Assembly (NCBI GenBank): GCA_947503275.1
Contig: CANNCZ010000002.1
Span: forward strand, 124,001 to 188,000
Origin: an uncultured Erythrobacter sp.
GTDB lineage: Bacteria > Pseudomonadota > Alphaproteobacteria > Sphingomonadales > Sphingomonadaceae
Direction of reading: 5' to 3'
Length of the DNA stretch: 64,000 nucleotides
Position numbers and translations under genes: made by a program
The notes under the pieces: model-generated
What the model saw: only the letters and a program-made list of their open reading frames with translations
Database searches by the model: none
Told to the model about the DNA's origin: nothing
Shown here: in pieces, positions 1 to 64,000 of the stretch
Numbering within the stretch: position 1 is the stretch's first letter
How the letters are laid out: every line of letters begins with the position of its first letter

Positions 1-148
1 CGTAACGCACCAGCCGCCTGCCACCTTCAACGGATTGCACTTCGGCGGCCTCTCGCAAAGCTGCGAGCGCTTCCTCATCCAACTGCGCAAACGCCTCGAT
101 CTGACCAAAGCCAGCGGCGCTTGCGGCACCCCCCTCATTCTCACTCAT
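1..148 (-). CDS. Partial CDS (5' end only), possibly a protein with an N-terminal cyclic-nucleotide-binding-like domain
   Basis: Reverse-strand reading from ATG at 148: MSENEGGAASAAGFGQIEAFAQLDEEALAALREAAEVQSVEGGRRLVRY..., open to the window edge. Confidence 0.45.
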   Translation of the reverse strand, partial: MSENEGGAASAAGFGQIEAFAQLDEEALAALREAAEVQSVEGGRRLVRY

Positions 149-213
149 ACTTTTGACCCATTGCACCTTTCGGCCCCGCTTTAACGGAGCAGCACACGGA
201 CAAAAAGGCAAGC

Positions 214-1131
214 TTACTGCGCGGTAATGGGGATTTCGACGACTTCGCCAACCTGCGTGAAATAGGGGCGCGTCCCCTCGCTCAAATAGGCTGGAACATT
301 GACCGGCACATGCACCGCGACGGATGTGTCAGCGTTCAATGTCTCTTCGAGGATCGCATCAAGATCATCGCTTTGGTAAAACCAGAACGGCACCATGACG
401 AGGCCCGTTCGCTTGGCTGAAAGGAAGTCTGCAAAGGGCGCAAAGTGCTGTGTCGCAGGGTCCGCATCGCCCAAGTGCATGACCCGCATCACCTCTCCAT
501 CACCCGAGGAGACGGACACACGATAGCTGATATTGTGCGTTTCCGAATGCCGCTCTGGCCAGCCACTATGCGGGGACCGGAATGCCTTGATCGTCGCGCC
601 TGCCAGATCGAATGTCTGCGTCGCCTCTCCATTTCTCAGCGTGATCGTGCGAACCTGTGTTGCCAGACCGTGATGCCAATTTTCCTGCTCTTTCAGTTGA
701 TCGTACGCCTGACCCGGCGCGATCAGCCACAGATCAGAGTCGTTCAACAGCATCTCCACCAGCATACTCGCGGAGAAGTGGTCGCCATGGGCATGGCTAA
801 CGAACACCAGATCCACGTCATCATAAGGCGCAGCGCCCGTGATAATCGCCTCAGCCAATTCCGGCGGAAGCTCTGCAAGCGAGCCGAAGTGATTGTCATA
901 GAGCGGATCGAATAACAGCTTGACGCTCTCAGCACCGACATTTGCCATCACCCCCGCATTCAGGATGGCGGTCGCTGCACCATTCTGCGCGGTGGCGGAT
1001 TGCTCCGATGCGGAGTGTTCCGAGGTTTGAGGCGCGGTTTGCCCCGGAGCCTCTGCACAGGCGCTCAACAGGCACAAAGCGCCTGCGATTACGGACAATG
1101 GCGCAGTTATTTGAAACATAAAACTCTCCAT
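214..1131 (-). CDS. MBL-fold metallo-hydrolase, putative lipoprotein (alternative start 1119)
   Basis: Lipobox-like LLSAC near N-terminus; metallo-beta-lactamase motif SHAHGDH. Confidence 0.8.
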   Translation of the reverse strand: MESFMFQITAPLSVIAGALCLLSACAEAPGQTAPQTSEHSASEQSATAQNGAATAILNAGVMANVGAESVKLLFDPLYDNHFGSLAELPPELAEAIITGAAPYDDVDLVFVSHAHGDHFSASMLVEMLLNDSDLWLIAPGQAYDQLKEQENWHHGLATQVRTITLRNGEATQTFDLAGATIKAFRSPHSGWPERHSETHNISYRVSVSSGDGEVMRVMHLGDADPATQHFAPFADFLSAKRTGLVMVPFWFYQSDDLDAILEETLNADTSVAVHVPVNVPAYLSEGTRPYFTQVGEVVEIPITAQ

Positions 1132-1339
1132 TTTCGAGTATTGTGCATGGCAAGTCGAGTAAACTGCCCGTGGCTACTTGCGAAACAAATGCGTGAAACC
1201 CCTAGAGTGAGGAAAACAAGTTTTTGGCTGACTACCCGTAAAGATCTCAGTTAGTCATGCTTCGCAAGGCCGAATTATCCATGGCGCTATGGGAGCGCTT
1301 TTTTTGGAATACCGGTCGCATCAAAAGGGGCTTAACAAA

Positions 1340-4300
1340 ATGAACTTTCGCAACACTTCGCGCTCGCATCTTCTTGGCGCGACCCTGCTCGCATCCACTG
1401 CGTTCGCACTGACTATGCCGGCGCCAGCGAAAGCAGACCTGCTTGCTGATTGCAACGCGAGTGTTGGACTGGACGGGATAGCGCTGACCCCTGATGACGG
1501 TTTGGAATGTGGCGAGAATTCAACCGCCGACGGTGCCAACGCAACCGCGGTCGGTAACGACTCTGATGCTAGTGGAGATCGCTCCGTTGCCGTGGGTGAC
1601 AGCGCCAGCGCAGTCGCGACTAATGGCACAGCCGTAGGGCAGTTCGCGCAAGCTGGCGATGCATCCACCGATTCCAACGCGAGTGCCTTTGGCCGTTCCG
1701 CTCAAGCAACGGGGGCGGGCGCGACCGCTCTAGGCGCAGGATCAGATGCGACCGCCACCAGCAGCACCGCCGTGGGGCAATTGGCTGCGGCAACTGGCAT
1801 CAATTCGACCGCTATTGGACGCGTCGCACAAGCGACCGGCTTCGCTGCAATCGCGATCGGACCCTCTGCTCAAGCTGGCGGAGCCAACAGTCTGGCCTTG
1901 GGTGATACGGCCTCAGCTGCCGGAAGTAACGCGATTGCAATCGGGCACGATGCGAACGCCCCACAAGAAAACTCACTAGCCATCGGCGAATTCGCCGGTT
2001 CCAGCAGCTTTGGCGTGTCAATTGGACATAGCACTCGTGCATCTTTCAACGCGATTGCGATTGGCGATGATGCAGAGGCGAATGGCCTGGGTTCCATTTC
2101 ACTGGGTCAGGATTCCGAAGCTGCCGGACCGCGCTCGCTCGCTATCGGCGAAGATTCACTGGTGGAAAATGCCGGAGGTGGGATCGCTCTGGGCTTCAAT
2201 TCTGCGGTTACGTTGGGAGGGACAGATGGCGTCGCTATTGGCGAAAATGCGAGTGTGTCGGCGGCCAATGCCATTGCGTTGGGCGCAGCGTCCGTTGCCG
2301 ATGCAATGAACACCGTTTCAATAGGCAGTGCCGGGAACGAGCGTCGGATCGTCAATGTGGCTATGGGCACCTCCGGCACTGATGCGGTGAATGTCGATCA
2401 GTTGAACAGCGCAATCGCAGGCGTATCCGGCCCAGGCGGCAGCGCGTTTGTGGTTGTCAACTCCACCGGAACGGCCGCTAGTGCAGCGGGCGCAGAAGCA
2501 GTTGCAATCGGAGGGGGGACGGTCGCGAACAGAGAAGGTAGCGTGGCAATCGGGGAAGAGGCATCATCAACCAACGCATTTTCAACCGCGATCGGTTCAA
2601 GTGCATCGGCAACTGGCGGCAATGCGACGGCAGTAGGTTTTGATGCGTCTGCACAAGGTAGTCAGAGTATCGCGTTAGGCAACAATGCCAGCACTGATGT
2701 AAGCGGCCTTGGCGTCGCAATCGGGTCCTTTGCAACGGCCAATGCGCAAAGCTCGGTTGCTCTGGGTGCAAACTCCCTCACCACTGAAGCAAACACAGTG
2801 TCGGTCGGGCGGGTCAACGGGGAAAGACGGATCGTCAATGTGGCCACTGGCACCGCCGCCACCGACGCAGTCAATGTGCGCCAACTCAACGATGCGCTTT
2901 CCGGCGTGTCGGGCGGCGGCAGCGAATTTCTGGATGTCAATTCGACCGGGCTTGCCGCATCTGCCTCGGGTTCAGAGGCGATTGCCGTAGGCAGCTTTTC
3001 GGCATCCAGCGGCTCAAATTCCGTCGCTTTAGGATCATCCACCGCCGCGAGTGGAACCGATACGATTGCAATTGGGCGCGGAGCTGAATCAGATCGCGAA
3101 GGATCACTGGCTATTGGGGCCGATGCAGAGGCGGATGGATTTCGTGGAATCACAATTGGCCAGGGTTCGATAACATCATCAACCAATGCAATTGCGATCG
3201 GCGCGAATGATGGAACCAACGGCACGCCGGGTGCAGGTGCATCCGGCGTAAATGCAATCGCAATTGGAACGCAGGCAGCGTCAATAGAAAACGGCGCTAT
3301 TGCAATTGGCGGAAACGCATTGGCCCAAAAAGCAAACGTTTCGGCCACAAACATGATTGCAATTGGCTCGTCTGCCCAAGCGCGCATGAATAACGCAGTT
3401 GCCGTCGGTTCAGCCTCTTCCGCCACTGCGGCAAATAGCGTCGCGCTTGGTGCGGGCTCTGTCGCGGATCAGACCAACACCGTTTCGATCGGCAGCGCGG
3501 GCAACGAACGCCGGATCACCAATGTTGCGATCGGCACAGCTATCACGGATGCAGTCAATCTGGGGCAACTCAACTCTGCCATAGCGGGGGTATCTGCAGG
3601 CACCGTTCAACTGGACGGAACTGGAATCAATTCCACCATCGCCGGGACCAATGCGATTGCGAGCGCCAACAACACAACCGCCGTCGGGGATGAAGCCACT
3701 GCAGATCAGAACAACGCCACCGCTTTGGGCTTTCGCGCAGAGGCAACCTCGATCGGGGCGACGGCACTGGGACGCAGCGCCAATGCAGCAGGTGCATCCT
3801 CTGTCGCGATTGGGTTGAACGCGGCAGCGCAAGACATTTTCGGGATCGCCATCGGACCTGACAGTTCGTCGACCGGGGCCAGCGCCATGGCTATCGGACG
3901 TTTGGCCAGCGCATCAGGCTCAAACTCGACGGCCATCGGTTTGTCCAGCAATGCCAGCGGCAACAACTCTACCGCCATCGGCAACGACTCGGTCGCCGGG
4001 ACCAGCGCGACCGCCATTGGGCGTGAGGCCGTCGCTAGCGGCGATGGATCGTCGGCCTTTTCACCCTTTGCTCAGGCAACCGCAGTGCAATCCAGCGCGT
4101 TTGGATTCCAATCGCAAGCGACCGCCGCATTCTCATCCGCATTTGGCAACAATGCGACTGCCAGCCATGCTCGATCAACCGCAGTCGGTGTGAATGCTCA
4201 AACCACCGATACCGACCAAGTCGCAATTGGCGGCACAGGCGCAGCAGTCCGGATAGGCGATATCGAGGCGAGCACTTTGGCACAAGAAGGGCCTGTCGAC

Positions 4301-4723
4301 GTCGTGACGATTGATATGAACGGGACGCTGGGCCGGCAGCAGGTTGCGACCCAGTCATCGGTGCAGAATGTGCGCACTTCGGTCTCCTCACTGCAAGCGA
4401 TCACCGATGCGCAAGTGGACAGCCTTTCCAGCAGCATCTCGTCGCTGGATGGCCGGATCACAGGATTGGCTTTTCAGTTGGAGGATTTGGACCAACGCTC
4501 ACGCGGTGGGATCGCGGCGGCAATGGCGATGGGCGGCACGATGGTGGTACCCGGAAGCACATTCTCGGTCAGCGCAAATGTCTCAACCTATCAGGGCGAA
4601 CAGGGCTTCTCCGGATCGCTCGCCGCGCGTGTTGCGGAGAAAGTCTATATCTCTGCCAGCGTCGCCGGATCTAGCGCAGAAGACAGCACCGGTGGACGTG
4701 TGGGTGTGGCCTTCGGATTTTAG
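1340..4723 (+). CDS. YadA-like trimeric autotransporter adhesin
   Basis: Signal peptide; many head repeats of type AIGxxAxAxGxxS; three neck motifs ERRI(V/T)NVAxGTxxTDAVNxxQLN; C-terminal YadA anchor-like domain ending VGVAFGF. Start moved from the track's 1289 to ATG 1340. Confidence 0.9.
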   Translation: MNFRNTSRSHLLGATLLASTAFALTMPAPAKADLLADCNASVGLDGIALTPDDGLECGENSTADGANATAVGNDSDASGDRSVAVGDSASAVATNGTAVGQFAQAGDASTDSNASAFGRSAQATGAGATALGAGSDATATSSTAVGQLAAATGINSTAIGRVAQATGFAAIAIGPSAQAGGANSLALGDTASAAGSNAIAIGHDANAPQENSLAIGEFAGSSSFGVSIGHSTRASFNAIAIGDDAEANGLGSISLGQDSEAAGPRSLAIGEDSLVENAGGGIALGFNSAVTLGGTDGVAIGENASVSAANAIALGAASVADAMNTVSIGSAGNERRIVNVAMGTSGTDAVNVDQLNSAIAGVSGPGGSAFVVVNSTGTAASAAGAEAVAIGGGTVANREGSVAIGEEASSTNAFSTAIGSSASATGGNATAVGFDASAQGSQSIALGNNASTDVSGLGVAIGSFATANAQSSVALGANSLTTEANTVSVGRVNGERRIVNVATGTAATDAVNVRQLNDALSGVSGGGSEFLDVNSTGLAASASGSEAIAVGSFSASSGSNSVALGSSTAASGTDTIAIGRGAESDREGSLAIGADAEADGFRGITIGQGSITSSTNAIAIGANDGTNGTPGAGASGVNAIAIGTQAASIENGAIAIGGNALAQKANVSATNMIAIGSSAQARMNNAVAVGSASSATAANSVALGAGSVADQTNTVSIGSAGNERRITNVAIGTAITDAVNLGQLNSAIAGVSAGTVQLDGTGINSTIAGTNAIASANNTTAVGDEATADQNNATALGFRAEATSIGATALGRSANAAGASSVAIGLNAAAQDIFGIAIGPDSSSTGASAMAIGRLASASGSNSTAIGLSSNASGNNSTAIGNDSVAGTSATAIGREAVASGDGSSAFSPFAQATAVQSSAFGFQSQATAAFSSAFGNNATASHARSTAVGVNAQTTDTDQVAIGGTGAAVRIGDIEASTLAQEGPVDVVTIDMNGTLGRQQVATQSSVQNVRTSVSSLQAITDAQVDSLSSSISSLDGRITGLAFQLEDLDQRSRGGIAAAMAMGGTMVVPGSTFSVSANVSTYQGEQGFSGSLAARVAEKVYISASVAGSSAEDSTGGRVGVAFGF

Positions 4724-4732
4724 GGCATCGAC

Positions 4733-4768
4733 TAAGGGGCCTAGGATGTTTCGATCCCCGGCCCCTTA
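4733..4768. terminator. Putative bidirectional terminator between convergent genes
   Basis: Inverted repeat TAAGGGGCC...GGCCCCTTA (9 bp) between the yadA-like stop and the amidohydrolase stop. Confidence 0.55.
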
Positions 4769-4772
4769 AGCG

Positions 4773-6062
4773 TCACTCTATCACTCGTCCGCGGACCATC
4801 ACCCAATCGACCTGTTCCAATACGGTGACATCGGCCAGCGGGTTGCCGTCGACTGCGATAATGTCAGCGGAGTAACCCGGTGCGATGCGGCCAATGCTGT
4901 CTTCCATCCCGACAATCTCCGCCGCGACCGTCGTGGCACTGGCGAGGGCTTCGCGGTTGGACATGCCGCCGCGCACCATCAGGCGAAACTCACCAGCGTT
5001 TAAGCCATGCGGGAACACGCCCGCATCGGTGCCGAATGCGATGCGCACGCCATTGGCGCGGGCACGTTCAACGATGGTGCCAGCGACTTCGGAGACGGCG
5101 CGAATTTTGTCTTCCACAACCGGGGTGTAGAACCCGGTGCCAAGGTTCTGGCGAATGCCTTCAAACGCCATCAAAGTCGGGACCAAAGTTGTGCCTGCCT
5201 CATTCATGGCGCGGGCCGCTTGATCATCGATATAGGTGCCGTGTTCAATCGTGTGAACGCCTGCGCGCGCCGCCGCTTCGATCCCGCGAGCGCCATGCGC
5301 ATGAGCGGCAACTTTCAGGCCCAGCGCCTCTGCCGTATCGACAATCGCGCTCATTTCCGCGTCGGAGAAATGCGCTTCCAGCCCGCGTCCCTGCTGAGAC
5401 AGCACGCCGCCAGTCGCAGTGATTTTGATCAGGTCTGCGCCATATTGCGAGGCAAGACGCACCTTGGATGCGCATTCTACCGGACCGGTGCAGGTAAACC
5501 CGCTGTCGAGCGCATCGTTTACATGTTCGACAAAGCCATTGGTATCGCCATGCCCGCCAATGATCGAAATGGTGCGCGCGCTGGTTATGATGCGCGGGCC
5601 TTGAACCAACCCTTCGGCGGTTGCGCGGCGCAGCATCTGTGTGACTTGGTCAGTGCGAGAGCCAAGATCGCGCACTGTGGTAAAACCAGCCAGCGCCGTC
5701 ACCCGCGCATTCTTTGCGCCGATCAGTGTGAAATATTCCGGCGGCGTGGTCGCCCCGCGCCAGAATTCACCGCTTGGATCGCCCGAAAGGTGCGTGTGAA
5801 GATCGATCAGACCGGGCAGGATCGTTTTGTCGGACATGTCGATGATCTGCGCATCCGCTTCAACGGCCAACTCCTCTCCCTGCGTTAAGACCTGAGTGAT
5901 TTTGCCATCTTCGATGACGATAGTGGCCGGACCGGTTGGCTCGCTGTTCGCGTCCAGAATGACGCTGCCAGCTTCGATGACGACGGTTTCTGCTGCGACT
6001 GGCGCGGATGCCAATGTGGCAATTGCGACCAATGCCCCTGCGAATTTCTTGAATAACGCCAT
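4773..6062 (-). CDS. Secreted amidohydrolase family protein (imidazolonepropionase/Xaa-Pro dipeptidase-like)
   Basis: Signal peptide MALFKKFAGALVAIATLASAPVAA; motifs LPGLIDLHTHL, HGARGIEAAARAGVHTIEHG, FGTDAG. Start adjusted to ATG 6062. Confidence 0.85.
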   Translation of the reverse strand: MALFKKFAGALVAIATLASAPVAAETVVIEAGSVILDANSEPTGPATIVIEDGKITQVLTQGEELAVEADAQIIDMSDKTILPGLIDLHTHLSGDPSGEFWRGATTPPEYFTLIGAKNARVTALAGFTTVRDLGSRTDQVTQMLRRATAEGLVQGPRIITSARTISIIGGHGDTNGFVEHVNDALDSGFTCTGPVECASKVRLASQYGADLIKITATGGVLSQQGRGLEAHFSDAEMSAIVDTAEALGLKVAAHAHGARGIEAAARAGVHTIEHGTYIDDQAARAMNEAGTTLVPTLMAFEGIRQNLGTGFYTPVVEDKIRAVSEVAGTIVERARANGVRIAFGTDAGVFPHGLNAGEFRLMVRGGMSNREALASATTVAAEIVGMEDSIGRIAPGYSADIIAVDGNPLADVTVLEQVDWVMVRGRVIE

Positions 6063-6217
6063 GAGTCTCTCCCGATCTGGCTCTTGCAAGAAGTGATGAC
6101 CGCAAGGCCGCGCCCTGACAAGCCCAGTTCGCAATTCTTGCGTGAGGCTTTGCGATTCATGCCCCTGTCGTTATGCATGCACGCATTGTCCCTGATCAGA
6201 GAGGATTCTTCGACGAC

Positions 6218-8293
6218 ATGAACCGCCTTGCCCCCAAAATCATCGGCACTTCCGCCGCCCTGCTCGCATCCGTCTCGCTAACTGCGACCGCGCAAGCCCG
6301 CCCTATGACGCCCGAAGACGTCGCCAAACTCGAAAGCGTCGGTGCCATGGCAGTCTCGCCAGACGGCACGCGGATCGCTTACACCACCGGCAGCCTGCCT
6401 GATGTGACCGAGGGTGAGGACAATGGAACATTCACTTCCGAACTGTCCGTCGCCACTGCGCCCGATGTCGCGCGCCAATACCTGCCTGATGATATCAGCC
6501 CCGGCGGCGTCGCCTTCTCACCCGATGGCCGCATGGTCACCTTCCTTTGGAAAAACGAAGATGATGAGCGCGCCGTGTGGGGCGTGCCGGTCGATGGCGG
6601 TACCTATGTGAAGCTCGCAGGCGTGGAAGACACTGGCGTTCGATCCTACCAATTCAGCCCCGATGGCGGCATGATCTATATGCTAACCGGCCCCGGCGAA
6701 GACGAACAACGCGAGGCCCAAAGCAAAGGCGGCTTTAACGCGCGCGTTTACGAGGAAGAGTTTCGCCCCGCTCGCATGTTCGCCGCAACTGTCGGCACCG
6801 AGTTGGACGAAGAACCGCGCGAAATTGCTCTGCCCGGTTTTGTGAGCGCCTTTGACGTCTCCTCCGATGGCCGCATGGGTATCATCGAGACCACGCCAAC
6901 ACCGCTGGTCGATGACAGCTATACCTCAAAGCGCGTGAATGTGATCGACCTGACAACAGGCGACATCACCGCTGTGGTCGAAACTCCGGGCAAGATTGGC
7001 GATGTAGAAATCTCGCCTGACGGATCGCAGCTCTCGCTGATCGCGGGCGTTGATATGAACGATCCAGCGGCGACGACCTTGCACCTCGTCGACACGGCCT
7101 CGGGCAGCTACCGCGCATTGAATGCTGGCGCTGCTGAAGCGGCGGTGGACGCGGAATGGCTGGCGGATGGACGGCTCGCAAGCGTGATCCATGTCGGCGT
7201 GCAATCCATGCTGCGCATTTACAACGCAGACGGCTCTGTTGCCGAGGAACAGGATCCCGGCGAGCTGATCCTGACCCGCGTTGAGGCAGCTGGCAATCGC
7301 ATTGCCTTTGCTGCCAATGCACCGCAGCACCCCACCGAATTGTTCGTATGGAACAACGGTTCATTCGACCGCTGGACCAACCACAATGATTGGCTGTCCG
7401 ACATCACATTCGGCGAACAGCGCGCCTACACCTTTACCGCGACTGACGGCCAAGAGGTCGAAGGCGTCTTGATCCTGCCAACAGGCGGCGTTCCAGAGGG
7501 CGGCGCACCGACCATCATGAACGTCCATGGCGGGCCAGAGGCGCATGACAGCAATGGCTGGCAAACCGCCTATTCGAAGCCGGGCCATGTCGCTGCGGCC
7601 CAAGGATACGCCGTGTTCCTGCCGAACTATCGCGGGTCAACCGGGTATGGCGTGGACTTCTCAAAGCAGCATCAGGGCAATTACACCGACCCTGAATTCC
7701 GCGACATTGTCGATGCAAAGAACGCTTTGGCCGCCGAAGGCATCACGGACGCCGACCGCACCGGGATCACCGGCGGCTCATATGGCGGCTATGCCAGTGC
7801 ATGGGGCGCGACCTACCATTCGGCGGAATATGCCGCGAGTGTGATGTTCGTCGGCATCTCGGACCAGACCAGCAAGTTTGGCACCACCGACATCCCCTAT
7901 GAGATGTACAATGTGCACAGCCGCGCATGGCCGTGGGATGATTGGCAAAAGATGCTGGAGGTCTCGCCGATCTACTACACCGACCGCGCGACCACGCCGA
8001 TCCTGATCATGCATGGCGAGGATGATACCCGTGTCGATCCGAGCCAGTCGATGGAGCTGTATCGCTTCCTGCGCGTGCGTCAGCCTGACACACCTGTGCG
8101 TCTGGTATTCTATCCCGGCGAAGGGCACGGCAACCGTCTGGCCGCGAGCCGCTATGACTATAACCTGCGCATGATGGAGTGGTTCAACACCTACCTGATG
8201 ACAGGTGATCGAACCGCAGAAATGCCCGGCCCACGCCCACAACTGGCCGAAGGGGCCAAGGGTGCAGAAGCGGAAGAGGAAGACGCAGAATGA
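6218..8293 (+). CDS. S9 family peptidase (prolyl oligopeptidase/DPP-like)
   Basis: WD40-like propeller repeats plus C-terminal hydrolase with GGSYGGY nucleophile motif and HGEDDTRV / GEGHG. Confidence 0.9.
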   Translation: MNRLAPKIIGTSAALLASVSLTATAQARPMTPEDVAKLESVGAMAVSPDGTRIAYTTGSLPDVTEGEDNGTFTSELSVATAPDVARQYLPDDISPGGVAFSPDGRMVTFLWKNEDDERAVWGVPVDGGTYVKLAGVEDTGVRSYQFSPDGGMIYMLTGPGEDEQREAQSKGGFNARVYEEEFRPARMFAATVGTELDEEPREIALPGFVSAFDVSSDGRMGIIETTPTPLVDDSYTSKRVNVIDLTTGDITAVVETPGKIGDVEISPDGSQLSLIAGVDMNDPAATTLHLVDTASGSYRALNAGAAEAAVDAEWLADGRLASVIHVGVQSMLRIYNADGSVAEEQDPGELILTRVEAAGNRIAFAANAPQHPTELFVWNNGSFDRWTNHNDWLSDITFGEQRAYTFTATDGQEVEGVLILPTGGVPEGGAPTIMNVHGGPEAHDSNGWQTAYSKPGHVAAAQGYAVFLPNYRGSTGYGVDFSKQHQGNYTDPEFRDIVDAKNALAAEGITDADRTGITGGSYGGYASAWGATYHSAEYAASVMFVGISDQTSKFGTTDIPYEMYNVHSRAWPWDDWQKMLEVSPIYYTDRATTPILIMHGEDDTRVDPSQSMELYRFLRVRQPDTPVRLVFYPGEGHGNRLAASRYDYNLRMMEWFNTYLMTGDRTAEMPGPRPQLAEGAKGAEAEEEDAE

Positions 8294-9024
8294 TGAGAGT
8301 GCAAGGTTTACAGCGCGGCATGGCGGCCGCGCTGTTGATCGCAGCATTGGGGGCCGCGCCCGTCGCGGCTCCGCTCATGGCTCAGGAGGTTGCACAAGTT
8401 GACGCCTATGACCGCCTTGTCGACGTTATAAGGTCACAAGTGGACGAAAATCGCGCTACCGAAGTCTCACTGGACTTTATGCGCCAAGCATACGCCGAGC
8501 ACCCGACGCTATCGTCCCTAGAAGCCCGCAGTCCCGGATTTATCGACGAAGTGATTGACGCCTTGCGTCCGGCAATTAGTTCGCAAACCCGCAATGGCAA
8601 CGCGAAGCTTAATACCGAAATGGCGTCTCTCTTCCGGACTCATTTGACGCCCGCCGAGGCCGATGAGATTGCGGCCCTCTACCGAACGCCTATTATTCAG
8701 CAACTGCTGCAAAACGTGTCGCGAAATCAGAGCTCTGCAAACGCTTTGCATGCGATCATGAACAGTGAACCTGTGTCTGAGGCCGCTGTGAGCGCAGACG
8801 CGGTTAGCTCGTCCACTCAGGGTTATTTCGATTTGTCAGACGAAGATCGAGCCGCCGTTGAACGCCAGTTGGCAGCTTCTCCGGCGTGGGTAAAGTTTGA
8901 GCCATTGCTTGTCCAAGTGACCGCGATTCAAACGCGCGTTCAAAACATGCCCGCTACCAGCGAGCAACAAGCGACAATGGCTTCGACGATCCAAGCTGTC
9001 TTTCAAAAACACTTCGCACAATAG
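8290..9024 (+). CDS. DUF2059-like secreted protein
   Basis: Signal peptide; helical C-terminal region resembling DUF2059; ATGATGA overlap with the upstream gene. Confidence 0.6.
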   Translation: MMRVQGLQRGMAAALLIAALGAAPVAAPLMAQEVAQVDAYDRLVDVIRSQVDENRATEVSLDFMRQAYAEHPTLSSLEARSPGFIDEVIDALRPAISSQTRNGNAKLNTEMASLFRTHLTPAEADEIAALYRTPIIQQLLQNVSRNQSSANALHAIMNSEPVSEAAVSADAVSSSTQGYFDLSDEDRAAVERQLAASPAWVKFEPLLVQVTAIQTRVQNMPATSEQQATMASTIQAVFQKHFAQ

Positions 9025-9046
9025 CTCCGCTCACATTGCACCCGCC

Positions 9047-10018
9047 CTAAAACGTATAGCCAATCCCTAGCCCACCGATAAACTGGTTCGCACTGCCGCG
9101 CTCGCTCGTGAACGGAGTGTCCGCCGCATCGCCGACCAGCCGCGAATAGCCTGCGATCCCGTAGATATTCAGCCCACCATTCAATGCGTTGCCATCAAGG
9201 TCCACTGTCAGGATCGCGATGGTGCCAACCGAGTTCAGCCCGCCATCGGCGGTGAATTGCGCGAGGCCTGTCGCCGCGCTTTGTTCTGGTGACACGGAAT
9301 AATAATAGTCCGCAAAATCATCATCGACAAAGCTGGCATTGGCGCTCAGCTGCAAGGCTGCACCCCTACCGATGGGGGTGAAGTATCCCACGCTCGGTTC
9401 AATCAACATGCCATTATGCGCGCCCAGGATATCCCAGCGCACCTGTGTCGAAAAACTAACCCGGTCACGCGGCGAAAAGACGCCGGGGATGCTGACCCCG
9501 CCATTGATACCGACCTCAATGGCTGTTTCGAGTTCGCCTGCTAGCTCCACCACCTCATCTTCAATCTGATTCGCGCGGTCATTGCGAAACCGGAAGGATG
9601 GGCCGAGCGAAAATGTGGTCTTTGCCGGGCCGCGTGTGGGCCCTTGCGATAACAGGTCGAGGTTGAATCCGGGGCCATTCGGACTGATCCCAACCCCGCC
9701 CACGCGGCCGACAATCAGCGGCAGCGGGAATACGCGGTAATCGTCCGATCCTGAATAGCTTGGCACCAATCCAGCACCGATGCCGATTGTCGCCCATGTT
9801 TCGTCAAAGACAGGTTTGAAAGGAGGTCCACCCGGCGCGCCACCCCGTTCGTTGGCCTGCCCAACACCGGCAGGCGGTCCGCTTGGGCGCTCCTGCTGCG
9901 TCTCCGCCTCTGCGGTCTCTTCTGCACGCTCATCATTCTCATCAGACGCCATAGCGGGCGCGGCGATCGTGGCTGCGAGGAGAGCAAACAGCGATACGGT
10001 GGGGGTGGCTTTTGTCAT
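9047..10018 (-). CDS. MipA/OmpV family outer-membrane protein
   Basis: Signal peptide; IGIGAGLVPSYSGSDDYRVFPLPLIVGR typical of MipA/OmpV; C-terminal aromatic residue (YTF). Confidence 0.85.
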   Translation of the reverse strand: MTKATPTVSLFALLAATIAAPAMASDENDERAEETAEAETQQERPSGPPAGVGQANERGGAPGGPPFKPVFDETWATIGIGAGLVPSYSGSDDYRVFPLPLIVGRVGGVGISPNGPGFNLDLLSQGPTRGPAKTTFSLGPSFRFRNDRANQIEDEVVELAGELETAIEVGINGGVSIPGVFSPRDRVSFSTQVRWDILGAHNGMLIEPSVGYFTPIGRGAALQLSANASFVDDDFADYYYSVSPEQSAATGLAQFTADGGLNSVGTIAILTVDLDGNALNGGLNIYGIAGYSRLVGDAADTPFTSERGSANQFIGGLGIGYTF

Positions 10019-10165
10019 GCAATGCTATCCTTTGCGTCATTTACTATCGGCAGCGATAATCGTTTCCACCTTTCGCAAAGCTGGACCCTATCTGGACCTT
10101 TGGTGGCACCCTTGCTTTTGCTGCAATATTGCCCCTTTGCGCATGCTGCCCTACGGCATCGGTGA

Positions 10166-11386
10166 ATGAGCGATATTCAACTCGATTGCGTCATTGTTGG
10201 CGGCGGCCTTGCGGGCGGGTTGATCGCCCTTGCGCTCCACCGTGCGCGCCCCGAATTTCGCATCGCCGTGGTCGAAGCAGGCCGCACGATTGGCGGCAAT
10301 CACCGTTGGAGCTGGTTTGACAGCGACCTTGACGATGCGGGCCGCGCCTTGCTCGCTGGCTTTCGCCAGACCGGGTGGGACGCAGGCTATGACGTCGAAT
10401 TCCCAAAATATCGCAGGCGATTGAAGACCGCCTATCGCTCTATGGCATCTGCTGACTTCCACGAAGGTCTGGTGCGCGAATTGCCCGAAGGCGCAGTGAT
10501 GCTGGGCCGCAAAGCCACTTCACTTGATGCGCGGGGGGTCGATCTGGACAACGGCAACCGTCTCGATGCGCGAACCGTGATCGATTGCCGCAGTTTTCAA
10601 CCCAGCGAGCATCTGAACGGCGGATGGCAGGTCTTTCTGGGCCGCCATATGAAGTTGGAAGAGCCGCACGGGTTAGACCGCCCCGTCATCATGGACGCCA
10701 ATGTCGATCAACTCGCCCCGCACGGCAACGGCGCGGCGTACCGGTTCGTCTACACTCTGCCGCTGGGCGCGCATGATGTATTCGTCGAAGACACCTACTA
10801 CGCCGATGATCCCAAGCTGGACCGAAGTGCCCTATCATCGCGCATCGATCAATATGTCCACGCCAAGGGATGGAAGGACAGCGCGATTGTAGGCCACGAA
10901 GCAGGCGTTCTGCCCGTGCTGACGGGTGGAAACTTCGCCGCTTATCAGGACGAAATCCGCATTCCCGGGGTCGCAGCAGCGGGAGCACGCGGCGGTTTCA
11001 CTCACCCGCTTACCAGCTACACAATGTGCGTCGCGGTCGAAAACGCTTTGGTGATCGCCGAAGAAGCGGACCTTACCGGCGTTCAACTCGCTGCGATGTT
11101 CGATGCGCGCGCGCGTAGGCATTGGAGGCGCACGGGATATTATCGCCTGCTCGCCCGTTTCCTGTTCTTCGCAGCCAAGCCGGAGCGTCGGGTGAAAGTG
11201 TTCCAGCGTTTCTACAAATTGCGCGAAGGGTTGATCGAACGCTTCTATGCCGCCCGTTCGCGCCCATTTGATAAATTGCGCGTCCTGTGGGGCGAGCCGC
11301 CCGTACCTATACCCGCCGCTATGATCGCAATGTTCAAGCGCGGCGCCCCGCTAAAATCCGAAACGCAGACGGAGAAAAAGGCATGA
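10166..11386 (+). CDS. crtY: Lycopene beta-cyclase
   Basis: FAD-binding DCVIVGGGLAGGLIALAL; cyclase motif FVYTLPLGAHDVFVEDTYY; adjacent to crtI. Confidence 0.92.
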   Translation: MSDIQLDCVIVGGGLAGGLIALALHRARPEFRIAVVEAGRTIGGNHRWSWFDSDLDDAGRALLAGFRQTGWDAGYDVEFPKYRRRLKTAYRSMASADFHEGLVRELPEGAVMLGRKATSLDARGVDLDNGNRLDARTVIDCRSFQPSEHLNGGWQVFLGRHMKLEEPHGLDRPVIMDANVDQLAPHGNGAAYRFVYTLPLGAHDVFVEDTYYADDPKLDRSALSSRIDQYVHAKGWKDSAIVGHEAGVLPVLTGGNFAAYQDEIRIPGVAAAGARGGFTHPLTSYTMCVAVENALVIAEEADLTGVQLAAMFDARARRHWRRTGYYRLLARFLFFAAKPERRVKVFQRFYKLREGLIERFYAARSRPFDKLRVLWGEPPVPIPAAMIAMFKRGAPLKSETQTEKKA

Positions 11387-12972
11387 ATGCCAGCACGACC
11401 GATACCGCAAGTCTCGACCTCAACCCGACATTCAAGGGTGAGCGCGGCATCAACCCGGCCATGGCAGAACGATATACCGGCAAATCCGTTTGCGTGATCG
11501 GTGCAGGGTTCGGCGGCATGGCGCTGGCGCTGCGCCTGCAATCACATGGCATCGCGACCACCGTGGTCGAAGCACGCGACAAGCCCGGTGGCCGGGCGTA
11601 TTTCTGGGAAAAGGACGGCTTTACCTTCGATGCGGGCCCAACGGTCATCACCGATCCGCCCTGCCTCGAAGAGCTATGGCAATTGACCGGTCACGACATC
11701 GCCGAAGATGTTGAGCTGATGAAGGTCATGCCGTTTTACCGGTTGAACTGGCCCGACGGCACGAATTTCAATTACTCCAACGACGAAGAGGAATTGAACG
11801 CCGAAATCGCCAAGCTGAACCCAGATGACGTGGTCGGCTATCAACGCTTCCTGCAATATTCTCAGCGCGTTTATGAAGAAGGCTACCTCAAACTCGGCAC
11901 GGTCCCCTTCCTCGATTTCAAAACAATGTTGAAGGCCGCGCCTGCGCTCATCAAAGAGCAAGCATGGCGCAGCGTTTATTCGATGGTGTCGAGCTATATC
12001 GAGCATGAGAAACTGCGTGAGGCGTTCAGCTTTCACTCGCTGCTGGTCGGCGGCAATCCGATGAAGACATCCAGCATCTATGCGCTGATCCATAAGTTGG
12101 AGAAGGACGGCGGCGTCTGGTGGGCACGCGGCGGCACGAACCGCTTGATCGCGGGAATGGTGCGCCATTTTGAGCGGCTGGGCGGCACAATGCGCGTGGG
12201 CGATCCGGTGGTGCAAATCCATACTATGGGCAACCGCGCCGACGAGGTTGAGACCAAGTCCGGTTGGAAACAGCGCTTTGATGCGGTCGCGTCCAATGGC
12301 GACATCATGCACTCTTACAAGGACCTGCTATCGGACTCACCACGCGGTCCAAAAATGGCGAAATCTTTGAAGAAAAAGAGTTTTTCGCCCTCACTATTTG
12401 TGGTGCACTTTGGCTTGGAAGGGACATGGCCGGGCATTGCCCATCACATGATCCTGTTCGCGAACCGGTACAAAGAGTTGCTCACGGATATCTTCGACAA
12501 CGGCGTTCTGCCCGAAGACTTCGCAATCTACCTTCACCACCCCACTGTCACTGATCCCAGCATGGCACCTCCGGGAAAGAGTACGTTTTATGCGCTCGTC
12601 CCCGTCGCTCACATGGGCAAGATGCCGGTTGATTGGGATGAGGTCGGGCCGAAGCTGGAAAAGATGGTGCTCGACGAGATTGGCCGCCGGCTGATCCCTG
12701 ACATTCACGACCGGATCGTCACAAAATTCAGCTACGCCCCAAAGGACTTTCAACAAGACCTGAGCGCGCACATGGGCAGCGCGTTCAGCCTTGAACCGCT
12801 CCTTTGGCAAAGTGCCTATTTGCGCGGCCACAACCGCGATGATGAGATCAAAAACTTCTACCTCGTCGGCGCGGGCACCCATCCAGGCGCAGGCATTCCC
12901 GGCGTTGTCGGCAGCGCGAAAGCAACCGCTGGCATTGTGCTGGAGGATTTGGCGGTTAAGGCGACAGCGTGA
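11383..12972 (+). CDS. crtI: Phytoene desaturase
   Basis: VCVIGAGFGGMALALRLQ...GGRAYFWEKDGFTFDAGPTVITDP; C-terminal GAGTHPGAGIPGVVGSAKAT. ATGA overlap with crtY. Confidence 0.95.
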   Translation: MNASTTDTASLDLNPTFKGERGINPAMAERYTGKSVCVIGAGFGGMALALRLQSHGIATTVVEARDKPGGRAYFWEKDGFTFDAGPTVITDPPCLEELWQLTGHDIAEDVELMKVMPFYRLNWPDGTNFNYSNDEEELNAEIAKLNPDDVVGYQRFLQYSQRVYEEGYLKLGTVPFLDFKTMLKAAPALIKEQAWRSVYSMVSSYIEHEKLREAFSFHSLLVGGNPMKTSSIYALIHKLEKDGGVWWARGGTNRLIAGMVRHFERLGGTMRVGDPVVQIHTMGNRADEVETKSGWKQRFDAVASNGDIMHSYKDLLSDSPRGPKMAKSLKKKSFSPSLFVVHFGLEGTWPGIAHHMILFANRYKELLTDIFDNGVLPEDFAIYLHHPTVTDPSMAPPGKSTFYALVPVAHMGKMPVDWDEVGPKLEKMVLDEIGRRLIPDIHDRIVTKFSYAPKDFQQDLSAHMGSAFSLEPLLWQSAYLRGHNRDDEIKNFYLVGAGTHPGAGIPGVVGSAKATAGIVLEDLAVKATA

Positions 12973-13430
12973 CATTTCTGTTCGCATTGATTGCGCTGGA
13001 TCTTGCCGCAGCCGAGCTTCCAAAATCGGAACTGGTCCCTGCCGATCATGCTCATCACTGGGTGGAAATTGATCGGGAGATCAAGCGCAACGCCGAAGTC
13101 ATGCTGCTCGATATTGCCGAGCAACCGGACTACGCAAACGAAACAGGCACGTTTCCGACAGCCCTCTTGCGAGGCGCTGAAACCAAGAATGGCGGCGCCT
13201 TCTATTACGTGGACGTCAGAGTTGCGATTGATTGTGAGGCTTCACGAATGGCAATGGTCGCTCTGGCCGAACCTAAAATCGACGAAAATTGGCCAAAGGA
13301 ACCGAACGCCCGACTTGGAGAGTTTGGACCGTTAGTTGACGAGAATCATGACAGTGGCGATGAAAAAGTGCTGACCGCGATGTTCAAACATGTTTGTGGT
13401 CCAGAATGGAGTTACGAGTTCCCCCAATGA
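12969..13430 (+). CDS. Hypothetical protein with putative signal peptide, embedded in the crt cluster
   Basis: ORF coupled at both ends (GTGA at crtI stop, ATGA to the LOG gene). Confidence 0.65.
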   Translation: MTFLFALIALDLAAAELPKSELVPADHAHHWVEIDREIKRNAEVMLLDIAEQPDYANETGTFPTALLRGAETKNGGAFYYVDVRVAIDCEASRMAMVALAEPKIDENWPKEPNARLGEFGPLVDENHDSGDEKVLTAMFKHVCGPEWSYEFPQ

Positions 13431-14008
13431 AACGTCTCGCTGTCTATTGCGGCTCCGCAACGCCTGAAGACCCGCGCTATATCGAGCTCGCGCGTGAAGT
13501 CGGCGCTGGATTGGCTCAGCGCGGCATTGGCGTTGTCTATGGCGGCGGCAGGCTCGGCCTGATGGGCGCGGTTGCGACTGGCGCTAAGGATGCAGGCGGC
13601 GAAGTGATCGGCGTGATCCCAGAGGCGTTGGTAAACTCCGAGGTTGCCAATCACAATTGCGATGAGCTGATTACCGTTTCAGGCATGCATGAGCGCAAGC
13701 AGCGTTTCACCGACCTGTCCGATGGCTTTGTCACTCTACCCGGCGGGGTCGGCACAATGGACGAATTATGGGAGGCGATGAGCTGGGCGCAGCTTGGCTA
13801 TCACTCAGACCCGGTCGGCCTGCTCAACGCGTTTGGATTTTATGACGATCTGATCGCGTTCAACGCGAAGATGGCTGAGGTCGGCTTTGTCCGCCCAGCG
13901 CATCAGAATATCCTGATCCACGCCGACAATTTGCCCGATCTTCTGGACAAGATGGCCGCCTATGAGCCGCATACGCCGATCTTTCGGATGAAGGCTGATG
14001 ACCTCTAA
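13427..14008 (+). CDS. LOG family protein (TIGR00730-type Rossmann fold; possible nucleoside 5'-monophosphate phosphoribohydrolase)
   Basis: VYCGS...GGGRLGLMG...PGGVGTMDELWE motif. Confidence 0.92.
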   Translation: MKRLAVYCGSATPEDPRYIELAREVGAGLAQRGIGVVYGGGRLGLMGAVATGAKDAGGEVIGVIPEALVNSEVANHNCDELITVSGMHERKQRFTDLSDGFVTLPGGVGTMDELWEAMSWAQLGYHSDPVGLLNAFGFYDDLIAFNAKMAEVGFVRPAHQNILIHADNLPDLLDKMAAYEPHTPIFRMKADDL

Positions 14009-14960
14009 TTTCGATGTCGAAACACGCGCGGCGCTGGTCAACCATGCGCATCAAGCGATCAAGTTCGGCTCGCAAAGCTTCTCGGCCGCGTCGCAATTGT
14101 TCGAATCCGAAACGCGAGAGCGCGCATGGCTGCTGTATGCTTGGTGCCGCCGGTGTGATGACATTGCCGACAACCAAGTGCTGGGTGGAGAGTTGGGGGA
14201 TCAATCCGATCTCGACGCCCGGCTTGCGCTGATCCGCAAACTCACTGCGCTTGCATTCGAAGGCAAGCCTACGGGCGATCCAGCTTTTGATGCGCTGGGC
14301 GTGGTCGCCGCCGAATGCGGGCTGACCCCTGCCATGGCCGAGGATGTGATTGAGGGGTTCGCGCTCGATGCGGAAGATTGGCGACCTCGGACAGAAGCGG
14401 ACATGATGCGCTATTGCTTTCACGTCGCGGGCGCGGTTGGGGTGATGATGGCGGTGGTGATGGGCGTTGACCCCGAAGACCGCGACACGCTCGACCGCGC
14501 AAACGATTTGGGCCTCGCATTTCAGCTCTCCAACATCGCGCGCGATATTGTCGAGGACGACGCTGCCGGGCGGTGTTACTTGCCGGTCGAATGGCTGGTC
14601 GAGCAGGATATCGAACCCGGCCAACACACCAAACCGCACCACCGCGAAGAGCTTGCCGAGATGGCCGCGCGCCTCGTTGCTCTTGTCGAAAAGCACGAAG
14701 CCGCCGCGCGTGTTGGCGCAGAACGCCTACCCTTCCGCAGCCGCTGGGCTGTGCTGTCGGCGGCGCGCATTTACGGCGCAATCGGGCGTAAGGTGAGGAA
14801 GCGCGGGACAGAGGCTTGGAACTCACGCACCTTCGTTCCGCGTTGGGAAAAGGCTCTTTACGGCGCGCGGGCGTTTCTCTCCGCCTTTATCAACCGCGAA
14901 AAGCACCCCGACGGCCCGATCACATGGGGCATTGCAGACTTCCGCCCCAAAGCGGCTTGA
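13998..14960 (+). CDS. crtB: Phytoene synthase
   Basis: YAWCRRCDDIAD and LGLAFQLSNIARDIVEDDAAGRCYLP motifs. Confidence 0.95.
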   Translation: MTSNFDVETRAALVNHAHQAIKFGSQSFSAASQLFESETRERAWLLYAWCRRCDDIADNQVLGGELGDQSDLDARLALIRKLTALAFEGKPTGDPAFDALGVVAAECGLTPAMAEDVIEGFALDAEDWRPRTEADMMRYCFHVAGAVGVMMAVVMGVDPEDRDTLDRANDLGLAFQLSNIARDIVEDDAAGRCYLPVEWLVEQDIEPGQHTKPHHREELAEMAARLVALVEKHEAAARVGAERLPFRSRWAVLSAARIYGAIGRKVRKRGTEAWNSRTFVPRWEKALYGARAFLSAFINREKHPDGPITWGIADFRPKAA

Positions 14961-14993
14961 AGCGCGCGCGCTAGCGGCGTAGCGCTGTTGGCC

Positions 14994-15536
14994 ATGAGAG
15001 GTTTTCACACATTCTGCGCGTTCGCATTAGCGGCCATCTCCACCCCAGCCATTGCGGACAATCATGTCTCTGCCACAGAAAAAACAGCCTTGGACGAGGC
15101 CGAGGTTCGCCTGTCCGTTAACGCCTTCTTGCTCGCCATTTCCAGCGACGACAAAACCGACCTCGCCGATCATATGATCGGCGAAGCGATGATCTTTGTG
15201 CACAACCGGATGGACCCGGAAAATCCGCTTGTCGATAGTGTGCGGGTCGCGCAGCATCTGGAAAATTGGGCAACGCGCGACGCACGATACATCGAAGACA
15301 TGGCGATCACGACGGTACTGGTCGACGGGGATATGGCGCATGCATGGGGCCCCTATTCGTTTTCGGAGAACTATGAGCTGAGGCATTGCGGAATCAATTC
15401 CTTGAGCCTTGTGCGCAATGACGACGGCTGGAAGGTCGCCAACACCAGCTTCACAATGGAGCAGCCGAGTGAATGCGAACGGTTGGGGGTTCCGGGCTTC
15501 CCCGCTGAGGCAGCAAGCGATGGAGCGCCGCAATGA
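14994..15536 (+). CDS. Secreted SnoaL/NTF2-like domain protein
   Basis: Signal peptide; NTF2-like pattern; ATGA overlap with the downstream gene. Confidence 0.6.
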   Translation: MRGFHTFCAFALAAISTPAIADNHVSATEKTALDEAEVRLSVNAFLLAISSDDKTDLADHMIGEAMIFVHNRMDPENPLVDSVRVAQHLENWATRDARYIEDMAITTVLVDGDMAHAWGPYSFSENYELRHCGINSLSLVRNDDGWKVANTSFTMEQPSECERLGVPGFPAEAASDGAPQ

Positions 15537-17455
15537 TCAAAAAACTCCTCATCGCCAATCGCGGCGAGATTGCCTGCCGTATCATGCGCACCGCACGGCG
15601 CATGGGCATCGCTACCGTCGCGGTCTATTCCGACGCTGACGCCAAGGCACTCCACACCCGCACCGCAGACGAAGCGGTGCATATCGGCCCCTCGCCCGCT
15701 GCGGAAAGCTATTTGGTCGGCGAGAAGATCATCGCTGCTGCCAAAGATACCGGCGCCGAAGCGATCCACCCCGGCTATGGTTTTCTGTCGGAGAATGCCG
15801 ATTTTGCGCAATCCGTGATTGATGCAGGGCTGATTTGGGTCGGACCAAAGCCGGAGAGCATCCGCGCAATGGGGCTGAAAGACGCCGCCAAGGAACGCAT
15901 GATCGCCGCCGGTGTGCCGGTCACGCCCGGCTATCTGGGCGCGGATCAATCGGTAGAACGACTGTCGAAAGAGGCAGACGCAATCGGCTACCCGGTGCTG
16001 ATCAAGGCCGTCGCAGGCGGCGGCGGCAAAGGTATGCGCAAGGTTGATGCAGCTGAGAACTTCGCAGCCGACCTCGAAAGCTGCCGGCGTGAGGCCAAGG
16101 CCAGCTTTGGGAATGATGAGGTTCTGCTGGAAAAGTGGATCACCTCTCCGCGTCATATCGAGGTTCAAGTGTTTGGCGACAGCCACGGCAATGTCGTCCA
16201 TCTGTTTGAGCGCGACTGCTCTCTCCAACGCCGCCATCAAAAGGTGATCGAAGAGGCCCCCGCCCCCGGCATGGATGAGGCAACGCGCGAGGAAATTTGC
16301 GCCGCCGCCGTGCGCGCCGCCAAAGCGGTCGACTATGAGGGCGCAGGCACAATTGAGTTTATCGCGGATGCCAGCGAAGGCCTACGCGCAGACCGCATCT
16401 TTTTTATGGAGATGAACACCAGGCTTCAGGTTGAACACCCCGTCACCGAAGAGATCACCGGAGTGGACTTGGTGGAGTGGCAGCTGAGGGTCGCAAGCGG
16501 CGAACCGATCCCGGTGAAGCAGGAAGAGCTGTCGATCAACGGCTGGGCAATCGAAGCACGACTCTATGCGGAGGATCCGGCGAAGGGTTTCCTGCCGAGT
16601 ATTGGCAGACTGGACCGGTTCAATTTCCGCGCTTCGGGCGGAGGTGTCCGCTTCGACACTGGCGTAGAAGAGGGAGCAGAAATCTCCCCTTTTTACGATC
16701 CGATGATCGCGAAGGCCATTGCCCATGCAGGCACTCGTGCGCTTGCGATAGGCAAGTTGGGCCATATTCTCTCGGAAACCGAAATCTACCCGGTCAAAAA
16801 TAATGCGGGCTTCGTTGTCGCCCTACTCGAAGACGAAACATTTCTTGTTGGAGAAATGACAACGGGCCTGATCGCCGCACGAGGGGACGAGCTCATACCG
16901 GATCAAGATCCTTCGACAGACGCCTTCGATCTCGCTGCCTATCTTTTGGGTAAGGACTACACCTCTTCCCTTACGCCAGACTGCCAAGGCTTCAGGCTCA
17001 ACGCTCCGGCGCGAAACGCGATGGTGCTGGACCGTGGCGGTGAGCCACAACCTGTCCAAATTCCAAGCGAGTGGCCCAACGCTCTCACTGCGACGCGAGA
17101 TGGCTTTGCCGTGATGATCGCCGAAAGAGGAATCACTCATCGCATAGCCTTGTATGAGGCGCGCGGCACCGGCCACGCCTCAGTCGCAGATGGCGCGATC
17201 CTCGCGCCCATGCCGGGCAAAGTCATCGCGGTTGACGTCTCCGAGGGCGACGCGGTTACCGCTGGACAGCGCCTCATGGTACTCGAAGCGATGAAGATGG
17301 AGCATGCGCTCACGGCGCCCTTTGATGGGACGGTGACAGGGCTTGAAGCCTCTGAGGGCGGGCAGGTGCAGGTTGATGCGGTGCTTTGTATTGTCGAACC
17401 AAGCGTGGTGGAGCCTGCCACTTCCACCCCCTCTCCTTCAGGGGAGGGGCAGTGA
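15533..17455 (+). CDS. Acyl-CoA carboxylase biotin-containing alpha subunit (biotin carboxylase + BCCP)
   Basis: KLLIANRGEIACRI, ATP-grasp domain, biotin attachment site VLEAMKMEHAL. Confidence 0.93.
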   Translation: MIKKLLIANRGEIACRIMRTARRMGIATVAVYSDADAKALHTRTADEAVHIGPSPAAESYLVGEKIIAAAKDTGAEAIHPGYGFLSENADFAQSVIDAGLIWVGPKPESIRAMGLKDAAKERMIAAGVPVTPGYLGADQSVERLSKEADAIGYPVLIKAVAGGGGKGMRKVDAAENFAADLESCRREAKASFGNDEVLLEKWITSPRHIEVQVFGDSHGNVVHLFERDCSLQRRHQKVIEEAPAPGMDEATREEICAAAVRAAKAVDYEGAGTIEFIADASEGLRADRIFFMEMNTRLQVEHPVTEEITGVDLVEWQLRVASGEPIPVKQEELSINGWAIEARLYAEDPAKGFLPSIGRLDRFNFRASGGGVRFDTGVEEGAEISPFYDPMIAKAIAHAGTRALAIGKLGHILSETEIYPVKNNAGFVVALLEDETFLVGEMTTGLIAARGDELIPDQDPSTDAFDLAAYLLGKDYTSSLTPDCQGFRLNAPARNAMVLDRGGEPQPVQIPSEWPNALTATRDGFAVMIAERGITHRIALYEARGTGHASVADGAILAPMPGKVIAVDVSEGDAVTAGQRLMVLEAMKMEHALTAPFDGTVTGLEASEGGQVQVDAVLCIVEPSVVEPATSTPSPSGEGQ

Positions 17456-17560
17456 GACTTGGTGAGCAAAGCGAACCTAGTCGCAGCGGGGAGGGGCATC
17501 GCAGCGATCACATCGTGGGCCGCCCCTACCCCCTAACCCCCTCCCCTAAAGGAGAGGGGG
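17427..17560. repeat. 134-bp MITE/REP-like element with perfect 10-bp terminal inverted repeats
   Basis: CCCCCTCTCC at 17427-17436 and GGAGAGGGGG at 17551-17560; internal palindromic CCCCTC/GAGGGG blocks at both ends. Confidence 0.7.
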
Positions 17561-17567
17561 AACGCAC

Positions 17568-19115
17568 GTGAGTTGGCAAAAAGAACTCGAAGAACTGCGC
17601 GCACGCGAGGCGCTCGCCGAAGAAATGGGCGGCTCCGAAAAGGTCGCGCGCCAGCATTCTCGCGGAAAGATGGATGCGCGCGCTCGGCTCGCGGCATTGT
17701 GCGACCCCGGCTCCTTTCGCGAGATCGGCAAGATTGCGGGCAAGGGTCACTATGACGAAAACGGCGATCTGACCGGCGTCACCCCTGCCCCGTTCCTCTT
17801 TGGCAAAGCAACCGTGCATGGCCGCCCTGTGGTCGCAACCGCAGACGACTTCACCATTCGCGGCGGCGCTGCGGATGCCGGCATCAAGCGCAAGATGGTG
17901 CAGGCCGAACAGATGGCGCATGAGCTAAAGCTGCCCATCATCAAGATGATCGATGGCACGGGCGGCGGCGGCTCTGTCAAAACGTTCGAGCAAATCGGCG
18001 CGACCTATATTCCGGCGGTTCCGGGCTGGGGTGATACGGTTAAAAACCTCGATACCGTGCCCGTGGTGGCGCTCGCGCTTGGCCCGACAGCTGGACTGGG
18101 AGCCGCGCGCATTGTCGCAAGCCATTATTCGATCATGGTGCGCGGGCTTTCCCAGCTATTTGCCGCTGGCCCCGCCGTCGTTGATGGACTTGGCGATGCT
18201 TACAAAAGCGCAGCTGACCACCAACAGGCGAAGGAAGAGCTGGGCGGCGTCGACATTCACACACGCAATGGCGTGGTCGATGATGAGGTCGCAAGCGAGG
18301 CCGAAGCCTTTGCCCGTGCGCGCCACTTTCTGAGCTTTATGCCCGAACATGTCGGCCAGCTTGCCCGCCGCGCTGAGTGCACTGACCCGGTCGACAGGCG
18401 CGAGGAAGCCTTGTTGGATTTGGTCCCGCGCGAATCCAACAAAGTCTATTCAATGAGGCAATGCCTTGCGGCGGTGTTTGATCAACAAACTGTCTTTGAG
18501 ATCGGCAAAAACTGGGGCCGCGCTGCGATCACTGCGCTGGCCCGGCTCGATGGTTATCCGGTTGCCGTCATCGCGAGCGACCCCAGCTATCTGGGGGGAT
18601 CATGGGAGGCGAAAACCAGCGAAAAGGTCGAGCGTTTCGTCAAACTCGCCGACCAGTTCCGCCTGCCGATCGTGCACTTGGTCGACAATCCCGGATTTAT
18701 GATCGGCAAGGAAGCGGAATTGGCGGGTACGATCCGCTACGGCGTGCAAGCGATGAACGCGATTTACAAAGCGACCGTGCCGCTCGCCAGCATTGTCATG
18801 CGCCGCGCCTATGGCATTGCCGGCAGCGCGATGAGCAATGCGGATCTGTACCAATATCGCTTTTGCTGGCCGAGCGGCGACTGGGGCAGCCTGCCCATCG
18901 CTGGCGGGCTGGAGGTCGCTTATAAGTCTGATCTTGAGGCTGCTGATGATCCGGCTGCAAAGCTGGAGGAAATCAGGGCGCGGCTCGACAAAGTGACATC
19001 ACCGTTCCGCTCAGCCGAAATGTTCAATGTCGAGGATATTATCGACCCGCGCGACACGCGGCCTTTGCTTTGCGAGTTTGCTGAATTGGCGTGGCGGAAA
19101 CTGGAAAGCGAATAG
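17568..19115 (+). CDS. Acyl-CoA carboxylase carboxyltransferase (beta) subunit
   Basis: Carboxyltransferase domain protein with GGSWEAKTSEKVERFVKLADQF; GTG start at 17568. Confidence 0.9.
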   Translation: MSWQKELEELRAREALAEEMGGSEKVARQHSRGKMDARARLAALCDPGSFREIGKIAGKGHYDENGDLTGVTPAPFLFGKATVHGRPVVATADDFTIRGGAADAGIKRKMVQAEQMAHELKLPIIKMIDGTGGGGSVKTFEQIGATYIPAVPGWGDTVKNLDTVPVVALALGPTAGLGAARIVASHYSIMVRGLSQLFAAGPAVVDGLGDAYKSAADHQQAKEELGGVDIHTRNGVVDDEVASEAEAFARARHFLSFMPEHVGQLARRAECTDPVDRREEALLDLVPRESNKVYSMRQCLAAVFDQQTVFEIGKNWGRAAITALARLDGYPVAVIASDPSYLGGSWEAKTSEKVERFVKLADQFRLPIVHLVDNPGFMIGKEAELAGTIRYGVQAMNAIYKATVPLASIVMRRAYGIAGSAMSNADLYQYRFCWPSGDWGSLPIAGGLEVAYKSDLEAADDPAAKLEEIRARLDKVTSPFRSAEMFNVEDIIDPRDTRPLLCEFAELAWRKLESE

Positions 19116-19123
19116 CCAATCCC

Positions 19124-20383
19124 TTAGCAGGACGTCATCTTTGTCGGTCCCTTAACCGCGTCTGGCGGGCCGAACAATTTGCCCTTCTCGCTGAACAAAA
19201 CCAACAAAAGGCACGCAATCCCGCTCGCCAACAACGCCAGAGCCAATGGGCGTGCAGTGCCATCAAACGAATAGCCAATCAGCCCGCCCAGCAGCGCAGC
19301 GGTCGTCATGCGCACAAATCCGTGCATCGAGCTGGCCGCGCCCGCAATTGAGAAAAACGGGTTCATGGCAATCGCGCCAAAATTGCTGCCGATAAAGCCG
19401 AGCAACATCATGTTGATCGCCATCAGTGGCACAAAATGCCACAATTGCTCGTCCGGCTGGAACGCGAACCAGACCTGCAATCCGGCGACCGCGATAAAGG
19501 CGAAGAGCGCCGAATGGCTGACCCGGCGTGCGCCAAACCGCTCAACAATGCGCGAATTGGACCAGCTGGCGACCGCCATCGACCCGGCACAAATGCCAAA
19601 CACTATTGGGAAGATGTCAGCGGCGTCGAAGGTTTCGCTGATCAATTGCTGCGATGAATTGATAAACCCGAACAAGGCGCCAAACACCAGCGAACTGCCC
19701 AGAACATATCCGGTCACGCTGGGCATGCCGAGCGCGCGGCCCATATTGCCCGCAATCACGCGCGGGCGGATCGCTTGGCGGTTTTCCTCTGTCAGGCTTT
19801 CGGGAAGGCGGAAGTGGACCCAAGCCCCAACCGCGATGCCCATCAACGACATGGCCACAAAGATCGCGCGCCAATCCGCAACCAGCAAGATCAGCTCACC
19901 AATGCTGGGCGCGATGGCGGGTACCATCAGGAATATGACGAAGATCAGGCTCATCATGCGGGCCATTTTGTCGCCGCCCACCCGGTCACGAATAATCGCC
20001 GGGGGGAGCGCAACAATGCCAGCACCGAAAAAGCCCTGTGTCGCGCGGATCGCGATCAGCATTTCGTAGCTGGTCACCAATGCGCAGGCGAGCGAGAGCG
20101 CGATATAGACCGCAATCGATCCCAGCAAAATGGGCCGCCGTCCGAACCTGTCTGCCAATGCGCCGGGAACCAGCGCGCCAATTCCCGCAGTGAGCAGATA
20201 GATGCCGATCACGAATTGCCGGTCATTGCCGCCGACAGCTAGGTCCGCGGCCATCTCATCCAGAGCGGGCAGCATCGCATCAATGCCAAACGCCTGAAGC
20301 GCCATAAGCATCGCCATCATCCAAATCAGCTCGGTTTCGCCAAGCTGTCTGGTTGGGCTGGAAGGGTGCGCAGCGGTTGCCAT
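19124..20383 (-). CDS. MFS transporter, Bcr/CflA-like
   Basis: Approximately 12 TM helices; GALADRFGRRPILLGS motif. Confidence 0.88.
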   Translation of the reverse strand: MATAAHPSSPTRQLGETELIWMMAMLMALQAFGIDAMLPALDEMAADLAVGGNDRQFVIGIYLLTAGIGALVPGALADRFGRRPILLGSIAVYIALSLACALVTSYEMLIAIRATQGFFGAGIVALPPAIIRDRVGGDKMARMMSLIFVIFLMVPAIAPSIGELILLVADWRAIFVAMSLMGIAVGAWVHFRLPESLTEENRQAIRPRVIAGNMGRALGMPSVTGYVLGSSLVFGALFGFINSSQQLISETFDAADIFPIVFGICAGSMAVASWSNSRIVERFGARRVSHSALFAFIAVAGLQVWFAFQPDEQLWHFVPLMAINMMLLGFIGSNFGAIAMNPFFSIAGAASSMHGFVRMTTAALLGGLIGYSFDGTARPLALALLASGIACLLLVLFSEKGKLFGPPDAVKGPTKMTSC

Positions 20384-20521
20384 ATCAGGGCCTTTGCCAA
20401 GCCCTTCGTCTGAAAACCACTCTTCTTTTCGCATGTGCACAAAATGATTGGCAGCAGCGATCGTTCCTTGCACGGCTCGTGGTGCTTTCTTCGCGGGCGC
20501 AAAGCCTCTATTTCATGCGCT

Positions 20522-21643
20522 ATGACCGCCGCCCCGTTCCCATCCGACAATGAAAATGAAGCCGCCGGTCTGCGCAAAATCATCCATGTCGATATGGACG
20601 CTTTCTTCGCCAGTGTGGAACAGCGCGATGACCCGGAATTGCGCGGCAAACCTGTCGCGGTAGGCGGCGCTGGCGGGCGCGGAGTGGTCGCGGCGGCGAG
20701 TTACGAAGCGCGCAAATTTGGCGTCAAAAGCGCCATGCCCTCTGTTACTGCAAAGCGATTATGCCCCGATCTGATCTTTGTGCGCCACCGCTTTGACGCA
20801 TATAAAGAGGCCAGCCGACAAATTCGCGCGATTTTTGAACATCACACCGAACATGTTGAACCGCTGAGCCTAGATGAGGCCTATCTTGATGTAACCGAGG
20901 ACAAGCTCGGTATCGGGTCGGCCACGCGAATTGCCGAACTGATCCGGCAGGAAATCCGCGCCAAGACACAGCTGACCGCGAGTGCAGGGGTCAGCTACAA
21001 CAAATTTCTCGCCAAAATCGCGAGCGACCAGAACAAGCCTGATGGAATGTGCATCATCCGCCCCGGTCAAGGCGCCGATTTTGTCGCCACTTTGCCGATC
21101 CGACGCTTTCACGGCGTGGGACCAAAGGCAGAAGAGAAGATGAAGCGGCACGGGATCGCAACGGGTGCAGATTTGGCGCTCAAAGACATCGATTTCTTGC
21201 GCGCCAATTTCGGCTCCTTCGCAGACTATCTCTACCGCGCCGCGCGCGGCATTGACCTGCGCCCGGTCCGTGCGCATCGGGTGCGCAAATCGGTGGGCGG
21301 AGAGCGCACGTTCAGCGAAGACATTTCCAGCGGAGCGCAATTGCGAGAAACGTTGGAGAACACGATCAGCTATGTCTGGGATAGCATTGAGCGCACCAAG
21401 TCACGCGGGCGCACTGTGACGTTGAAAATGAAGTTCACCGATTTTCAGAATATGACCCGCTCCAAGTCAGTCCCGCATTGGATTGAAGCAAGGGATGAAT
21501 TCGCGCAGCTTAGTCGCGAACTGCTTGAAGAAACTTTGCCATTGCCGATGCCGATCCGGTTGATGGGACTGACGCTGTCAAACCTTGATCACGGCGACGA
21601 GGAAGAAGCCCCTAAAGACAGCGCTCAGCTATCGTTGTTGTGA
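20522..21643 (+). CDS. dinB: DNA polymerase IV
   Basis: IIHVDMDAFFASVEQRDDPELRGKPVAVGG; SLDEAYLDVT. Confidence 0.95.
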   Translation: MTAAPFPSDNENEAAGLRKIIHVDMDAFFASVEQRDDPELRGKPVAVGGAGGRGVVAAASYEARKFGVKSAMPSVTAKRLCPDLIFVRHRFDAYKEASRQIRAIFEHHTEHVEPLSLDEAYLDVTEDKLGIGSATRIAELIRQEIRAKTQLTASAGVSYNKFLAKIASDQNKPDGMCIIRPGQGADFVATLPIRRFHGVGPKAEEKMKRHGIATGADLALKDIDFLRANFGSFADYLYRAARGIDLRPVRAHRVRKSVGGERTFSEDISSGAQLRETLENTISYVWDSIERTKSRGRTVTLKMKFTDFQNMTRSKSVPHWIEARDEFAQLSRELLEETLPLPMPIRLMGLTLSNLDHGDEEEAPKDSAQLSLL

Positions 21644-21649
21644 TCGGCG

Positions 21650-22138
21650 CTAGTCTTGCGGCCCGCGCGCACGCCACACTTCGATCCGGCGACGTGTTGT
21701 CTCGCCCAACGGCTCTGGCAGAGAATGCGAGGGGAAAAAGCGCGCCTCATCGACTTCGCGATTGTCGGGCTTTGGCTGCGCATTGCAGACAGCCGTGAAC
21801 AGGTGCGCGGTATGGGGAGAGCCTGACAATTCTTCATCTAATGTGCCCAGAGATGTGACGCTAGGCACGGTGATGCCGAGTTCCTCAGCCACTTCGCGCC
21901 GTGCGCAGTCCGCCGGATCCTCTCCCGGTTTCAAGCCACCACCCGGCAACGCCCAAACCGCCGGACCATAAGAATGGCGCAGCAACAGAACATCGCCCGA
22001 TAGATTGGTCAGCACCACGCTAACGCCCGCAATCGGCACCCCGCGCCACACCCGCCAGCGATGCCGCACTCTATGCGCGAAAGGCAGGATTGCCCTGTGC
22101 AAAGGGGCCGGCACAAGGCGCTCTATCAGGTGAAGCAT
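21650..22138 (-). CDS. NUDIX hydrolase
   Basis: Nudix box GGGLKPGEDPADCARREVAEELG. Confidence 0.93.
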   Translation of the reverse strand: MLHLIERLVPAPLHRAILPFAHRVRHRWRVWRGVPIAGVSVVLTNLSGDVLLLRHSYGPAVWALPGGGLKPGEDPADCARREVAEELGITVPSVTSLGTLDEELSGSPHTAHLFTAVCNAQPKPDNREVDEARFFPSHSLPEPLGETTRRRIEVWRARGPQD

Positions 22139-22776
22139 GTGATTTGTGGTGCCTCGCCCTGCCCCATGGCCTCGGAGGCTTTTGCCTCGGCCAATAGACG
22201 CGCGACCGGTAAATCGCTGTCGCCCCTAGCCGCGGAATCGAAGACGGCGCGCTTTTCATCACCCCGGATAACGAAGACCAGCAAAGGCGCGTTAAGCAAT
22301 GCGGGGATAGTCAATGTGATGCGATCAAAAGGGGCCTCTGGTGGCAATGGATCAGGCGTCAGTGTGCGAACGGCGCATGGATCATCGGGTTGCGGATCCG
22401 TATTGGGAAATAGCGATGCAATATGACCATCGGCGCCCATGCCGAGCCATACCAAGGCAAAATCGGGCATCTCAGCGTCTTCGTGCAGCGCGACCACCGA
22501 GGCGCCCACCGGTTCGAATATGGCGCGCATTTTCCCGGTGTTGGAAGCCGCGTGGTCTTCGGGCACAATCCGGTCATCTGTTGGCCAGACGATGACCCGA
22601 GAAAAGTCGAGATCGCGTGTCACCAATTCCTCAAAAATCGGGAACGGGGTCGACCCACCCGGCACGGCAATCGTCAGATCGCTCGCGCTGGCCTCCAGAG
22701 CCCAGTCCAGATACGCCTCAAGCCGGTCTGCAATTTCTGGTGCATCCAAGCCATCAATAAAGTCGATGTTTTCCAT
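22126..22776 (-). CDS. pgl: 6-phosphogluconolactonase
   Basis: TIAVPGGSTPFPIFEEL; VIVWPTDDRIVPEDHAASN; LGMGADGHIASLFP. Confidence 0.92.
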   Translation of the reverse strand: MENIDFIDGLDAPEIADRLEAYLDWALEASASDLTIAVPGGSTPFPIFEELVTRDLDFSRVIVWPTDDRIVPEDHAASNTGKMRAIFEPVGASVVALHEDAEMPDFALVWLGMGADGHIASLFPNTDPQPDDPCAVRTLTPDPLPPEAPFDRITLTIPALLNAPLLVFVIRGDEKRAVFDSAARGDSDLPVARLLAEAKASEAMGQGEAPQITCFT

Positions 22777-22802
22777 GCGATCTCCTGTCAGGACCGGCAT
22801 AG

Positions 22803-22842
22803 CAAAAGGGCCGCTCCCGGCTACCCGGAAACGGCCCTTTTG
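22803..22842. terminator. Intrinsic terminator-like hairpin downstream of dps
   Basis: CAAAAGGGCCG...CGGCCCTTTTG inverted repeat with T-rich flank. Confidence 0.75.
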
Positions 22843-22864
22843 TATCTGTCAGTCGCGCTGAGAT

Positions 22865-23326
22865 TTAGCCCATGAGCGAGTTCAGGAACCAAACGCGTTC
22901 CTCTGCCATATCCGTCCAATCATCGATCAGACCGTCCGTGGCGTTATCGCCTGCGGCATCAGCTGTTTCTTTCATCGCCTTCAGACGTGCGACCATCGCG
23001 GCGTTGTCATCTCGCAGCTCGCGGATCATATCCTCGGCAGTCAGCGAAGCGCTGTCCTGATCCTTCACTTGCGTGTGCTGTGCGATCATTCCCACCGAGG
23101 TGATGGTATCGCCGCCCAGTTTACGGGTGCGCTCACCAATCGCGTCAATCTGGTCGCGGATCTCAATTGCCTGTTCGTCAAACAGCAAATGCAGGTCGCG
23201 GAAACGCGGGCCCTTCACGTGCCAGTGAAAGTTCTTGGTCTTCACATAAAGTGCAAAGTGATCGGCCAGCAGTGCGTTGATTTCTGCTACCATCTGGGTT
23301 GTCGAATTATTGTTGGGGTCAAGCAT
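22865..23326 (-). CDS. dps: Dps/ferritin-like DNA-protection protein
   Basis: NFHWHVKGPRFRDLHLLFDEQAIEIRDQIDAIGERTRKLGG. Confidence 0.92.
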   Translation of the reverse strand: MLDPNNNSTTQMVAEINALLADHFALYVKTKNFHWHVKGPRFRDLHLLFDEQAIEIRDQIDAIGERTRKLGGDTITSVGMIAQHTQVKDQDSASLTAEDMIRELRDDNAAMVARLKAMKETADAAGDNATDGLIDDWTDMAEERVWFLNSLMG

Positions 23327-23470
23327 TCTTGTCCTCCTTTATCAATGCTTTACAGCGCCAAAAGCCCGGGCGAACCAGGGAACGTGCGCCGTTGATGCGT
23401 TCACTAATACTACGCTCGGACCTTGAATTGGTTTCGAGAAAAATCAGTTCGCAGTGATCGTACAAAGCGA

Positions 23471-24034
23471 TTACAGGAATGTGTAACGAGCGTTCAAACC
23501 GATCACCAATGTCGCAAGAAACAAACAAACCCCAAAGCCAGCGCGGATCCAGCGCAGAGGGAACTTGCGCAATTGTGTGAGCCCAGCCGACCATCCGAGC
23601 GCTACCGCTGCAACGCCGCCGATAGCGCCACCGATCATCGCAGTCGTGGGATAGGTCGCTTCGGCGGCGAAGGCGAAGATAACAAAGCGCGCTGCATCTA
23701 TGATCTGGCGGAAAAACACGACAACTCCAATTGCGACAATGGAGCGGGTGGGTTCTTTCATCGATTTGATCTTAACTGGCCAGACCAATTCAACCGCCGC
23801 CGCTGCCAGTGCAAATGCGATAAGCATGTCGGCTGCGCGTTGAGGCAAGATGGCTGCTAAACTCGCCCCAAGATAGGCCATCACGCTTGCACTGATCACC
23901 GCACACAACATGCCCATGGCGAGGAGCGCCGTGGTCCGCCCTACGGCTTCTGTGAACTGCGCAATGATCAACTGCTCTCGCCCGCCAAGGGCAATTGCGA
24001 AGGTCAGCATCATACATAGCAAAAACGAGTCCAT
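23471..24034 (-). CDS. Integral membrane protein, weakly GDT1/TMEM165-like
   Basis: Six or so TM helices; canonical ExGD motif not evident. Confidence 0.5.
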   Translation of the reverse strand: MDSFLLCMMLTFAIALGGREQLIIAQFTEAVGRTTALLAMGMLCAVISASVMAYLGASLAAILPQRAADMLIAFALAAAAVELVWPVKIKSMKEPTRSIVAIGVVVFFRQIIDAARFVIFAFAAEATYPTTAMIGGAIGGVAAVALGWSAGLTQLRKFPLRWIRAGFGVCLFLATLVIGLNARYTFL

Positions 24035-24161
24035 AGCCCGCCCCTAGCACGCAGCTTTCACCTTGCCAGTCATGCAGGCGAGTTGTGCGGCAATTGGACA
24101 GGTGGCGCAGCTTTGTAAATCGGCCTAGCTTGACCCGAAACCAACAAACACTGGAGAGGCA

Positions 24162-24956
24162 ATGAAACTCGAACAAGGCATGGCCGCAATCGTTACAGGG
24201 GGCGCATCAGGATTGGGCCGAGCAAGTGCGGCGGCATTGGCCGAGCGTGGGCTGAAAGTCGCGATCTTCGACATCAACGACGGAGCGGGCGAGGAGCACG
24301 CTGCCGCGATTGGCGGCACATTCCACCATGTCGACATCATGGACGAGGCCTCTGCCATGGCGGGCTTCGAGGCCGCCCGCTCGGTCAACGGCCAAGAGCG
24401 CGTGACGGTCCACTGCGCAATGGCATCAAAACGCGGCAAGACGGTAGGCTATGACAAGGCAACGGGCGGGTATAAGCGCCTTTCGACCGAAGACTACGCG
24501 TTTGGAGCCGAGGGTATTCTGGTCGCCAGCTATCGCATTGCCAGTATCTCCGCTTTGGGGATGGCGAATTCCGAACCGCTCAACGCCGATGGCGAACGCG
24601 GTTCCATCACCCTTACGGCCAGTGTCGCAGCGCAAGACGGGCAAATTGGGCAAGTGACCTATGGTTCGTGCAAGTCCGGCGTGAACGGCCTCGTCCTGCC
24701 CATGGCGCGCGATCTGATGGAGCTGGGCATTCGGGTCAATTCAGTAATGCCGGGGATATTTGCGACACCATTGATGCTTGGTATGAAAGACCGCAATCCG
24801 CAAATGTGGGACCAGCTCAATGCGAGCGTACCCTTCCCCAAACGACTGGGAGAGCCCGAAGAATTTGCATCGCTGATCTGTGAGATCGCGAGCAATTCCT
24901 ATATCAACGGGCACCAGTTCCGATTGGATGGCGCGATTAGGATGCCGCCGAAATAA
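24162..24956 (+). CDS. Short-chain dehydrogenase/reductase
   Basis: AIVTGGASGLGRASAAALAERG; YGSCKSGVNGL. Confidence 0.9.
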   Translation: MKLEQGMAAIVTGGASGLGRASAAALAERGLKVAIFDINDGAGEEHAAAIGGTFHHVDIMDEASAMAGFEAARSVNGQERVTVHCAMASKRGKTVGYDKATGGYKRLSTEDYAFGAEGILVASYRIASISALGMANSEPLNADGERGSITLTASVAAQDGQIGQVTYGSCKSGVNGLVLPMARDLMELGIRVNSVMPGIFATPLMLGMKDRNPQMWDQLNASVPFPKRLGEPEEFASLICEIASNSYINGHQFRLDGAIRMPPK

Positions 24957-24975
24957 GCGACTGTGCTTCGATCAT

Positions 24976-25028
24976 TGGAGCGGGTGAAGGGAATCGAACC
25001 CTCGTCGTCAGCTTGGGAAGCTAACCGC
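24976..25028 (-). other. att site: 3' half of tRNA-Gly(CCC) (anticodon arm, T arm, acceptor 3' strand, encoded CCA); no 5' half
   Basis: Minus strand TTAGC-TTCCCAA-GCTGA anticodon arm, GAGGGTTCGATTCCCTT T arm, CACCCGCTCCA; matching GCGGGTG 5' acceptor strand absent. Confidence 0.88.
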
Positions 25029-25131
25029 TAGGGGCATTTTTCCGATACAATCCATAGCTTTAAGTCAATCCTTTCGACGGAAAGCCCGTCGAAACTTTCG
25101 ACGCTGTTAAGCTTGGATCCGGGGCAAGTTT

Positions 25132-25437
25132 TCAATCCATGCCATCGGTGTCAGCGATATCGTTACTAATGATCGTGCATGCCGGCACTATCAGCGCCCT
25201 TAATTCGCCGTTCTCAGCGCGAAGGTCGATTGTTTCGGCGAGTAGTAGCCCGGCGTCCGTTCTCGCGTCTCCTGTGAGCTCTGTAACGCCGGTCTGAGCG
25301 GGGATATCGATTTCCGACACACAAGGCACCGGCGTTGGCACCTCAACTGATAGCGTGCGGATCCCGCCTTCGTCACGGCCGCAGCCGGCAAGAGCAAGTG
25401 CCATACAAAGTGCGATCGATGCAGCGAGTAGTTTCAT
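25132..25437 (-). CDS. Rz1-like o-spanin lipoprotein
   Basis: Lipobox LALAGC; ATGA overlap with the upstream Rz-like gene. Confidence 0.7.
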   Translation of the reverse strand: MKLLAASIALCMALALAGCGRDEGGIRTLSVEVPTPVPCVSEIDIPAQTGVTELTGDARTDAGLLLAETIDLRAENGELRALIVPACTIISNDIADTDGMD

Positions 25438-25826
25438 TGGCGTGCCTCCATTACAAAATCAGGGGTCGAGCAATCGCAAGGATCCTCTGGCGCAAAGGCC
25501 TCCGCCATCGCGCGGATCTCTTCGGCTTGCGCGCGCATTGATGCAGACTTGGGCGCTTGCTTTTGGATTGCTGCGAGCTGAGCGACACGGGCGGCGCGGC
25601 CGGCACCCACAAACTTAGCCAGGTTCGCTTTTAGATCCTGCACCGATTGGCGCGTGACCGCGTGCGTTGCGCGTTCGGCCGCAACCAAATTGCGCTGCAC
25701 CTCTCGATCGTCACTGATCGCATCAGCTCGCCACATGACAAGCGCCAGGGCGATAACGAGGGCGGCAATGACGCCGCCCCCGATCTTCATCATCAGCGGC
25801 GCTGCGATATTGGGAAGCAAGCTCAC
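25434..25826 (-). CDS. Rz-like i-spanin (N-terminal TM plus periplasmic coiled coil)
   Basis: TM helix near N-terminus followed by helical region; GTG start at 25826 overlaps the preceding stop (GTGA). Confidence 0.7.
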   Translation of the reverse strand: MSLLPNIAAPLMMKIGGGVIAALVIALALVMWRADAISDDREVQRNLVAAERATHAVTRQSVQDLKANLAKFVGAGRAARVAQLAAIQKQAPKSASMRAQAEEIRAMAEAFAPEDPCDCSTPDFVMEARQ

Positions 25827-26239
25827 GCCAGAACCGCCCAATCTTCCGCAAGCATATCGGTTTGTGAAGCCAGCCAAGGAACGACCTCACCGCTCGCGGT
25901 TTTCATATCAATGTGCGAATGATAATTTATTTCCGTCCCTTCCGGGTAGATGCCAAGAAGAGGCGGCCGGTTGACCGTGAAAGTGCTGCCGGGGACCAAA
26001 AACAAGAACATGCCCTTGCCGTTCCAGCCTGAACGCGCGACCTTGTGCCCAGCCTTAAGAGCTTCTAGCGCATGGCCAAAGCTCATTTCGCCAGATTGAC
26101 GATATGCAGCGCTAAATGCCGCAGCTGGCGACCAGCTTTCGTAGCCATCGGGATAGATCACTTTAAAGCCAGGGGCACCGTTATCTTCCGAACAAGCAGG
26201 TTCAGCCTGAATGACCTTAGTTCCGTAATATGTATTCAC
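25823..26239 (-). CDS. DUF2829 (Tad2-like, anti-Thoeris) protein with N-terminal PDGYxSWSPxxxFxxAYR domain
   Basis: SFGHALEALKAGHKVARSGWNGKGMFLFLVPGSTF...VPWLASQTDMLAEDWAVL. Confidence 0.85.
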   Translation of the reverse strand: MNTYYGTKVIQAEPACSEDNGAPGFKVIYPDGYESWSPAAAFSAAYRQSGEMSFGHALEALKAGHKVARSGWNGKGMFLFLVPGSTFTVNRPPLLGIYPEGTEINYHSHIDMKTASGEVVPWLASQTDMLAEDWAVLA

Positions 26240-26248
26240 TGTATTCTC

Positions 26249-26626
26249 CTATTCTGGATCGTCGGGAACGGGTGATCGCGTGGGTGCGGCCGGCTGCGCC
26301 GGCTGCTCAAGATCTTCGGCAACATCTTTTCGCAATGCTCGAGGACGGCCGCCGAGTTCAACTTGCAGCCCAGCAACGCGGCCTTTGATGTGCGTTGCCT
26401 GCCACGCCAGGCCAAAAGTCATGACCAGGCAAATGAGCGTCACAACCACATGCGGATCTGTCAGGCTGTCCCCATGCGTCATGTGATCGAAGCCGCGAAA
26501 CAAGGTTATGATGCCAACCATCACTGAAAGGCTGCGGATCTCTTCGGCGCGCAAGCCAATGACTTCGCCCCAAAGCGCGGCGATTGGGGCCCATAGCCAA
26601 CGGACAAAGCGCGCAATGGCTTGCAT
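26249..26626 (-). CDS. Small membrane protein, holin candidate
   Basis: Two hydrophobic segments; start overlaps the endolysin stop (TAATG-type junction). Confidence 0.55.
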   Translation of the reverse strand: MQAIARFVRWLWAPIAALWGEVIGLRAEEIRSLSVMVGIITLFRGFDHMTHGDSLTDPHVVVTLICLVMTFGLAWQATHIKGRVAGLQVELGGRPRALRKDVAEDLEQPAQPAAPTRSPVPDDPE

Positions 26627-27279
26627 TACATGCCGCTCCGATACAGCCGCTCTTCGGCCGCGCGCCGGCGCACAAGCCCTTTCATCACCCGGCCGCCGGC
26701 CTTGTTCCAACGGCTGAATTCACGCGCGGCACCGGCATGATCGCCGGCAACGTGCTTGCGCGTCAGTGTCGCCCGCCCGATCGCACCCGTGTTGTAGTGA
26801 AAGCTAACCAGCGCATCGAATTGCCCCTGGCTTGTGTTGGCGATCGCGCTGCCCAAGGCCCGGACAACATCATCGGCATAGCGACGATAATCGTTCGTGG
26901 CCCGTTCATCGCATTGCTTTTGGGTCCACACAGTCCCCTTGCGGATCTTGCCACCGTTGAAATGGTCGCGCCCTGTTGACCCCCAGCCAATCGTCCACGG
27001 ATCGCCGCCTGTGCCCGGATCTGGATAGGCTTGGATCATGCCATCGCGCCGCAAGCGCGCGCAACCTTCAAACTGTTTGATCAGCGCCTCGCCCACTTCG
27101 CTAATGCGGCCGGGCACCTGGTTGTTTTCAGATTGGCTCGGCGCATCAGGCACCGCCTTGCCCTCGATCGCTTGATCGATCGCATCGTCCAACTGTGCAA
27201 CTTCGGTTTGCCGAAAGCCACGGCCAAGCATTTGGCGAACAGTCGCAAAAATCGATTGACGGTTAAGGGTCGCTGTCAT
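26626..27279 (-). CDS. Endolysin, GH24 (T4-type) lysozyme
   Basis: LIKQFEGCARLRRDGMIQAYPDPGTGGDPWTIGWG; C-terminal GRVMKGLVRRRAAEERLY. Confidence 0.92.
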   Translation of the reverse strand: MTATLNRQSIFATVRQMLGRGFRQTEVAQLDDAIDQAIEGKAVPDAPSQSENNQVPGRISEVGEALIKQFEGCARLRRDGMIQAYPDPGTGGDPWTIGWGSTGRDHFNGGKIRKGTVWTQKQCDERATNDYRRYADDVVRALGSAIANTSQGQFDALVSFHYNTGAIGRATLTRKHVAGDHAGAAREFSRWNKAGGRVMKGLVRRRAAEERLYRSGM

Positions 27280-27461
27280 CGTCGGAACTCCTGATATTGG
27301 GCTGTGAAGCAAAGGCCCTCGGTTGGAACGGAAAGGCTGAGATTGGCGCGGGGCACTACCCAAGGGCGGGCGGTGCAGGGAACCGGCGCGACCTTAAAGC
27401 TGGTCAATGACACCGGCGCGCAGCCGCTAAGAAGGATGGGAATGATGGCAAGCCTAATCAT
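27276..27461 (-). CDS. Small lipoprotein in the lysis region
   Basis: MIRLAIIPILLSGCAPVSL lipobox; ATGA overlap with endolysin. Confidence 0.6.
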   Translation of the reverse strand: MIRLAIIPILLSGCAPVSLTSFKVAPVPCTARPWVVPRANLSLSVPTEGLCFTAQYQEFRR

Positions 27462-28200
27462 CGGCGGGCTGCGCCTCCATGATCGCCCTTTGATATTCCT
27501 TGGCCAAAGGTAGGATCGGCCCCAGCTCAAGCGACGCGTCGCGCGTCAATGGGATCACTTGCGGGTTATCCTCGAGCCGGGTTCTAATGCTCACTGCAAG
27601 CAACCCAACTGGATCGCCACCCATATCGCGCAGCGGGCACGCAACGGACGCTTTGAGGCCACCGGCTTGCAAAAAGCTCCTTAGCCGTGGGTCCGCATAA
27701 TCCTCCGCGTTTCGAGCGATGCAGCGCGGGCTATCGCTCGCCAACATGAAATTCATGGTTTGCTGAATGGCTGCTAACGGCAGCTCCACATTGCGCAGGC
27801 CGGTTTCTTCGGTGGGAATATCCATGCTTTCGAACACATCTTCGATCCCCAACAGCTGCTCTTGCTGATCCATATCGAACACAAATGCACGGACAACGGC
27901 CCTCGATGCGCGCGATTGGAAGCGCAACCGGCGCAACCGAGCGCGCACCGCATCATCAACTGCGAGCGATATTCGCGCGGCATCGCGCCGGTCATCTTCA
28001 AGAACAACCTGGCGCTCATAGTCGCGGTCGTTCATCCGCTCATACAATTGCAGAATATCGGGCGCGCTCAGCCACACGACAAACAACAGCAAAAGCGAAA
28101 AGAGGATGGGTGCGGTAATGATCGCAGCAGTAGGGTGCGCCTGCACCACTTTGATGAAACGCTCATACGCGCCCGCAACCTTTTCAGGATCGGTACTCAT
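27454..28200 (-). CDS. TM-anchored protein with GAF-like C-terminal domain
   Basis: TM AAIITAPILFSLLLLFVVWL; GAF-like VACPLRDMGGDPVGLLAVSI. Confidence 0.6.
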   Translation of the reverse strand: MSTDPEKVAGAYERFIKVVQAHPTAAIITAPILFSLLLLFVVWLSAPDILQLYERMNDRDYERQVVLEDDRRDAARISLAVDDAVRARLRRLRFQSRASRAVVRAFVFDMDQQEQLLGIEDVFESMDIPTEETGLRNVELPLAAIQQTMNFMLASDSPRCIARNAEDYADPRLRSFLQAGGLKASVACPLRDMGGDPVGLLAVSIRTRLEDNPQVIPLTRDASLELGPILPLAKEYQRAIMEAQPADD

Positions 28201-28847
28201 GCGACCACCGCCAGAACCGCATTGCTGCGCGCTTCGGCGAGATCTGCGATATTGCCCTGGTCGATCAACGCAGCTTTGCGCACCGTTCCGACCATCGAGC
28301 TTCCTCCACGGCCTACGCCAACAAGCGTTTGCCCCGTCAGATCAATGTCAAGAATTTGCACAACATGCTCCGCTGCATCATCGAGCGCAGCGTGCAATTC
28401 ATCCCCATTGGCGGCGGGCGTCCCATCTACCAAAACTTGAAAGCCGACGAATGGCGTCGTGTTGCCATCATTGTAGCTAACAATGCCGGTGCTTGCTCCT
28501 TTCGTCGCCATGAAACCAATCGTGCTGCCCGCATCTTTGGTAAACCCAAAAATGATATCCATCGTCCCGCCTGCAATGTTTTGGATACTGTAGGATGACC
28601 CATCAAAGTCACCGGTGGCGCTGGGAGTTCGCGAGCCGAAAACATCTTGAAAATGATCGTTGCCGTTCGCGCTTTCGTCAGGAAGGTTGTACGCAGTCGT
28701 GCCCACCCCCGTCGCATTTTCATAGATGACGAAGGCGTTCTGACCGCCACCAGCGTCCATCGCGGCAAGCAATAGCGCCTGCGGGTCTGCCGCAACACCG
28801 ACGCTCAATGGCCGGCCTGGCGTCCAGTTATAGCCGAACGCAATCAT
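28197..28847 (-). CDS. Phage virion-associated protein, likely tail-fibre-associated (function unknown)
   Basis: Immediately downstream of the tail fibre with ATGA overlap; Gly/Thr-rich beta protein. Confidence 0.5.
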   Translation of the reverse strand: MIAFGYNWTPGRPLSVGVAADPQALLLAAMDAGGGQNAFVIYENATGVGTTAYNLPDESANGNDHFQDVFGSRTPSATGDFDGSSYSIQNIAGGTMDIIFGFTKDAGSTIGFMATKGASTGIVSYNDGNTTPFVGFQVLVDGTPAANGDELHAALDDAAEHVVQILDIDLTGQTLVGVGRGGSSMVGTVRKAALIDQGNIADLAEARSNAVLAVVA

Positions 28848-31687
28848 GCGTGCGCTCCCACCGGCTGCGCTCCGGTGCGCACAATGCCGGCAATATCATA
28901 TCTGCGAACCGGGCTACGCGTGACCTTACCCAGCAACGGAGAGCCCGCCTTGACCGTGTACGTGCCTTGCCCCGCGCCAGCCACAACTGAACCGCCGGAA
29001 ACATTTGTGCCAGCATAGCCGTCAAACAGGTCAGTAAGCGGTTCGGTGGGATCAGCGCTGCTCTGCCCAAGCACACTGTTCACACCGGCGAATTGTGGAT
29101 GCTCACTCGTTGGCGCGCTTGCAGAGAATGAACTATAAATCGCCTCCCATCCCACACCATGAACCGCCGAGAAATTGCCATCATCGCCAGCTGCATCTTG
29201 GCGAAAGATTGCACCTTTTATGTTGAGTTGAGGACAATATAGCCCAACCACACTCATCAAATCATGGCTCTGCTCATCGTTCGCGCTATTGTCCTGGTTA
29301 TCGTAACCGATATTCACTCTGCCGGCTGCGCGCGCTCCGGTGATCGTAACATGGTGAAAGATTAGACTGCGCGTGGATCCGCTGTCACCGCATATTGCCA
29401 GGCCGGGTTGGCTTTCTAGCGTCCCTATGCACTCACCAATAAAGTTGGCCAACACCATTCGCTCGCAAATTATCGAGCTGGCATAGTTGATACTCAGAAC
29501 CGCGCCGTCGACTGCGAGACACGCCGACGAAGAAATGAGAAAGCCGTCTGCCGAAACCGCAAAACCCAGCATGCCGGGGTTGACTAGACGGCACCCCGCA
29601 AGGGAGAAGCCATCAAATTGCGCGCCTTGCATATCGGCGCAATCAAAGCCCTTAAAGCCAATCTGCCCTGCATTTGCAGTACCGCCGAAAATTGCGGTGT
29701 TGCCCGCCATATTCTCAACGACCATACCCATGACCCAGGAGAAGACGGTGGTTGTCGCATGAAGGCGTGATATCTGCGCGTTGTTGTCATTGATGACATT
29801 GTGATATTGGATCAACACATCAACCGTCACACCGCCAGAAGCAGAAGTGCTGCCAATCGAACCCGCGCCGGCGCGAAACATCTTGACATCGCGGAATATA
29901 ATTGGGCTGCGTGTCAATGGCGCAGCCAATGATTTCGCGGTGCGATCGGCAAGCACACCAAAGTTCGGCTTAAAGCCCGGCGACCCATGGCTAAGCACAA
30001 CGGCATCGCGCGACGCCGTGGCAGGATCGCGGCGATAGACAAAAGCTGCGCTGATTTGCGGCTTGCCAAACACGGCACTGGTCGCGGTCAGCGTGTGCGT
30101 TCCGGCACCGAACCAAAGTTCGCAACCATCAGCAATTCCACCGGTTACCGCTGTGTGCGCAGCGTCATAAATGGCAAGCTCAGCGCCGACATTGGTAGCA
30201 AAAGGATTGGCGCGAGCCACAACGGGATCTGTTGACCAAACGCCGGTTGCATCATCCCCGGTGACCGACACAGCGCCAATCGGCGGATTGGCCGCCCGCA
30301 CGGTGTTTTTGGTGAAATACAGTCGCTCAAAATCACGCAGTGTATCCGCATCTTCGCTTGATCGGATCGATACATCATCGCCAGCCCAAGGCAAAAGCCG
30401 CCCCTCGAGGTAGTAATGGCCATCGGGCAGTGCGCTGATATCCCAATCGTCTTCGAACGCTTCCACTTTGTAGGGAGTTTCGCATGTGGTCGACTGAATA
30501 GGCGTGCCAACAATGTGCCAATCGGTCGGCGTACCTCCACCAACAGGGTGCGCTCGCCACTGCGCGCAGGCGATAGCTTGCTGTTGCTGCGCGTTTCTAT
30601 GGAATGCCTCGATCGAAACGCGGATTTGGTCGCCTACAAGCTGGTCGCGCAACATGCCCCACCGGGCATTTGGTTTTGGACTTACTGCGGTCGAATTGTT
30701 CGTCGCCCCATCAATCGTGTGCGTGCGATACGCAAAATCGTTGAACGCCATTTCATTCGGCGTCAGCGTCAAATGATCGGGAAACTCTTCACGAATGCGC
30801 GTCGCCAATAAGAAGCTTGCCGTGCGGGACACTTCGGCCGCAGTGCGGTCAAAGCCAAGCTCTTGGAACTGCGCAATATTGCTGGGCAGGTTGGTTGGAT
30901 CATCGACGGTTGCCGCCCAGGCATTCGCCGCCAAAACATTGAACGGCGGTGGCTGTGGCAATGGCGGGCCAAGCACAATGCTTGCTGTGGGATCATCTTC
31001 ATCCGCAGAAGTTCCGTTCAGATACCGCCGCAAAGTGTTGTTTATGATGGTGTAAAATGCTTCGCCAAATGCGGTGCCGGCAATGCCGTTCGCAAAGCTG
31101 TCAAACTCGGTCGCACCTTGAACCGAAAACAACAGATCGCGCAGTGCCTCAATTTCAGTTTGTGCGGCCGACACTTGCGTTTCTGCCTCTGCAATCCGAG
31201 ACTGTGAATAGGGAACCGCATTGAATTTTTCGCCGTCCCATTCAATCAATGTGCCGACTTCCAAGTCATCGAGCGAGCCAAATTCTGGCGCTGATTGACC
31301 ACGCGGAACTTTCAACGCCCGATCGAGCGTTGCCGCCTGCTCTTGGGTTTGCAGTGTCCCTTTATCCAAACCGCCTTCGATAGTTTCCGCTTTGAACGCG
31401 CCATTCGAAATCAGGTCAATTTCTTGCGAGAGCGCCGTTTCTCGCCACACAACAAGCGTTGTTTCACCTGCCGCAGCTGTGTTCAAAGTGATCGACCCAT
31501 TGCCATTCAACGTGCCGTCCGACGCTGTGAAATCCGTTCCGTTGACCAGGATCGTTTCGCTACCATCGGCCGCGCGGACCAATGCCCGCAAATCGCTCGG
31601 CGCATCATAGCGAAAAGGGATCGGAAAATCGGTGGAACTGCCATCGCCTTGATAGCTTATTTCGGGTGTTTGTGCTGCGGCTGTCAT
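28844..31687 (-). CDS. Tail fibre/spike with T7 fibre-like N-terminal domain
   Basis: N-terminus ISYQGDGSSTDFPIPFRYDAPSDLRALVRAADGSETIL...; long beta-helix-like body. Confidence 0.82.
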   Translation of the reverse strand: MTAAAQTPEISYQGDGSSTDFPIPFRYDAPSDLRALVRAADGSETILVNGTDFTASDGTLNGNGSITLNTAAAGETTLVVWRETALSQEIDLISNGAFKAETIEGGLDKGTLQTQEQAATLDRALKVPRGQSAPEFGSLDDLEVGTLIEWDGEKFNAVPYSQSRIAEAETQVSAAQTEIEALRDLLFSVQGATEFDSFANGIAGTAFGEAFYTIINNTLRRYLNGTSADEDDPTASIVLGPPLPQPPPFNVLAANAWAATVDDPTNLPSNIAQFQELGFDRTAAEVSRTASFLLATRIREEFPDHLTLTPNEMAFNDFAYRTHTIDGATNNSTAVSPKPNARWGMLRDQLVGDQIRVSIEAFHRNAQQQQAIACAQWRAHPVGGGTPTDWHIVGTPIQSTTCETPYKVEAFEDDWDISALPDGHYYLEGRLLPWAGDDVSIRSSEDADTLRDFERLYFTKNTVRAANPPIGAVSVTGDDATGVWSTDPVVARANPFATNVGAELAIYDAAHTAVTGGIADGCELWFGAGTHTLTATSAVFGKPQISAAFVYRRDPATASRDAVVLSHGSPGFKPNFGVLADRTAKSLAAPLTRSPIIFRDVKMFRAGAGSIGSTSASGGVTVDVLIQYHNVINDNNAQISRLHATTTVFSWVMGMVVENMAGNTAIFGGTANAGQIGFKGFDCADMQGAQFDGFSLAGCRLVNPGMLGFAVSADGFLISSSACLAVDGAVLSINYASSIICERMVLANFIGECIGTLESQPGLAICGDSGSTRSLIFHHVTITGARAAGRVNIGYDNQDNSANDEQSHDLMSVVGLYCPQLNIKGAIFRQDAAGDDGNFSAVHGVGWEAIYSSFSASAPTSEHPQFAGVNSVLGQSSADPTEPLTDLFDGYAGTNVSGGSVVAGAGQGTYTVKAGSPLLGKVTRSPVRRYDIAGIVRTGAQPVGAHA

Positions 31688-34149
31688 CGATCAGCTGGTC
31701 CTTGTTCTAGGGCATTCTCAAAATCGGGTGCGCGTTCAGGCAATCGGTCGCCTGGCGCCCAAAAATATCCGGTGCCTTGCTCGGCTGCGTATCGATCAAG
31801 CCGACGCCGGGCGTTGCGAAGATCGGGGTTTATTGCCTCTTCGATTTGATCCGCGACAAGGCGGTCAAACGCGGCGCGCGCAAACCAAAGATTGTTGCCC
31901 GGCACGAAACCTTTGGCAGTGCGAACCGCCTTCGTGCGTGGATCCTTGGCTTGCGTTAGATCGATGAGACGCTGCGCATCACCGACGCTCGGGCCGGCAA
32001 TCGTTTCGGCAATTCCTCCACCCGCGCGGCTCTCCGCTGCAAACAGGAAGTCCCCGAATATTCCGAAGCCGCCACCTTGCAGCATCGCAGCCGTCCAAAA
32101 TTTAGCATCGCCCATTGGGCGTGGGTCTTTCATCTGAGCCAGCGATTTTAATTGAACCGACACCGCGCCCATAAGCGTCGTTGCGATCATAAGACCGCCT
32201 GCATATTTCGCCGCAGTGCCCGCGTTCATCGCGAGTATTTCGCCGCTCTGCCTAAGCATCACTGAGATACCAAAGCTCTTGAATTGAAACGCAGACCGGC
32301 CCGCTTCACCAACCCATGTCCCACGCTTAAACGCAGTGTTGTAAACAGCGCGCGTGTTCAGATCCGCGACCGGCACCGCGATATCAGTTTCGGAATGGAT
32401 CATTTCTAGAAACCGATCGCCAATTTCGCGGTCAGCGTCATCGAGATTGTGCGGGCTTATCCAATCCACACCGCCGTCTTGATCCATTGGCGCGGCGCGC
32501 AGCCTGTTCCATCCGGCTTCATCGATGCCATAGCGCTCCAATGCGCCCCGTAACGGCATTTCAAGCTTGTTCCAGGCCGTCCCCGCTGCTTCGGTATAGG
32601 TCGCAAGGCTTTCCATGCCATACACCCACCGCAGAGCTTGTGTGTGCCGCGCTAAAAGCGATACGCGCAACACCCCGGATGCAAGCCGCTGGGCAAATTC
32701 ACCGCTCAGCTCTTCCAGCAAATACCGATTTGTGCCGGCTGTTCGGTTCGCATATTCGTCTGCAATCAAGCCGCGGCGAATGGCCAGTTGTTGGCCAGCA
32801 ACAGAACCGGGCTTCATCAACTTTAGATAATCGCCAAGTACTCGCGCTTGAGGCAGGCCGTTGAAGGATCTGCGCGAGTGTTGAAAACCAAAGTCGCTGA
32901 TCCCCGAAAGGAACGCACTGCCCAATTTTGTCGAAACCTGAAACGCGCGCAGCGATGATCCAACAAGCGCCAGCGTTTCGTTTTCAGCTTCAAGCGTCGC
33001 GCCGCTATATTCGTTCCACAGGCGGTCAATCCGGTTGCCAGCTGCTTTAGCGCGCTCGATCGCCTTTGTTCCTGGCGATGCGTCTAGCGATGCCTCCTTG
33101 CGGATCGTATCTTTCACCCAGCCCAGTGTCGCTTTTGGATTAGGGCCCAGGATCTCGAGGGCGGCGATATCGCGCGCCATCGCCTCAATATGACCCATCA
33201 TCGCATCATAGGCTGTGCCGGCACCAAAATCGCTTTGGTACTCCATCCAGTCATCGGCGTTGCGGAAAACGAGGAACCGCGCATCGCCGCGTGCATTCGC
33301 TAATGATGGCTTGCCCGGTGCACCTGGCGTCAGCGTGTTGTCGCCATTGGTGCGGATTGTGTCAAAGACGCTTCGCAGCGCGTTCTCAAGCCCCTCTTCG
33401 GTGAATGGCAATCCGGTGCGCGTGTCGACCATCCGGGTTCGATCGAGCTTTGGCAGGATGGCATCGCGCCATGCATCATAGCCGGCTGCGCGCACCTTCT
33501 TCCAATTGTGCGATTGTGGCATGCCCCAATCGGAACGAAAGCCGATATCGCCGCCAGCCTTATTGAAACGCTGGCGCAATTGCTCGGCCGCACGCCGCCA
33601 CGCATCCGCCAACTCTTCGGCGGCCTTGTTACCGGTGCCACCTTCGAACAGCTCTCGCACGATATCGTTCAACTGCGCTTTGCCGCGCACTTGGCCAAGC
33701 AGGTTTGCTGAATGATCGGTTAGGATCTTATCGATTTGGCGGTGCGCATCGCCGACGATACGCTTGCGCCGCGCTTCCACATTGGAAAATCCAGCGCGCG
33801 GATCATGGTCAATCAATGCTGACGCCGCCTGGGGATCGATCGGGCCGCCGCCGTCGCCTTTCTTTCCCTTAAAGCGTGTATCGCTGGTTTGCTGCCCGTA
33901 CTGTTTCAGGTCCGCCATGATCGCAGTGCGACGCTTGATAGTCAGGCCGGCAAGGAACTCTTTGCGCTCAATGTTGCGCGTCAATGCGGCCAGCACATCT
34001 TCACTTGCCAGCGCTTCGGCCGTCTCTCGGCTTCCTGTTTTGGCATGGGCGGCGAGCCGCTCATCAAAAATGGCGCGCGCCTCCGCTGCCTGTTCGGCAG
34101 AGATTTTGCCCTCTTCCTCGAGGCCAGGGAGACACGCGCCTAGGCTCAT
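31684..34149 (-). CDS. Putative internal virion/ejection protein
   Basis: Large helical protein in late operon between tail tube genes and tail fibre. Confidence 0.65.
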   Translation of the reverse strand: MSLGACLPGLEEEGKISAEQAAEARAIFDERLAAHAKTGSRETAEALASEDVLAALTRNIERKEFLAGLTIKRRTAIMADLKQYGQQTSDTRFKGKKGDGGGPIDPQAASALIDHDPRAGFSNVEARRKRIVGDAHRQIDKILTDHSANLLGQVRGKAQLNDIVRELFEGGTGNKAAEELADAWRRAAEQLRQRFNKAGGDIGFRSDWGMPQSHNWKKVRAAGYDAWRDAILPKLDRTRMVDTRTGLPFTEEGLENALRSVFDTIRTNGDNTLTPGAPGKPSLANARGDARFLVFRNADDWMEYQSDFGAGTAYDAMMGHIEAMARDIAALEILGPNPKATLGWVKDTIRKEASLDASPGTKAIERAKAAGNRIDRLWNEYSGATLEAENETLALVGSSLRAFQVSTKLGSAFLSGISDFGFQHSRRSFNGLPQARVLGDYLKLMKPGSVAGQQLAIRRGLIADEYANRTAGTNRYLLEELSGEFAQRLASGVLRVSLLARHTQALRWVYGMESLATYTEAAGTAWNKLEMPLRGALERYGIDEAGWNRLRAAPMDQDGGVDWISPHNLDDADREIGDRFLEMIHSETDIAVPVADLNTRAVYNTAFKRGTWVGEAGRSAFQFKSFGISVMLRQSGEILAMNAGTAAKYAGGLMIATTLMGAVSVQLKSLAQMKDPRPMGDAKFWTAAMLQGGGFGIFGDFLFAAESRAGGGIAETIAGPSVGDAQRLIDLTQAKDPRTKAVRTAKGFVPGNNLWFARAAFDRLVADQIEEAINPDLRNARRRLDRYAAEQGTGYFWAPGDRLPERAPDFENALEQGPADR

Positions 34150-34400
34150 GCAAAACCGTGGAGAGTTGCGGCCGTGCCTGTGTCGCGAACATGCGTGACG
34201 ATCCCGTAAACCGTTTCACCGGCCAACATCGTCAACGTCACATCGGCATCACTGTCGATCATTCGCAAAACAACCGCGCCGGCCGTATTGGCCCGAATGG
34301 CCTTTGGCGTCTTCGGCAAAGGGTTGGTGTTATTCGGAACAATTGCAAAGCAATCATAAGCCGGCCCCTGTGGCCCACCTCGAAAAGTTGGGGTTGTCAT
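34146..34400 (-). CDS. Small phage structural protein
   Basis: 84 aa, ATGA overlaps on both sides. Confidence 0.55.
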   Translation of the reverse strand: MTTPTFRGGPQGPAYDCFAIVPNNTNPLPKTPKAIRANTAGAVVLRMIDSDADVTLTMLAGETVYGIVTHVRDTGTAATLHGFA

Positions 34401-37393
34401 GTCATGCAGCTCCTCATCGCTTCAATTCCCGCTTTTTGCGTCTCGATTTCGTCACGGATATCCGCCACTGATCGCTCGCCCTTGCCATCGCCAAGATCGA
34501 ACAAATCGCCGGTTGTGTTTTGGGTATCGAATAGGCCGCCATCGGCACCTGGTGCGCGTTGCGGCGCGTCGGCTTTCTTGCGGCCTTCGGTTTTGAGCTC
34601 GAGCTCTACGCGGCTTTGCTCGCGCGTCGGCGCGGCAAAGTCGGCTTGCTCGTTGATATCGTGCCAAACGCTGTCGGTGGTCGCACGGATGCCATCGCCG
34701 TTTGCTTCCGCAAATCGGGGGTCAGGTTCTGGCGGTAAATTGGAGTGATCAAACCGCGATCGTGCGGCCTCGATCGCGTCTAGGTCTGTTGCCCTCGGAT
34801 CATCCGATCCGCGCCCCGCATCCGGCTCGCCGTCCGCGCGGCTTTCTTGCGCAGCTCTTCGCTCGCTTTTGGATCTTTCGCCAATGCCTGCATCTGCGCC
34901 AGGGCGGGCCACTCGCTCTTCGAAAAGTCTGTCGAGCTCATTTTGCCAGAAGGGATCCCACGGGTCATAATACGCATTCTCCTGCGCCAATTCCTCTTTG
35001 ATTGCAAGCGCCAGCGTGTCCTCGTAATCTTCCCGCACGGCCATGGCGATTGCGTGTTCTGGCAAAAACGCTTCGCCGCTTTGATACAGCTCGGCGGCGC
35101 GATCTAGGAATTCTGCATCGAGGTCGGCGGCATCATTGCCAAAATCGATCCAGGCTTGCTCAAAGTCTGCGCGCAAATTTGCTGTCGCGGCGTCATCGCC
35201 CGCCTCACCACGAACAAACCCGCCGTAAATTTCTTCGGTGGATCCTCGCAGATTGTAATCGCCCAAGCGGTCCCAATCATCTTCACGGTAGCGCGGCACG
35301 CCGGCTAACTCTTCATCGATCGCCTCGAGCAACAAGCCTGGCGTATTGAGTAAATCATCATAGCCTTGCTCTTGCGCACCGCGTAGCTCTGGAAAATACC
35401 CAGCTTCGCGCGCCGCATTGAATGCCACATCAAGGCCAAAGTCACCTTCACCGGACAGGCCATTGCCGGCGTCTCCGCGTTCGGTCGCGCGAATGACATT
35501 TTGACCCAACCGCTTGTCGGCGGTTCGGATCCCGCGCGCTTGGAGCTCGCCGCCAAAATCATTCAAGCCGCCGCGCTCTGCCAAGAATTCAATAAGCGTG
35601 CGCGGGCGCTTTGTGTTTGCGGCATTGTTTGGATTTGCGCGCCGGCGCATGAAGTTGCCGGTTTGACTATTTCGGGCGAGCTCTCCGCGATCGACGAGCT
35701 GGTCAAGCGCAGCGCGCACTGCGACCGGATTGCTACCCAGCTCTTCGGATAGCGTTTCGAGCTGGTTTAGCGATCGTCGCGAACCGGCGATGATATCACG
35801 CAAAGGATCCATCAACGGCCCGACTTCACCGCCGCCATCTTCGATGAGTTGCTGGGTTGGCCGCACCGCGTCCAAATCTGGATCGCGCACCGCAATATCG
35901 GGCGTGTCGATAATGGGCGCAGGGCTTGTCTCTCCCGCATCCCCCACTTTGCCGCGAATGATTGCAAGCGCTTCGCCCACAGTTTTGCCGCCGCCAAGAT
36001 ATGTCGGGTTTTGGCGAACGGCCTGCCGTGAGAAAAACTGCGCCACTAGCAGATTTGGATCTGCCTCTAGCAATTCGACCGCTTTTTGTGGGCCCGCAAA
36101 ATGCGCAATATAGAGGTTGCCGGCATCGCGCTGAAAGCCCGCGCGGGACAGAACCGCACCGTTTTCATCAAGCAGGCGATCCATAAGTCGCTCTTGCACG
36201 TCAACGTCAAATCGATTGTTCGACCAGGCGCGATCGGCGGCCGCGCTGCCGACGCCATAAACCCTGCGATAAAGCGACTTGAATGTGCTTTCGATAAATT
36301 GATAACGGCCCGATGCAGACGAACCAAGCCGGTTGGTCACAGTGTCATCGCCGTTACTTTCCGGCCCACGGATCGCCGCTTTGATCGCATCACGGCCTTG
36401 CACCGGTTCAACCGGCCCGCGCGGTGCGGGCGAACCGGTTGCCTCCACCAACTCTGACGTGGTGGGAATTCTGTTTTGATTAAGCGCGCGCAAAGCCGCT
36501 TCCATGCGCGCAAAATGCGTGTCGGTGCCCTCGATCGTGCGAACAAACGGGCTGCTCTCTTCGATATCGGCCGTGCGCGTCATCACATGCAACGCCGCTT
36601 CCTGTTCGGGCGTGCGCAGCTGCTCTGGAACCAACTGCCGAAACGCGTCTGCGAATTCGCGATTGGAAGCATTCGGGTCTAGCCGGCTGACCTGTTCGCC
36701 GATTGCGCGCGCGGCCGGCGCTGCACCCTCAACAGTCCCGCGCAAAAGACCGGAGCCGATGCCAGCAAACGTCACATTGAGCGCGCCCTCTTCAAGCGTC
36801 AAATCACGCCGGCCCAAAGCTTCACGCTGGGCTTGCACACCAGGTTGCAAAGCCAGCTCAACACCCGCACCGATCGCGGCTTCGGTCAAAACTTTTTGCC
36901 CGATTGTGCGACCAAACCCACCAAGCGGCAGACTGTAAAGGTTGATTGGATCAGTCATCGCGCCGCCAAGGCCGCCGATCAATTGCGGTGCAAGGCTGCC
37001 TCGCTCCGATCGACCTTCGGCCGCTTCGACTTGCTCGCGGTATGTCTGCAAGGCGCTGGCTTCGAACTCTTCGCGTGAGCTGGGCAATTCTGTGAAGTTG
37101 CCCTTTGCCTGCTCTTCGCGAATTGCCGCCCAAATACCGTTATAGTTGAAGGTGCCGCCACGATTGCCGATTACCAGCTGGCGGATATCATATCCGCGCT
37201 CTTGCAAAGGCTCAATCAACGGATCGTATGCGTCATCGAGCACTTCTGCATTATTGGCGGTTGTGTCAGCTTGCCCGATTAGAAACCCGTCCGCGATTTG
37301 CTGTGACCATGGCGGCGCGTCGCGTGTGTCGCCTTGCTCGGCTTCACGGCCGCGCACCGTTTGCGGGTTGTATGTCAGAGGCGGGCCGCTCAT
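34397..37393 (-). CDS. Internal virion protein with transglycosylase-like domain
   Basis: IRGPESNGDDTVTNRLGSSASGRYQFIESTFKSLYRRVYG segment resembles phage lytic transglycosylase domains. Confidence 0.7.
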   Translation of the reverse strand: MSGPPLTYNPQTVRGREAEQGDTRDAPPWSQQIADGFLIGQADTTANNAEVLDDAYDPLIEPLQERGYDIRQLVIGNRGGTFNYNGIWAAIREEQAKGNFTELPSSREEFEASALQTYREQVEAAEGRSERGSLAPQLIGGLGGAMTDPINLYSLPLGGFGRTIGQKVLTEAAIGAGVELALQPGVQAQREALGRRDLTLEEGALNVTFAGIGSGLLRGTVEGAAPAARAIGEQVSRLDPNASNREFADAFRQLVPEQLRTPEQEAALHVMTRTADIEESSPFVRTIEGTDTHFARMEAALRALNQNRIPTTSELVEATGSPAPRGPVEPVQGRDAIKAAIRGPESNGDDTVTNRLGSSASGRYQFIESTFKSLYRRVYGVGSAAADRAWSNNRFDVDVQERLMDRLLDENGAVLSRAGFQRDAGNLYIAHFAGPQKAVELLEADPNLLVAQFFSRQAVRQNPTYLGGGKTVGEALAIIRGKVGDAGETSPAPIIDTPDIAVRDPDLDAVRPTQQLIEDGGGEVGPLMDPLRDIIAGSRRSLNQLETLSEELGSNPVAVRAALDQLVDRGELARNSQTGNFMRRRANPNNAANTKRPRTLIEFLAERGGLNDFGGELQARGIRTADKRLGQNVIRATERGDAGNGLSGEGDFGLDVAFNAAREAGYFPELRGAQEQGYDDLLNTPGLLLEAIDEELAGVPRYREDDWDRLGDYNLRGSTEEIYGGFVRGEAGDDAATANLRADFEQAWIDFGNDAADLDAEFLDRAAELYQSGEAFLPEHAIAMAVREDYEDTLALAIKEELAQENAYYDPWDPFWQNELDRLFEERVARPGADAGIGERSKSERRAAQESRADGEPDAGRGSDDPRATDLDAIEAARSRFDHSNLPPEPDPRFAEANGDGIRATTDSVWHDINEQADFAAPTREQSRVELELKTEGRKKADAPQRAPGADGGLFDTQNTTGDLFDLGDGKGERSVADIRDEIETQKAGIEAMRSCMT

Positions 37394-39348
37394 CGCGCGC
37401 GCACCGTGATCGTATAAATCGAGCCGCTTTGGCGGCGAACGGGATTGCCACTGCCAGTGTGGAATTCATAAAGGTCAGGACCGACGCGCACCGGATAGGC
37501 ACGCGACAGCCTGGCGGGCGATCCATCGGGGTTTACAGGTGGATTGTCGCTCTCGCGTGCTATTCGCACTGCCTCATTCGCAAATCCGCGCAGACTGACG
37601 CCTTCGGGCAATAGAAAGCTGCGCTCTCCCCAAACCGCAATCCCGCCTCGCTGGTCCGCTCCGCGCCCTTCGGCCCCCAAAACATAGTTGATCGCCTCGG
37701 CATATCGCTCTTCGTTCCATTGACCATCGCTGCGCTCGATCGCGCCGGCCATCATTTGCTGCGCCGTGACAGCAATGGCTTCGCGCTGGTCGTAAGGAAC
37801 TGCGCGCAGCGCTTCATCAAGCCCAGTCCGACCGGCCATCATCACTTCGCGCGGATTTCGCGCCGGATCTGCTAAGCGGTCCTCAAGAAACTTGGAATTG
37901 TCTTGCAGGATCTCGCGCCCGCGCATCGCCGTCGTCCGCTGGCTTCGGTTCAATGTCGCGATGATCGGCAAGGTTCGATCCTGTGGATCCATTTGCGCCG
38001 CCGCTGCCATTGCCTGTGAAGGCTGAAAATTGCTTAGCAAATCCAGCACTTCCTCGCGCCCATTCGCCCCACTGTCGAAAATCCGACTAAGTGCCTGGGC
38101 CTCGGTTCGGCTCAGTGGCGAAACCGGCATTCCCTCTGCGGTGCGCGCCGCTGCCCATTGCCCTCTGGCAAGCAAGGATGCTGGATCGCCAAAATCAATC
38201 GGCGGGGGTGCGCCAGATCCTCCACGCTCGATGGCTTGACCAACTGGATCGCGTTCTTCTTCGGCCGCCCATCCGCTAGAATTGCGCCGCAAAAAGTCGA
38301 GCTCGCGCGTTTCCAATTCAGAGCGGCTTTCTTTGCCGGCCAAAACCGTCAGTCGTTGTTCGCGCTGCACGGCCGTTGCATTAGCGGGGCCCCAAATTTT
38401 GACGAACCCGGTATCCGCTTGCAGATCGCGCAATTCCTCCACGCGGCTTGCATCGCCGATCGCCTGCGCCGCTGCGATAAACGGTTCGAATTCGGCGGGA
38501 TCATCATAGAACCCGTTGCCCTGGCGCTGTTGGAAATAGCTGATTTGTTCACGCAGCTGCGCCTGTTGTTCCGCAGCTTCGCGGCGTTGCTGCGCCTGAA
38601 TGCGCCGAATTTCAACATCGGTGCCATTGCGCAAAACTTCCGTTTGATCGCCTTTCAGAACACCATCAAACGCACCGCTATCGATCAATGCCTGGGCCGC
38701 GACAGGATCCCGGTCTGTCATCCCGCGAATATAGGCAACCGCAAGCCGTTGTTCGGTTTCCTCGATCAACCCTTCCCTGATTTCATCCGATACCGACAGG
38801 CCACCAATGCCGTCCATCGCCATCGCCAATTCGTCACGATATTCTGTCGGCGTTTGTAACCGGCGCACTCGCCCTTCGGCGATACCCAAGCTGTCCTGAT
38901 AGCCATCGATGGCAATTTCCGCTTGGCGTCCTTCCTCCCATAACGCTTCGCGCGTGCGGTATCTGCTGCCCCATTCGCCCAATGTGCCGCGCGCGCGCTG
39001 TTTCAATTGCTCGCTACTCAGCCGGCCGATCAATTCATCTTCGCGCACCGCCCAGCTTTCACCCAACCCACGCGCATGGCCCGGATCATCGCTTTGGCGG
39101 CTATCATCGGCAAGCAGTGTGAATTCTTCGCGCGACTTGGCGAACCCTTGCTGAAACTGGCTCCACTCGGCGTTTTCGCGCAGCCCACGCTCTAAGCGTT
39201 CCGTTTCCAGATTTTCTTGATTAAGGACGTTGCCGGCCTGCTCTAAAGCAGCGCCGACGCCGGCACCGAAACTTGCCGCCGAAACGCTGGGTGCAGCTGC
39301 TCCCGCTTGTGGCGCTACTCGCCTGGTATAACCGCGCTCATCAACCAC
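37390..39348 (-). CDS. Putative internal virion/ejection protein
   Basis: 652-aa helical protein, late operon synteny. Confidence 0.6.
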   Translation of the reverse strand: MVDERGYTRRVAPQAGAAAPSVSAASFGAGVGAALEQAGNVLNQENLETERLERGLRENAEWSQFQQGFAKSREEFTLLADDSRQSDDPGHARGLGESWAVREDELIGRLSSEQLKQRARGTLGEWGSRYRTREALWEEGRQAEIAIDGYQDSLGIAEGRVRRLQTPTEYRDELAMAMDGIGGLSVSDEIREGLIEETEQRLAVAYIRGMTDRDPVAAQALIDSGAFDGVLKGDQTEVLRNGTDVEIRRIQAQQRREAAEQQAQLREQISYFQQRQGNGFYDDPAEFEPFIAAAQAIGDASRVEELRDLQADTGFVKIWGPANATAVQREQRLTVLAGKESRSELETRELDFLRRNSSGWAAEEERDPVGQAIERGGSGAPPPIDFGDPASLLARGQWAAARTAEGMPVSPLSRTEAQALSRIFDSGANGREEVLDLLSNFQPSQAMAAAAQMDPQDRTLPIIATLNRSQRTTAMRGREILQDNSKFLEDRLADPARNPREVMMAGRTGLDEALRAVPYDQREAIAVTAQQMMAGAIERSDGQWNEERYAEAINYVLGAEGRGADQRGGIAVWGERSFLLPEGVSLRGFANEAVRIARESDNPPVNPDGSPARLSRAYPVRVGPDLYEFHTGSGNPVRRQSGSIYTITVRAR

Positions 39349-39784
39349 CGGCTAGGCGCTCCTGCGCCCAATCGCTGCGCATTTTCAGATAGCTTGATCC
39401 CGCGCCAAGGACGCCAGAAAGCAACCCGAATTCACCTTCGCGCTCGGCGTCATCAGCGCCCGTTTCGAGCGCTCGCGCGCGCAAGCGACCAGTGCGCCGC
39501 AACTCCATCACATCGAGCGCGCCCTCAACCTGACTTTCACGCAACGCATCGAGCGCGGATCCTGTGCCACCTTCTAAGCCGTTCGAAACTTGTGCCGCGA
39601 GCTGCTCCCCGATTTGCCGGCGCACATCGTCTTTGGTCGCGCGGATCTCCGCTTCTGTCGCGCGGCGCTCTTCGCTGGCTTGTTGCCTGGCCCGCGCGGC
39701 ATTGGCATTGCCGGCCGACAGACCAGCAACGCCTTGAAATAGTGGCCCTGCGATGGCTAAAAATGGTGCCGCTTGCATCAGCAT
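39341..39784 (-). CDS. Internal virion protein (small core protein)
   Basis: Ala-rich helical protein in late operon, typical of T7-like internal core proteins. Confidence 0.6.
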   Translation of the reverse strand: MLMQAAPFLAIAGPLFQGVAGLSAGNANAARARQQASEERRATEAEIRATKDDVRRQIGEQLAAQVSNGLEGGTGSALDALRESQVEGALDVMELRRTGRLRARALETGADDAEREGEFGLLSGVLGAGSSYLKMRSDWAQERLAGG

Positions 39785-40314
39785 TTCTCCATCGGGAAAC
39801 GCTCAAACAGCATGTAACTCTCAGACGCGAAACCAAGCTTGCGCATCACATGCGCAGGCTCGAAAGTCAGCATTTGAGCAAGCCGGCATTCAGGGGTTGG
39901 ATCCGCCATCACAGCTTTGCAAAGCGCATCGCCTTGCAACTGCATTTCGTAGCCATCGATATCGACCGTGAACAGCTCAGCTTCGGCGCATTTGGCGATG
40001 AGCTCGACCCGCTCTAGGCCACAATCATCAATCTGCCGGCGCATGAACCGCGTAAGCGGCAAATGATCTTCACCAATAGGCGATGACAGTAGCGCCCACG
40101 CCACGCCCTGTTTGCCTGGAAACGTCTCATTGATACCAACACAGGCCAGGATCGATCCGTCATCACGCCGCGCACACCACGCGATCGCTTGATCCGCCAA
40201 ATGTGCGGCGCTCTCGTAGTCGACTTCGGCAGACTGCCCCAGCCACATGACCTGGCTGTCCTGTGCCTCAATATCCAGCAAGTCGCGCGCTTCAAGGCGT
40301 TCCGGCTCACGCAT
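39778..40314 (-). CDS. GNAT-like phage protein (T7 gp13-like position)
   Basis: MLTFEPAHVMRKLGFASESYMLFERFPM; follows tail tube gene. Confidence 0.55.
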   Translation of the reverse strand: MREPERLEARDLLDIEAQDSQVMWLGQSAEVDYESAAHLADQAIAWCARRDDGSILACVGINETFPGKQGVAWALLSSPIGEDHLPLTRFMRRQIDDCGLERVELIAKCAEAELFTVDIDGYEMQLQGDALCKAVMADPTPECRLAQMLTFEPAHVMRKLGFASESYMLFERFPMEKC

Positions 40315-42550
40315 CTGAGTTACTTTCCTCAATGTTCTGGACGACAAGCGCGATCGTTGCCGGCAAGGGATCATCGCTGCGCCAGGTGATCCGACCGTCA
40401 CGGTCAAATGTGCTGTCGATCAACGCTTCGATATCGCCGTCAACCAGTGGGATTTGCTGATCCATGGACTGCCCTGCGCGGCGCAAGATGAGCTCTTCCG
40501 GTGTTGACTGATCGATGGCCTGACTTTTCAAACCCAACGTCTCTAGGACGCGAACAATCGTCTTCGTTGCGCGCTGACGCAGCCCAACAAGACTTGGCTG
40601 ACGGTCGCGCGGTTCTGGACGCATACTGCGTGCAATCGCCGAGTAGCCAAGGCCAACAACCAGCGTGTAATCGTCTTCGGGAACATCACCTTGCGGCAAC
40701 GTCACCTCCCCTTGCGCACTCACAGTGACGCTTGGAATAACGACACCGCCAGCCAATATTGCGACGTCTTGCCCTGCAAAATGCTCAAAACCACTGAACT
40801 GGAAGCTTCCGCCGCTCGCCTCGATGCGGGTGCCGCCATCGACGTAAAAGCTTTCCTGTGTCGGTGTGCCGAGCTCGCGCCAGGCGGTTTGCCGCCAAAC
40901 CTCTTTGACTGTTTGCCCGGCGCTATTTTCGCGCTCGATCAACGCCCATAAATCTTCGGTTTTGCCGTTGCTGTTTACAGCGCTAACGATCGACAAAGCG
41001 CGCGCACCGCCGCCCAAAATCCAACGCGTGAAGCCGCTAATATCCGCCCGCGTTTTGGCATGGCAAATAACCTTGCCATCGCCGCGCAGACCAAATCCAA
41101 ACGCGTGGGGCACTTGCTGCCGCGCCAGCTGCACAATGCGTTCACGGGTGATTTCGCGGCTTGTCGCATTCAGATCTTTGGCATCGTAGCGATCGCGCCC
41201 AAAATCATAATCAGCTGCGCGGATCCGCCGCCCGCCCCGCTCCACAAACAGCGTTTCGGTGCCTTGCTTGACGGGAAAGACTTGCTCGCTGCCGTAAAAA
41301 CTCTGCTCTTCGGCTTCGATATTCGTGCCTGAAAACGCCTCGCTGCTATTGAGCGGCCGGATCGCCATTTCAACTGAGGGCGTGCCGACCAAAAGGCCGC
41401 GATCATTGCTGATCCAAAGCGGCTGATCAACAAAGCCCACCGTGCGGCGAAACGCCAAGTCAGTCGCACGCAAACCGCCGTCTGTGAACTGCGACCAATT
41501 GACCCGGCCGCCGCCAAAATCGCCGCTAACCGATCCAAAAACATCAAGCGGCGTCACATGGATCAACCGCCCAAACTTGATGGTCACAAGGCTTGGCCAA
41601 CCCTCGGCTTCGCTGAACGCCTGATGCGCCCATTTGTAAGTCGCAACACTTGTGAGGCTATCGGGCAGACGGCGCAGAACGGTGGCTTGCGCAGAATTTG
41701 CACTTGCAACGCTGGTGATTTGCGCAACGCCGAACAGACCGTGAAGATGCGTCCATTTGACACCGAACGGGCCTTTGTCATTGAGCAAATCTTTCTTCAA
41801 TTGCCCGTCGAAATAACTGCCCTCTGTGTGTTCAGGCTCAACAGATCCCGTGGTGCCGGCCGTGGCAGCCTGATAGACATTGCCGCGATTGCGCACTTTG
41901 TCGCCGATCGCCACGTCTTTCATTCCGCCTTCCCACTGGGTGATATTGGCGAAGTCTTTGGCCTCGAGGCGAATGAGAGCGCCCACATGACCATCTGCAA
42001 AACCTGCATTCCCGCTCAGCGTGATATTGCCGATTACACCGCTCGCGCTGACAACTCGGCTTTCGTCCGAATTGGTATCAAGAAACGGGCCGTTCTGATT
42101 GTCGATCGTCTCGAATGTGAACGTACTCGGCGTGTCTCTACGCAGGGCGCTTGGCGGGTGTTTTTCATGGGCAAGATAGAGCCGATCAAAACTCTGATGG
42201 CTCGACACAAATGGCACATCTGAAACCGTGTAAGGCGTAGCCACCACAAATGGCGCATCTGGAGCCGAAAGCAACGGTGCCTCATTGGTATAGAACCGAA
42301 GCGTCTGCTCCCCCCATTCCAACACATATTCTTGCGTGATCGACGGCCGAAAGGCCGTAAGCCATGCGGCGGTGTCATCGGCAGACCCCACCCGCTCAAA
42401 GCCTTGGCGTTTGACCAATGGCCCTTCGTTGATGGCAACCCAATTTTCACACGTAGCGAGGCCGAACGCGTATTGCTCCGTGTCAATCCGACCATCCAGG
42501 TGCGGATCGAGCTCGCCGGCCATAAAGCCGGTCTGAATGTGCCGGCGCAT
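40307..42550 (-). CDS. Tail tubular protein B-like / nozzle protein
   Basis: MRRHIQTGFMAGELDPHLDGRIDTEQYAFGLATCENWVAINEGPLVKRQGFE typical of phage stabilisation/nozzle proteins. Confidence 0.8.
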   Translation of the reverse strand: MRRHIQTGFMAGELDPHLDGRIDTEQYAFGLATCENWVAINEGPLVKRQGFERVGSADDTAAWLTAFRPSITQEYVLEWGEQTLRFYTNEAPLLSAPDAPFVVATPYTVSDVPFVSSHQSFDRLYLAHEKHPPSALRRDTPSTFTFETIDNQNGPFLDTNSDESRVVSASGVIGNITLSGNAGFADGHVGALIRLEAKDFANITQWEGGMKDVAIGDKVRNRGNVYQAATAGTTGSVEPEHTEGSYFDGQLKKDLLNDKGPFGVKWTHLHGLFGVAQITSVASANSAQATVLRRLPDSLTSVATYKWAHQAFSEAEGWPSLVTIKFGRLIHVTPLDVFGSVSGDFGGGRVNWSQFTDGGLRATDLAFRRTVGFVDQPLWISNDRGLLVGTPSVEMAIRPLNSSEAFSGTNIEAEEQSFYGSEQVFPVKQGTETLFVERGGRRIRAADYDFGRDRYDAKDLNATSREITRERIVQLARQQVPHAFGFGLRGDGKVICHAKTRADISGFTRWILGGGARALSIVSAVNSNGKTEDLWALIERENSAGQTVKEVWRQTAWRELGTPTQESFYVDGGTRIEASGGSFQFSGFEHFAGQDVAILAGGVVIPSVTVSAQGEVTLPQGDVPEDDYTLVVGLGYSAIARSMRPEPRDRQPSLVGLRQRATKTIVRVLETLGLKSQAIDQSTPEELILRRAGQSMDQQIPLVDGDIEALIDSTFDRDGRITWRSDDPLPATIALVVQNIEESNSDA

Positions 42551-43180
42551 CTACCACCACCCCGCTGCGCCAAAGCCGTATTCAGCGCTTGGATATTGGC
42601 TTGCTGAGCCGTGGTATCGACTTGTGATCCAGCTTCCATCCGCTTGCTCGATAGGCGGATTTTCCATCGCATCGCTCATCCGCGCATTTTTCAACTCGGC
42701 TTGATATTCCTGGAACGTCTGATCTTTGCGGAAAGAACTGCCTGCAATCCGGTTGCCCATCGCACACGCAAGCCGCAAGGCGAACGCTTTGGCAAAAAGC
42801 GGGTCAAATTCGCTCGGCTCTTCGATATCCGCCAGATACCGGATCTTGAGCGGCGCATCGTTGTTCGCGTGAATAGCGCGGCCCTCGAGCTGCCAATGAT
42901 CGCGGTGCAAATCGTGCACTTCGATCAATTTGAGGCAATCGCCTGGCAAGCCAAACTTCGCATTATAGCCGTGTTTTGGCTCTTCGCTCAGCGCGGGTAG
43001 GTTCGCGCGCTTTATTGCAAAATTCCATGCGCCATCACGCAACGCCGCCAGGCGCTCAATGTCCCATACCGATGCGACCAAACGACCCAAAACCGTGTCT
43101 TCAGATGGATCGTTCAGACGCGCAGAAGTGCCAACCGTTATGGCGGCACTATTAGCGATCGAGACATAGGTGATTGACAA
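42551..43180 (-). CDS. Tail tubular protein A-like / adaptor
   Basis: 209 aa; WDIERLAALRDGAWNFAIKRANLPAL pattern; adjacent to nozzle gene. Confidence 0.75.
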   Translation of the reverse strand: MSITYVSIANSAAITVGTSARLNDPSEDTVLGRLVASVWDIERLAALRDGAWNFAIKRANLPALSEEPKHGYNAKFGLPGDCLKLIEVHDLHRDHWQLEGRAIHANNDAPLKIRYLADIEEPSEFDPLFAKAFALRLACAMGNRIAGSSFRKDQTFQEYQAELKNARMSDAMENPPIEQADGSWITSRYHGSASQYPSAEYGFGAAGWW

Positions 43181-43201
43181 GTGGCCGGGCTCCTGCGCGG
43201 C

Positions 43202-43402
43202 TTACGCCGTTGGCGGCCAAGCTTCGGCAAGGATCTTTGCTTTGATCTTTTCCAAAGCGTGGATCACTTCGGCGCGGCCCATATTGGTGTTGTCGATATT
43301 GACGCTAATCGTGTCGGTTTGCGCTTCGGCCGTGCCGGCTGCGACGGTGATTTGCCCGCGATCCGTCATGCCATATTGCGCGCTGTATTTGTGACGTGGC
43401 AT
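43202..43402 (-). CDS. Small phage protein
   Basis: 66 aa from ATG 43402. Confidence 0.45.
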   Translation of the reverse strand: MPRHKYSAQYGMTDRGQITVAAGTAEAQTDTISVNIDNTNMGRAEVIHALEKIKAKILAEAWPPTA

Positions 43403-43508
43403 CAATCTAACTCCCAGCGTCGGACGGTGTGTTAGGGAGCGCCGCGCCCGACAGAGAAACGGCGCTCCCCTTTGCATTCCGGGGAACTGACAACCCGGAA
43501 ACAGTGGA

Positions 43509-43949
43509 TCAGCTGTAGCCGATCGTTTCGATCACAAATGACAGGTCAGTGCCGGCCGTGATCGATGCAACACCAATGGTCGCGATCAAATCTTCGGCTT
43601 CGCCTGGATCTTCCGCCATCGCCGCTGCGTTCACGCCAATTTCGGTCAGCTCGTTTGTCGCGGTCAATGTGGCACCATCGACATATTTGTCGGGATCATC
43701 GGCCGTGCCCACATCGATCGTGGACGTTCCCAGGCTTGTGGCCGTGACCAGCTGGACCGAAACCAGCTTGTGACCCGCTGGCTTCGTGCCCAGCGTCACG
43801 GTGTCGCCATTGGCCCATGCGGTGCCGGTGACTTTCGAATAGACGCTGCGCTGAACGCTCGCGCCAACTTCGCGGCCATCGGCCATTTTCGCTGGAATTT
43901 CGGTTCCGTCTGTGACGCCGACCAGCTGCTTTGGAGTGCGTGTTGCCAT
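43509..43949 (-). CDS. Head decoration/cement protein candidate
   Basis: 146-aa Ala/Thr/Gly-rich beta protein directly downstream of capsid gene. Confidence 0.55.
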   Translation of the reverse strand: MATRTPKQLVGVTDGTEIPAKMADGREVGASVQRSVYSKVTGTAWANGDTVTLGTKPAGHKLVSVQLVTATSLGTSTIDVGTADDPDKYVDGATLTATNELTEIGVNAAAMAEDPGEAEDLIATIGVASITAGTDLSFVIETIGYS

Positions 43950-44038
43950 GATTGGCTCCTATGCTTTGCTGCGGTGGCTAAGTGCAGCGAATGACTAGCC
44001 ATGGAAGCCGGGCGAGGATGAACTCGCCCGGCTCAGCG

Positions 44039-44971
44039 TTACTGCCGCTTGTTCAGAATGGTGCCGCAACGGCCGGCTTGCGTGCGCGTTGCCGCCAACG
44101 TGGTTCCGCCGAATGTGCCGAGGTTGAAACGAAGCTCAGCGATTTCACCGACGCGGCTGCGAAGCATCTGCCAGTAATTGCCAGCAAGCCCGCCTTTCAC
44201 CCAAAATGGATTGACGCGGTTGCCTGCGCCATCATCGGCAAGCTCTGGAATTGTGTCCAAAAGCGGATCTTCCAACTCCACATGGATGAAGTGGAAACCG
44301 AGCATCCTCTTGAGAGTGCCGTCTTCATCAACTTCCGCGCCAAACGACTTTTGGAAGTCGGTGCTTGTCGCCGGCACTTCATCAAGCAGCGCGTCGCAAT
44401 CCTCTGCGGTAACAACCATGTACCGCTTTTGGCCCTTTGCCACGAAATTGCCGTCGAGATACGTTTTCGCGGTGCGAAGCTTTTTGGTGTTGAGCGGGAG
44501 CGCCGCACCAGATCCACCAATATCAGCAGCCACTTGACCAAGTGAGCCAAGCGGCGTGGACACCGTGCCTTTTTTGCCGCTGATAATCGGGTTGTAAAAA
44601 CCCTCAAGGATCCGCTGCATTCGTGCACGTCGCAAAGTGGCAGCCGTGACCTGCGTTGACGCGCCTTCCAAGCTAATCGAAGTCGAAAGCTTGTCGGCGT
44701 TCTCGATCAGAATTGCTTCGTAAAGCTCTTCTTCTTTCGGGATCCAGACGCCATCGCTGGTAGGATCGTCCCAAATGGTCCGCCCGTTGCGATCTTTGGC
44801 GGTTTTCGCCTTTTTGGCCGCAAAGATATCTTTGGCCTTGACCTTCTCGGAGCCGCTATCGTTTGTCCAAACGACCGCTTCGCTGAGCATGTTGTCAGCA
44901 TCACTGCCCTGTTGCAGTTCAAGCTCGACGTTGTTCTGAAATGTTACCTGATGACTGTTTTCGACGCTCAT
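44039..44971 (-). CDS. Major capsid protein
   Basis: Position after scaffold; HK97-fold-like sequence (MSVENSHQVTFQNNVELELQQ...). Confidence 0.78.
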   Translation of the reverse strand: MSVENSHQVTFQNNVELELQQGSDADNMLSEAVVWTNDSGSEKVKAKDIFAAKKAKTAKDRNGRTIWDDPTSDGVWIPKEEELYEAILIENADKLSTSISLEGASTQVTAATLRRARMQRILEGFYNPIISGKKGTVSTPLGSLGQVAADIGGSGAALPLNTKKLRTAKTYLDGNFVAKGQKRYMVVTAEDCDALLDEVPATSTDFQKSFGAEVDEDGTLKRMLGFHFIHVELEDPLLDTIPELADDGAGNRVNPFWVKGGLAGNYWQMLRSRVGEIAELRFNLGTFGGTTLAATRTQAGRCGTILNKRQ

Positions 44972-45213
44972 GACGCCCTCCGTGCAAATGGTTGAACCAA
45001 GTGTCGAAGGGCTTGCCGGTAATCCGGGCCACTCTATCAATTAACGCCTGCGATCGGCGGCTGCTCCGCAGCTGGACCAGGGCCGTCAAGGCTTGCCTGG
45101 ATTGAATGAGAGATGGAGGCGGCCTGGGATCAGCACCGCCTCACATCGCCCACGTCTCAAAAATCAGCAAATCGTTTACTTTGGGCAAGGGCCTGCAAAA
45201 AGTTATCCACAGA

Positions 45214-46137
45214 CTAAGTGTTTGCCGCTGCGCCAAGCACCTCGTTTGCACGGTCCCAACGCTGACGCTCTGCCGATCCTGGAATTTTGATCTTCTTTAC
45301 AGTCTCAGGATTGCCTTTCATTTCCGTGATCGTCTTTTGGGCATCTTCGGCTGACATACCAAATCGCTGCGTGTCACCCTTGATCAACGCATCTTCGCTG
45401 TAGTTTGCACCGACTTTCGCCATTGCATCGAGGAACTTGCCAGGGCCCGAGGGCATCGCCCGCATGTGCTGAACGTCCTCGCGGCTAAGTCCCAAATCTT
45501 TCAGCGCGGCGTTGACGCTGGCAATCTTCGCCTGGCTGTCCGCTCCCCAGCTTTTCACATGCTCATTTGCTGCGGCCTCAAGCTGCTTTTGCGCTTCGTC
45601 GTGTTGCTCGATCTGCCATTGAATTTCATCGTGCAAGATGTTCTCAATCACCGACTTTGGCGCGCCGTGCTTGTGCGCGCTCTCCAAAACACGGTCTGTC
45701 AACTCCGCATTGTAAGCGATTGGATTACCGTCACTGTCCTTGAATTCTGGCCGGGCATAATCTTCCGCCTTTTCCGGTACGCCAATCGCTGTGCGGAAAG
45801 CCGCTAGCTCCTGCTCTGTCGCCCCTTCGCCGGGTACTTTTACCATGCCCTTATCGTGCAAGCCCTTCTCGGCTCCACGGTAGGACGACACCAAGCCATC
45901 CAGGTCTTTGAACCCTTTCGATTGCACATAGTCGCGATTGCTTGCGCTTTCGCCGTCGCCCACTTCGCTAGAGAACTGCGCCAAAAATTCAGATGATGCG
46001 CCTTCGCCGCCTTCACCGCCTTGTTCGGCCGGTAGCGTTTGCTCAGCGCTACCGCCGCCACCTTCACCGCCACCAATACCAAGATCAGCTGCGGAACCAG
46101 TTTCAACTTCTGTTGTGTTGTTATTCGCCAAGTCCAT
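45214..46137 (-). CDS. Capsid assembly scaffold protein
   Basis: Acidic Gly/Glu-rich N-terminus, helical body, directly upstream of MCP. Confidence 0.75.
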   Translation of the reverse strand: MDLANNNTTEVETGSAADLGIGGGEGGGGSAEQTLPAEQGGEGGEGASSEFLAQFSSEVGDGESASNRDYVQSKGFKDLDGLVSSYRGAEKGLHDKGMVKVPGEGATEQELAAFRTAIGVPEKAEDYARPEFKDSDGNPIAYNAELTDRVLESAHKHGAPKSVIENILHDEIQWQIEQHDEAQKQLEAAANEHVKSWGADSQAKIASVNAALKDLGLSREDVQHMRAMPSGPGKFLDAMAKVGANYSEDALIKGDTQRFGMSAEDAQKTITEMKGNPETVKKIKIPGSAERQRWDRANEVLGAAANT

Positions 46138-46519
46138 CGTCGAGCTCCATTAAGTTTTGGACGTCACTTTCGTCCAGGTTGAGAAGGGTAAAAAGATCCT
46201 GCACGTTTGTTCGCACGCCTTCGCGGAAAGCGAGCAAATGCGGGTCAGGATCGAAATTTGTGGGTCGGTTGTAACCGGCTTTCCTGCGCAAATGAGCAAG
46301 CACTGCTTCGCCCGCACGGTGGGGTTTCCCATCCACCGGCGAGACGAAAAGCCAGCGCAAAATCGGACGCATAAAGAACCGCCGCAAAGTCCATTTGGCT
46401 GGCTCATCAATGATCCAACCAAACTGCTCTGGCACCGTGCAAAGCATGTCCTTCAAATGCCGCGAAAGCAGCATCGCACGATAGCGCAACCGGTTCGCCT
46501 GGGTGACATTGCTAGGCAC
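46121..46519 (-). CDS. Bbp19-like phage protein
   Basis: HLLAFREGVRTNVQDLFTLLNLDESDV pattern and position between connector and scaffold. Confidence 0.55.
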   Translation of the reverse strand: MPSNVTQANRLRYRAMLLSRHLKDMLCTVPEQFGWIIDEPAKWTLRRFFMRPILRWLFVSPVDGKPHRAGEAVLAHLRRKAGYNRPTNFDPDPHLLAFREGVRTNVQDLFTLLNLDESDVQNLMELDDGLGE

Positions 46520-46898
46520 TAATTACTCCCTTCACAGGCAGAGGCGCGGACTTTGTAGGCCATTGGTCGCGCCATTCTTCATTTTCTCGATATTCGACTT
46601 CAAGAGTTTTTGCGCACGCGACACAAAGGGTGGGAGCATATAGCTCTTTCCCATCTTCATGTTCCAAGCACGGGATGACCAAATGGCTGTCGCAAAAATA
46701 TTTTTCACAATTGTAATCCCCCCATTCGATCGAGCTGTCACCACCGCGCACATCGTGCGTTCCGTGCATCTGGCCGCAAGCGCTAGAGACACCACGATAG
46801 ATCCTCTTGCTACAGCCTTGATGGTCGCATTGCCCTTGTATCGCGTAACCGATTTCACGACCTTGGCTGTCTTCTCCGCAGTACGCCCAGCCCATCAT
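46512..46898 (-). CDS. Cys/His-rich (zinc-binding-like) phage protein
   Basis: MGWAYCGEDSQGREIGYAIQGQCDHQGCSKRI... multiple C/H pairs. Confidence 0.6.
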   Translation of the reverse strand: MMGWAYCGEDSQGREIGYAIQGQCDHQGCSKRIYRGVSSACGQMHGTHDVRGGDSSIEWGDYNCEKYFCDSHLVIPCLEHEDGKELYAPTLCVACAKTLEVEYRENEEWRDQWPTKSAPLPVKGVISA

Positions 46899-48538
46899 GC
46901 ACCCCCGCTTATGGCTTCGGCCTGGGCAAGATCCTTAACCCCGCCCGCCACGTCTTTGAGCAATTCAGCATTGACCGCCGCGCTTTGGCTTTGCTCGCGC
47001 GCGCCGCGCAATTCCGCGACCGCCTCGGGCGTGCGAATATAGCTTGGACGGACGCCGATATCCTCAAGCGTGCCACGCGCCATTTCATCGATATCAACCG
47101 TGTCCATCACATCTTCCTTGATGCTCGCCAGCGGCACAATGGCATCGATGCCGCGCATGGATTTTTGCACGTTCTCAGCACGCGCCATTTGCGCAAGCGG
47201 GTTTTCATAATCGATCACCGGCCAGGCTCCCGCTTCGCGGACAACTTCGGGAAACGGCTCGATCTGGCCCGCCCGCAACGCCATATCCAAATCGCGCTGG
47301 GTCATTGGACCCTGCTTTTCGGTGGCATATCGGCTTGCGAACGGACGCACCAACACGCCTTGTTTGGATATCCGTTCAAGCACTTCGGGTATGGTCATGC
47401 GCGAATTGGGATTGGTCAACGTCGCATAGAATTCCTCAAGGAACGCGGTGCGAACCGTGGATTGTTCATCCTGGATCATATCGAGCGCATAGGGGATGCC
47501 CTGTTCACCGCCCGGCATGCGCGCGACCATTGGCCGGCCGCTTTCGTCAACAAACCCCGGATTGATACCGCCGGGCTTTGTCGAAAGGCTTGTCGCACCG
47601 TAATCATCGCTGAACAGCAAAGCCGGATCCACCGCCTTGTGCGCCGCCCGCAATGTGGTGTGCTTCATGGTGTTTAGCCCCTGAATATTGGGCATCACCT
47701 TGAACGCTGGCGACCGACCGTAGATTTCGCCGGCACTGGTCATGTGCCGAGAAACTGAAACCGGCATCGTGTTGAACCCTGCCCGGCGCACATAGACTTT
47801 TTCGTCTGTAGCCAGGTATCGGCTCGCGATGGGGAAGCGGTTGTGATCCATGCGCTCACGGTCAAATGTTGTGTTCGGAGCGACCACATGCAGGATCTCG
47901 AACTTCTTTTCGGATCCTTTCTTTTCGCGCAACGCGTCCAGCATCTTTGGCGTCAAATTCTCTTCACCGAAAAGCTCTACGCATTGATCGGCGGTGCGCT
48001 CAAATTTGCGGTGCACACGGTTGACGCGGCCCGCAAAATCAACATCGATCCAAACTTCGGAAAGGTGCAGGCAGCGATAGATCATGCCATGCTTGCCAGC
48101 CTCAGACCACACCGGGCTTGTGCCGTATCGGCCAAGCTGGTCCCAATCCTCATTGGTCGCAACACCAAACCCTGTGTGCGCGGCGTGACGGATCGCATAC
48201 AAGCGCTTGCCGGCGCGATCGCACCATTCTTTGACCTCTTGCCGCTTCATCAAATCCTGATCGAGGAACCGCGGCTTGATGTAGTCTTGCCCTTCAGGTG
48301 TCGTAATCGCCACCCCTGCGGCCGCGAACCGTTCATTGGCGGTAATGTGCGTGGCATCGAAGTTTTGACGCCCGCGAATTTGCCCTGGACTGCGCTTGTC
48401 GAAACCGCCCGCCCCGTTGGGGAAACGATCATCAATCTCGCGCCAGGCATTTTCCCAAGGCGTCCGCTCATTTGCCAAACGCTCTTGCGTTTTCAGATCC
48501 GCTTTTGCCAGATCCTTATCCTGTAATCTCTCAATCAT
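46895..48538 (-). CDS. Head-to-tail connector (portal), T7-like
   Basis: NERTPWENAWREIDDRFPNGAGGF...GVAITTPEGQDY. Confidence 0.85.
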   Translation of the reverse strand: MIERLQDKDLAKADLKTQERLANERTPWENAWREIDDRFPNGAGGFDKRSPGQIRGRQNFDATHITANERFAAAGVAITTPEGQDYIKPRFLDQDLMKRQEVKEWCDRAGKRLYAIRHAAHTGFGVATNEDWDQLGRYGTSPVWSEAGKHGMIYRCLHLSEVWIDVDFAGRVNRVHRKFERTADQCVELFGEENLTPKMLDALREKKGSEKKFEILHVVAPNTTFDRERMDHNRFPIASRYLATDEKVYVRRAGFNTMPVSVSRHMTSAGEIYGRSPAFKVMPNIQGLNTMKHTTLRAAHKAVDPALLFSDDYGATSLSTKPGGINPGFVDESGRPMVARMPGGEQGIPYALDMIQDEQSTVRTAFLEEFYATLTNPNSRMTIPEVLERISKQGVLVRPFASRYATEKQGPMTQRDLDMALRAGQIEPFPEVVREAGAWPVIDYENPLAQMARAENVQKSMRGIDAIVPLASIKEDVMDTVDIDEMARGTLEDIGVRPSYIRTPEAVAELRGAREQSQSAAVNAELLKDVAGGVKDLAQAEAISGGA

Positions 48539-48604
48539 AATCGTTTCCCTTTGTGGGTGCGTTTAAGATTTTAGACCTCATTTGAGGTCGCAATTCTTAA
48601 AGGC

Positions 48605-49249
48605 TCAACCAAACACCACATTGCCGGCAATGTTCACTTGCACGTCAGCTGCCAGATCCATTGACCGTGCCATCGGCGACCAGGCGAGCTGCTCACCATC
48701 GATGCACAATGCAACGCCGGCCAAATGCGGCACCGGCGCATCGCCGCCCGGCCCTTTCACAATCAACTCTCCACCCTCGAAAATGACGCGGCCGGCCTTC
48801 ATGCGGAACATCTTCGATTGGACCTTGCGCGGGGCAACGCCCTTAAGCTCGCCCGTGCCATCGGAGAAAGCCAGCTCCACCGCTCCCGCCTTCTGCATCG
48901 CCGCAAAAACGCGCTCTATCGGCGTTCTCGCTTTCGTCTTTTCAGGCAACGCCACCGGCCCCAGGATCCGCATTTCACTGCCTTGCGCCAAGTCCTCAAT
49001 TTCCGCCGCCATATCGTCGGCCTTACCCTGCATTTTTTCGATTAGCTCGCATGCACGAACAGACATTCTTTCGACATATTCGAGCGCGGTTTCATCGGTC
49101 TTTGCAGCCAATTCTAGCCCCTCATCAATGGCTGACAGAACTTGCGCCATCGCAGCGCAGTATGCCGCATCTTGTTCGGATTGCGCGCCTGTGCTGGCAA
49201 CCGGAATGTTCTTGGTGGCCTGTGTAGTTTGTGCCGTTTTATCGGACAT
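48605..49249 (-). CDS. Late-operon phage protein, unknown
   Basis: 214-aa ORF between small structural gene and connector. Confidence 0.55.
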   Translation of the reverse strand: MSDKTAQTTQATKNIPVASTGAQSEQDAAYCAAMAQVLSAIDEGLELAAKTDETALEYVERMSVRACELIEKMQGKADDMAAEIEDLAQGSEMRILGPVALPEKTKARTPIERVFAAMQKAGAVELAFSDGTGELKGVAPRKVQSKMFRMKAGRVIFEGGELIVKGPGGDAPVPHLAGVALCIDGEQLAWSPMARSMDLAADVQVNIAGNVVFG

Positions 49250-49292
49250 AATTAGTACCTTTCAAATCAAGAAAATCGCGCTTTTCCGCCGT

Positions 49293-49544
49293 TCAGCTGC
49301 CTACTATGAAGTTTCCGAAACCGCCTACGGGCTCGCCGCTTGCGCCTGGAATTCGATCCGCAGCAGCCCCGCGCCGCTTCGCCAAAGCCTTGTTGCGCTC
49401 CGCTTCGGTTCGCGCGTCATCACGTGTGACTTGTTGCTGCCTGGGTGGATCCTTCCTTTTGCTACCGAAAAGCGCACCGACGCCAGCGCCCAAGAGGCCA
49501 CCTTTCAAAAGAACTTTGGCTGCATTCCCAAGAAAACCCATCAT
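49293..49544 (-). CDS. Small Gly/Arg-rich phage protein
   Basis: 83 aa, hydrophobic N-terminus. Confidence 0.5.
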   Translation of the reverse strand: MMGFLGNAAKVLLKGGLLGAGVGALFGSKRKDPPRQQQVTRDDARTEAERNKALAKRRGAAADRIPGASGEPVGGFGNFIVGS

Positions 49545-49552
49545 TCACTCCT

Positions 49553-51067
49553 TCACGAAAAAACATCAAAATCACTGTCGAGCTTTATCGGTGCAGACCG
49601 CCTTGGCTTGCCTCGAATATCGGAAATTACATGTTCACCCTCGAGCGCAACGTATTGCTCCGCATCGCAAACGTGGGTGTAAATTGTGTCGGCGATTTCT
49701 AGGTGCCCGCGCGTTTCACCATCGGGCATGTCAGCCTTCCGATAATGATAACCGCCGAGGTGTCCGCGAATGAGGTGCTTGCAGCTGGGATCGACCGCAT
49801 ATCCGCCGCGCTCACTCATACAGCTCCAGATTGCCTCGTTGCGCAGCGATGCCCTGTTAGACTTCGCTTTTCGCACCCGGTGGCCCAATCCTTTTTGAAA
49901 AGCGCGCACCCAATCCATTTCGCTGTCGGCGCGATCAGCTGCCGACCAAGCAGCCGGATCCCCCACAATGCGCAGGTTTTCGGGCTGCAAATTGGGGAAG
50001 TTGTCGGCAATCATGGTGCGGACCATTTGGCCGGCCGCTGTGGGGCCAATTTTCATCAGCGTCTTGCCATCTTCACGCATCATCACCGCCTCGCGCAACG
50101 TGCGGAATTCACCCATCGCCAACCTTTGAGACGCGACGGCGGCCGCAAATAGTCCCTGGTCGAAGCCAACCAGCAATGGCCGCGATGGATCCCATTCGAG
50201 TTCGCGCACATGGTCGCGGTAATCGAATTGCGGGTTGACCGGCTGCCCGTGCTGCATCGGCACAAACTTGTTGTCGATCATCCGCGCGACGTAATCGGGT
50301 TTGTGCTTGTTGGCGGCCGCCTGAATTTGGTAATAGCCTTTCTGCAAATTGTGCAGGTTTTCAGCGTCAGGCTCCCGGCCGCCAGGCTGCAAGAACACCT
50401 CGAGCAATTCGCGACCATCCAAGAGGTCGCGCAGCTCGTCGTCCATTTCGCCCAAGTTTTTGTCGATCGCGAGCTTATAGACCCAATTGTCCATATAGGG
50501 CGCGTTCAGCGAAAGGATGATTTGCGGATCCACCATCAAGTCAACATCGATGCCGCCGCGACCCACACGGCCGGTAAGGAACGATAGCAAGTCACTCGGC
50601 TGCAAATCGGCCTCATCGACCATTACAGCGCACACCTGCCAACCGCGCGTCACTTCCTCAACCGATCGATCCCCGATCGCGCGCATTTCCATTTCAAATT
50701 GGCAAACGTCAGTGGCGTTGCCGTGCTCATCTTCGGCCAAAATCAGTGTGAGTTTGTGCGTGTATGGCTGTTTCCATGTGAATTTTCCGAGGGTTTCGGG
50801 GTAAAGGTCAAACCAGCTCTTAAGAGTGTTCTTCTCGAGGTTTGGGTAGGTTTCACGGATCACACCGACGCGCGCAGTCCGCCACATCACCCCGCGCGCA
50901 TCACGCTTACCACCCTGCTTTTTCGCAACTCTCACCAAAGCGCGGAGAGCCGTCATCGTCTTGGCAGATCCAACCGGGCCAATGATGACCTTGATGAATG
51001 CCCGACTGAGCAAAAACGCATCGGAAATTGGACCCGGCGAGTTTAGCCGGCGCACATCTTCGGTCAT
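49553..51067 (-). CDS. terL: Terminase large subunit
   Basis: Walker A VIIGPVGSAKT; VMVDEADLQP; nuclease region LLVGFDQG. Confidence 0.88.
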   Translation of the reverse strand: MTEDVRRLNSPGPISDAFLLSRAFIKVIIGPVGSAKTMTALRALVRVAKKQGGKRDARGVMWRTARVGVIRETYPNLEKNTLKSWFDLYPETLGKFTWKQPYTHKLTLILAEDEHGNATDVCQFEMEMRAIGDRSVEEVTRGWQVCAVMVDEADLQPSDLLSFLTGRVGRGGIDVDLMVDPQIILSLNAPYMDNWVYKLAIDKNLGEMDDELRDLLDGRELLEVFLQPGGREPDAENLHNLQKGYYQIQAAANKHKPDYVARMIDNKFVPMQHGQPVNPQFDYRDHVRELEWDPSRPLLVGFDQGLFAAAVASQRLAMGEFRTLREAVMMREDGKTLMKIGPTAAGQMVRTMIADNFPNLQPENLRIVGDPAAWSAADRADSEMDWVRAFQKGLGHRVRKAKSNRASLRNEAIWSCMSERGGYAVDPSCKHLIRGHLGGYHYRKADMPDGETRGHLEIADTIYTHVCDAEQYVALEGEHVISDIRGKPRRSAPIKLDSDFDVFS

Positions 51068-51651
51068 TTATCATCCTCTCGATGATCCAAAACCTTTGAC
51101 CGACCCTCAATCGTTCCGGTTCTCGCCTCTTTCATTTCGCCAATCTCTTCGATGACGCGCACGCCCTGGATTGTGTGATCGACTTGCACCGGCTGATCGC
51201 CGTGGAAGATCTTGCGCACACCTTCGGCGCTTCGCAGACGCATACTTTCCGCCTCGAAAATGGTCATTTGCTTGTTGACCGGATCCATTTGGCGGCTGCG
51301 CTCAACCATTTCTTCAGCCGTTTGGGCCATGATCTTCATCATCACCACGGCAGGATCCGGTCCGAACTGGCGCAAATACGCCTGCACATCGCGATTGGCG
51401 CGGTTCTTTGCTCCTTTGGGCCGGCCCTTTTTGCGAATTGCGCGCACATGCCGCTTGATCGACAAAGCGCCAGCATCGATGCCCAGCTCTTCGCGCGCCT
51501 CCAAAACCTCTTCAGCCGTGATCGGCTCGAAAAGATCATCTTGCTCCGCGTCGATTTCTTCGCTGAGCGCCTCATCGATCAGCTTGGCGCTATCCGCCGC
51601 AGCCTTTTCCAAATCGACTTTTCCACCGGCTCCTACGGGGTCAGTTGACAT
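51064..51651 (-). CDS. terS: Terminase small subunit (putative)
   Basis: Upstream of terL with ATGA overlap; KGRPKGAKNR basic motif. Confidence 0.6.
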   Translation of the reverse strand: MSTDPVGAGGKVDLEKAAADSAKLIDEALSEEIDAEQDDLFEPITAEEVLEAREELGIDAGALSIKRHVRAIRKKGRPKGAKNRANRDVQAYLRQFGPDPAVVMMKIMAQTAEEMVERSRQMDPVNKQMTIFEAESMRLRSAEGVRKIFHGDQPVQVDHTIQGVRVIEEIGEMKEARTGTIEGRSKVLDHREDDK

Positions 51652-52285
51652 AAGCACCCCCAGCTCTAGCGTGGCTTTCCTGACCTGCATGGAGCCCGAC
51701 AGCCCCCCACAGTTTCAGAACTTCACCCCGACCCGCTGGCGCTTTCGCGCCTTGGATCGAGACACACACCCTACCCCGACCCGATGCGCCCGCTTCAACT
51801 TTGGCGAGCCTGCGCAATCGTGCACTTCGATCCGCCTGAATATTGATCAGCGCGGTAAAACCCGATCTGAAACCGGATCCAAATTCTGGCTCGGTCCAGC
51901 GACCAGGTGATAGGGATCTGGCCGGGCGCGAATGGGGGCATGGGGGGGTCTGTGGCGCGATGGTGGCCCGCGTGAGCTTTCGAAGCTTACGATCAGCCCT
52001 GTAAAGCCCAGCCTTATCAGCCTGTTGCACCGATCTTTTCGACGCGATCCTTTCGACGCGCCCTCGCTGAGCGCTGAGAAACGGCAGAATTCCGCCATTC
52101 TTGCGGCCGGTGCCAGCTGCGCGCATCGACCCACCAAAAACCCGGAAACTTTCGCCGCCACGCCCGAGATTTAGAGTGTTGATCGACCCGATCAGGCGCA
52201 GCCGCATCGATCCGCGCACCAAATCAGCATATCCACTGCCTAGAATATGCACGCCGTCAGGCTGCACACCACGGCCAAACACAGC

Positions 52286-52533
52286 GGTTCCGCAGCGGAA
52301 CCATGCGGAACCAGCTAGGGAACCAATAACCCTATGAAAACTCAGTATATAATCAATTGGTTCCGTGGTTCCGCTAATTACGCCTCGCGCATATACGCGC
52401 ATGTGCGCACACACACGCACACGCATCAATGTTTGACAGAATGAGCGGAACCATCGGAACCGACCAATAAAGACAGCAATATCAATCACTTGATGGTTCC
52501 TAAAGTGGTTCCGCACGGTTCCGATACGGAACC
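52286..52533. promoter_or_regulatory. Mirror-symmetric 12-box GGAACC/GGTTCC array
   Basis: Starts 52286,297,307,319,359,367,447,456,495,507,517,528; orientations T,A,A,A,T,T|A,A,T,T,T,A (T=GGTTCC, A=GGAACC). Confidence 0.95.
52386..52426. repeat. 41-bp alternating purine-pyrimidine (Z-DNA-prone) tract
   Basis: CGCGCATATACGCGCATGTGCGCACACACACGCACACGCAT, strictly alternating. Confidence 0.95.
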
Positions 52534-52664
52534 ACCCCCCGGACCCACCACGCGCCAGAATTCGGCTGCACAAATCTTGGCATCCCAAACGGGCCGGGGT
52601 CAGGGATAGGGACGCGAGCGGGGCATATTTGAACTGTGATATTGATAGTGTGCACGTGCCCGTC

Positions 52665-52686
52665 GCAGCCGCTTTGCGGCCGCTGC
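52665..52686 (+). terminator. Possible intrinsic terminator hairpin
   Basis: GCAGCCGC-TTT-GCGGCCGCTGC (3-nt bulge), T-rich sequence further downstream. Confidence 0.35.
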
Positions 52687-52752
52687 ACGCGCGCGTTTCT
52701 TGTTTTAATTCAATGCTCAAGCATTGAATGCCTGAATATTTGATGAAAGAGC

Positions 52753-52787
52753 TTGACAGCCTTGTTAGTGCCGCTTTATAGGCACTA
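52753..52787 (+). promoter_or_regulatory. sigma70-like promoter for ardC with overlapping operator palindrome
   Basis: TTGACA (52753-52758), 17 bp, TTATAG (52776-52781); TAGTGCC-N8-GGCACTA at 52766-52787. Confidence 0.6.
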
Positions 52788-52837
52788 TTAGAGCGCAGGC
52801 ATTTGGGCCGCGCTAAGGTCAGAAAGGACCAGACACG

Positions 52838-53785
52838 ATGGCTAAGATCGACACTTACGAGACTGTCACCAACAGCATTATTCACCAGCTCGAGGCCGGG
52901 ACCAAACCATGGGTTTGCGATTGGGCCACTGGCGGAATTCAAATGCCGCACCGCGTCACTGGCGACATGTATCGCGGCATCAACGTGGTTTTGCTTTGGA
53001 TGGCGGCGCAAGAAAACCGCCTCACCGGCCGCACATGGATGACCTTTAAGCAAGCGAGCAGCCTTGGCGCGAAGGTCCGCAAGGGATCCAAAGGCACGCG
53101 CATCGTGTTCTTTAAGAAAATCGATGTGAAGGACCGCAACGCCAGCGATGCTGACGCTACTGTGCAAATTCCGATGCTCCGCACTTACACAGTGTTCAAC
53201 AGCGACCAGATCGACGATTTGCCCGCCAAGTATGCAACGCCAATCGTGCAGCCAAACCCCAGCATTGAACGGGACCGGGTGAACGAAGCCGCATTGCGTT
53301 CTAGCGGCGCCCAAATCACCGAAGGCGGCGCAAGCGCTCATTACACGCCCAGCACTGACATTGTGACCATGCCGGATTTTGAGCGCTTCACCAGCTCTAG
53401 CGGCTATCTTGCCACGCTTGCCCATGAGCTTTGCCACTGGACTGGCCACAAATCGCGGCATGATCGCTTTGGCCACAACAGCAAGGCAGATCGTGCCAGC
53501 TACGCTTTCGAAGAGTTGGTAGCGGAAATGGGCGCGGCGTTCATCGGCTCGCAACTCGGCATTGTTGGCGAGCATATCGAAAACCACAGCGCTTATCTGT
53601 CGCATTGGCTTAAGGTTTTGAAAGAGGACAAGCGCGCCATTTTCCGCGCTGCCAGCCTTGCCCAAGCGGCCGCCGATATGGTGCTGGCTAACGCTGGCGA
53701 GCTGCCTACGCTCGAGGGCGAGGAACCGACCACGGAGAGCATCAAACCCGCTCCGGTGATGTTGCAAGCCGAACTGGCACTTTGA
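52838..53785 (+). CDS. ardC: ArdC-like antirestriction protein (ssDNA-binding N-domain + zincin)
   Basis: N-terminal KPWVCDW...GINVVLLW...FKQASSLGAKVRKGSKG; HELCHWTGHKSRHDR (HExxH). Confidence 0.88.
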   Translation: MAKIDTYETVTNSIIHQLEAGTKPWVCDWATGGIQMPHRVTGDMYRGINVVLLWMAAQENRLTGRTWMTFKQASSLGAKVRKGSKGTRIVFFKKIDVKDRNASDADATVQIPMLRTYTVFNSDQIDDLPAKYATPIVQPNPSIERDRVNEAALRSSGAQITEGGASAHYTPSTDIVTMPDFERFTSSSGYLATLAHELCHWTGHKSRHDRFGHNSKADRASYAFEELVAEMGAAFIGSQLGIVGEHIENHSAYLSHWLKVLKEDKRAIFRAASLAQAAADMVLANAGELPTLEGEEPTTESIKPAPVMLQAELAL

Positions 53786-53896
53786 CCATCCCCGCAGCCG
53801 CTTGGAGCGATCCGAGCGGCTATAGGGAAGGCCATCAAGCCCCCCATCAAAAGCGCCGGCACAGGGCCGCGCTAGGTCGATGAAAGGACCAGACAA

Positions 53897-54235
53897 ATGG
53901 ACACTTACAAAGTCATAGTGGATAGCGGCTTGCCAAGCGGGACGCGCGCAATCGGTTGCGGCTGCGATGCCGAAAACACAATCAGCGATCTTACCGCCAT
54001 TGGCGACGCCATACTTACGCCTAGCGATCCGTCGCCGGCCGGCCGCTGCACGCATTGCGGTTGCTTGGCCTATGCCGAAACCGAATTGCTGAAAATGGAG
54101 CGCGCCGCGCCATCTATGCTTTCCGCGTTGAAGCAAGCCGAATTGTTTATGGCGGGTTTTGAAGACTGCGACGCGCAAGAAGATATGGCCGCGCTCGAGG
54201 CCGTGCGCGACGCCATCACGAAAGCGGAGGGCTAA
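53897..54235 (+). CDS. Small early phage protein with CxxC motif
   Basis: CTHCGC zinc-knuckle-like; shares leader with ardC. Confidence 0.6.
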   Translation: MDTYKVIVDSGLPSGTRAIGCGCDAENTISDLTAIGDAILTPSDPSPAGRCTHCGCLAYAETELLKMERAAPSMLSALKQAELFMAGFEDCDAQEDMAALEAVRDAITKAEG

Positions 54236-54238
54236 GCC

Positions 54239-54517
54239 ATGAACCAATTCACAGCCTACACCCCGCGCGATGGCGACACCATCCACTTGCGCTTTGAAAG
54301 ATTGCCCGAACGAACCGGCCGCTATGTCTTGGGCATTCACCGCGACGGTGCGCGCGCCAGTTTGACCCGGTGCGCCACGAACCGAAAAACCTTTGTTGAT
54401 ATCGAAAGGCTGATTGAGCTTTACGACGCGGGCACTTTGACACCGATAGACGCCGTGCAACTCGAGCGCGATGCGCAGATGCGCTTGCGCTTCACCAGCA
54501 ACACTAAGGAGGCTTGA
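54239..54517 (+). CDS. Small early phage protein
   Basis: 92 aa, SD sequence, co-directional. Confidence 0.55.
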   Translation: MNQFTAYTPRDGDTIHLRFERLPERTGRYVLGIHRDGARASLTRCATNRKTFVDIERLIELYDAGTLTPIDAVQLERDAQMRLRFTSNTKEA

Positions 54518-54520
54518 GCC

Positions 54521-54802
54521 ATGATTGACGACAAAACCGGACAACTGATTGAGGCAGGCGCGTGCCTTTGGGAAGCGTACTTGGACAAAACAATTTCGGT
54601 TACAGCGCTTGCAGCCGCAGATGAATGGCGGGAAAGTCAGGGCACAAGCTCTTTGCGCTTGATGATTTTGAACCAAGCCGAAAACTGCCATAACGCTTGG
54701 TGGGCGCTTCATAAAGATGCGCGAATGGACGAGCCTTTCGATTGGGAATTCTGCCCGCAATTTCTTTCCAACTGGATCGAAAAAGGTGGGCTTACTCAAT
54801 AA
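54521..54802 (+). CDS. Small early phage protein
   Basis: 93 aa, AGGAGG SD. Confidence 0.55.
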   Translation: MIDDKTGQLIEAGACLWEAYLDKTISVTALAAADEWRESQGTSSLRLMILNQAENCHNAWWALHKDARMDEPFDWEFCPQFLSNWIEKGGLTQ

Positions 54803-54828
54803 GCGCATAGACGAACGGGCCGGGGTAA

Positions 54829-56832
54829 TCATACTTCGGCCCCTTCGCATTCTTCATCAAACCAACGCTTGAGCGTTTTCTCTTTGCTCGCGTTGGGCAG
54901 CTGCTCTTCATCGAACACATGGCACAGCGGCACACACACCGCCGATAGCTTGCGCCGGCCGAACGCGACCTTGCGCGCACGCACCGCCATCGGGAACCGC
55001 TCAAGCACAGCGTCATAAATCTCTGCCCAGCCTTGCTGCGATCCCTGAAACAGATGCGCCAGCGCAGCTTGCCCAGGAGCGATAGCCAGGAAGCCAGGGA
55101 AGTCCTTATCGAACGCCTGTGTGCCCCACCGCTTGCCTTTGTCCTTTTTCACCCGGCCTTCGGTATCGAGCTCTTCGTCATAGAACGTGCAATTGACCAG
55201 CTTAAGGCCATACTGCCCTAACCGCTCATTGATGCGCTTGCCGGCATCTGGATCGCGCAGCGGCTCAATAGCGTGATCGAGAGCATCGCCAATCCAAGTG
55301 GCCAGCGCCACGCGCTCATCGCCGCCGCGCGCCTGCACCTGCGCACCCAATAGATGATCGAGGCAATCTGCGTGCTGCGGCCGCTCTTGCGCAATCTCAC
55401 GCATCCGCTCGGGCCGGCACATATCCGCCCAATGCAACACATCTTCGTAATCGGGCAGGCCATCCGGCGTGTCGTGATCGTGGATCAACACATCAGCACA
55501 TGCCAACAGAGTGCCAAACTGGTCGCAAGCGCGGCCGTCATGCCCCGCTTGTCGCAACGCTTCGTGATACTTGGCTTTGGTCGCCGCTAATCGCGCCCAC
55601 CCGTCGACCATGCGCCGCAACAGCTTGCGGCCGATGGTCGGGAGATTGTACGCCTCGAGGCTCGGCTCGCCCGCCCAATCGGCAGGAAACGGCATCAACT
55701 CACCAATCGCAAGGCGGCTTTTGTCTTGCGCTGGCATCGATGGAATATTGATCGATGAAAACAGGAACGAACTGCGGATCGAAAATTCGTGCGCATTGTG
55801 ATCCTGCCCGCCACGGTGGCCTTTGTCGCCTGTGAACGAAAGCCGCATCAGCTCAATCACATCGTTAACCTTGCGATTGTCAGCGGATGCCTCAATTTCA
55901 TCGACCAGAACCGGCACTGTCGCTTGACCTAGGCTCTGCCGGATCGCTGCCCCGGTTGCGTTTGCGGTGCGGAAACAACCCCGGCCAAGCAGCTGGTGAA
56001 GAGCCTTACCTTCGCCGTTCAAATGCGATTTGCCCGTGCCGCGTCCTCCGGTTAGCCAGATATTGGGACGAACCGGCAGCGCACCGCCCACCAACGCACT
56101 ACCAAGCCAACCCAGCAACAGGCGAGGATCTAGGAGAGAGCGCCGCCAATTCCACGTCCTAAACAGGCCCGGCAATCCATCACGGCCAATTTGGCCCGAT
56201 ATCAAAAGCGCCGCGGCTTCCGGTCCAACCGGGTCAGGCCATGGGCGGGGGATAGGATCATCCCCGGCATAGACGAAATCACCCAGCACGCCGCAACTCG
56301 CCCAATTCCACCGGCGCAATTCGCCTTCAAGGGTATGGTCGGAATGCAGGATCTTATCGCCACAATGCAGCGCAAGCCCGCCTGCATCATGCCGATGCGC
56401 TCCCCGGCCGCGCTTGCGATCTGCGGAACTGAACCGCCCGCGCCGCACACATTCACCAATCAACGCGGCCGTTGCTTCGGCTTGATCCCATCCAATGATT
56501 TCAGAAGCGCGATCTTTCGTCGGCTTCGACCACTTGGGGAACTGCTCTTCCAACCATTCTTCGTCACCGAACAGCGCGACCATGCCGTTTTTGCCGTGGC
56601 GATTATTTGCCTCGAGGCCGACCAGCTGCTTGTTGCGGTCTAGGTAAAAGCATGTTTGCTTACCATCCTCTGTGGATCGAATGCCCAGCGGCACAATCGG
56701 GCAGCTTTTCCAATCAATCGGCAACTTGCGCTGCTTGCCCTTTTCGGGTGTCGCATCGCCTTCTTGCGCCATTGTCGGTGCGTCCTTTGGATTGTCGAGC
56801 GCATCCTTGATTGAGGCAACACCATCGGTCAT
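54829..56832 (-). CDS. P-loop replication helicase/ATPase
   Basis: Walker A GGRGTGKS; VPVLVDEIEAS; ATG overlaps upstream stop. Confidence 0.72.
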   Translation of the reverse strand: MTDGVASIKDALDNPKDAPTMAQEGDATPEKGKQRKLPIDWKSCPIVPLGIRSTEDGKQTCFYLDRNKQLVGLEANNRHGKNGMVALFGDEEWLEEQFPKWSKPTKDRASEIIGWDQAEATAALIGECVRRGRFSSADRKRGRGAHRHDAGGLALHCGDKILHSDHTLEGELRRWNWASCGVLGDFVYAGDDPIPRPWPDPVGPEAAALLISGQIGRDGLPGLFRTWNWRRSLLDPRLLLGWLGSALVGGALPVRPNIWLTGGRGTGKSHLNGEGKALHQLLGRGCFRTANATGAAIRQSLGQATVPVLVDEIEASADNRKVNDVIELMRLSFTGDKGHRGGQDHNAHEFSIRSSFLFSSINIPSMPAQDKSRLAIGELMPFPADWAGEPSLEAYNLPTIGRKLLRRMVDGWARLAATKAKYHEALRQAGHDGRACDQFGTLLACADVLIHDHDTPDGLPDYEDVLHWADMCRPERMREIAQERPQHADCLDHLLGAQVQARGGDERVALATWIGDALDHAIEPLRDPDAGKRINERLGQYGLKLVNCTFYDEELDTEGRVKKDKGKRWGTQAFDKDFPGFLAIAPGQAALAHLFQGSQQGWAEIYDAVLERFPMAVRARKVAFGRRKLSAVCVPLCHVFDEEQLPNASKEKTLKRWFDEECEGAEV

Positions 56833-57884
56833 GCGGCAGCATCCCTCAATTTACACCAAGCGCTCACGCAAATGCCTACATCGGCATCGGTGCGCAGCCT
56901 TTCGCACTGTTCACAAAAACGCTTGGCCCCGGATTTAACCGCGTCATAACGATCAAGCGGTGCATCCTTTGGCCCGGATCGAACCAACTGCGGCGCTGGC
57001 TTTCTCAATGCGACTTTCCGCGCGGGCGTCACGACACCGGCCATTGCATTGCGCACCGCCCTTTCGAAACTAACCACGACACTGAGTTGCGGGTGATGCG
57101 ATTGCTCAACAATCGCGGCTGCGCGCCACTCTTCCTGTGTTTTGGAGCCGAGTTTAGCGCGAATTTTGGCCAGCTGCTCTTCGGAAACAACATTGCCCCG
57201 CGCGGTCGAACACAGGGCCACGATGCCGGGAAACAGGGTTCCGGCGTATCGCAGAGATTGACCGGCAAAGGCTTGCTGCAAAGTGACAAGCGCCGCTTTG
57301 GTTATCGCCTCGCCCTTACGTCGCCAGCTGCGCTCTAACCCGCCGATGCAGCCAATCGTATCAAAACCCCAAAACTTCCAATTGGTGTGCGCTGCCAGCT
57401 GCAATCCTGCATCGGCAATCGCATCGCGGAGCGCGATTGCTGCTTCGTCTCCGCTCGCCAGTTTGCCTTTGAACTTATCAAGCGAGGTCAGCGCATTTCG
57501 CTTTGTGTTGATCGCCGTGAATGCAGCCGCTTCTTGCTGCAAATCTTCATATTCACCAACGATACAAGGCAATTCGTCGATATCACCGCGCAGCTTGGCC
57601 GCTTCAAATCGGTGTTGACCATCGATCACATACAGCTTGCCGTCGCGCCGCGACACAACCAGCACTTGGCACAAATCCCACCGCCATTGCGCGGCTATTT
57701 GCCTGATCAACGATTGGCTTTCACGGCTTTCGATTGATCGCTGATACGCCGCGTCAATGTGCAGCTGCGCTGGCGCGACGAATTCCAACGCGGGCTTAGC
57801 GCCCATCGCTGGCTTCATTACTTCTTTGTCGAATGCGATTTCCGTCATCACGCAGCCTCCTGATTTTGGAGCGCGCGCACCCAA
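56829..57884 (-). CDS. ParB-like N-terminal domain protein (DUF6551-type)
   Basis: VDAAYQRS-like LHIDAAYQRSIESRESQSLIRQIA; VIDGQHRFEAAKLRG. Confidence 0.75.
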   Translation of the reverse strand: MGARAPKSGGCVMTEIAFDKEVMKPAMGAKPALEFVAPAQLHIDAAYQRSIESRESQSLIRQIAAQWRWDLCQVLVVSRRDGKLYVIDGQHRFEAAKLRGDIDELPCIVGEYEDLQQEAAAFTAINTKRNALTSLDKFKGKLASGDEAAIALRDAIADAGLQLAAHTNWKFWGFDTIGCIGGLERSWRRKGEAITKAALVTLQQAFAGQSLRYAGTLFPGIVALCSTARGNVVSEEQLAKIRAKLGSKTQEEWRAAAIVEQSHHPQLSVVVSFERAVRNAMAGVVTPARKVALRKPAPQLVRSGPKDAPLDRYDAVKSGAKRFCEQCERLRTDADVGICVSAWCKLRDAAA

Positions 57885-59008
57885 TCATTGATATCTTTAA
57901 CCGGCTTGCCGCTCACCTTTTCAGGTGGGAAAACCAGCTGGCATTTGACGCCGCGCGCTTGTTGTTGTCCAATAACCCGCTCGAGGCCGGCCGTGTTGGG
58001 TTGCCCGTCTGCATCCACGTCGCGATCTGCCACAATGACGAGGGGCCCGCATTGCTCCGGCAATATGATGGCGCCCATATTTCCCAGGCTGATCGAGCAG
58101 ATGATGCGCGCCTCTGGCTTGATCATGCGCACGGCCACGGCATCTTCGGGGCCTTCGCAAACATAGATCGGCTCGCCTTCGGGCATATCGTGCATCGACT
58201 TGCCGCTGGCCCCCTTGTTAATCGGGATAAACCCGCCCCACTGGTTGCCAAGGATCCTCTTGCGGTATCCGTTGCGCTCTTTTTTGCTCAGATCAGGCGG
58301 CACAGCTATTCCGCGCCAACCGGTCAAAAACCGCTCAAGATAGACGCGGTGCGTGCCATGATATTTGCCAGTGGGCAGATAGACACAGCACAGCATAGCC
58401 GGGTGTTTGCGCTGGGTTGGATCATGCCAGATCATCGGATGAAACCGCAGCGAACCGGGCCATTTACCCAATGGCCCTTTGCCAAGGCCACGGCCGCGCA
58501 AATACTCTGCCGCGCCGCTGCCATTCATGGCTTCGCCCGATAGAAACAAACCTTTTGACTTTTTCGCTTTTGTCGCACGGCGCTTTTGGTCTTGGCGGTG
58601 CAGCTCTTCGGCGCGCGCCTTGGCTTCGGCCGCACGGCGCTGCCTTTCCTCCTGGCTGACTTGGCGGCGCTCGCCGCTTGATGGCCGGCCCAGGCGACGG
58701 CGCGCTTCGTCAAACGCATCTGCCGCACTTAGGCCCAGCTTTAAGCGCAGAAGATCCAGCATATCGCCTTTCTCTTCGCCTGCGGCGCAATTGCCGGCAT
58801 CGATCCAACGCCCCATCTTTGGACCGCTCAAATGGACCCATGCGCTTTCGCTTTGGCCATTGTCGGGGATGCCCGAAAACATCCATTTCTCGCCAGCGCG
58901 CCGACCATTCGGCAACAATTCAACAGCAAGGCTTTGCGCCAATGCGTTCAATGCACCCGTTAACTCGGCGGTGTCATCGATGTATTGGGGATCGCTCATT
59001 TGGGGCAC
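57848..59008 (-). CDS. Toprim-domain (primase-like) protein
   Basis: IYVCEGPEDAVAVRMI...LVIVADRDVDADGQPNTAG. Confidence 0.8.
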   Translation of the reverse strand: MPQMSDPQYIDDTAELTGALNALAQSLAVELLPNGRRAGEKWMFSGIPDNGQSESAWVHLSGPKMGRWIDAGNCAAGEEKGDMLDLLRLKLGLSAADAFDEARRRLGRPSSGERRQVSQEERQRRAAEAKARAEELHRQDQKRRATKAKKSKGLFLSGEAMNGSGAAEYLRGRGLGKGPLGKWPGSLRFHPMIWHDPTQRKHPAMLCCVYLPTGKYHGTHRVYLERFLTGWRGIAVPPDLSKKERNGYRKRILGNQWGGFIPINKGASGKSMHDMPEGEPIYVCEGPEDAVAVRMIKPEARIICSISLGNMGAIILPEQCGPLVIVADRDVDADGQPNTAGLERVIGQQQARGVKCQLVFPPEKVSGKPVKDINDWVRALQNQEAA

Positions 59009-59208
59009 TTCCCCGGCTCACGGGCAATTGCCGCGTACAGGCGCAGCTGATCTGCAAGCTTGTCGGCCGCCTCCGGTGTCAAGGCACGCCGCGCGCAGCT
59101 TATGCCATCCGGCATCATCAGCAATACGCTCCATTGCCCCTGCGCATTGGCTGCGCCCATGACGTAACACGGCTCAACGGATGACGCGCCAATCATTGCA
59201 GCAACCAA
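58996..59208 (-). CDS. Small phage protein upstream of replication genes
   Basis: 70 aa; overlaps toprim gene start. Confidence 0.5.
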   Translation of the reverse strand: MVAAMIGASSVEPCYVMGAANAQGQWSVLLMMPDGISCARRALTPEAADKLADQLRLYAAIAREPGKCPK

Positions 59209-59318
59209 TTTTCAACGCTGTTTGCGAACGGTTCGGCAACGCAATTAACGATAGACGTTAAGCGAGCAGAAGTGCCAGCGAACGGGGAAAGGGGAGGCAC
59301 GCGCGACAACCACATGGG

Positions 59319-59543
59319 TCATGCAGCCTCATTTATTGGTGGATAAAAGTCGTCGGCCTTCACCTTGCCAGCAGTCAGCGCCAAAACCCTTGGCATGAAC
59401 TCCCTGCTAGGCACTCGACGTCCGCGCTCCCAATCCGACCAAACTTGCCGAGAAGTTTGAACTGCGCCGGCACAGCTTTGCTGTGTCAGCCCTTCACTCT
59501 CGCGCCATGCGCGCAGCTTCGATTTGCTTGAATGGGTCTGCAT
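59319..59543 (-). CDS. Cro-like HTH regulator
   Basis: LRAWRESEGLTQQSCAGAVQTSRQVWSDWERGRRVPS. Confidence 0.78.
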   Translation of the reverse strand: MQTHSSKSKLRAWRESEGLTQQSCAGAVQTSRQVWSDWERGRRVPSREFMPRVLALTAGKVKADDFYPPINEAA

Positions 59544-59552
59544 GCGCGCTAT

Positions 59553-59569
59553 GTAAGCGTTTCGTTAAC
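59553..59569. promoter_or_regulatory. Candidate operator O1 in cro/cI intergenic region
   Basis: GTAAGCGTTTCGTTAAC imperfect palindrome, repeated with few changes at 60034. Confidence 0.6.
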
Positions 59570-59607
59570 TTCAAAGCAACCCCACTTTCAGTTATGGGCG
59601 ACTATTT

Positions 59608-60003
59608 ATGTCAGCAGATATTTTACAACTTCTGCCAATGGACAAGGCACCAAACCGAATTCGTGAGCTTCGCTTGGCGCGGAAGCTTTCACAGCAAAAG
59701 GTCGCGGATGCGATCAATGTGAGCAAAGTTACGATTTCACAGCTCGAGCGCGGAGAAATGCAGCTAACGCAGCATTATATGAGCCGCATCGCCAATGCGT
59801 TAGGCTGCTTCCCTGCGGATTTACTCACGAAACAGCAAAACCCTTATCAACTGACCGCAGAAGAATTGAAGATAATTCAGCAGATGCGCGCGGCATCATC
59901 TGACGATCGAGCCAAGCTTTCCGCCCTTGCTGATGTTGTGATACCATTTCACATTGTTGAGCCATATCACGAGCTCAAGCCGAAGAGGGCCAATGATGGC
60001 TAG
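59608..60003 (+). CDS. XRE-family CI-like repressor (no LexA-like peptidase domain seen)
   Basis: IRELRLARKLSQQKVADAINVSKVTISQLERGEMQ. Confidence 0.8.
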   Translation: MSADILQLLPMDKAPNRIRELRLARKLSQQKVADAINVSKVTISQLERGEMQLTQHYMSRIANALGCFPADLLTKQQNPYQLTAEELKIIQQMRAASSDDRAKLSALADVVIPFHIVEPYHELKPKRANDG

Positions 60004-60033
60004 TTAGAGCATCCTTAACTTTTTGGTTGCCAT

Positions 60034-60050
60034 GTAAGCTTTTCGCTGAC
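60034..60050. promoter_or_regulatory. Candidate operator O2 upstream of the 60086 gene
   Basis: GTAAGCTTTTCGCTGAC; 16/19 identical to O1 including flanking AT. Confidence 0.55.
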
Positions 60051-60085
60051 ATATCGACTTCCGTTATCACAACGGAGGTTAGCGA

Positions 60086-60466
60086 ATGTCTGTTATTTCC
60101 CGCCCCCAATTGCACCTTGCGCAAGGCGGCACCGCCGCACCTACGTGCAACACGCATTGGATCTGTGTTCAGCTCGGTTATGCAGGGGGCGACCGCCGTA
60201 AAGAGCGGTACATCAAAACCCTGATTGAAAAGCGCGGCTTCCCCCAGCCATTGCCTCACGAAAAATGGGGCGGCGGGATATCCGACACTGTCAGTGCAAC
60301 CCGTTCCGAATGGATCCGCGCCGGCGTCGAAGAATGGCTTGGCCGATATCTTCCGCCCGCTGCCGGTGCCGCGCTCGATGCCGATGCAAAGAACGCCGCC
60401 GCGCATGAAATGGATCGCGCGGCCGGTGAGCTGCGCCTCGTTGCCGGAACGGAGGCGAGGCTATGA
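60086..60466 (+). CDS. Phage protein, possible DNA-binding/excisionase-like
   Basis: 126 aa with good SD (AACGGAGG). Confidence 0.55.
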   Translation: MSVISRPQLHLAQGGTAAPTCNTHWICVQLGYAGGDRRKERYIKTLIEKRGFPQPLPHEKWGGGISDTVSATRSEWIRAGVEEWLGRYLPPAAGAALDADAKNAAAHEMDRAAGELRLVAGTEARL

Positions 60467-60792
60467 GCCCCTTAGCTCTTCTCTCTTTGTCGGATGACGA
60501 AGCCCTGGGAATGCGCCGTGTCGTACGCGGGCAAATGGCCGATATGATCCCACCAGATGAAATCGACATTGTGACCGACCTGGTAATTCAAGCGGTTTCT
60601 GAGGCGTTCAGCGCAGCTGACCGCGTACTGAATTCAGCGCCAAGCTCGAGCCATTATCTAGCGATCGCTGCGCCGACTATCTCAATTCTAGCCGGCCGCT
60701 CGGAAACGCTACGCAACGGCATCGAGAGCTTTGCCAAGAAACAAGGCATACCAACAAGCATGCAGCAAGTTAACATAGGGAAACGCGCATGA
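60463..60792 (+). CDS. Hypothetical phage protein
   Basis: ATGA overlaps with both neighbours. Confidence 0.6.
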   Translation: MSPLALLSLSDDEALGMRRVVRGQMADMIPPDEIDIVTDLVIQAVSEAFSAADRVLNSAPSSSHYLAIAAPTISILAGRSETLRNGIESFAKKQGIPTSMQQVNIGKRA

Positions 60793-61064
60793 GCCGCACC
60801 GCAACAGGCGCAGTCCTCGCCATCTTGGACCAGCTCGAGCCAGAGGCAAAAGCCGGATGGGAAGCCGAAGAGCTCAACATTCAGGAAGCCATCGCCGCAA
60901 GCCAGGCCATCACTGACAAGCGAGCCAACGAAATGGCGGCGACCTTGCAGCAAACGCAAGATGATCAGGCGACAATTAACCTGATCCAGCTTGACGCCGT
61001 GCAGCGCGCAGAACTGCCAAACGATGTGCGCGGCCGGCACGAACCGGGATACAATCAACCATGA
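60789..61064 (+). CDS. Hypothetical phage protein
   Basis: ATGA overlaps. Confidence 0.6.
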   Translation: MSRTATGAVLAILDQLEPEAKAGWEAEELNIQEAIAASQAITDKRANEMAATLQQTQDDQATINLIQLDAVQRAELPNDVRGRHEPGYNQP

Positions 61065-61195
61065 GCCGGCAAGAACTCATTGCGCACTGCATCCGCGCTT
61101 TCGCCACCTACAGCGTGGCCGGGTTTCTCAGCTGTTTTCCGGTCTTTTTCATCATCGCCATTACGGCGGCAATGCAGGGATACCCTTTGCGATGA
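61061..61195 (+). CDS. 44-aa single-TM protein
   Basis: MSRQELIAHCIRAFATYSVAGFLSCFPVFFIIAITAAMQGYPLR; start and stop overlap neighbours by ATGA. Confidence 0.6.
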   Translation: MSRQELIAHCIRAFATYSVAGFLSCFPVFFIIAITAAMQGYPLR

Positions 61196-61563
61196 AACAC
61201 AAACACATTCCCATTCCCCGCGATGACGATGGCATTGGCCGCGCCCCCTGTTGCCCGCCCGCCATCGATGGGGATGCCGGGATTGATGAACTACCCCTCA
61301 TCAATCCCGGCCACCTTTCCGCACGCACTCTCGGCGATGTGGCCGCACTGCGCGAAAAACACTTCGCCAAAGGCTACTTGCCGCAAAGCGATTTGACACA
61401 GCACGGCACTGGATTTTTCACTGTCGGTTGCCAGCAATTTTTAAGCGAAGCCGCCCGCGCCAGATCCCCTAGCAAACGTCGCCGTGGCTATATCGCCGCA
61501 ATCGCGATGCTTGTGGCCCTGGTCGACGCGCAAGATCAACGGAAAGACGATGATGAAGGTTGA
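61192..61563 (+). CDS. Hypothetical phage protein
   Basis: 123 aa from ATG 61192. Confidence 0.5.
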   Translation: MKHKHIPIPRDDDGIGRAPCCPPAIDGDAGIDELPLINPGHLSARTLGDVAALREKHFAKGYLPQSDLTQHGTGFFTVGCQQFLSEAARARSPSKRRRGYIAAIAMLVALVDAQDQRKDDDEG

Positions 61564-61741
61564 CCCTAATGACGCTGCGGACACACCGCAAACCACTGAA
61601 CCAGTGCCGATACCGGATTGGCTGCGAGAAGAGGCGGACGCCATAAAGCGCGCCGATCGCGGCCGTGCAGTTTGGTCTTTTGCCATCGTCGCAATCGTTC
61701 TCGGCGCATTCTTGCTTGCCGTATGGGCGGTGATGCGATGA
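61550..61741 (+). CDS. Small single-TM protein
   Basis: C-terminal TM SFAIVAIVLGAFLLAVWAVM. Confidence 0.5.
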   Translation: MMKVDPNDAADTPQTTEPVPIPDWLREEADAIKRADRGRAVWSFAIVAIVLGAFLLAVWAVMR

Positions 61742-61899
61742 GCTGGCAGGATTTTGCCGACGACGCGCGAGCTAAGTTGGAAAAAAGATTGTTAAACCAC
61801 GATGAGGAATTCGTGCGCACAAGCATCGCAATGTTTGGCGTACCCAGTGTCGCAGTCGAACGCCTCGCCAGAGCGATGGAAGAGAAGGCGAAGAAATGA
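61738..61899 (+). CDS. Small hypothetical phage protein
   Basis: 53 aa, ATGA overlaps on both sides. Confidence 0.5.
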
Positions 61900-62168
61900 G
61901 CGGACCAGGACACAATTCAGGCGACAAATCAGAAGCCACCGCAACCGATGATCGCTTGCGCTTGCTGATCGAGCGGATCGAGCGGCTCGAGGAAGAGAAA
62001 AAGGGCATCGCCGACGATATCCGCGACGTTTACGCCGAAGCGAAAGCCGTGGGTTACGACACCAAAATCACCCGCCAAATCGTGCGCCTGCGCAAAATGA
62101 AACCCGACGAACGGAGCGAAATGGAAACGGTTCTGGAAATCTACAAAGCCGCGCTGGGGATGGGGTGA
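61896..62168 (+). CDS. DUF2312 / GapR-like DNA-binding protein
   Basis: [45 protein letters not shown]. Confidence 0.85.
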
Positions 62169-62175
62169 TTAATCG

Positions 62176-62886
62176 ATGACGGATGAAAAGATAAACGTGA
62201 CGCAGGCTGATAAAGACGCCGCGATGAGCTGGCTTTACGGAGCCGGGCAACTTGCAGACGCCTTCGCCCGCCACCGCACCGAAGCCCTCGCATCCCAAGC
62301 CGCCGAAATGGAGGCGCTGCGGGCGGAGAGCGCACTTCTTGAGCGCCAATGGCGGTCTCGGGAAGAGGATATATTGCGCGCCGCTGTTTGGCGAATGGGT
62401 TGGCCTGAAATCAACGCCTATCACGACGAACTGAACAAGGGGCAAGATGTTCGGGAGGATGCGGGTGGCTACTTTATGCGCGCGATAGGTCGCCTCTTTG
62501 GGGTAAAGCCGCAGCGTGATGTGGTTACGACACACCAAGATGCCGCGATGGCTATGCTCGACAACCTCACCCAGCCACCCACCCAAGAGCAGAGCGCGCC
62601 AACGCCTGATGCTGCGGGGTTGGTGGAGGAGGCTGACAAAGATTGGTTGCTTTCGATGCGATATGCTTTTCGTCGCGACGAGGGTTTCGTCGCACGCATT
62701 AACCGCATCCTAGCCGCCCTCAAAGACGGTGCAACACCCGCCCTGCAACAGTCCGCGCCGAATGAGCGTGAGGCGCTAAAGCTCGCAAGGAATTGCCTGA
62801 CAGGGGCACCCGATCCCGAACACATTCAGCACTGCGTGGATAGCATAGATGCCGCCCTCAAAACCGATGGAGGCGCACGTGGCTGA
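62176..62886 (+). CDS. Hypothetical phage protein
   Basis: 236 aa, co-directional. Confidence 0.5.
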   Translation: MTDEKINVTQADKDAAMSWLYGAGQLADAFARHRTEALASQAAEMEALRAESALLERQWRSREEDILRAAVWRMGWPEINAYHDELNKGQDVREDAGGYFMRAIGRLFGVKPQRDVVTTHQDAAMAMLDNLTQPPTQEQSAPTPDAAGLVEEADKDWLLSMRYAFRRDEGFVARINRILAALKDGATPALQQSAPNEREALKLARNCLTGAPDPEHIQHCVDSIDAALKTDGGARG

Positions 62887-63481
62887 CCCGTTCCACACGC
62901 GCCACCCATCGATCACATCGCCAATGGTGCGCGATGAATTGGCGCGCGAGCTGGGACACCGCCGGCGCTTTTACCCTCGCCGCATCGATGAAGCGCGCAT
63001 GACGCAGCAACAGGCAGATTTTCAGATTGCTTGCGCTGAGGCATGGCTCGCAGACGTTGATCGATTGATTGCCCACTGGGCAGCCTGCGCCGCCGAATGG
63101 GAACGGTTTCAACATGACCCATCACCAGGCTTCATGGCGCGGGATCTGCCGGCCGCCAAACACGGCATCAACTGGCGCGATCGCCGCACCGCCTTACGCC
63201 GCGAACTAGAATTGCGGAACAAGATCTATCCGCGCCGCATCGAGCAGGCGCAAATGACCAAATGCATTGGCGATCGACAAATCGCCTGTCTCGAGGCGCT
63301 GGCCGATCGCTACGATGATGGCTTGGATTGGACCGCCAGCAATGGCGAGAGAACGCACTTCGGCAATCTGAACTGCGATGCAGCCATAGAAGCTGCACGC
63401 AAGGAATGGGACCAGCACCGCCGCGAAGTTGAGGCGCGGCGTGCCCCCGCAAAACAGGAGGAACTACTTATGAGCCCTTAA
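62849..63481 (+). CDS. Phage protein with internal tandem duplication (start may be 62867)
   Basis: Two copies of YPRRI(D/E)(E/Q)AxMTxxxxDxQIACxEA. Confidence 0.55.
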   Translation: MPPSKPMEAHVADPFHTRHPSITSPMVRDELARELGHRRRFYPRRIDEARMTQQQADFQIACAEAWLADVDRLIAHWAACAAEWERFQHDPSPGFMARDLPAAKHGINWRDRRTALRRELELRNKIYPRRIEQAQMTKCIGDRQIACLEALADRYDDGLDWTASNGERTHFGNLNCDAAIEAARKEWDQHRREVEARRAPAKQEELLMSP

Positions 63482-63503
63482 GAGATTAAATCACTGCCCC
63501 GAG

Positions 63504-63554
63504 GTGCGGTGCGCAATCATTCGCCAACACCCTTAGATTGATTGCAAACCGCAC
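63504..63554. promoter_or_regulatory. Long imperfect hairpin (terminator or operator)
   Basis: GTGCGGT-GC-GCAATCA ... TGATTGC-AA-ACCGCAC, T6 run shortly downstream. Confidence 0.5.
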
Positions 63555-63626
63555 TTCACACCTCTACGATTTTTTCGCTGCCGGCATAGGGCCGCAGCCT
63601 GGTCAACCCGACAGAAGGACCATTTT

Positions 63627-63941
63627 ATGCCCGACAATCAACAATCCGAACTCGTTGAGCTATTCGCGCAAGCCGTGGATTTGCTTGGCGGTCAACGCGC
63701 AACGGCCGATTATCTCGGCGTGAGCGACCGCACTGTGCGCGCTCTACTCAATCCAGATGGAAAGAACGGCCGCAAACTGCACGATGGCTTTCTAAGGGAC
63801 ACCGCCGCCGCCCTGGTACAGCACGCGGAAAAGTGCCGAAAGCTGGAACCCTACCTTTTTGGTTTCGCGATCAAATCAGCGAAGCAAGGCGAAAAGGATC
63901 TGCGCCGCTACGATCAGCAGGAGGGCGAAGCCAATGGCTAG
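63627..63941 (+). CDS. HTH-containing small regulator upstream of integrase
   Basis: GGQRATADYLGVSDRTVRALLNPDG. Confidence 0.6.
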   Translation: MPDNQQSELVELFAQAVDLLGGQRATADYLGVSDRTVRALLNPDGKNGRKLHDGFLRDTAAALVQHAEKCRKLEPYLFGFAIKSAKQGEKDLRRYDQQEGEANG

Positions 63942-64000
63942 TTTCCGCATCCCCTACCTTTCGCAGCGAAGCAACAAAGATGGCTCGACCAACTATTATT
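63934..64000 (+). CDS. Start of a probable tyrosine recombinase/integrase (truncated by the window)
   Basis: MASFRIPYLSQRSNKDGSTNYY... typical integrase N-terminus; expected location next to attachment site. Confidence 0.55.
   Translation, partial: MASFRIPYLSQRSNKDGSTNYY

Follow-up and report, generated by a model that had tools for sequence, protein, structure and literature searches.

A mirror-symmetric twelve-box array as the probable replication origin of a temperate Erythrobacter phage, and the D5-type helicase proposed to read it

An array of twelve short boxes with mirrored spacing and orientation, found inside a 40-kb prophage of an uncultured Erythrobacter sp., is very probably the replication origin of this temperate phage and appears to be read by the phage's own D5-type helicase, here termed Hel667. 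We base this assignment on comparative sequence analysis: the array layout is kept across related phages, the helicase has the fold expected of an initiator, box and helicase sequences covary down to single residues, IHF sites are enriched within the array, and arrays accompany D5 helicases even in phages with unrelated terminases. Conservation itself indicates that the array is functional.

Geometry of the array and its place in the prophage

The stretch of DNA analyzed (64,000 nucleotides, hereafter the window) corresponds to C2:124001-188000 of a 3.4-Mb genome in three contigs. An earlier note, made from the letters of the window, had pointed to twelve copies of GGAACC/GGTTCC within 248 bp, mirrored in both spacing and orientation. 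Recounting the boxes on the window sequence gave the same number (n=12, 52286-52533), and after listing the positions anew, both symmetries proved to be exactly as described. The boxes of the left arm start at 52286 (-), 52297 (+), 52307 (+), 52319 (+), 52359 (-) and 52367 (-), and those of the right arm at 52447 (+), 52456 (+), 52495 (-), 52507 (-), 52517 (-) and 52528 (+), resulting in start-to-start spacings of 11, 10, 12, 40, 8, 80, 9, 39, 12, 10 and 11 and in an exact reverse-complement symmetry of orientations. In simulated sequences of third-order Markov composition (40 x 64 kb), the most crowded 6-mer reached 5-7 copies per 248 bp and never more than 7, as compared to 12 in the window. 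The extended consensus GCGGAACCA proposed in the earlier note held only in part. CGGAACC is present in 10/12 boxes and GGAACCA in 9/12, whereas the first G of GCGGAACCA occurs in only 6/12.

Read from left to right, the array begins with an outer cluster of four boxes spaced 10-12 bp apart (52286-52324), a cluster that recurs in related arrays, followed by an AT-rich 40-bp gap (52325-52358) and an inner box pair on the minus strand (52359-52372). The gap carries an IHF-like site with one mismatch at ~52351-52363, which overlaps the next box. The central core contains 41 nt of purine/pyrimidine alternation without a break (52386-52426). On the right side, the inner pair (52447-52461, plus strand) and the outer cluster of four boxes (52495-52533) flank a second gap harboring an exact IHF consensus, TATCAATCACTTG (WATCAANNNNTTR), at 52480-52492 on the plus strand. 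Both the alternating run and the IHF-consensus sites are additions to the features recorded in the earlier note. Searched as DNA against phages, the array region gave no match.

A 17-bp direct repeat, AATCCTTTCGACGGAAA, is located at 25067-25083 and at 65511 (window scale; C2:189511), the two copies being 40.4 kb apart, and a divergent tyrosine-integrase gene (~63859-65238), which crosses the right window edge, lies near the right end of this interval. The repeat probably represents attL and attR of a ~40-kb prophage. The array resides in its interior, at distances of 27 and 13 kb from the two candidate ends, between the replication genes encoding primase and Hel667 and the terminase genes terS and terL. 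Hel667, a protein of 667 residues that we propose as box reader based on fold and covariation, is encoded at 54829-56832 on the minus strand. A Toprim primase (DUF7146 + Toprim_3; 57848-59008, minus strand), conserved together with the helicase, would be its replication partner. On the opposite side, the array adjoins the gene of the TerS-position protein (51064-51690, minus strand), whose predicted structure is of low confidence. In this copy, an accessory cassette comprising an ArdC anti-restriction protein and three small ORFs (52838-54802, plus strand) separates the array from the helicase gene; its homologs are confined to few loci, those of ArdC to only 6 others. The array and the ArdC gene are both crossed in antisense by an open frame of 1069 aa (51641-54850, minus strand), apparently a spurious GC-rich ORF. 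The early region of the prophage also encodes a GapR-like DNA-binding protein (61896-62168, plus strand; Pfam PF10073, 3e-34).

Conservation in related and distant phages

Relatives were gathered by TerL and Hel667 searches, yielding ~180 loci in partly overlapping sets; homologous loci stem from Altererythrobacter, Novosphingobium, Sphingomonas and Aurantiacibacter, among others. An array is present in nearly all TerS-bearing loci that extend far enough upstream of terS. The earlier note had suggested searching related prophages at this position, and both the layout and the spacing symmetry recur there. Across ~60 dereplicated arrays, the common layout comprises four boxes 10-12 bp apart, a ~40-bp gap, a pair at 8-9 bp and a ~80-bp centre, followed by the mirror image, with a box missing or extra in many arrays. 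As that note had expected of homologous prophages, the boxes stay and the spacers diverge. The box sequence itself varies by phage and includes GGAACC, GCAACC, AGAACC, GTAACA/G, GGAACA, GGAAGT and others.

The internal features of the array are likewise shared. In 61 dereplicated arrays, a set including one false array delivered by the finder (at locus L020), purine/pyrimidine alternation in the central 40 bp reaches 0.81-0.82 of steps versus ~0.5 in the surroundings, and the 40-bp gaps are AT-rich. The AT content of the central 40 bp is ~0.34 in GC-rich phages, and the centre is AT-rich in the distant phages phi1422 and Acjo_20 described below. For IHF sites, L020 was left out, and the exact consensus was found in 10/60 left gaps, where shuffles give 0. 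Allowing one mismatch, sites were present in 34/60 left gaps compared to 1.6 in shuffles, and in 19 right gaps compared to 3.6. The other stretches exhibited no IHF-site excess of this order.

With regard to gene order, TerL-related phages carry the array 75-1268 bp upstream of terS, in keeping with the location given in the earlier note, also in cases in which kilobases separate it from the helicase gene. Many phages have 170-600 bp between array and helicase gene; the window has 2.4 kb, and distances elsewhere reach 6.7 kb. In a locus of rearranged order (L162, 1371-8538), array and terS remain together, and the genes for primase, helicase and TerL follow downstream of them. The false-array locus L020 has neither array nor helicase, and its prophage appears to start just upstream of terS. 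The persistent closeness of array and terS may simply reflect where the replication module meets the packaging module, or may point to a second role in packaging. Another locus of odd gene order (L179, 901-6710) carries a 12-box GCGAAC array and a D5 helicase with a capsid-like gene in between, and no terminase genes were recognisable on its contig.

Arrays also accompany distant D5 helicases in isolated phages. Bdellovibrio phage phi1422 has 12 GGTAAC boxes with mirrored orientation and spacings of 9, 10, 14, 64, 8, 89, 8, 64, 14, 10 and 9. This perfect mirror array begins 11 bp past the primase-helicase gene and 7 kb from terS, and the phi1422 terminase genes gave no match to the TerL or TerS profile of the window-type phages. 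The phrase "origin of replication" does not occur in the paper describing phi1422. In Acinetobacter phage Acjo_20, the array lies directly upstream of the helicase gene and ~4 kb from terS on the circular map. Weaker or less regular arrays were detected in Synechococcus phage S-H1, Serratia phage MQ-4 and Pseudomonas phage ZRG1, and none in the stretches searched of Microcystis phage Mwe-JY13 and Bordetella phage PHB04.

Covariation of the boxes with Hel667

The earlier note had proposed selection for protein binding, a view strengthened by the persistence of the boxes across related arrays and by a box sequence that appears to track the helicase. In Mantel tests of box distance against protein distance, in which phylogeny is not fully corrected, the correlation was highest for Hel667 (0.60), followed by TerL (0.42), primase (0.42) and TerS (0.27), and the TerS-box correlation vanished given Hel667. 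When each protein was tested given the other three (partial Mantel, 50 loci, again with phylogeny not fully corrected), Hel667 retained a value of 0.347 (p 0.001), compared to 0.12 for TerL, 0.06 for primase and -0.09 for TerS. The protein that covaries with the box was missing from the candidates of the earlier note, which had listed, among others, TerS, the ParB-like protein and Cro/CI-like proteins as potential binders; none of these three is borne out by the data, as detailed for each below.

Among 1548 columns of the four proteins, the three most informative on box positions 2-3 are Hel667 S630, E506 and K621 (ranks 1-3). At residue 630, 12/12 AGAACC phages have T or N and 8/8 GCAACC phages have R; at residue 621, all AGAACC phages have K and all GCAACC phages have T/A. 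In the close pairs L064/L068 and L065/L075, the box and residues 621/630 switch together; for L064/L068, the boxes differ even though TerL is 90% identical and TerS nearly the same. A held-out AGAACC locus that was not used in finding the rule (L186) carries K and T, as predicted. In the Hel667 of the window, residue 630 is S, which sets it apart from the other GG-class phages. According to the secondary structure of the model, both residues sit in a C-terminal winged-helix-like element, and we regard K621 and S630 as candidate specificity residues.

The AlphaFold model of Hel667 is confident (pLDDT 89.6), and its Foldseek matches are D5-type SF3 helicases, namely SaPI PriRep1, the SaPI5 primase-helicase, AsfvPrimPol and poxvirus D5. 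Judged by this predicted fold, Hel667 is a D5/SaPI-Rep-like SF3 helicase, while its sequence has no detectable relation to solved structures.

Origin model, rival readings and known systems

In the proposed mechanism, Hel667 would bind the boxes via its C-terminal winged helix and assemble on the two mirror-image arms, each offering six boxes. IHF would bend the 40-bp gap of each arm, such that the four outer and two inner boxes meet, plausibly accommodating one hexamer per arm, with the two assemblies opposed on either side of the core. DNA would then open at the alternating tract in the centre or next to it, with synthesis starting with the phage Toprim primase. Binding by Hel667, hexamer stoichiometry, opening site and origin function are what we infer from the patterns above. 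Several points run counter to the origin reading: the tie of the array to terS, including in L162, the centre that is not AT-rich in GC-rich phages, the S630 exception, and Mwe-JY13 and PHB04 having no array in the stretch searched. GC skew exhibited a small difference of the wrong sign, giving no support for bidirectional replication.

Initially, we favored a packaging site bound by TerS, owing to the position of the array and its IHF sites. P1 pac combines hexamer clusters, placed on both sides of a centre and near a terminase gene, with IHF, and by analogy, TerS would bind both box clusters, IHF would bend the DNA and terminase would cut the centre. The constant vicinity to terS, preserved in L162, fits this scheme. 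However, TerS does not covary with the box sequence once the helicase is accounted for, L064 and L068 combine near-same TerS and TerL with different boxes, and the arrays of phi1422 and Acjo_20 adjoin D5 helicases kilobases from terS. Because of the covariation and these two phages, we rejected the packaging site, which we now consider improbable. Even less probable is a super-operator, on which a phage repressor would control either the late or the divergent accessory operon. The array is intergenic, in this copy lies between the leftward terS and the rightward ArdC gene, and has Cro/CI-like genes nearby, but in most relatives the flanking genes are co-directional, the covariation of the box with Cro/CI-like proteins is weak (two noisy alignments), and this reading would leave unexplained why arrays accompany D5 helicases in other phages.

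Two further readings strike us as highly improbable. A partition centromere would be bound by the ParB-like DUF6551 protein encoded nearby at 56829-57884, and P1 parS likewise combines boxes with IHF; DUF6551 homologs, however, occur in only 2 other loci whereas arrays are near-universal, and the element appears to be an integrated prophage. An attP of a tyrosine integrase would carry arm-type sites and IHF sites, and the array recalls lambda attP in outline by its size, its IHF sites and its repeated short boxes. Yet the array is intact inside the integrated prophage, which argues against an attachment site, and both the integrase gene and the likely att repeat lie elsewhere. A protelomerase site, considered for the alternating centre, was also set aside; the prophage lies within a 1.5-Mb contig.

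For the origin reading, the closest known counterpart is the pri-rep-ori module of SaPIs and PICIs. There, primase and helicase genes are followed by an origin of two short-iteron sets (Ubeda 2007 as cited in PMC7581432; PMC6092414), box reading is assigned to the C-terminal domain, and terS sometimes follows (PMC7581432; PMC6092414); by fold, the initiator is likewise a D5-like SF3 helicase. Every PICI origin comprises two iteron sets flanking an AT-rich region, and the module is arranged as pri-rep-ori, in some cases with terS next (PMC6092414). Iterons had aptly been named as an analogue in the earlier note. Two iteron-like sets, one per arm, are found in ~60 arrays. Because the AT-rich centre, when tested, was not found in GC-rich phages, where the core is purine/pyrimidine-alternating, we do not class the array as a PICI origin proper. 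Further differences are the full-size phages, the strict 6+6 mirror geometry, the IHF sites in the gaps, and the sequence of Hel667 with its lack of detectable relation to solved structures. The array most likely works like PICI/SaPI and P4 origins, in an unusually regular dyad form that is far more regular than the SaPI/PICI-satellite origins.

More tentatively, and at somewhat less than even chances in our estimate, the arrays may define a widespread class of phage origins, built as a platform on which two SF3 hexamers would load head to head. This platform would consist of six sites per arm, gaps bent by IHF and the alternating core, and a simple recognition code (621, 630) would drift along with the boxes. 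If true, this class would also put the PICI replication module in full-size phages. A similar module in dozens of full-size phages, in Sphingomonadales and beyond, bears on the source of satellite replication modules. The near-fixed geometry together with drifting, covarying boxes provides a natural data set on DNA reading by SF3 initiators and on origin set-up. The recognition code is directly testable, and the layout offers a rule by which origins may be located in unannotated phages.

The alpha/ori/crr system of phage P4 shares with the array an initiator helicase and box clusters directly 3' of its gene. In P4 (L198; 4314-4405, 9310-9413), the annotated type 1 repeats in crr follow the order + + (9 bp), 43 bp, - - (18 bp), + (14 bp), which is similar but not identical to one arm of the array. 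P4 differs in that its repeats form two elements apart from each other, whose units are arranged in tandem and not as mirror images, and the sequence similarity detected is limited to the Walker A region; a profile comparison of Hel667 with P4 alpha aligned only 44 columns around this motif (probability 16). SV40 T antigen and papillomavirus E1 are SF3 initiators acting on dyad-arranged short sites, which are fewer than in the array. Their origins are recognized by an N-terminal domain (PMC7581432), whereas the box-reading signal in Hel667 is C-terminal.

Follow-up and report, generated by a model that had tools for sequence, protein, structure and literature searches.

The question raised by this locus is what twelve copies of a short box, GGAACC or its inverse GGTTCC, set out in mirror order, are doing in a podovirus-type prophage of a sphingomonad, where they lie in an apparently non-coding stretch of about 1.1 kb. 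Our answer is that the prophage most likely starts its replication at this array, which would be read by its Rep protein with one Rep hexamer on each arm and two forks leaving in opposite directions, and we give this reading a probability of roughly 0.8; a replication origin had already been among the options named in the first-pass annotation of this DNA. Below, the window means the whole stretch of 64,000 nucleotides that was analysed. To the left of the array, on the minus strand, are located the terS-position gene, terL and the portal gene, and to the right come plus-strand ArdC and small ORFs and then, on the minus strand, the genes of Rep, of a ParB-like protein (DUF6551) and of a Toprim primase.

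46895..48538, minus strand: portal / head-tail connector, podovirus type
49553..51067, minus strand: terminase large subunit, TerL (phrog_2)
51064..51651, minus strand: terS-position gene just upstream of terL, with a GRPKG motif; named terminase small subunit (TerS) by position
52286..52533, no strand: whole 12-box GGAACC/GGTTCC array, proposed replication origin from its conserved layout in relatives
52838..53785, plus strand: ArdC antirestriction gene; together with three small ORFs it separates Rep from the array
54829..56832, minus strand: Rep, 667-aa D5-type helicase/initiator, proposed binder of the array (structure model, Foldseek, box covariation)
54832..55389, minus strand: Rep C-terminal domain, residues 482-667, proposed to read the box, with residues 621 and 630 in a beta-hairpin
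56829..57884, minus strand: ParB-like protein (DUF6551), encoded between primase and Rep and lacking wide conservation among relatives
57848..59008, minus strand: primase (DUF7146 + Toprim_3), first gene of the replication module

The product of the terS-position gene has no family match in Pfam, and in some relatives a small helix-turn-helix-like ORF is found between this gene and terL (L015; L017 9624-9992). ArdC and the small ORFs together occupy 52838-54802 of the window, and an ArdC-like gene is also present near the array in L014.

All twelve boxes were recovered at the positions reported in the first-pass annotation, with start-to-start spacings of 11,10,12,40,8,80,9,39,12,10,11, which are mirror-symmetric within 1 nt, and with box orientations that are reverse-complement-symmetric as reported. 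The array holds over a third of the 34 GGAACC/GGTTCC copies in the 64 kb, and at most 3 copies per 248-bp stretch are obtained in 200 first-order-Markov shuffles of the window, with no hexamer of any kind rising above 6 per 248-bp stretch in 20 window shuffles. None of 200,000 random 12-site layouts is mirror-symmetric within 1 nt. In the window, both the number of boxes and their mirror layout are far beyond chance. A second cluster of such boxes is not found in the 3.4-Mb host genome, where a three-box match at C2:669369 lies in the apparent end of a reading frame. The parts of the array are as follows.

52286..52372, no strand: arm 1, six boxes at 52286(-), 52297(+), 52307(+), 52319(+), 52359(-) and 52367(-)
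52325..52358, no strand: AT-rich spacer within arm 1, candidate unwinding element (sequence and 52-array average)
52373..52446, no strand: central region with an alternating purine-pyrimidine tract, possibly Z-DNA-forming
52447..52533, no strand: arm 2, six boxes at 52447(+), 52456(+), 52495(-), 52507(-), 52517(-) and 52528(+)
52462..52494, no strand: AT-rich spacer within arm 2, candidate unwinding element (sequence and 52-array average)

The arms form an inverted repeat (52286-52325 / 52494-52533, 83%), in accordance with the earlier description of arms that keep their boxes and have diverged in their spacers. Averaged over 52 arrays, the AT content peaks 50-90 bp from the centre in both directions, which corresponds to the ~40-bp spacers within the arms, and is about background in the centre itself. 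Alternating purine-pyrimidine steps reach 0.90 in the centre of this phage, with a mean of 0.79 over the 52 arrays versus 0.55 in the flanks. This combination of AT-rich arms and an alternating centre is the least explained feature of the array, and it departs from the published PICI plan. The GC skew shows no switch at the array and gives no origin signal. Outside the boxes, short conserved flanks are seen at about 52220-52280 and 52580-52610 of the window and again in L010-L019; the flank towards rep has CCCCGGCCCGTT and the one towards terS a stretch containing GGATAT, and they may belong to the origin or represent a late promoter.

We then present the layout in the relatives of the phage, which were collected as TerL relatives from viral contigs and genomes and were scanned without assuming any motif. 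On the whole, about 55 related prophages and phages have the same layout of two sets, usually of six boxes, around a centre of ~75 bp, and nearly all TerL relatives with enough upstream sequence have such a cluster about 1-2 kb upstream of terL. The relatives include prophages from Sphingomonas, Novosphingobium, Erythrobacter and the like, and the clusters share a mirror plan of roughly x-11-12-41-8-75-8-41-12-11-x, and the modal box count is six per side when up to one mismatch is allowed. The boxes agree with one another inside each single array and vary by lineage (GGAACC, AGAACC, GCAACC, GTAACA, GGGAAC, CGTTGTG, GTTGCAC, GTAGCAG and others). A strict test for the four-box core, requiring a tandem pair of boxes spaced by 8-10 bp and the inverted pair at a distance of 50-110 bp, is positive in only one of 100 shuffled 20-kb sequences. 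The first-pass annotation had seen a selected symmetric array best explained by protein binding, and had named a lack of box conservation in homologous prophages as one refuting outcome; with the layout conserved in about 55 loci, that outcome is not observed. Nearly all related loci also carry the families of TerL, Rep, portal, primase and the terS-position gene. The first box lies at most 500 bp from the Rep stop in 38 of 57 loci, and the distance from the end of Rep to the array is 2.3 kb in the window, with ArdC between, and over 2.5 kb in five relatives. One relative, L080 (5240-9440), is rearranged, with the array and the terS-position gene before primase and Rep, and terL after.

The more distant phages BPP-1 and BcepC6B keep only a 2+2 core, with boxes AAACGAGG and GGACGATA. 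In BPP-1 (L122, NC_005357), four AAACGAGGC boxes at 26606-26710 make up a 2+2 mirror core with a palindromic centre, near a P4-family primase gene, and this core is a candidate origin for BPP-1. In BcepC6B (L121, NC_005887; join 42414-42415 / 1-101), the deposited linear record opens inside the first of four GGGACGATA boxes, and this start may be either a physical end or a chosen opening point.

Since the box word changes between phages of similar hosts, the protein that binds the array is probably encoded by the phage. The main rival to the origin reading is that the array is a packaging site (cos or pac), where the DNA would be cut in the centre and TerS would occupy the boxes flanking the cut. 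In P1 pac and SPP1 pac, short boxes flank a central stretch close to terS, and terminase or pacase subunits bind both sides of the central cut (pacL and pacR in SPP1); the geometry here resembles that of P1 pac. Moreover, the array is close upstream of the terS-position gene in relatives (median about 500 bp), and stays with it in L080, and the BcepC6B record starts inside a box. To separate TerS from Rep, box-protein covariation was computed across 31-34 phages as box distance given TerL distance. The partial correlation is +0.49 for Rep and +0.33 for primase, against -0.16 for TerS. The Rep value was equalled in none of 300 label permutations, which ignore relatedness and array-rep linkage and are therefore support, not proof; linked inheritance of the neighbouring array and Rep could be behind part of the correlation. 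Pairs of close phages point the same way. L051 and L048 share 80% in TerL, 76% in TerS, 86% in the portal and 95% in the capsid, yet have different boxes (GGAACC/AGAACC) and no more than 44% identity in the Rep C-terminal domain; likewise L017 and L025 share 70% in TerS and 28% in the Rep C-terminal domain, with different boxes.

Single columns of the Rep alignment are more telling than a sliding-window covariation along Rep, which brings out no single sharp domain. Residue 630 is T in all 8 AGAACC phages and R, S or W in all 18 G-first phages, and it is the only one of 600 Rep columns perfectly separating A-first from G-first boxes, also in L053, L029 and L051, the phages seeming to break the tree pattern. 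Residue 621, on the strand paired with 630, ties for the best column on the second box base, and structure models of Rep place both residues in a C-terminal beta-hairpin. As judged from these sequence comparisons, the box tracks Rep and not TerS.

The presence and absence of the array show a similar picture. Among TerL relatives with other replication systems, the complete genomes of Ss1 and Y3 (O/P type) and of MEP301 and Pmp11 (O/DnaB) have no such array anywhere. Further Rep-bearing loci were taken from wider genome searches; among them, L183 has Rep and an array beside an unrelated terminase (PF03354/PF20441), and L184 and L187 have a tyrosine integrase, Rep and a smaller array with no terminase nearby. 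These last two (L187 8510-9772, L184 597-2470) are small integrative elements with a tyrosine integrase, a Rep relative and a shorter GGGACAG array, and may possibly be satellites or integrative replicons. Besides, the 2+2 core persists with terminase small subunits of different types, namely Sf6_terminase in BPP-1, Terminase_2 in BcepC6B and another one here. No array is seen at the divergent Rep loci L142, L177, L178 and L181, nor at L175. L027, with TerS and TerL but neither Rep nor array, had been considered as a natural knock-out and was set aside; it carries little weight, being what is left of a prophage beside chromosomal genes. Hardly any plasmids carry Rep, and TerS and the ParB-like protein used as queries gave no matches in viral contigs. 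Packaging had been our initial reading, prompted by arrays that precede terS in relatives and by the one close to where the BcepC6B record starts, and was dropped because the boxes failed to follow TerS and arrays are missing from TerL relatives with other replication systems. The array is probably not a packaging site, which we hold to be unlikely, and the lean of the first-pass annotation towards TerS and pac is less well supported, as the array persists beside Rep with an unrelated terminase or with none. That the array has a dual use, as an origin that is also cut or bound by the terminase, would suit its place between rep and terS in most relatives and the BcepC6B record start inside a box, but no positive evidence of TerS recognition is found and arrays occur without this terminase, so that we consider it very improbable.

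Two other proteins might occupy the boxes. A repressor or activator could fill them and loop the DNA, making the array a large operator for late or early genes, and the tandem, helically spaced boxes between the replication and late operons would suit such cooperative binding. However, a one-way promoter does not need six-by-six mirror symmetry, no small regulator family is common to most loci within 10 kb, and the box tracks Rep, which makes an operator quite improbable. The first-pass annotation had also leaned towards ParB, and the ParB-like gene (56829-57884) does sit in the replication module, where its product might bind the array as a partition centromere; but this gene is outside the families common to at least 10 of 67 related loci and the array is nearly universal, and a centromere appears to us the least credible of all these readings.

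For Rep as the reader of the boxes, the structure model has a mean pLDDT of 91.5, and in Foldseek comparison with the PDB it matches D5-type helicases, including the SaPI5 primase-helicase 7ola and PriRep1 with dsDNA 7pds, with a probability of 1.00 and E about 3e-6 at modest TM-scores of 0.25-0.42. By its predicted fold class, Rep is a D5-type helicase, the helicase kind of SaPI Rep. The C-terminal domain alone has no significant fold match in the PDB, and since this is so, calling it a winged helix would be a mere reading of its helix-helix-hairpin order of elements. The analysis establishes the array, its conservation, its tie to Rep instead of TerS, and the fold class of Rep; for the origin we infer the binding by Rep, the hexamer on each arm, the melting sites and the bidirectional start. 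The C-terminal domain would read each 6-8 bp box, and each arm of about six boxes would seat one hexamer; with the arms pointing opposite ways, two helicases would be loaded in opposite orientation and give two forks. The strands would first come apart in the AT-rich spacer of each arm, and the alternating centre may take up torsion or serve to separate the two hexamers. Weighing against the origin are the 2.3 kb between Rep and the array here and the over 2.5 kb in five relatives, the L080 array next to terS with Rep downstream, the possible linked inheritance of array and Rep, the Rep loci without an array, the lack of a GC-skew switch, the missing PDB match of the C-terminal domain alone and the BcepC6B record start, which would suit packaging.

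If the origin reading is true, it gives a concrete origin for BPP-1/BcepC6B-like temperate phages and many sphingomonad relatives, extends the SaPI/PICI replication scheme to complete phages, offers dozens of naturally occurring pairs of an initiator with its matching site, and shows twelve sites and one protein domain shifting specificity in step. One box per helicase subunit is the simplest reading, and the opposite placement of two hexameric helicases on duplex DNA becomes directly testable. More tentatively, and here doubt outweighs confidence, these arrays may represent a widespread class of phage origin, a 12-site mirror platform with six boxes per arm for loading a Rep double hexamer, where the conserved Z-DNA-prone centre is a working part and all 12 sites change with the Rep reading domain, giving each lineage a private replication code. 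In the literature searched, we found no description of such a class.

Among known systems, P1 pac and SPP1 pac differ in that the boxes here follow Rep and not TerS, and the symmetry here is much stricter. Satellite phage P4 shares a D5/P4-class primase-helicase initiator acting on short iterons, and in the relatives BPP-1 and BcepC6B a D5_N enzyme is encoded beside the 2+2 boxes. The P4 sites are two and lie apart (ori/crr), unlike the one mirror-symmetric site here, where Rep is without a primase part and the primase is a separate gene. The SV40 and papillomavirus origins (T antigen, E1) are alike in that inverted short sites load two hexameric helicases, with fewer sites in a compact palindrome. 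There the origin is read by an N-terminal domain (PMC7581432), and SaPI Rep binds iterons just downstream of its own gene via its C-terminal domain, apparently as two hexamers (PMC7581432). In PICI origins, which lie 3' of rep, an AT-rich region has an iteron set on each side, and plasmids can replicate from PICI segments with pri, rep and ori (PMC6092414). The first-pass annotation did not recognise the architecture, which goes too far: SaPI/PICI satellites are known to have paired opposite iteron sets on the 3' side of the gene for the helicase-initiator (PMC6092414, PMC7581432), although the literature searched describes none from these phages or with this fixed geometry. The SaPI/PICI origin is similar in its two sets of short iterons around a central region (PMC6092414), in a primase gene that precedes the one for the helicase-initiator, and in iterons that go with Rep, their reading by the C-terminal domain being proposed here from covariation; most relatives also have the array close to Rep on its 3' side, at a shorter distance than in the window. 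The differences are that a PICI is a satellite without phage structural genes, whereas here terminase, portal and virion genes adjoin in complete temperate phages; that the spacing here is fixed within a few nt across very diverged phages; that the AT-rich DNA here is in the arms, around an alternating purine-pyrimidine centre which is not AT-rich; and that in this phage rep and the array are about 2.3 kb apart, with ArdC in the interval. Because its centre is not AT-rich and the element is a complete phage, we do not file the array as a PICI origin. By analogy, it most likely works like a SaPI/PICI origin with its own fixed geometry.
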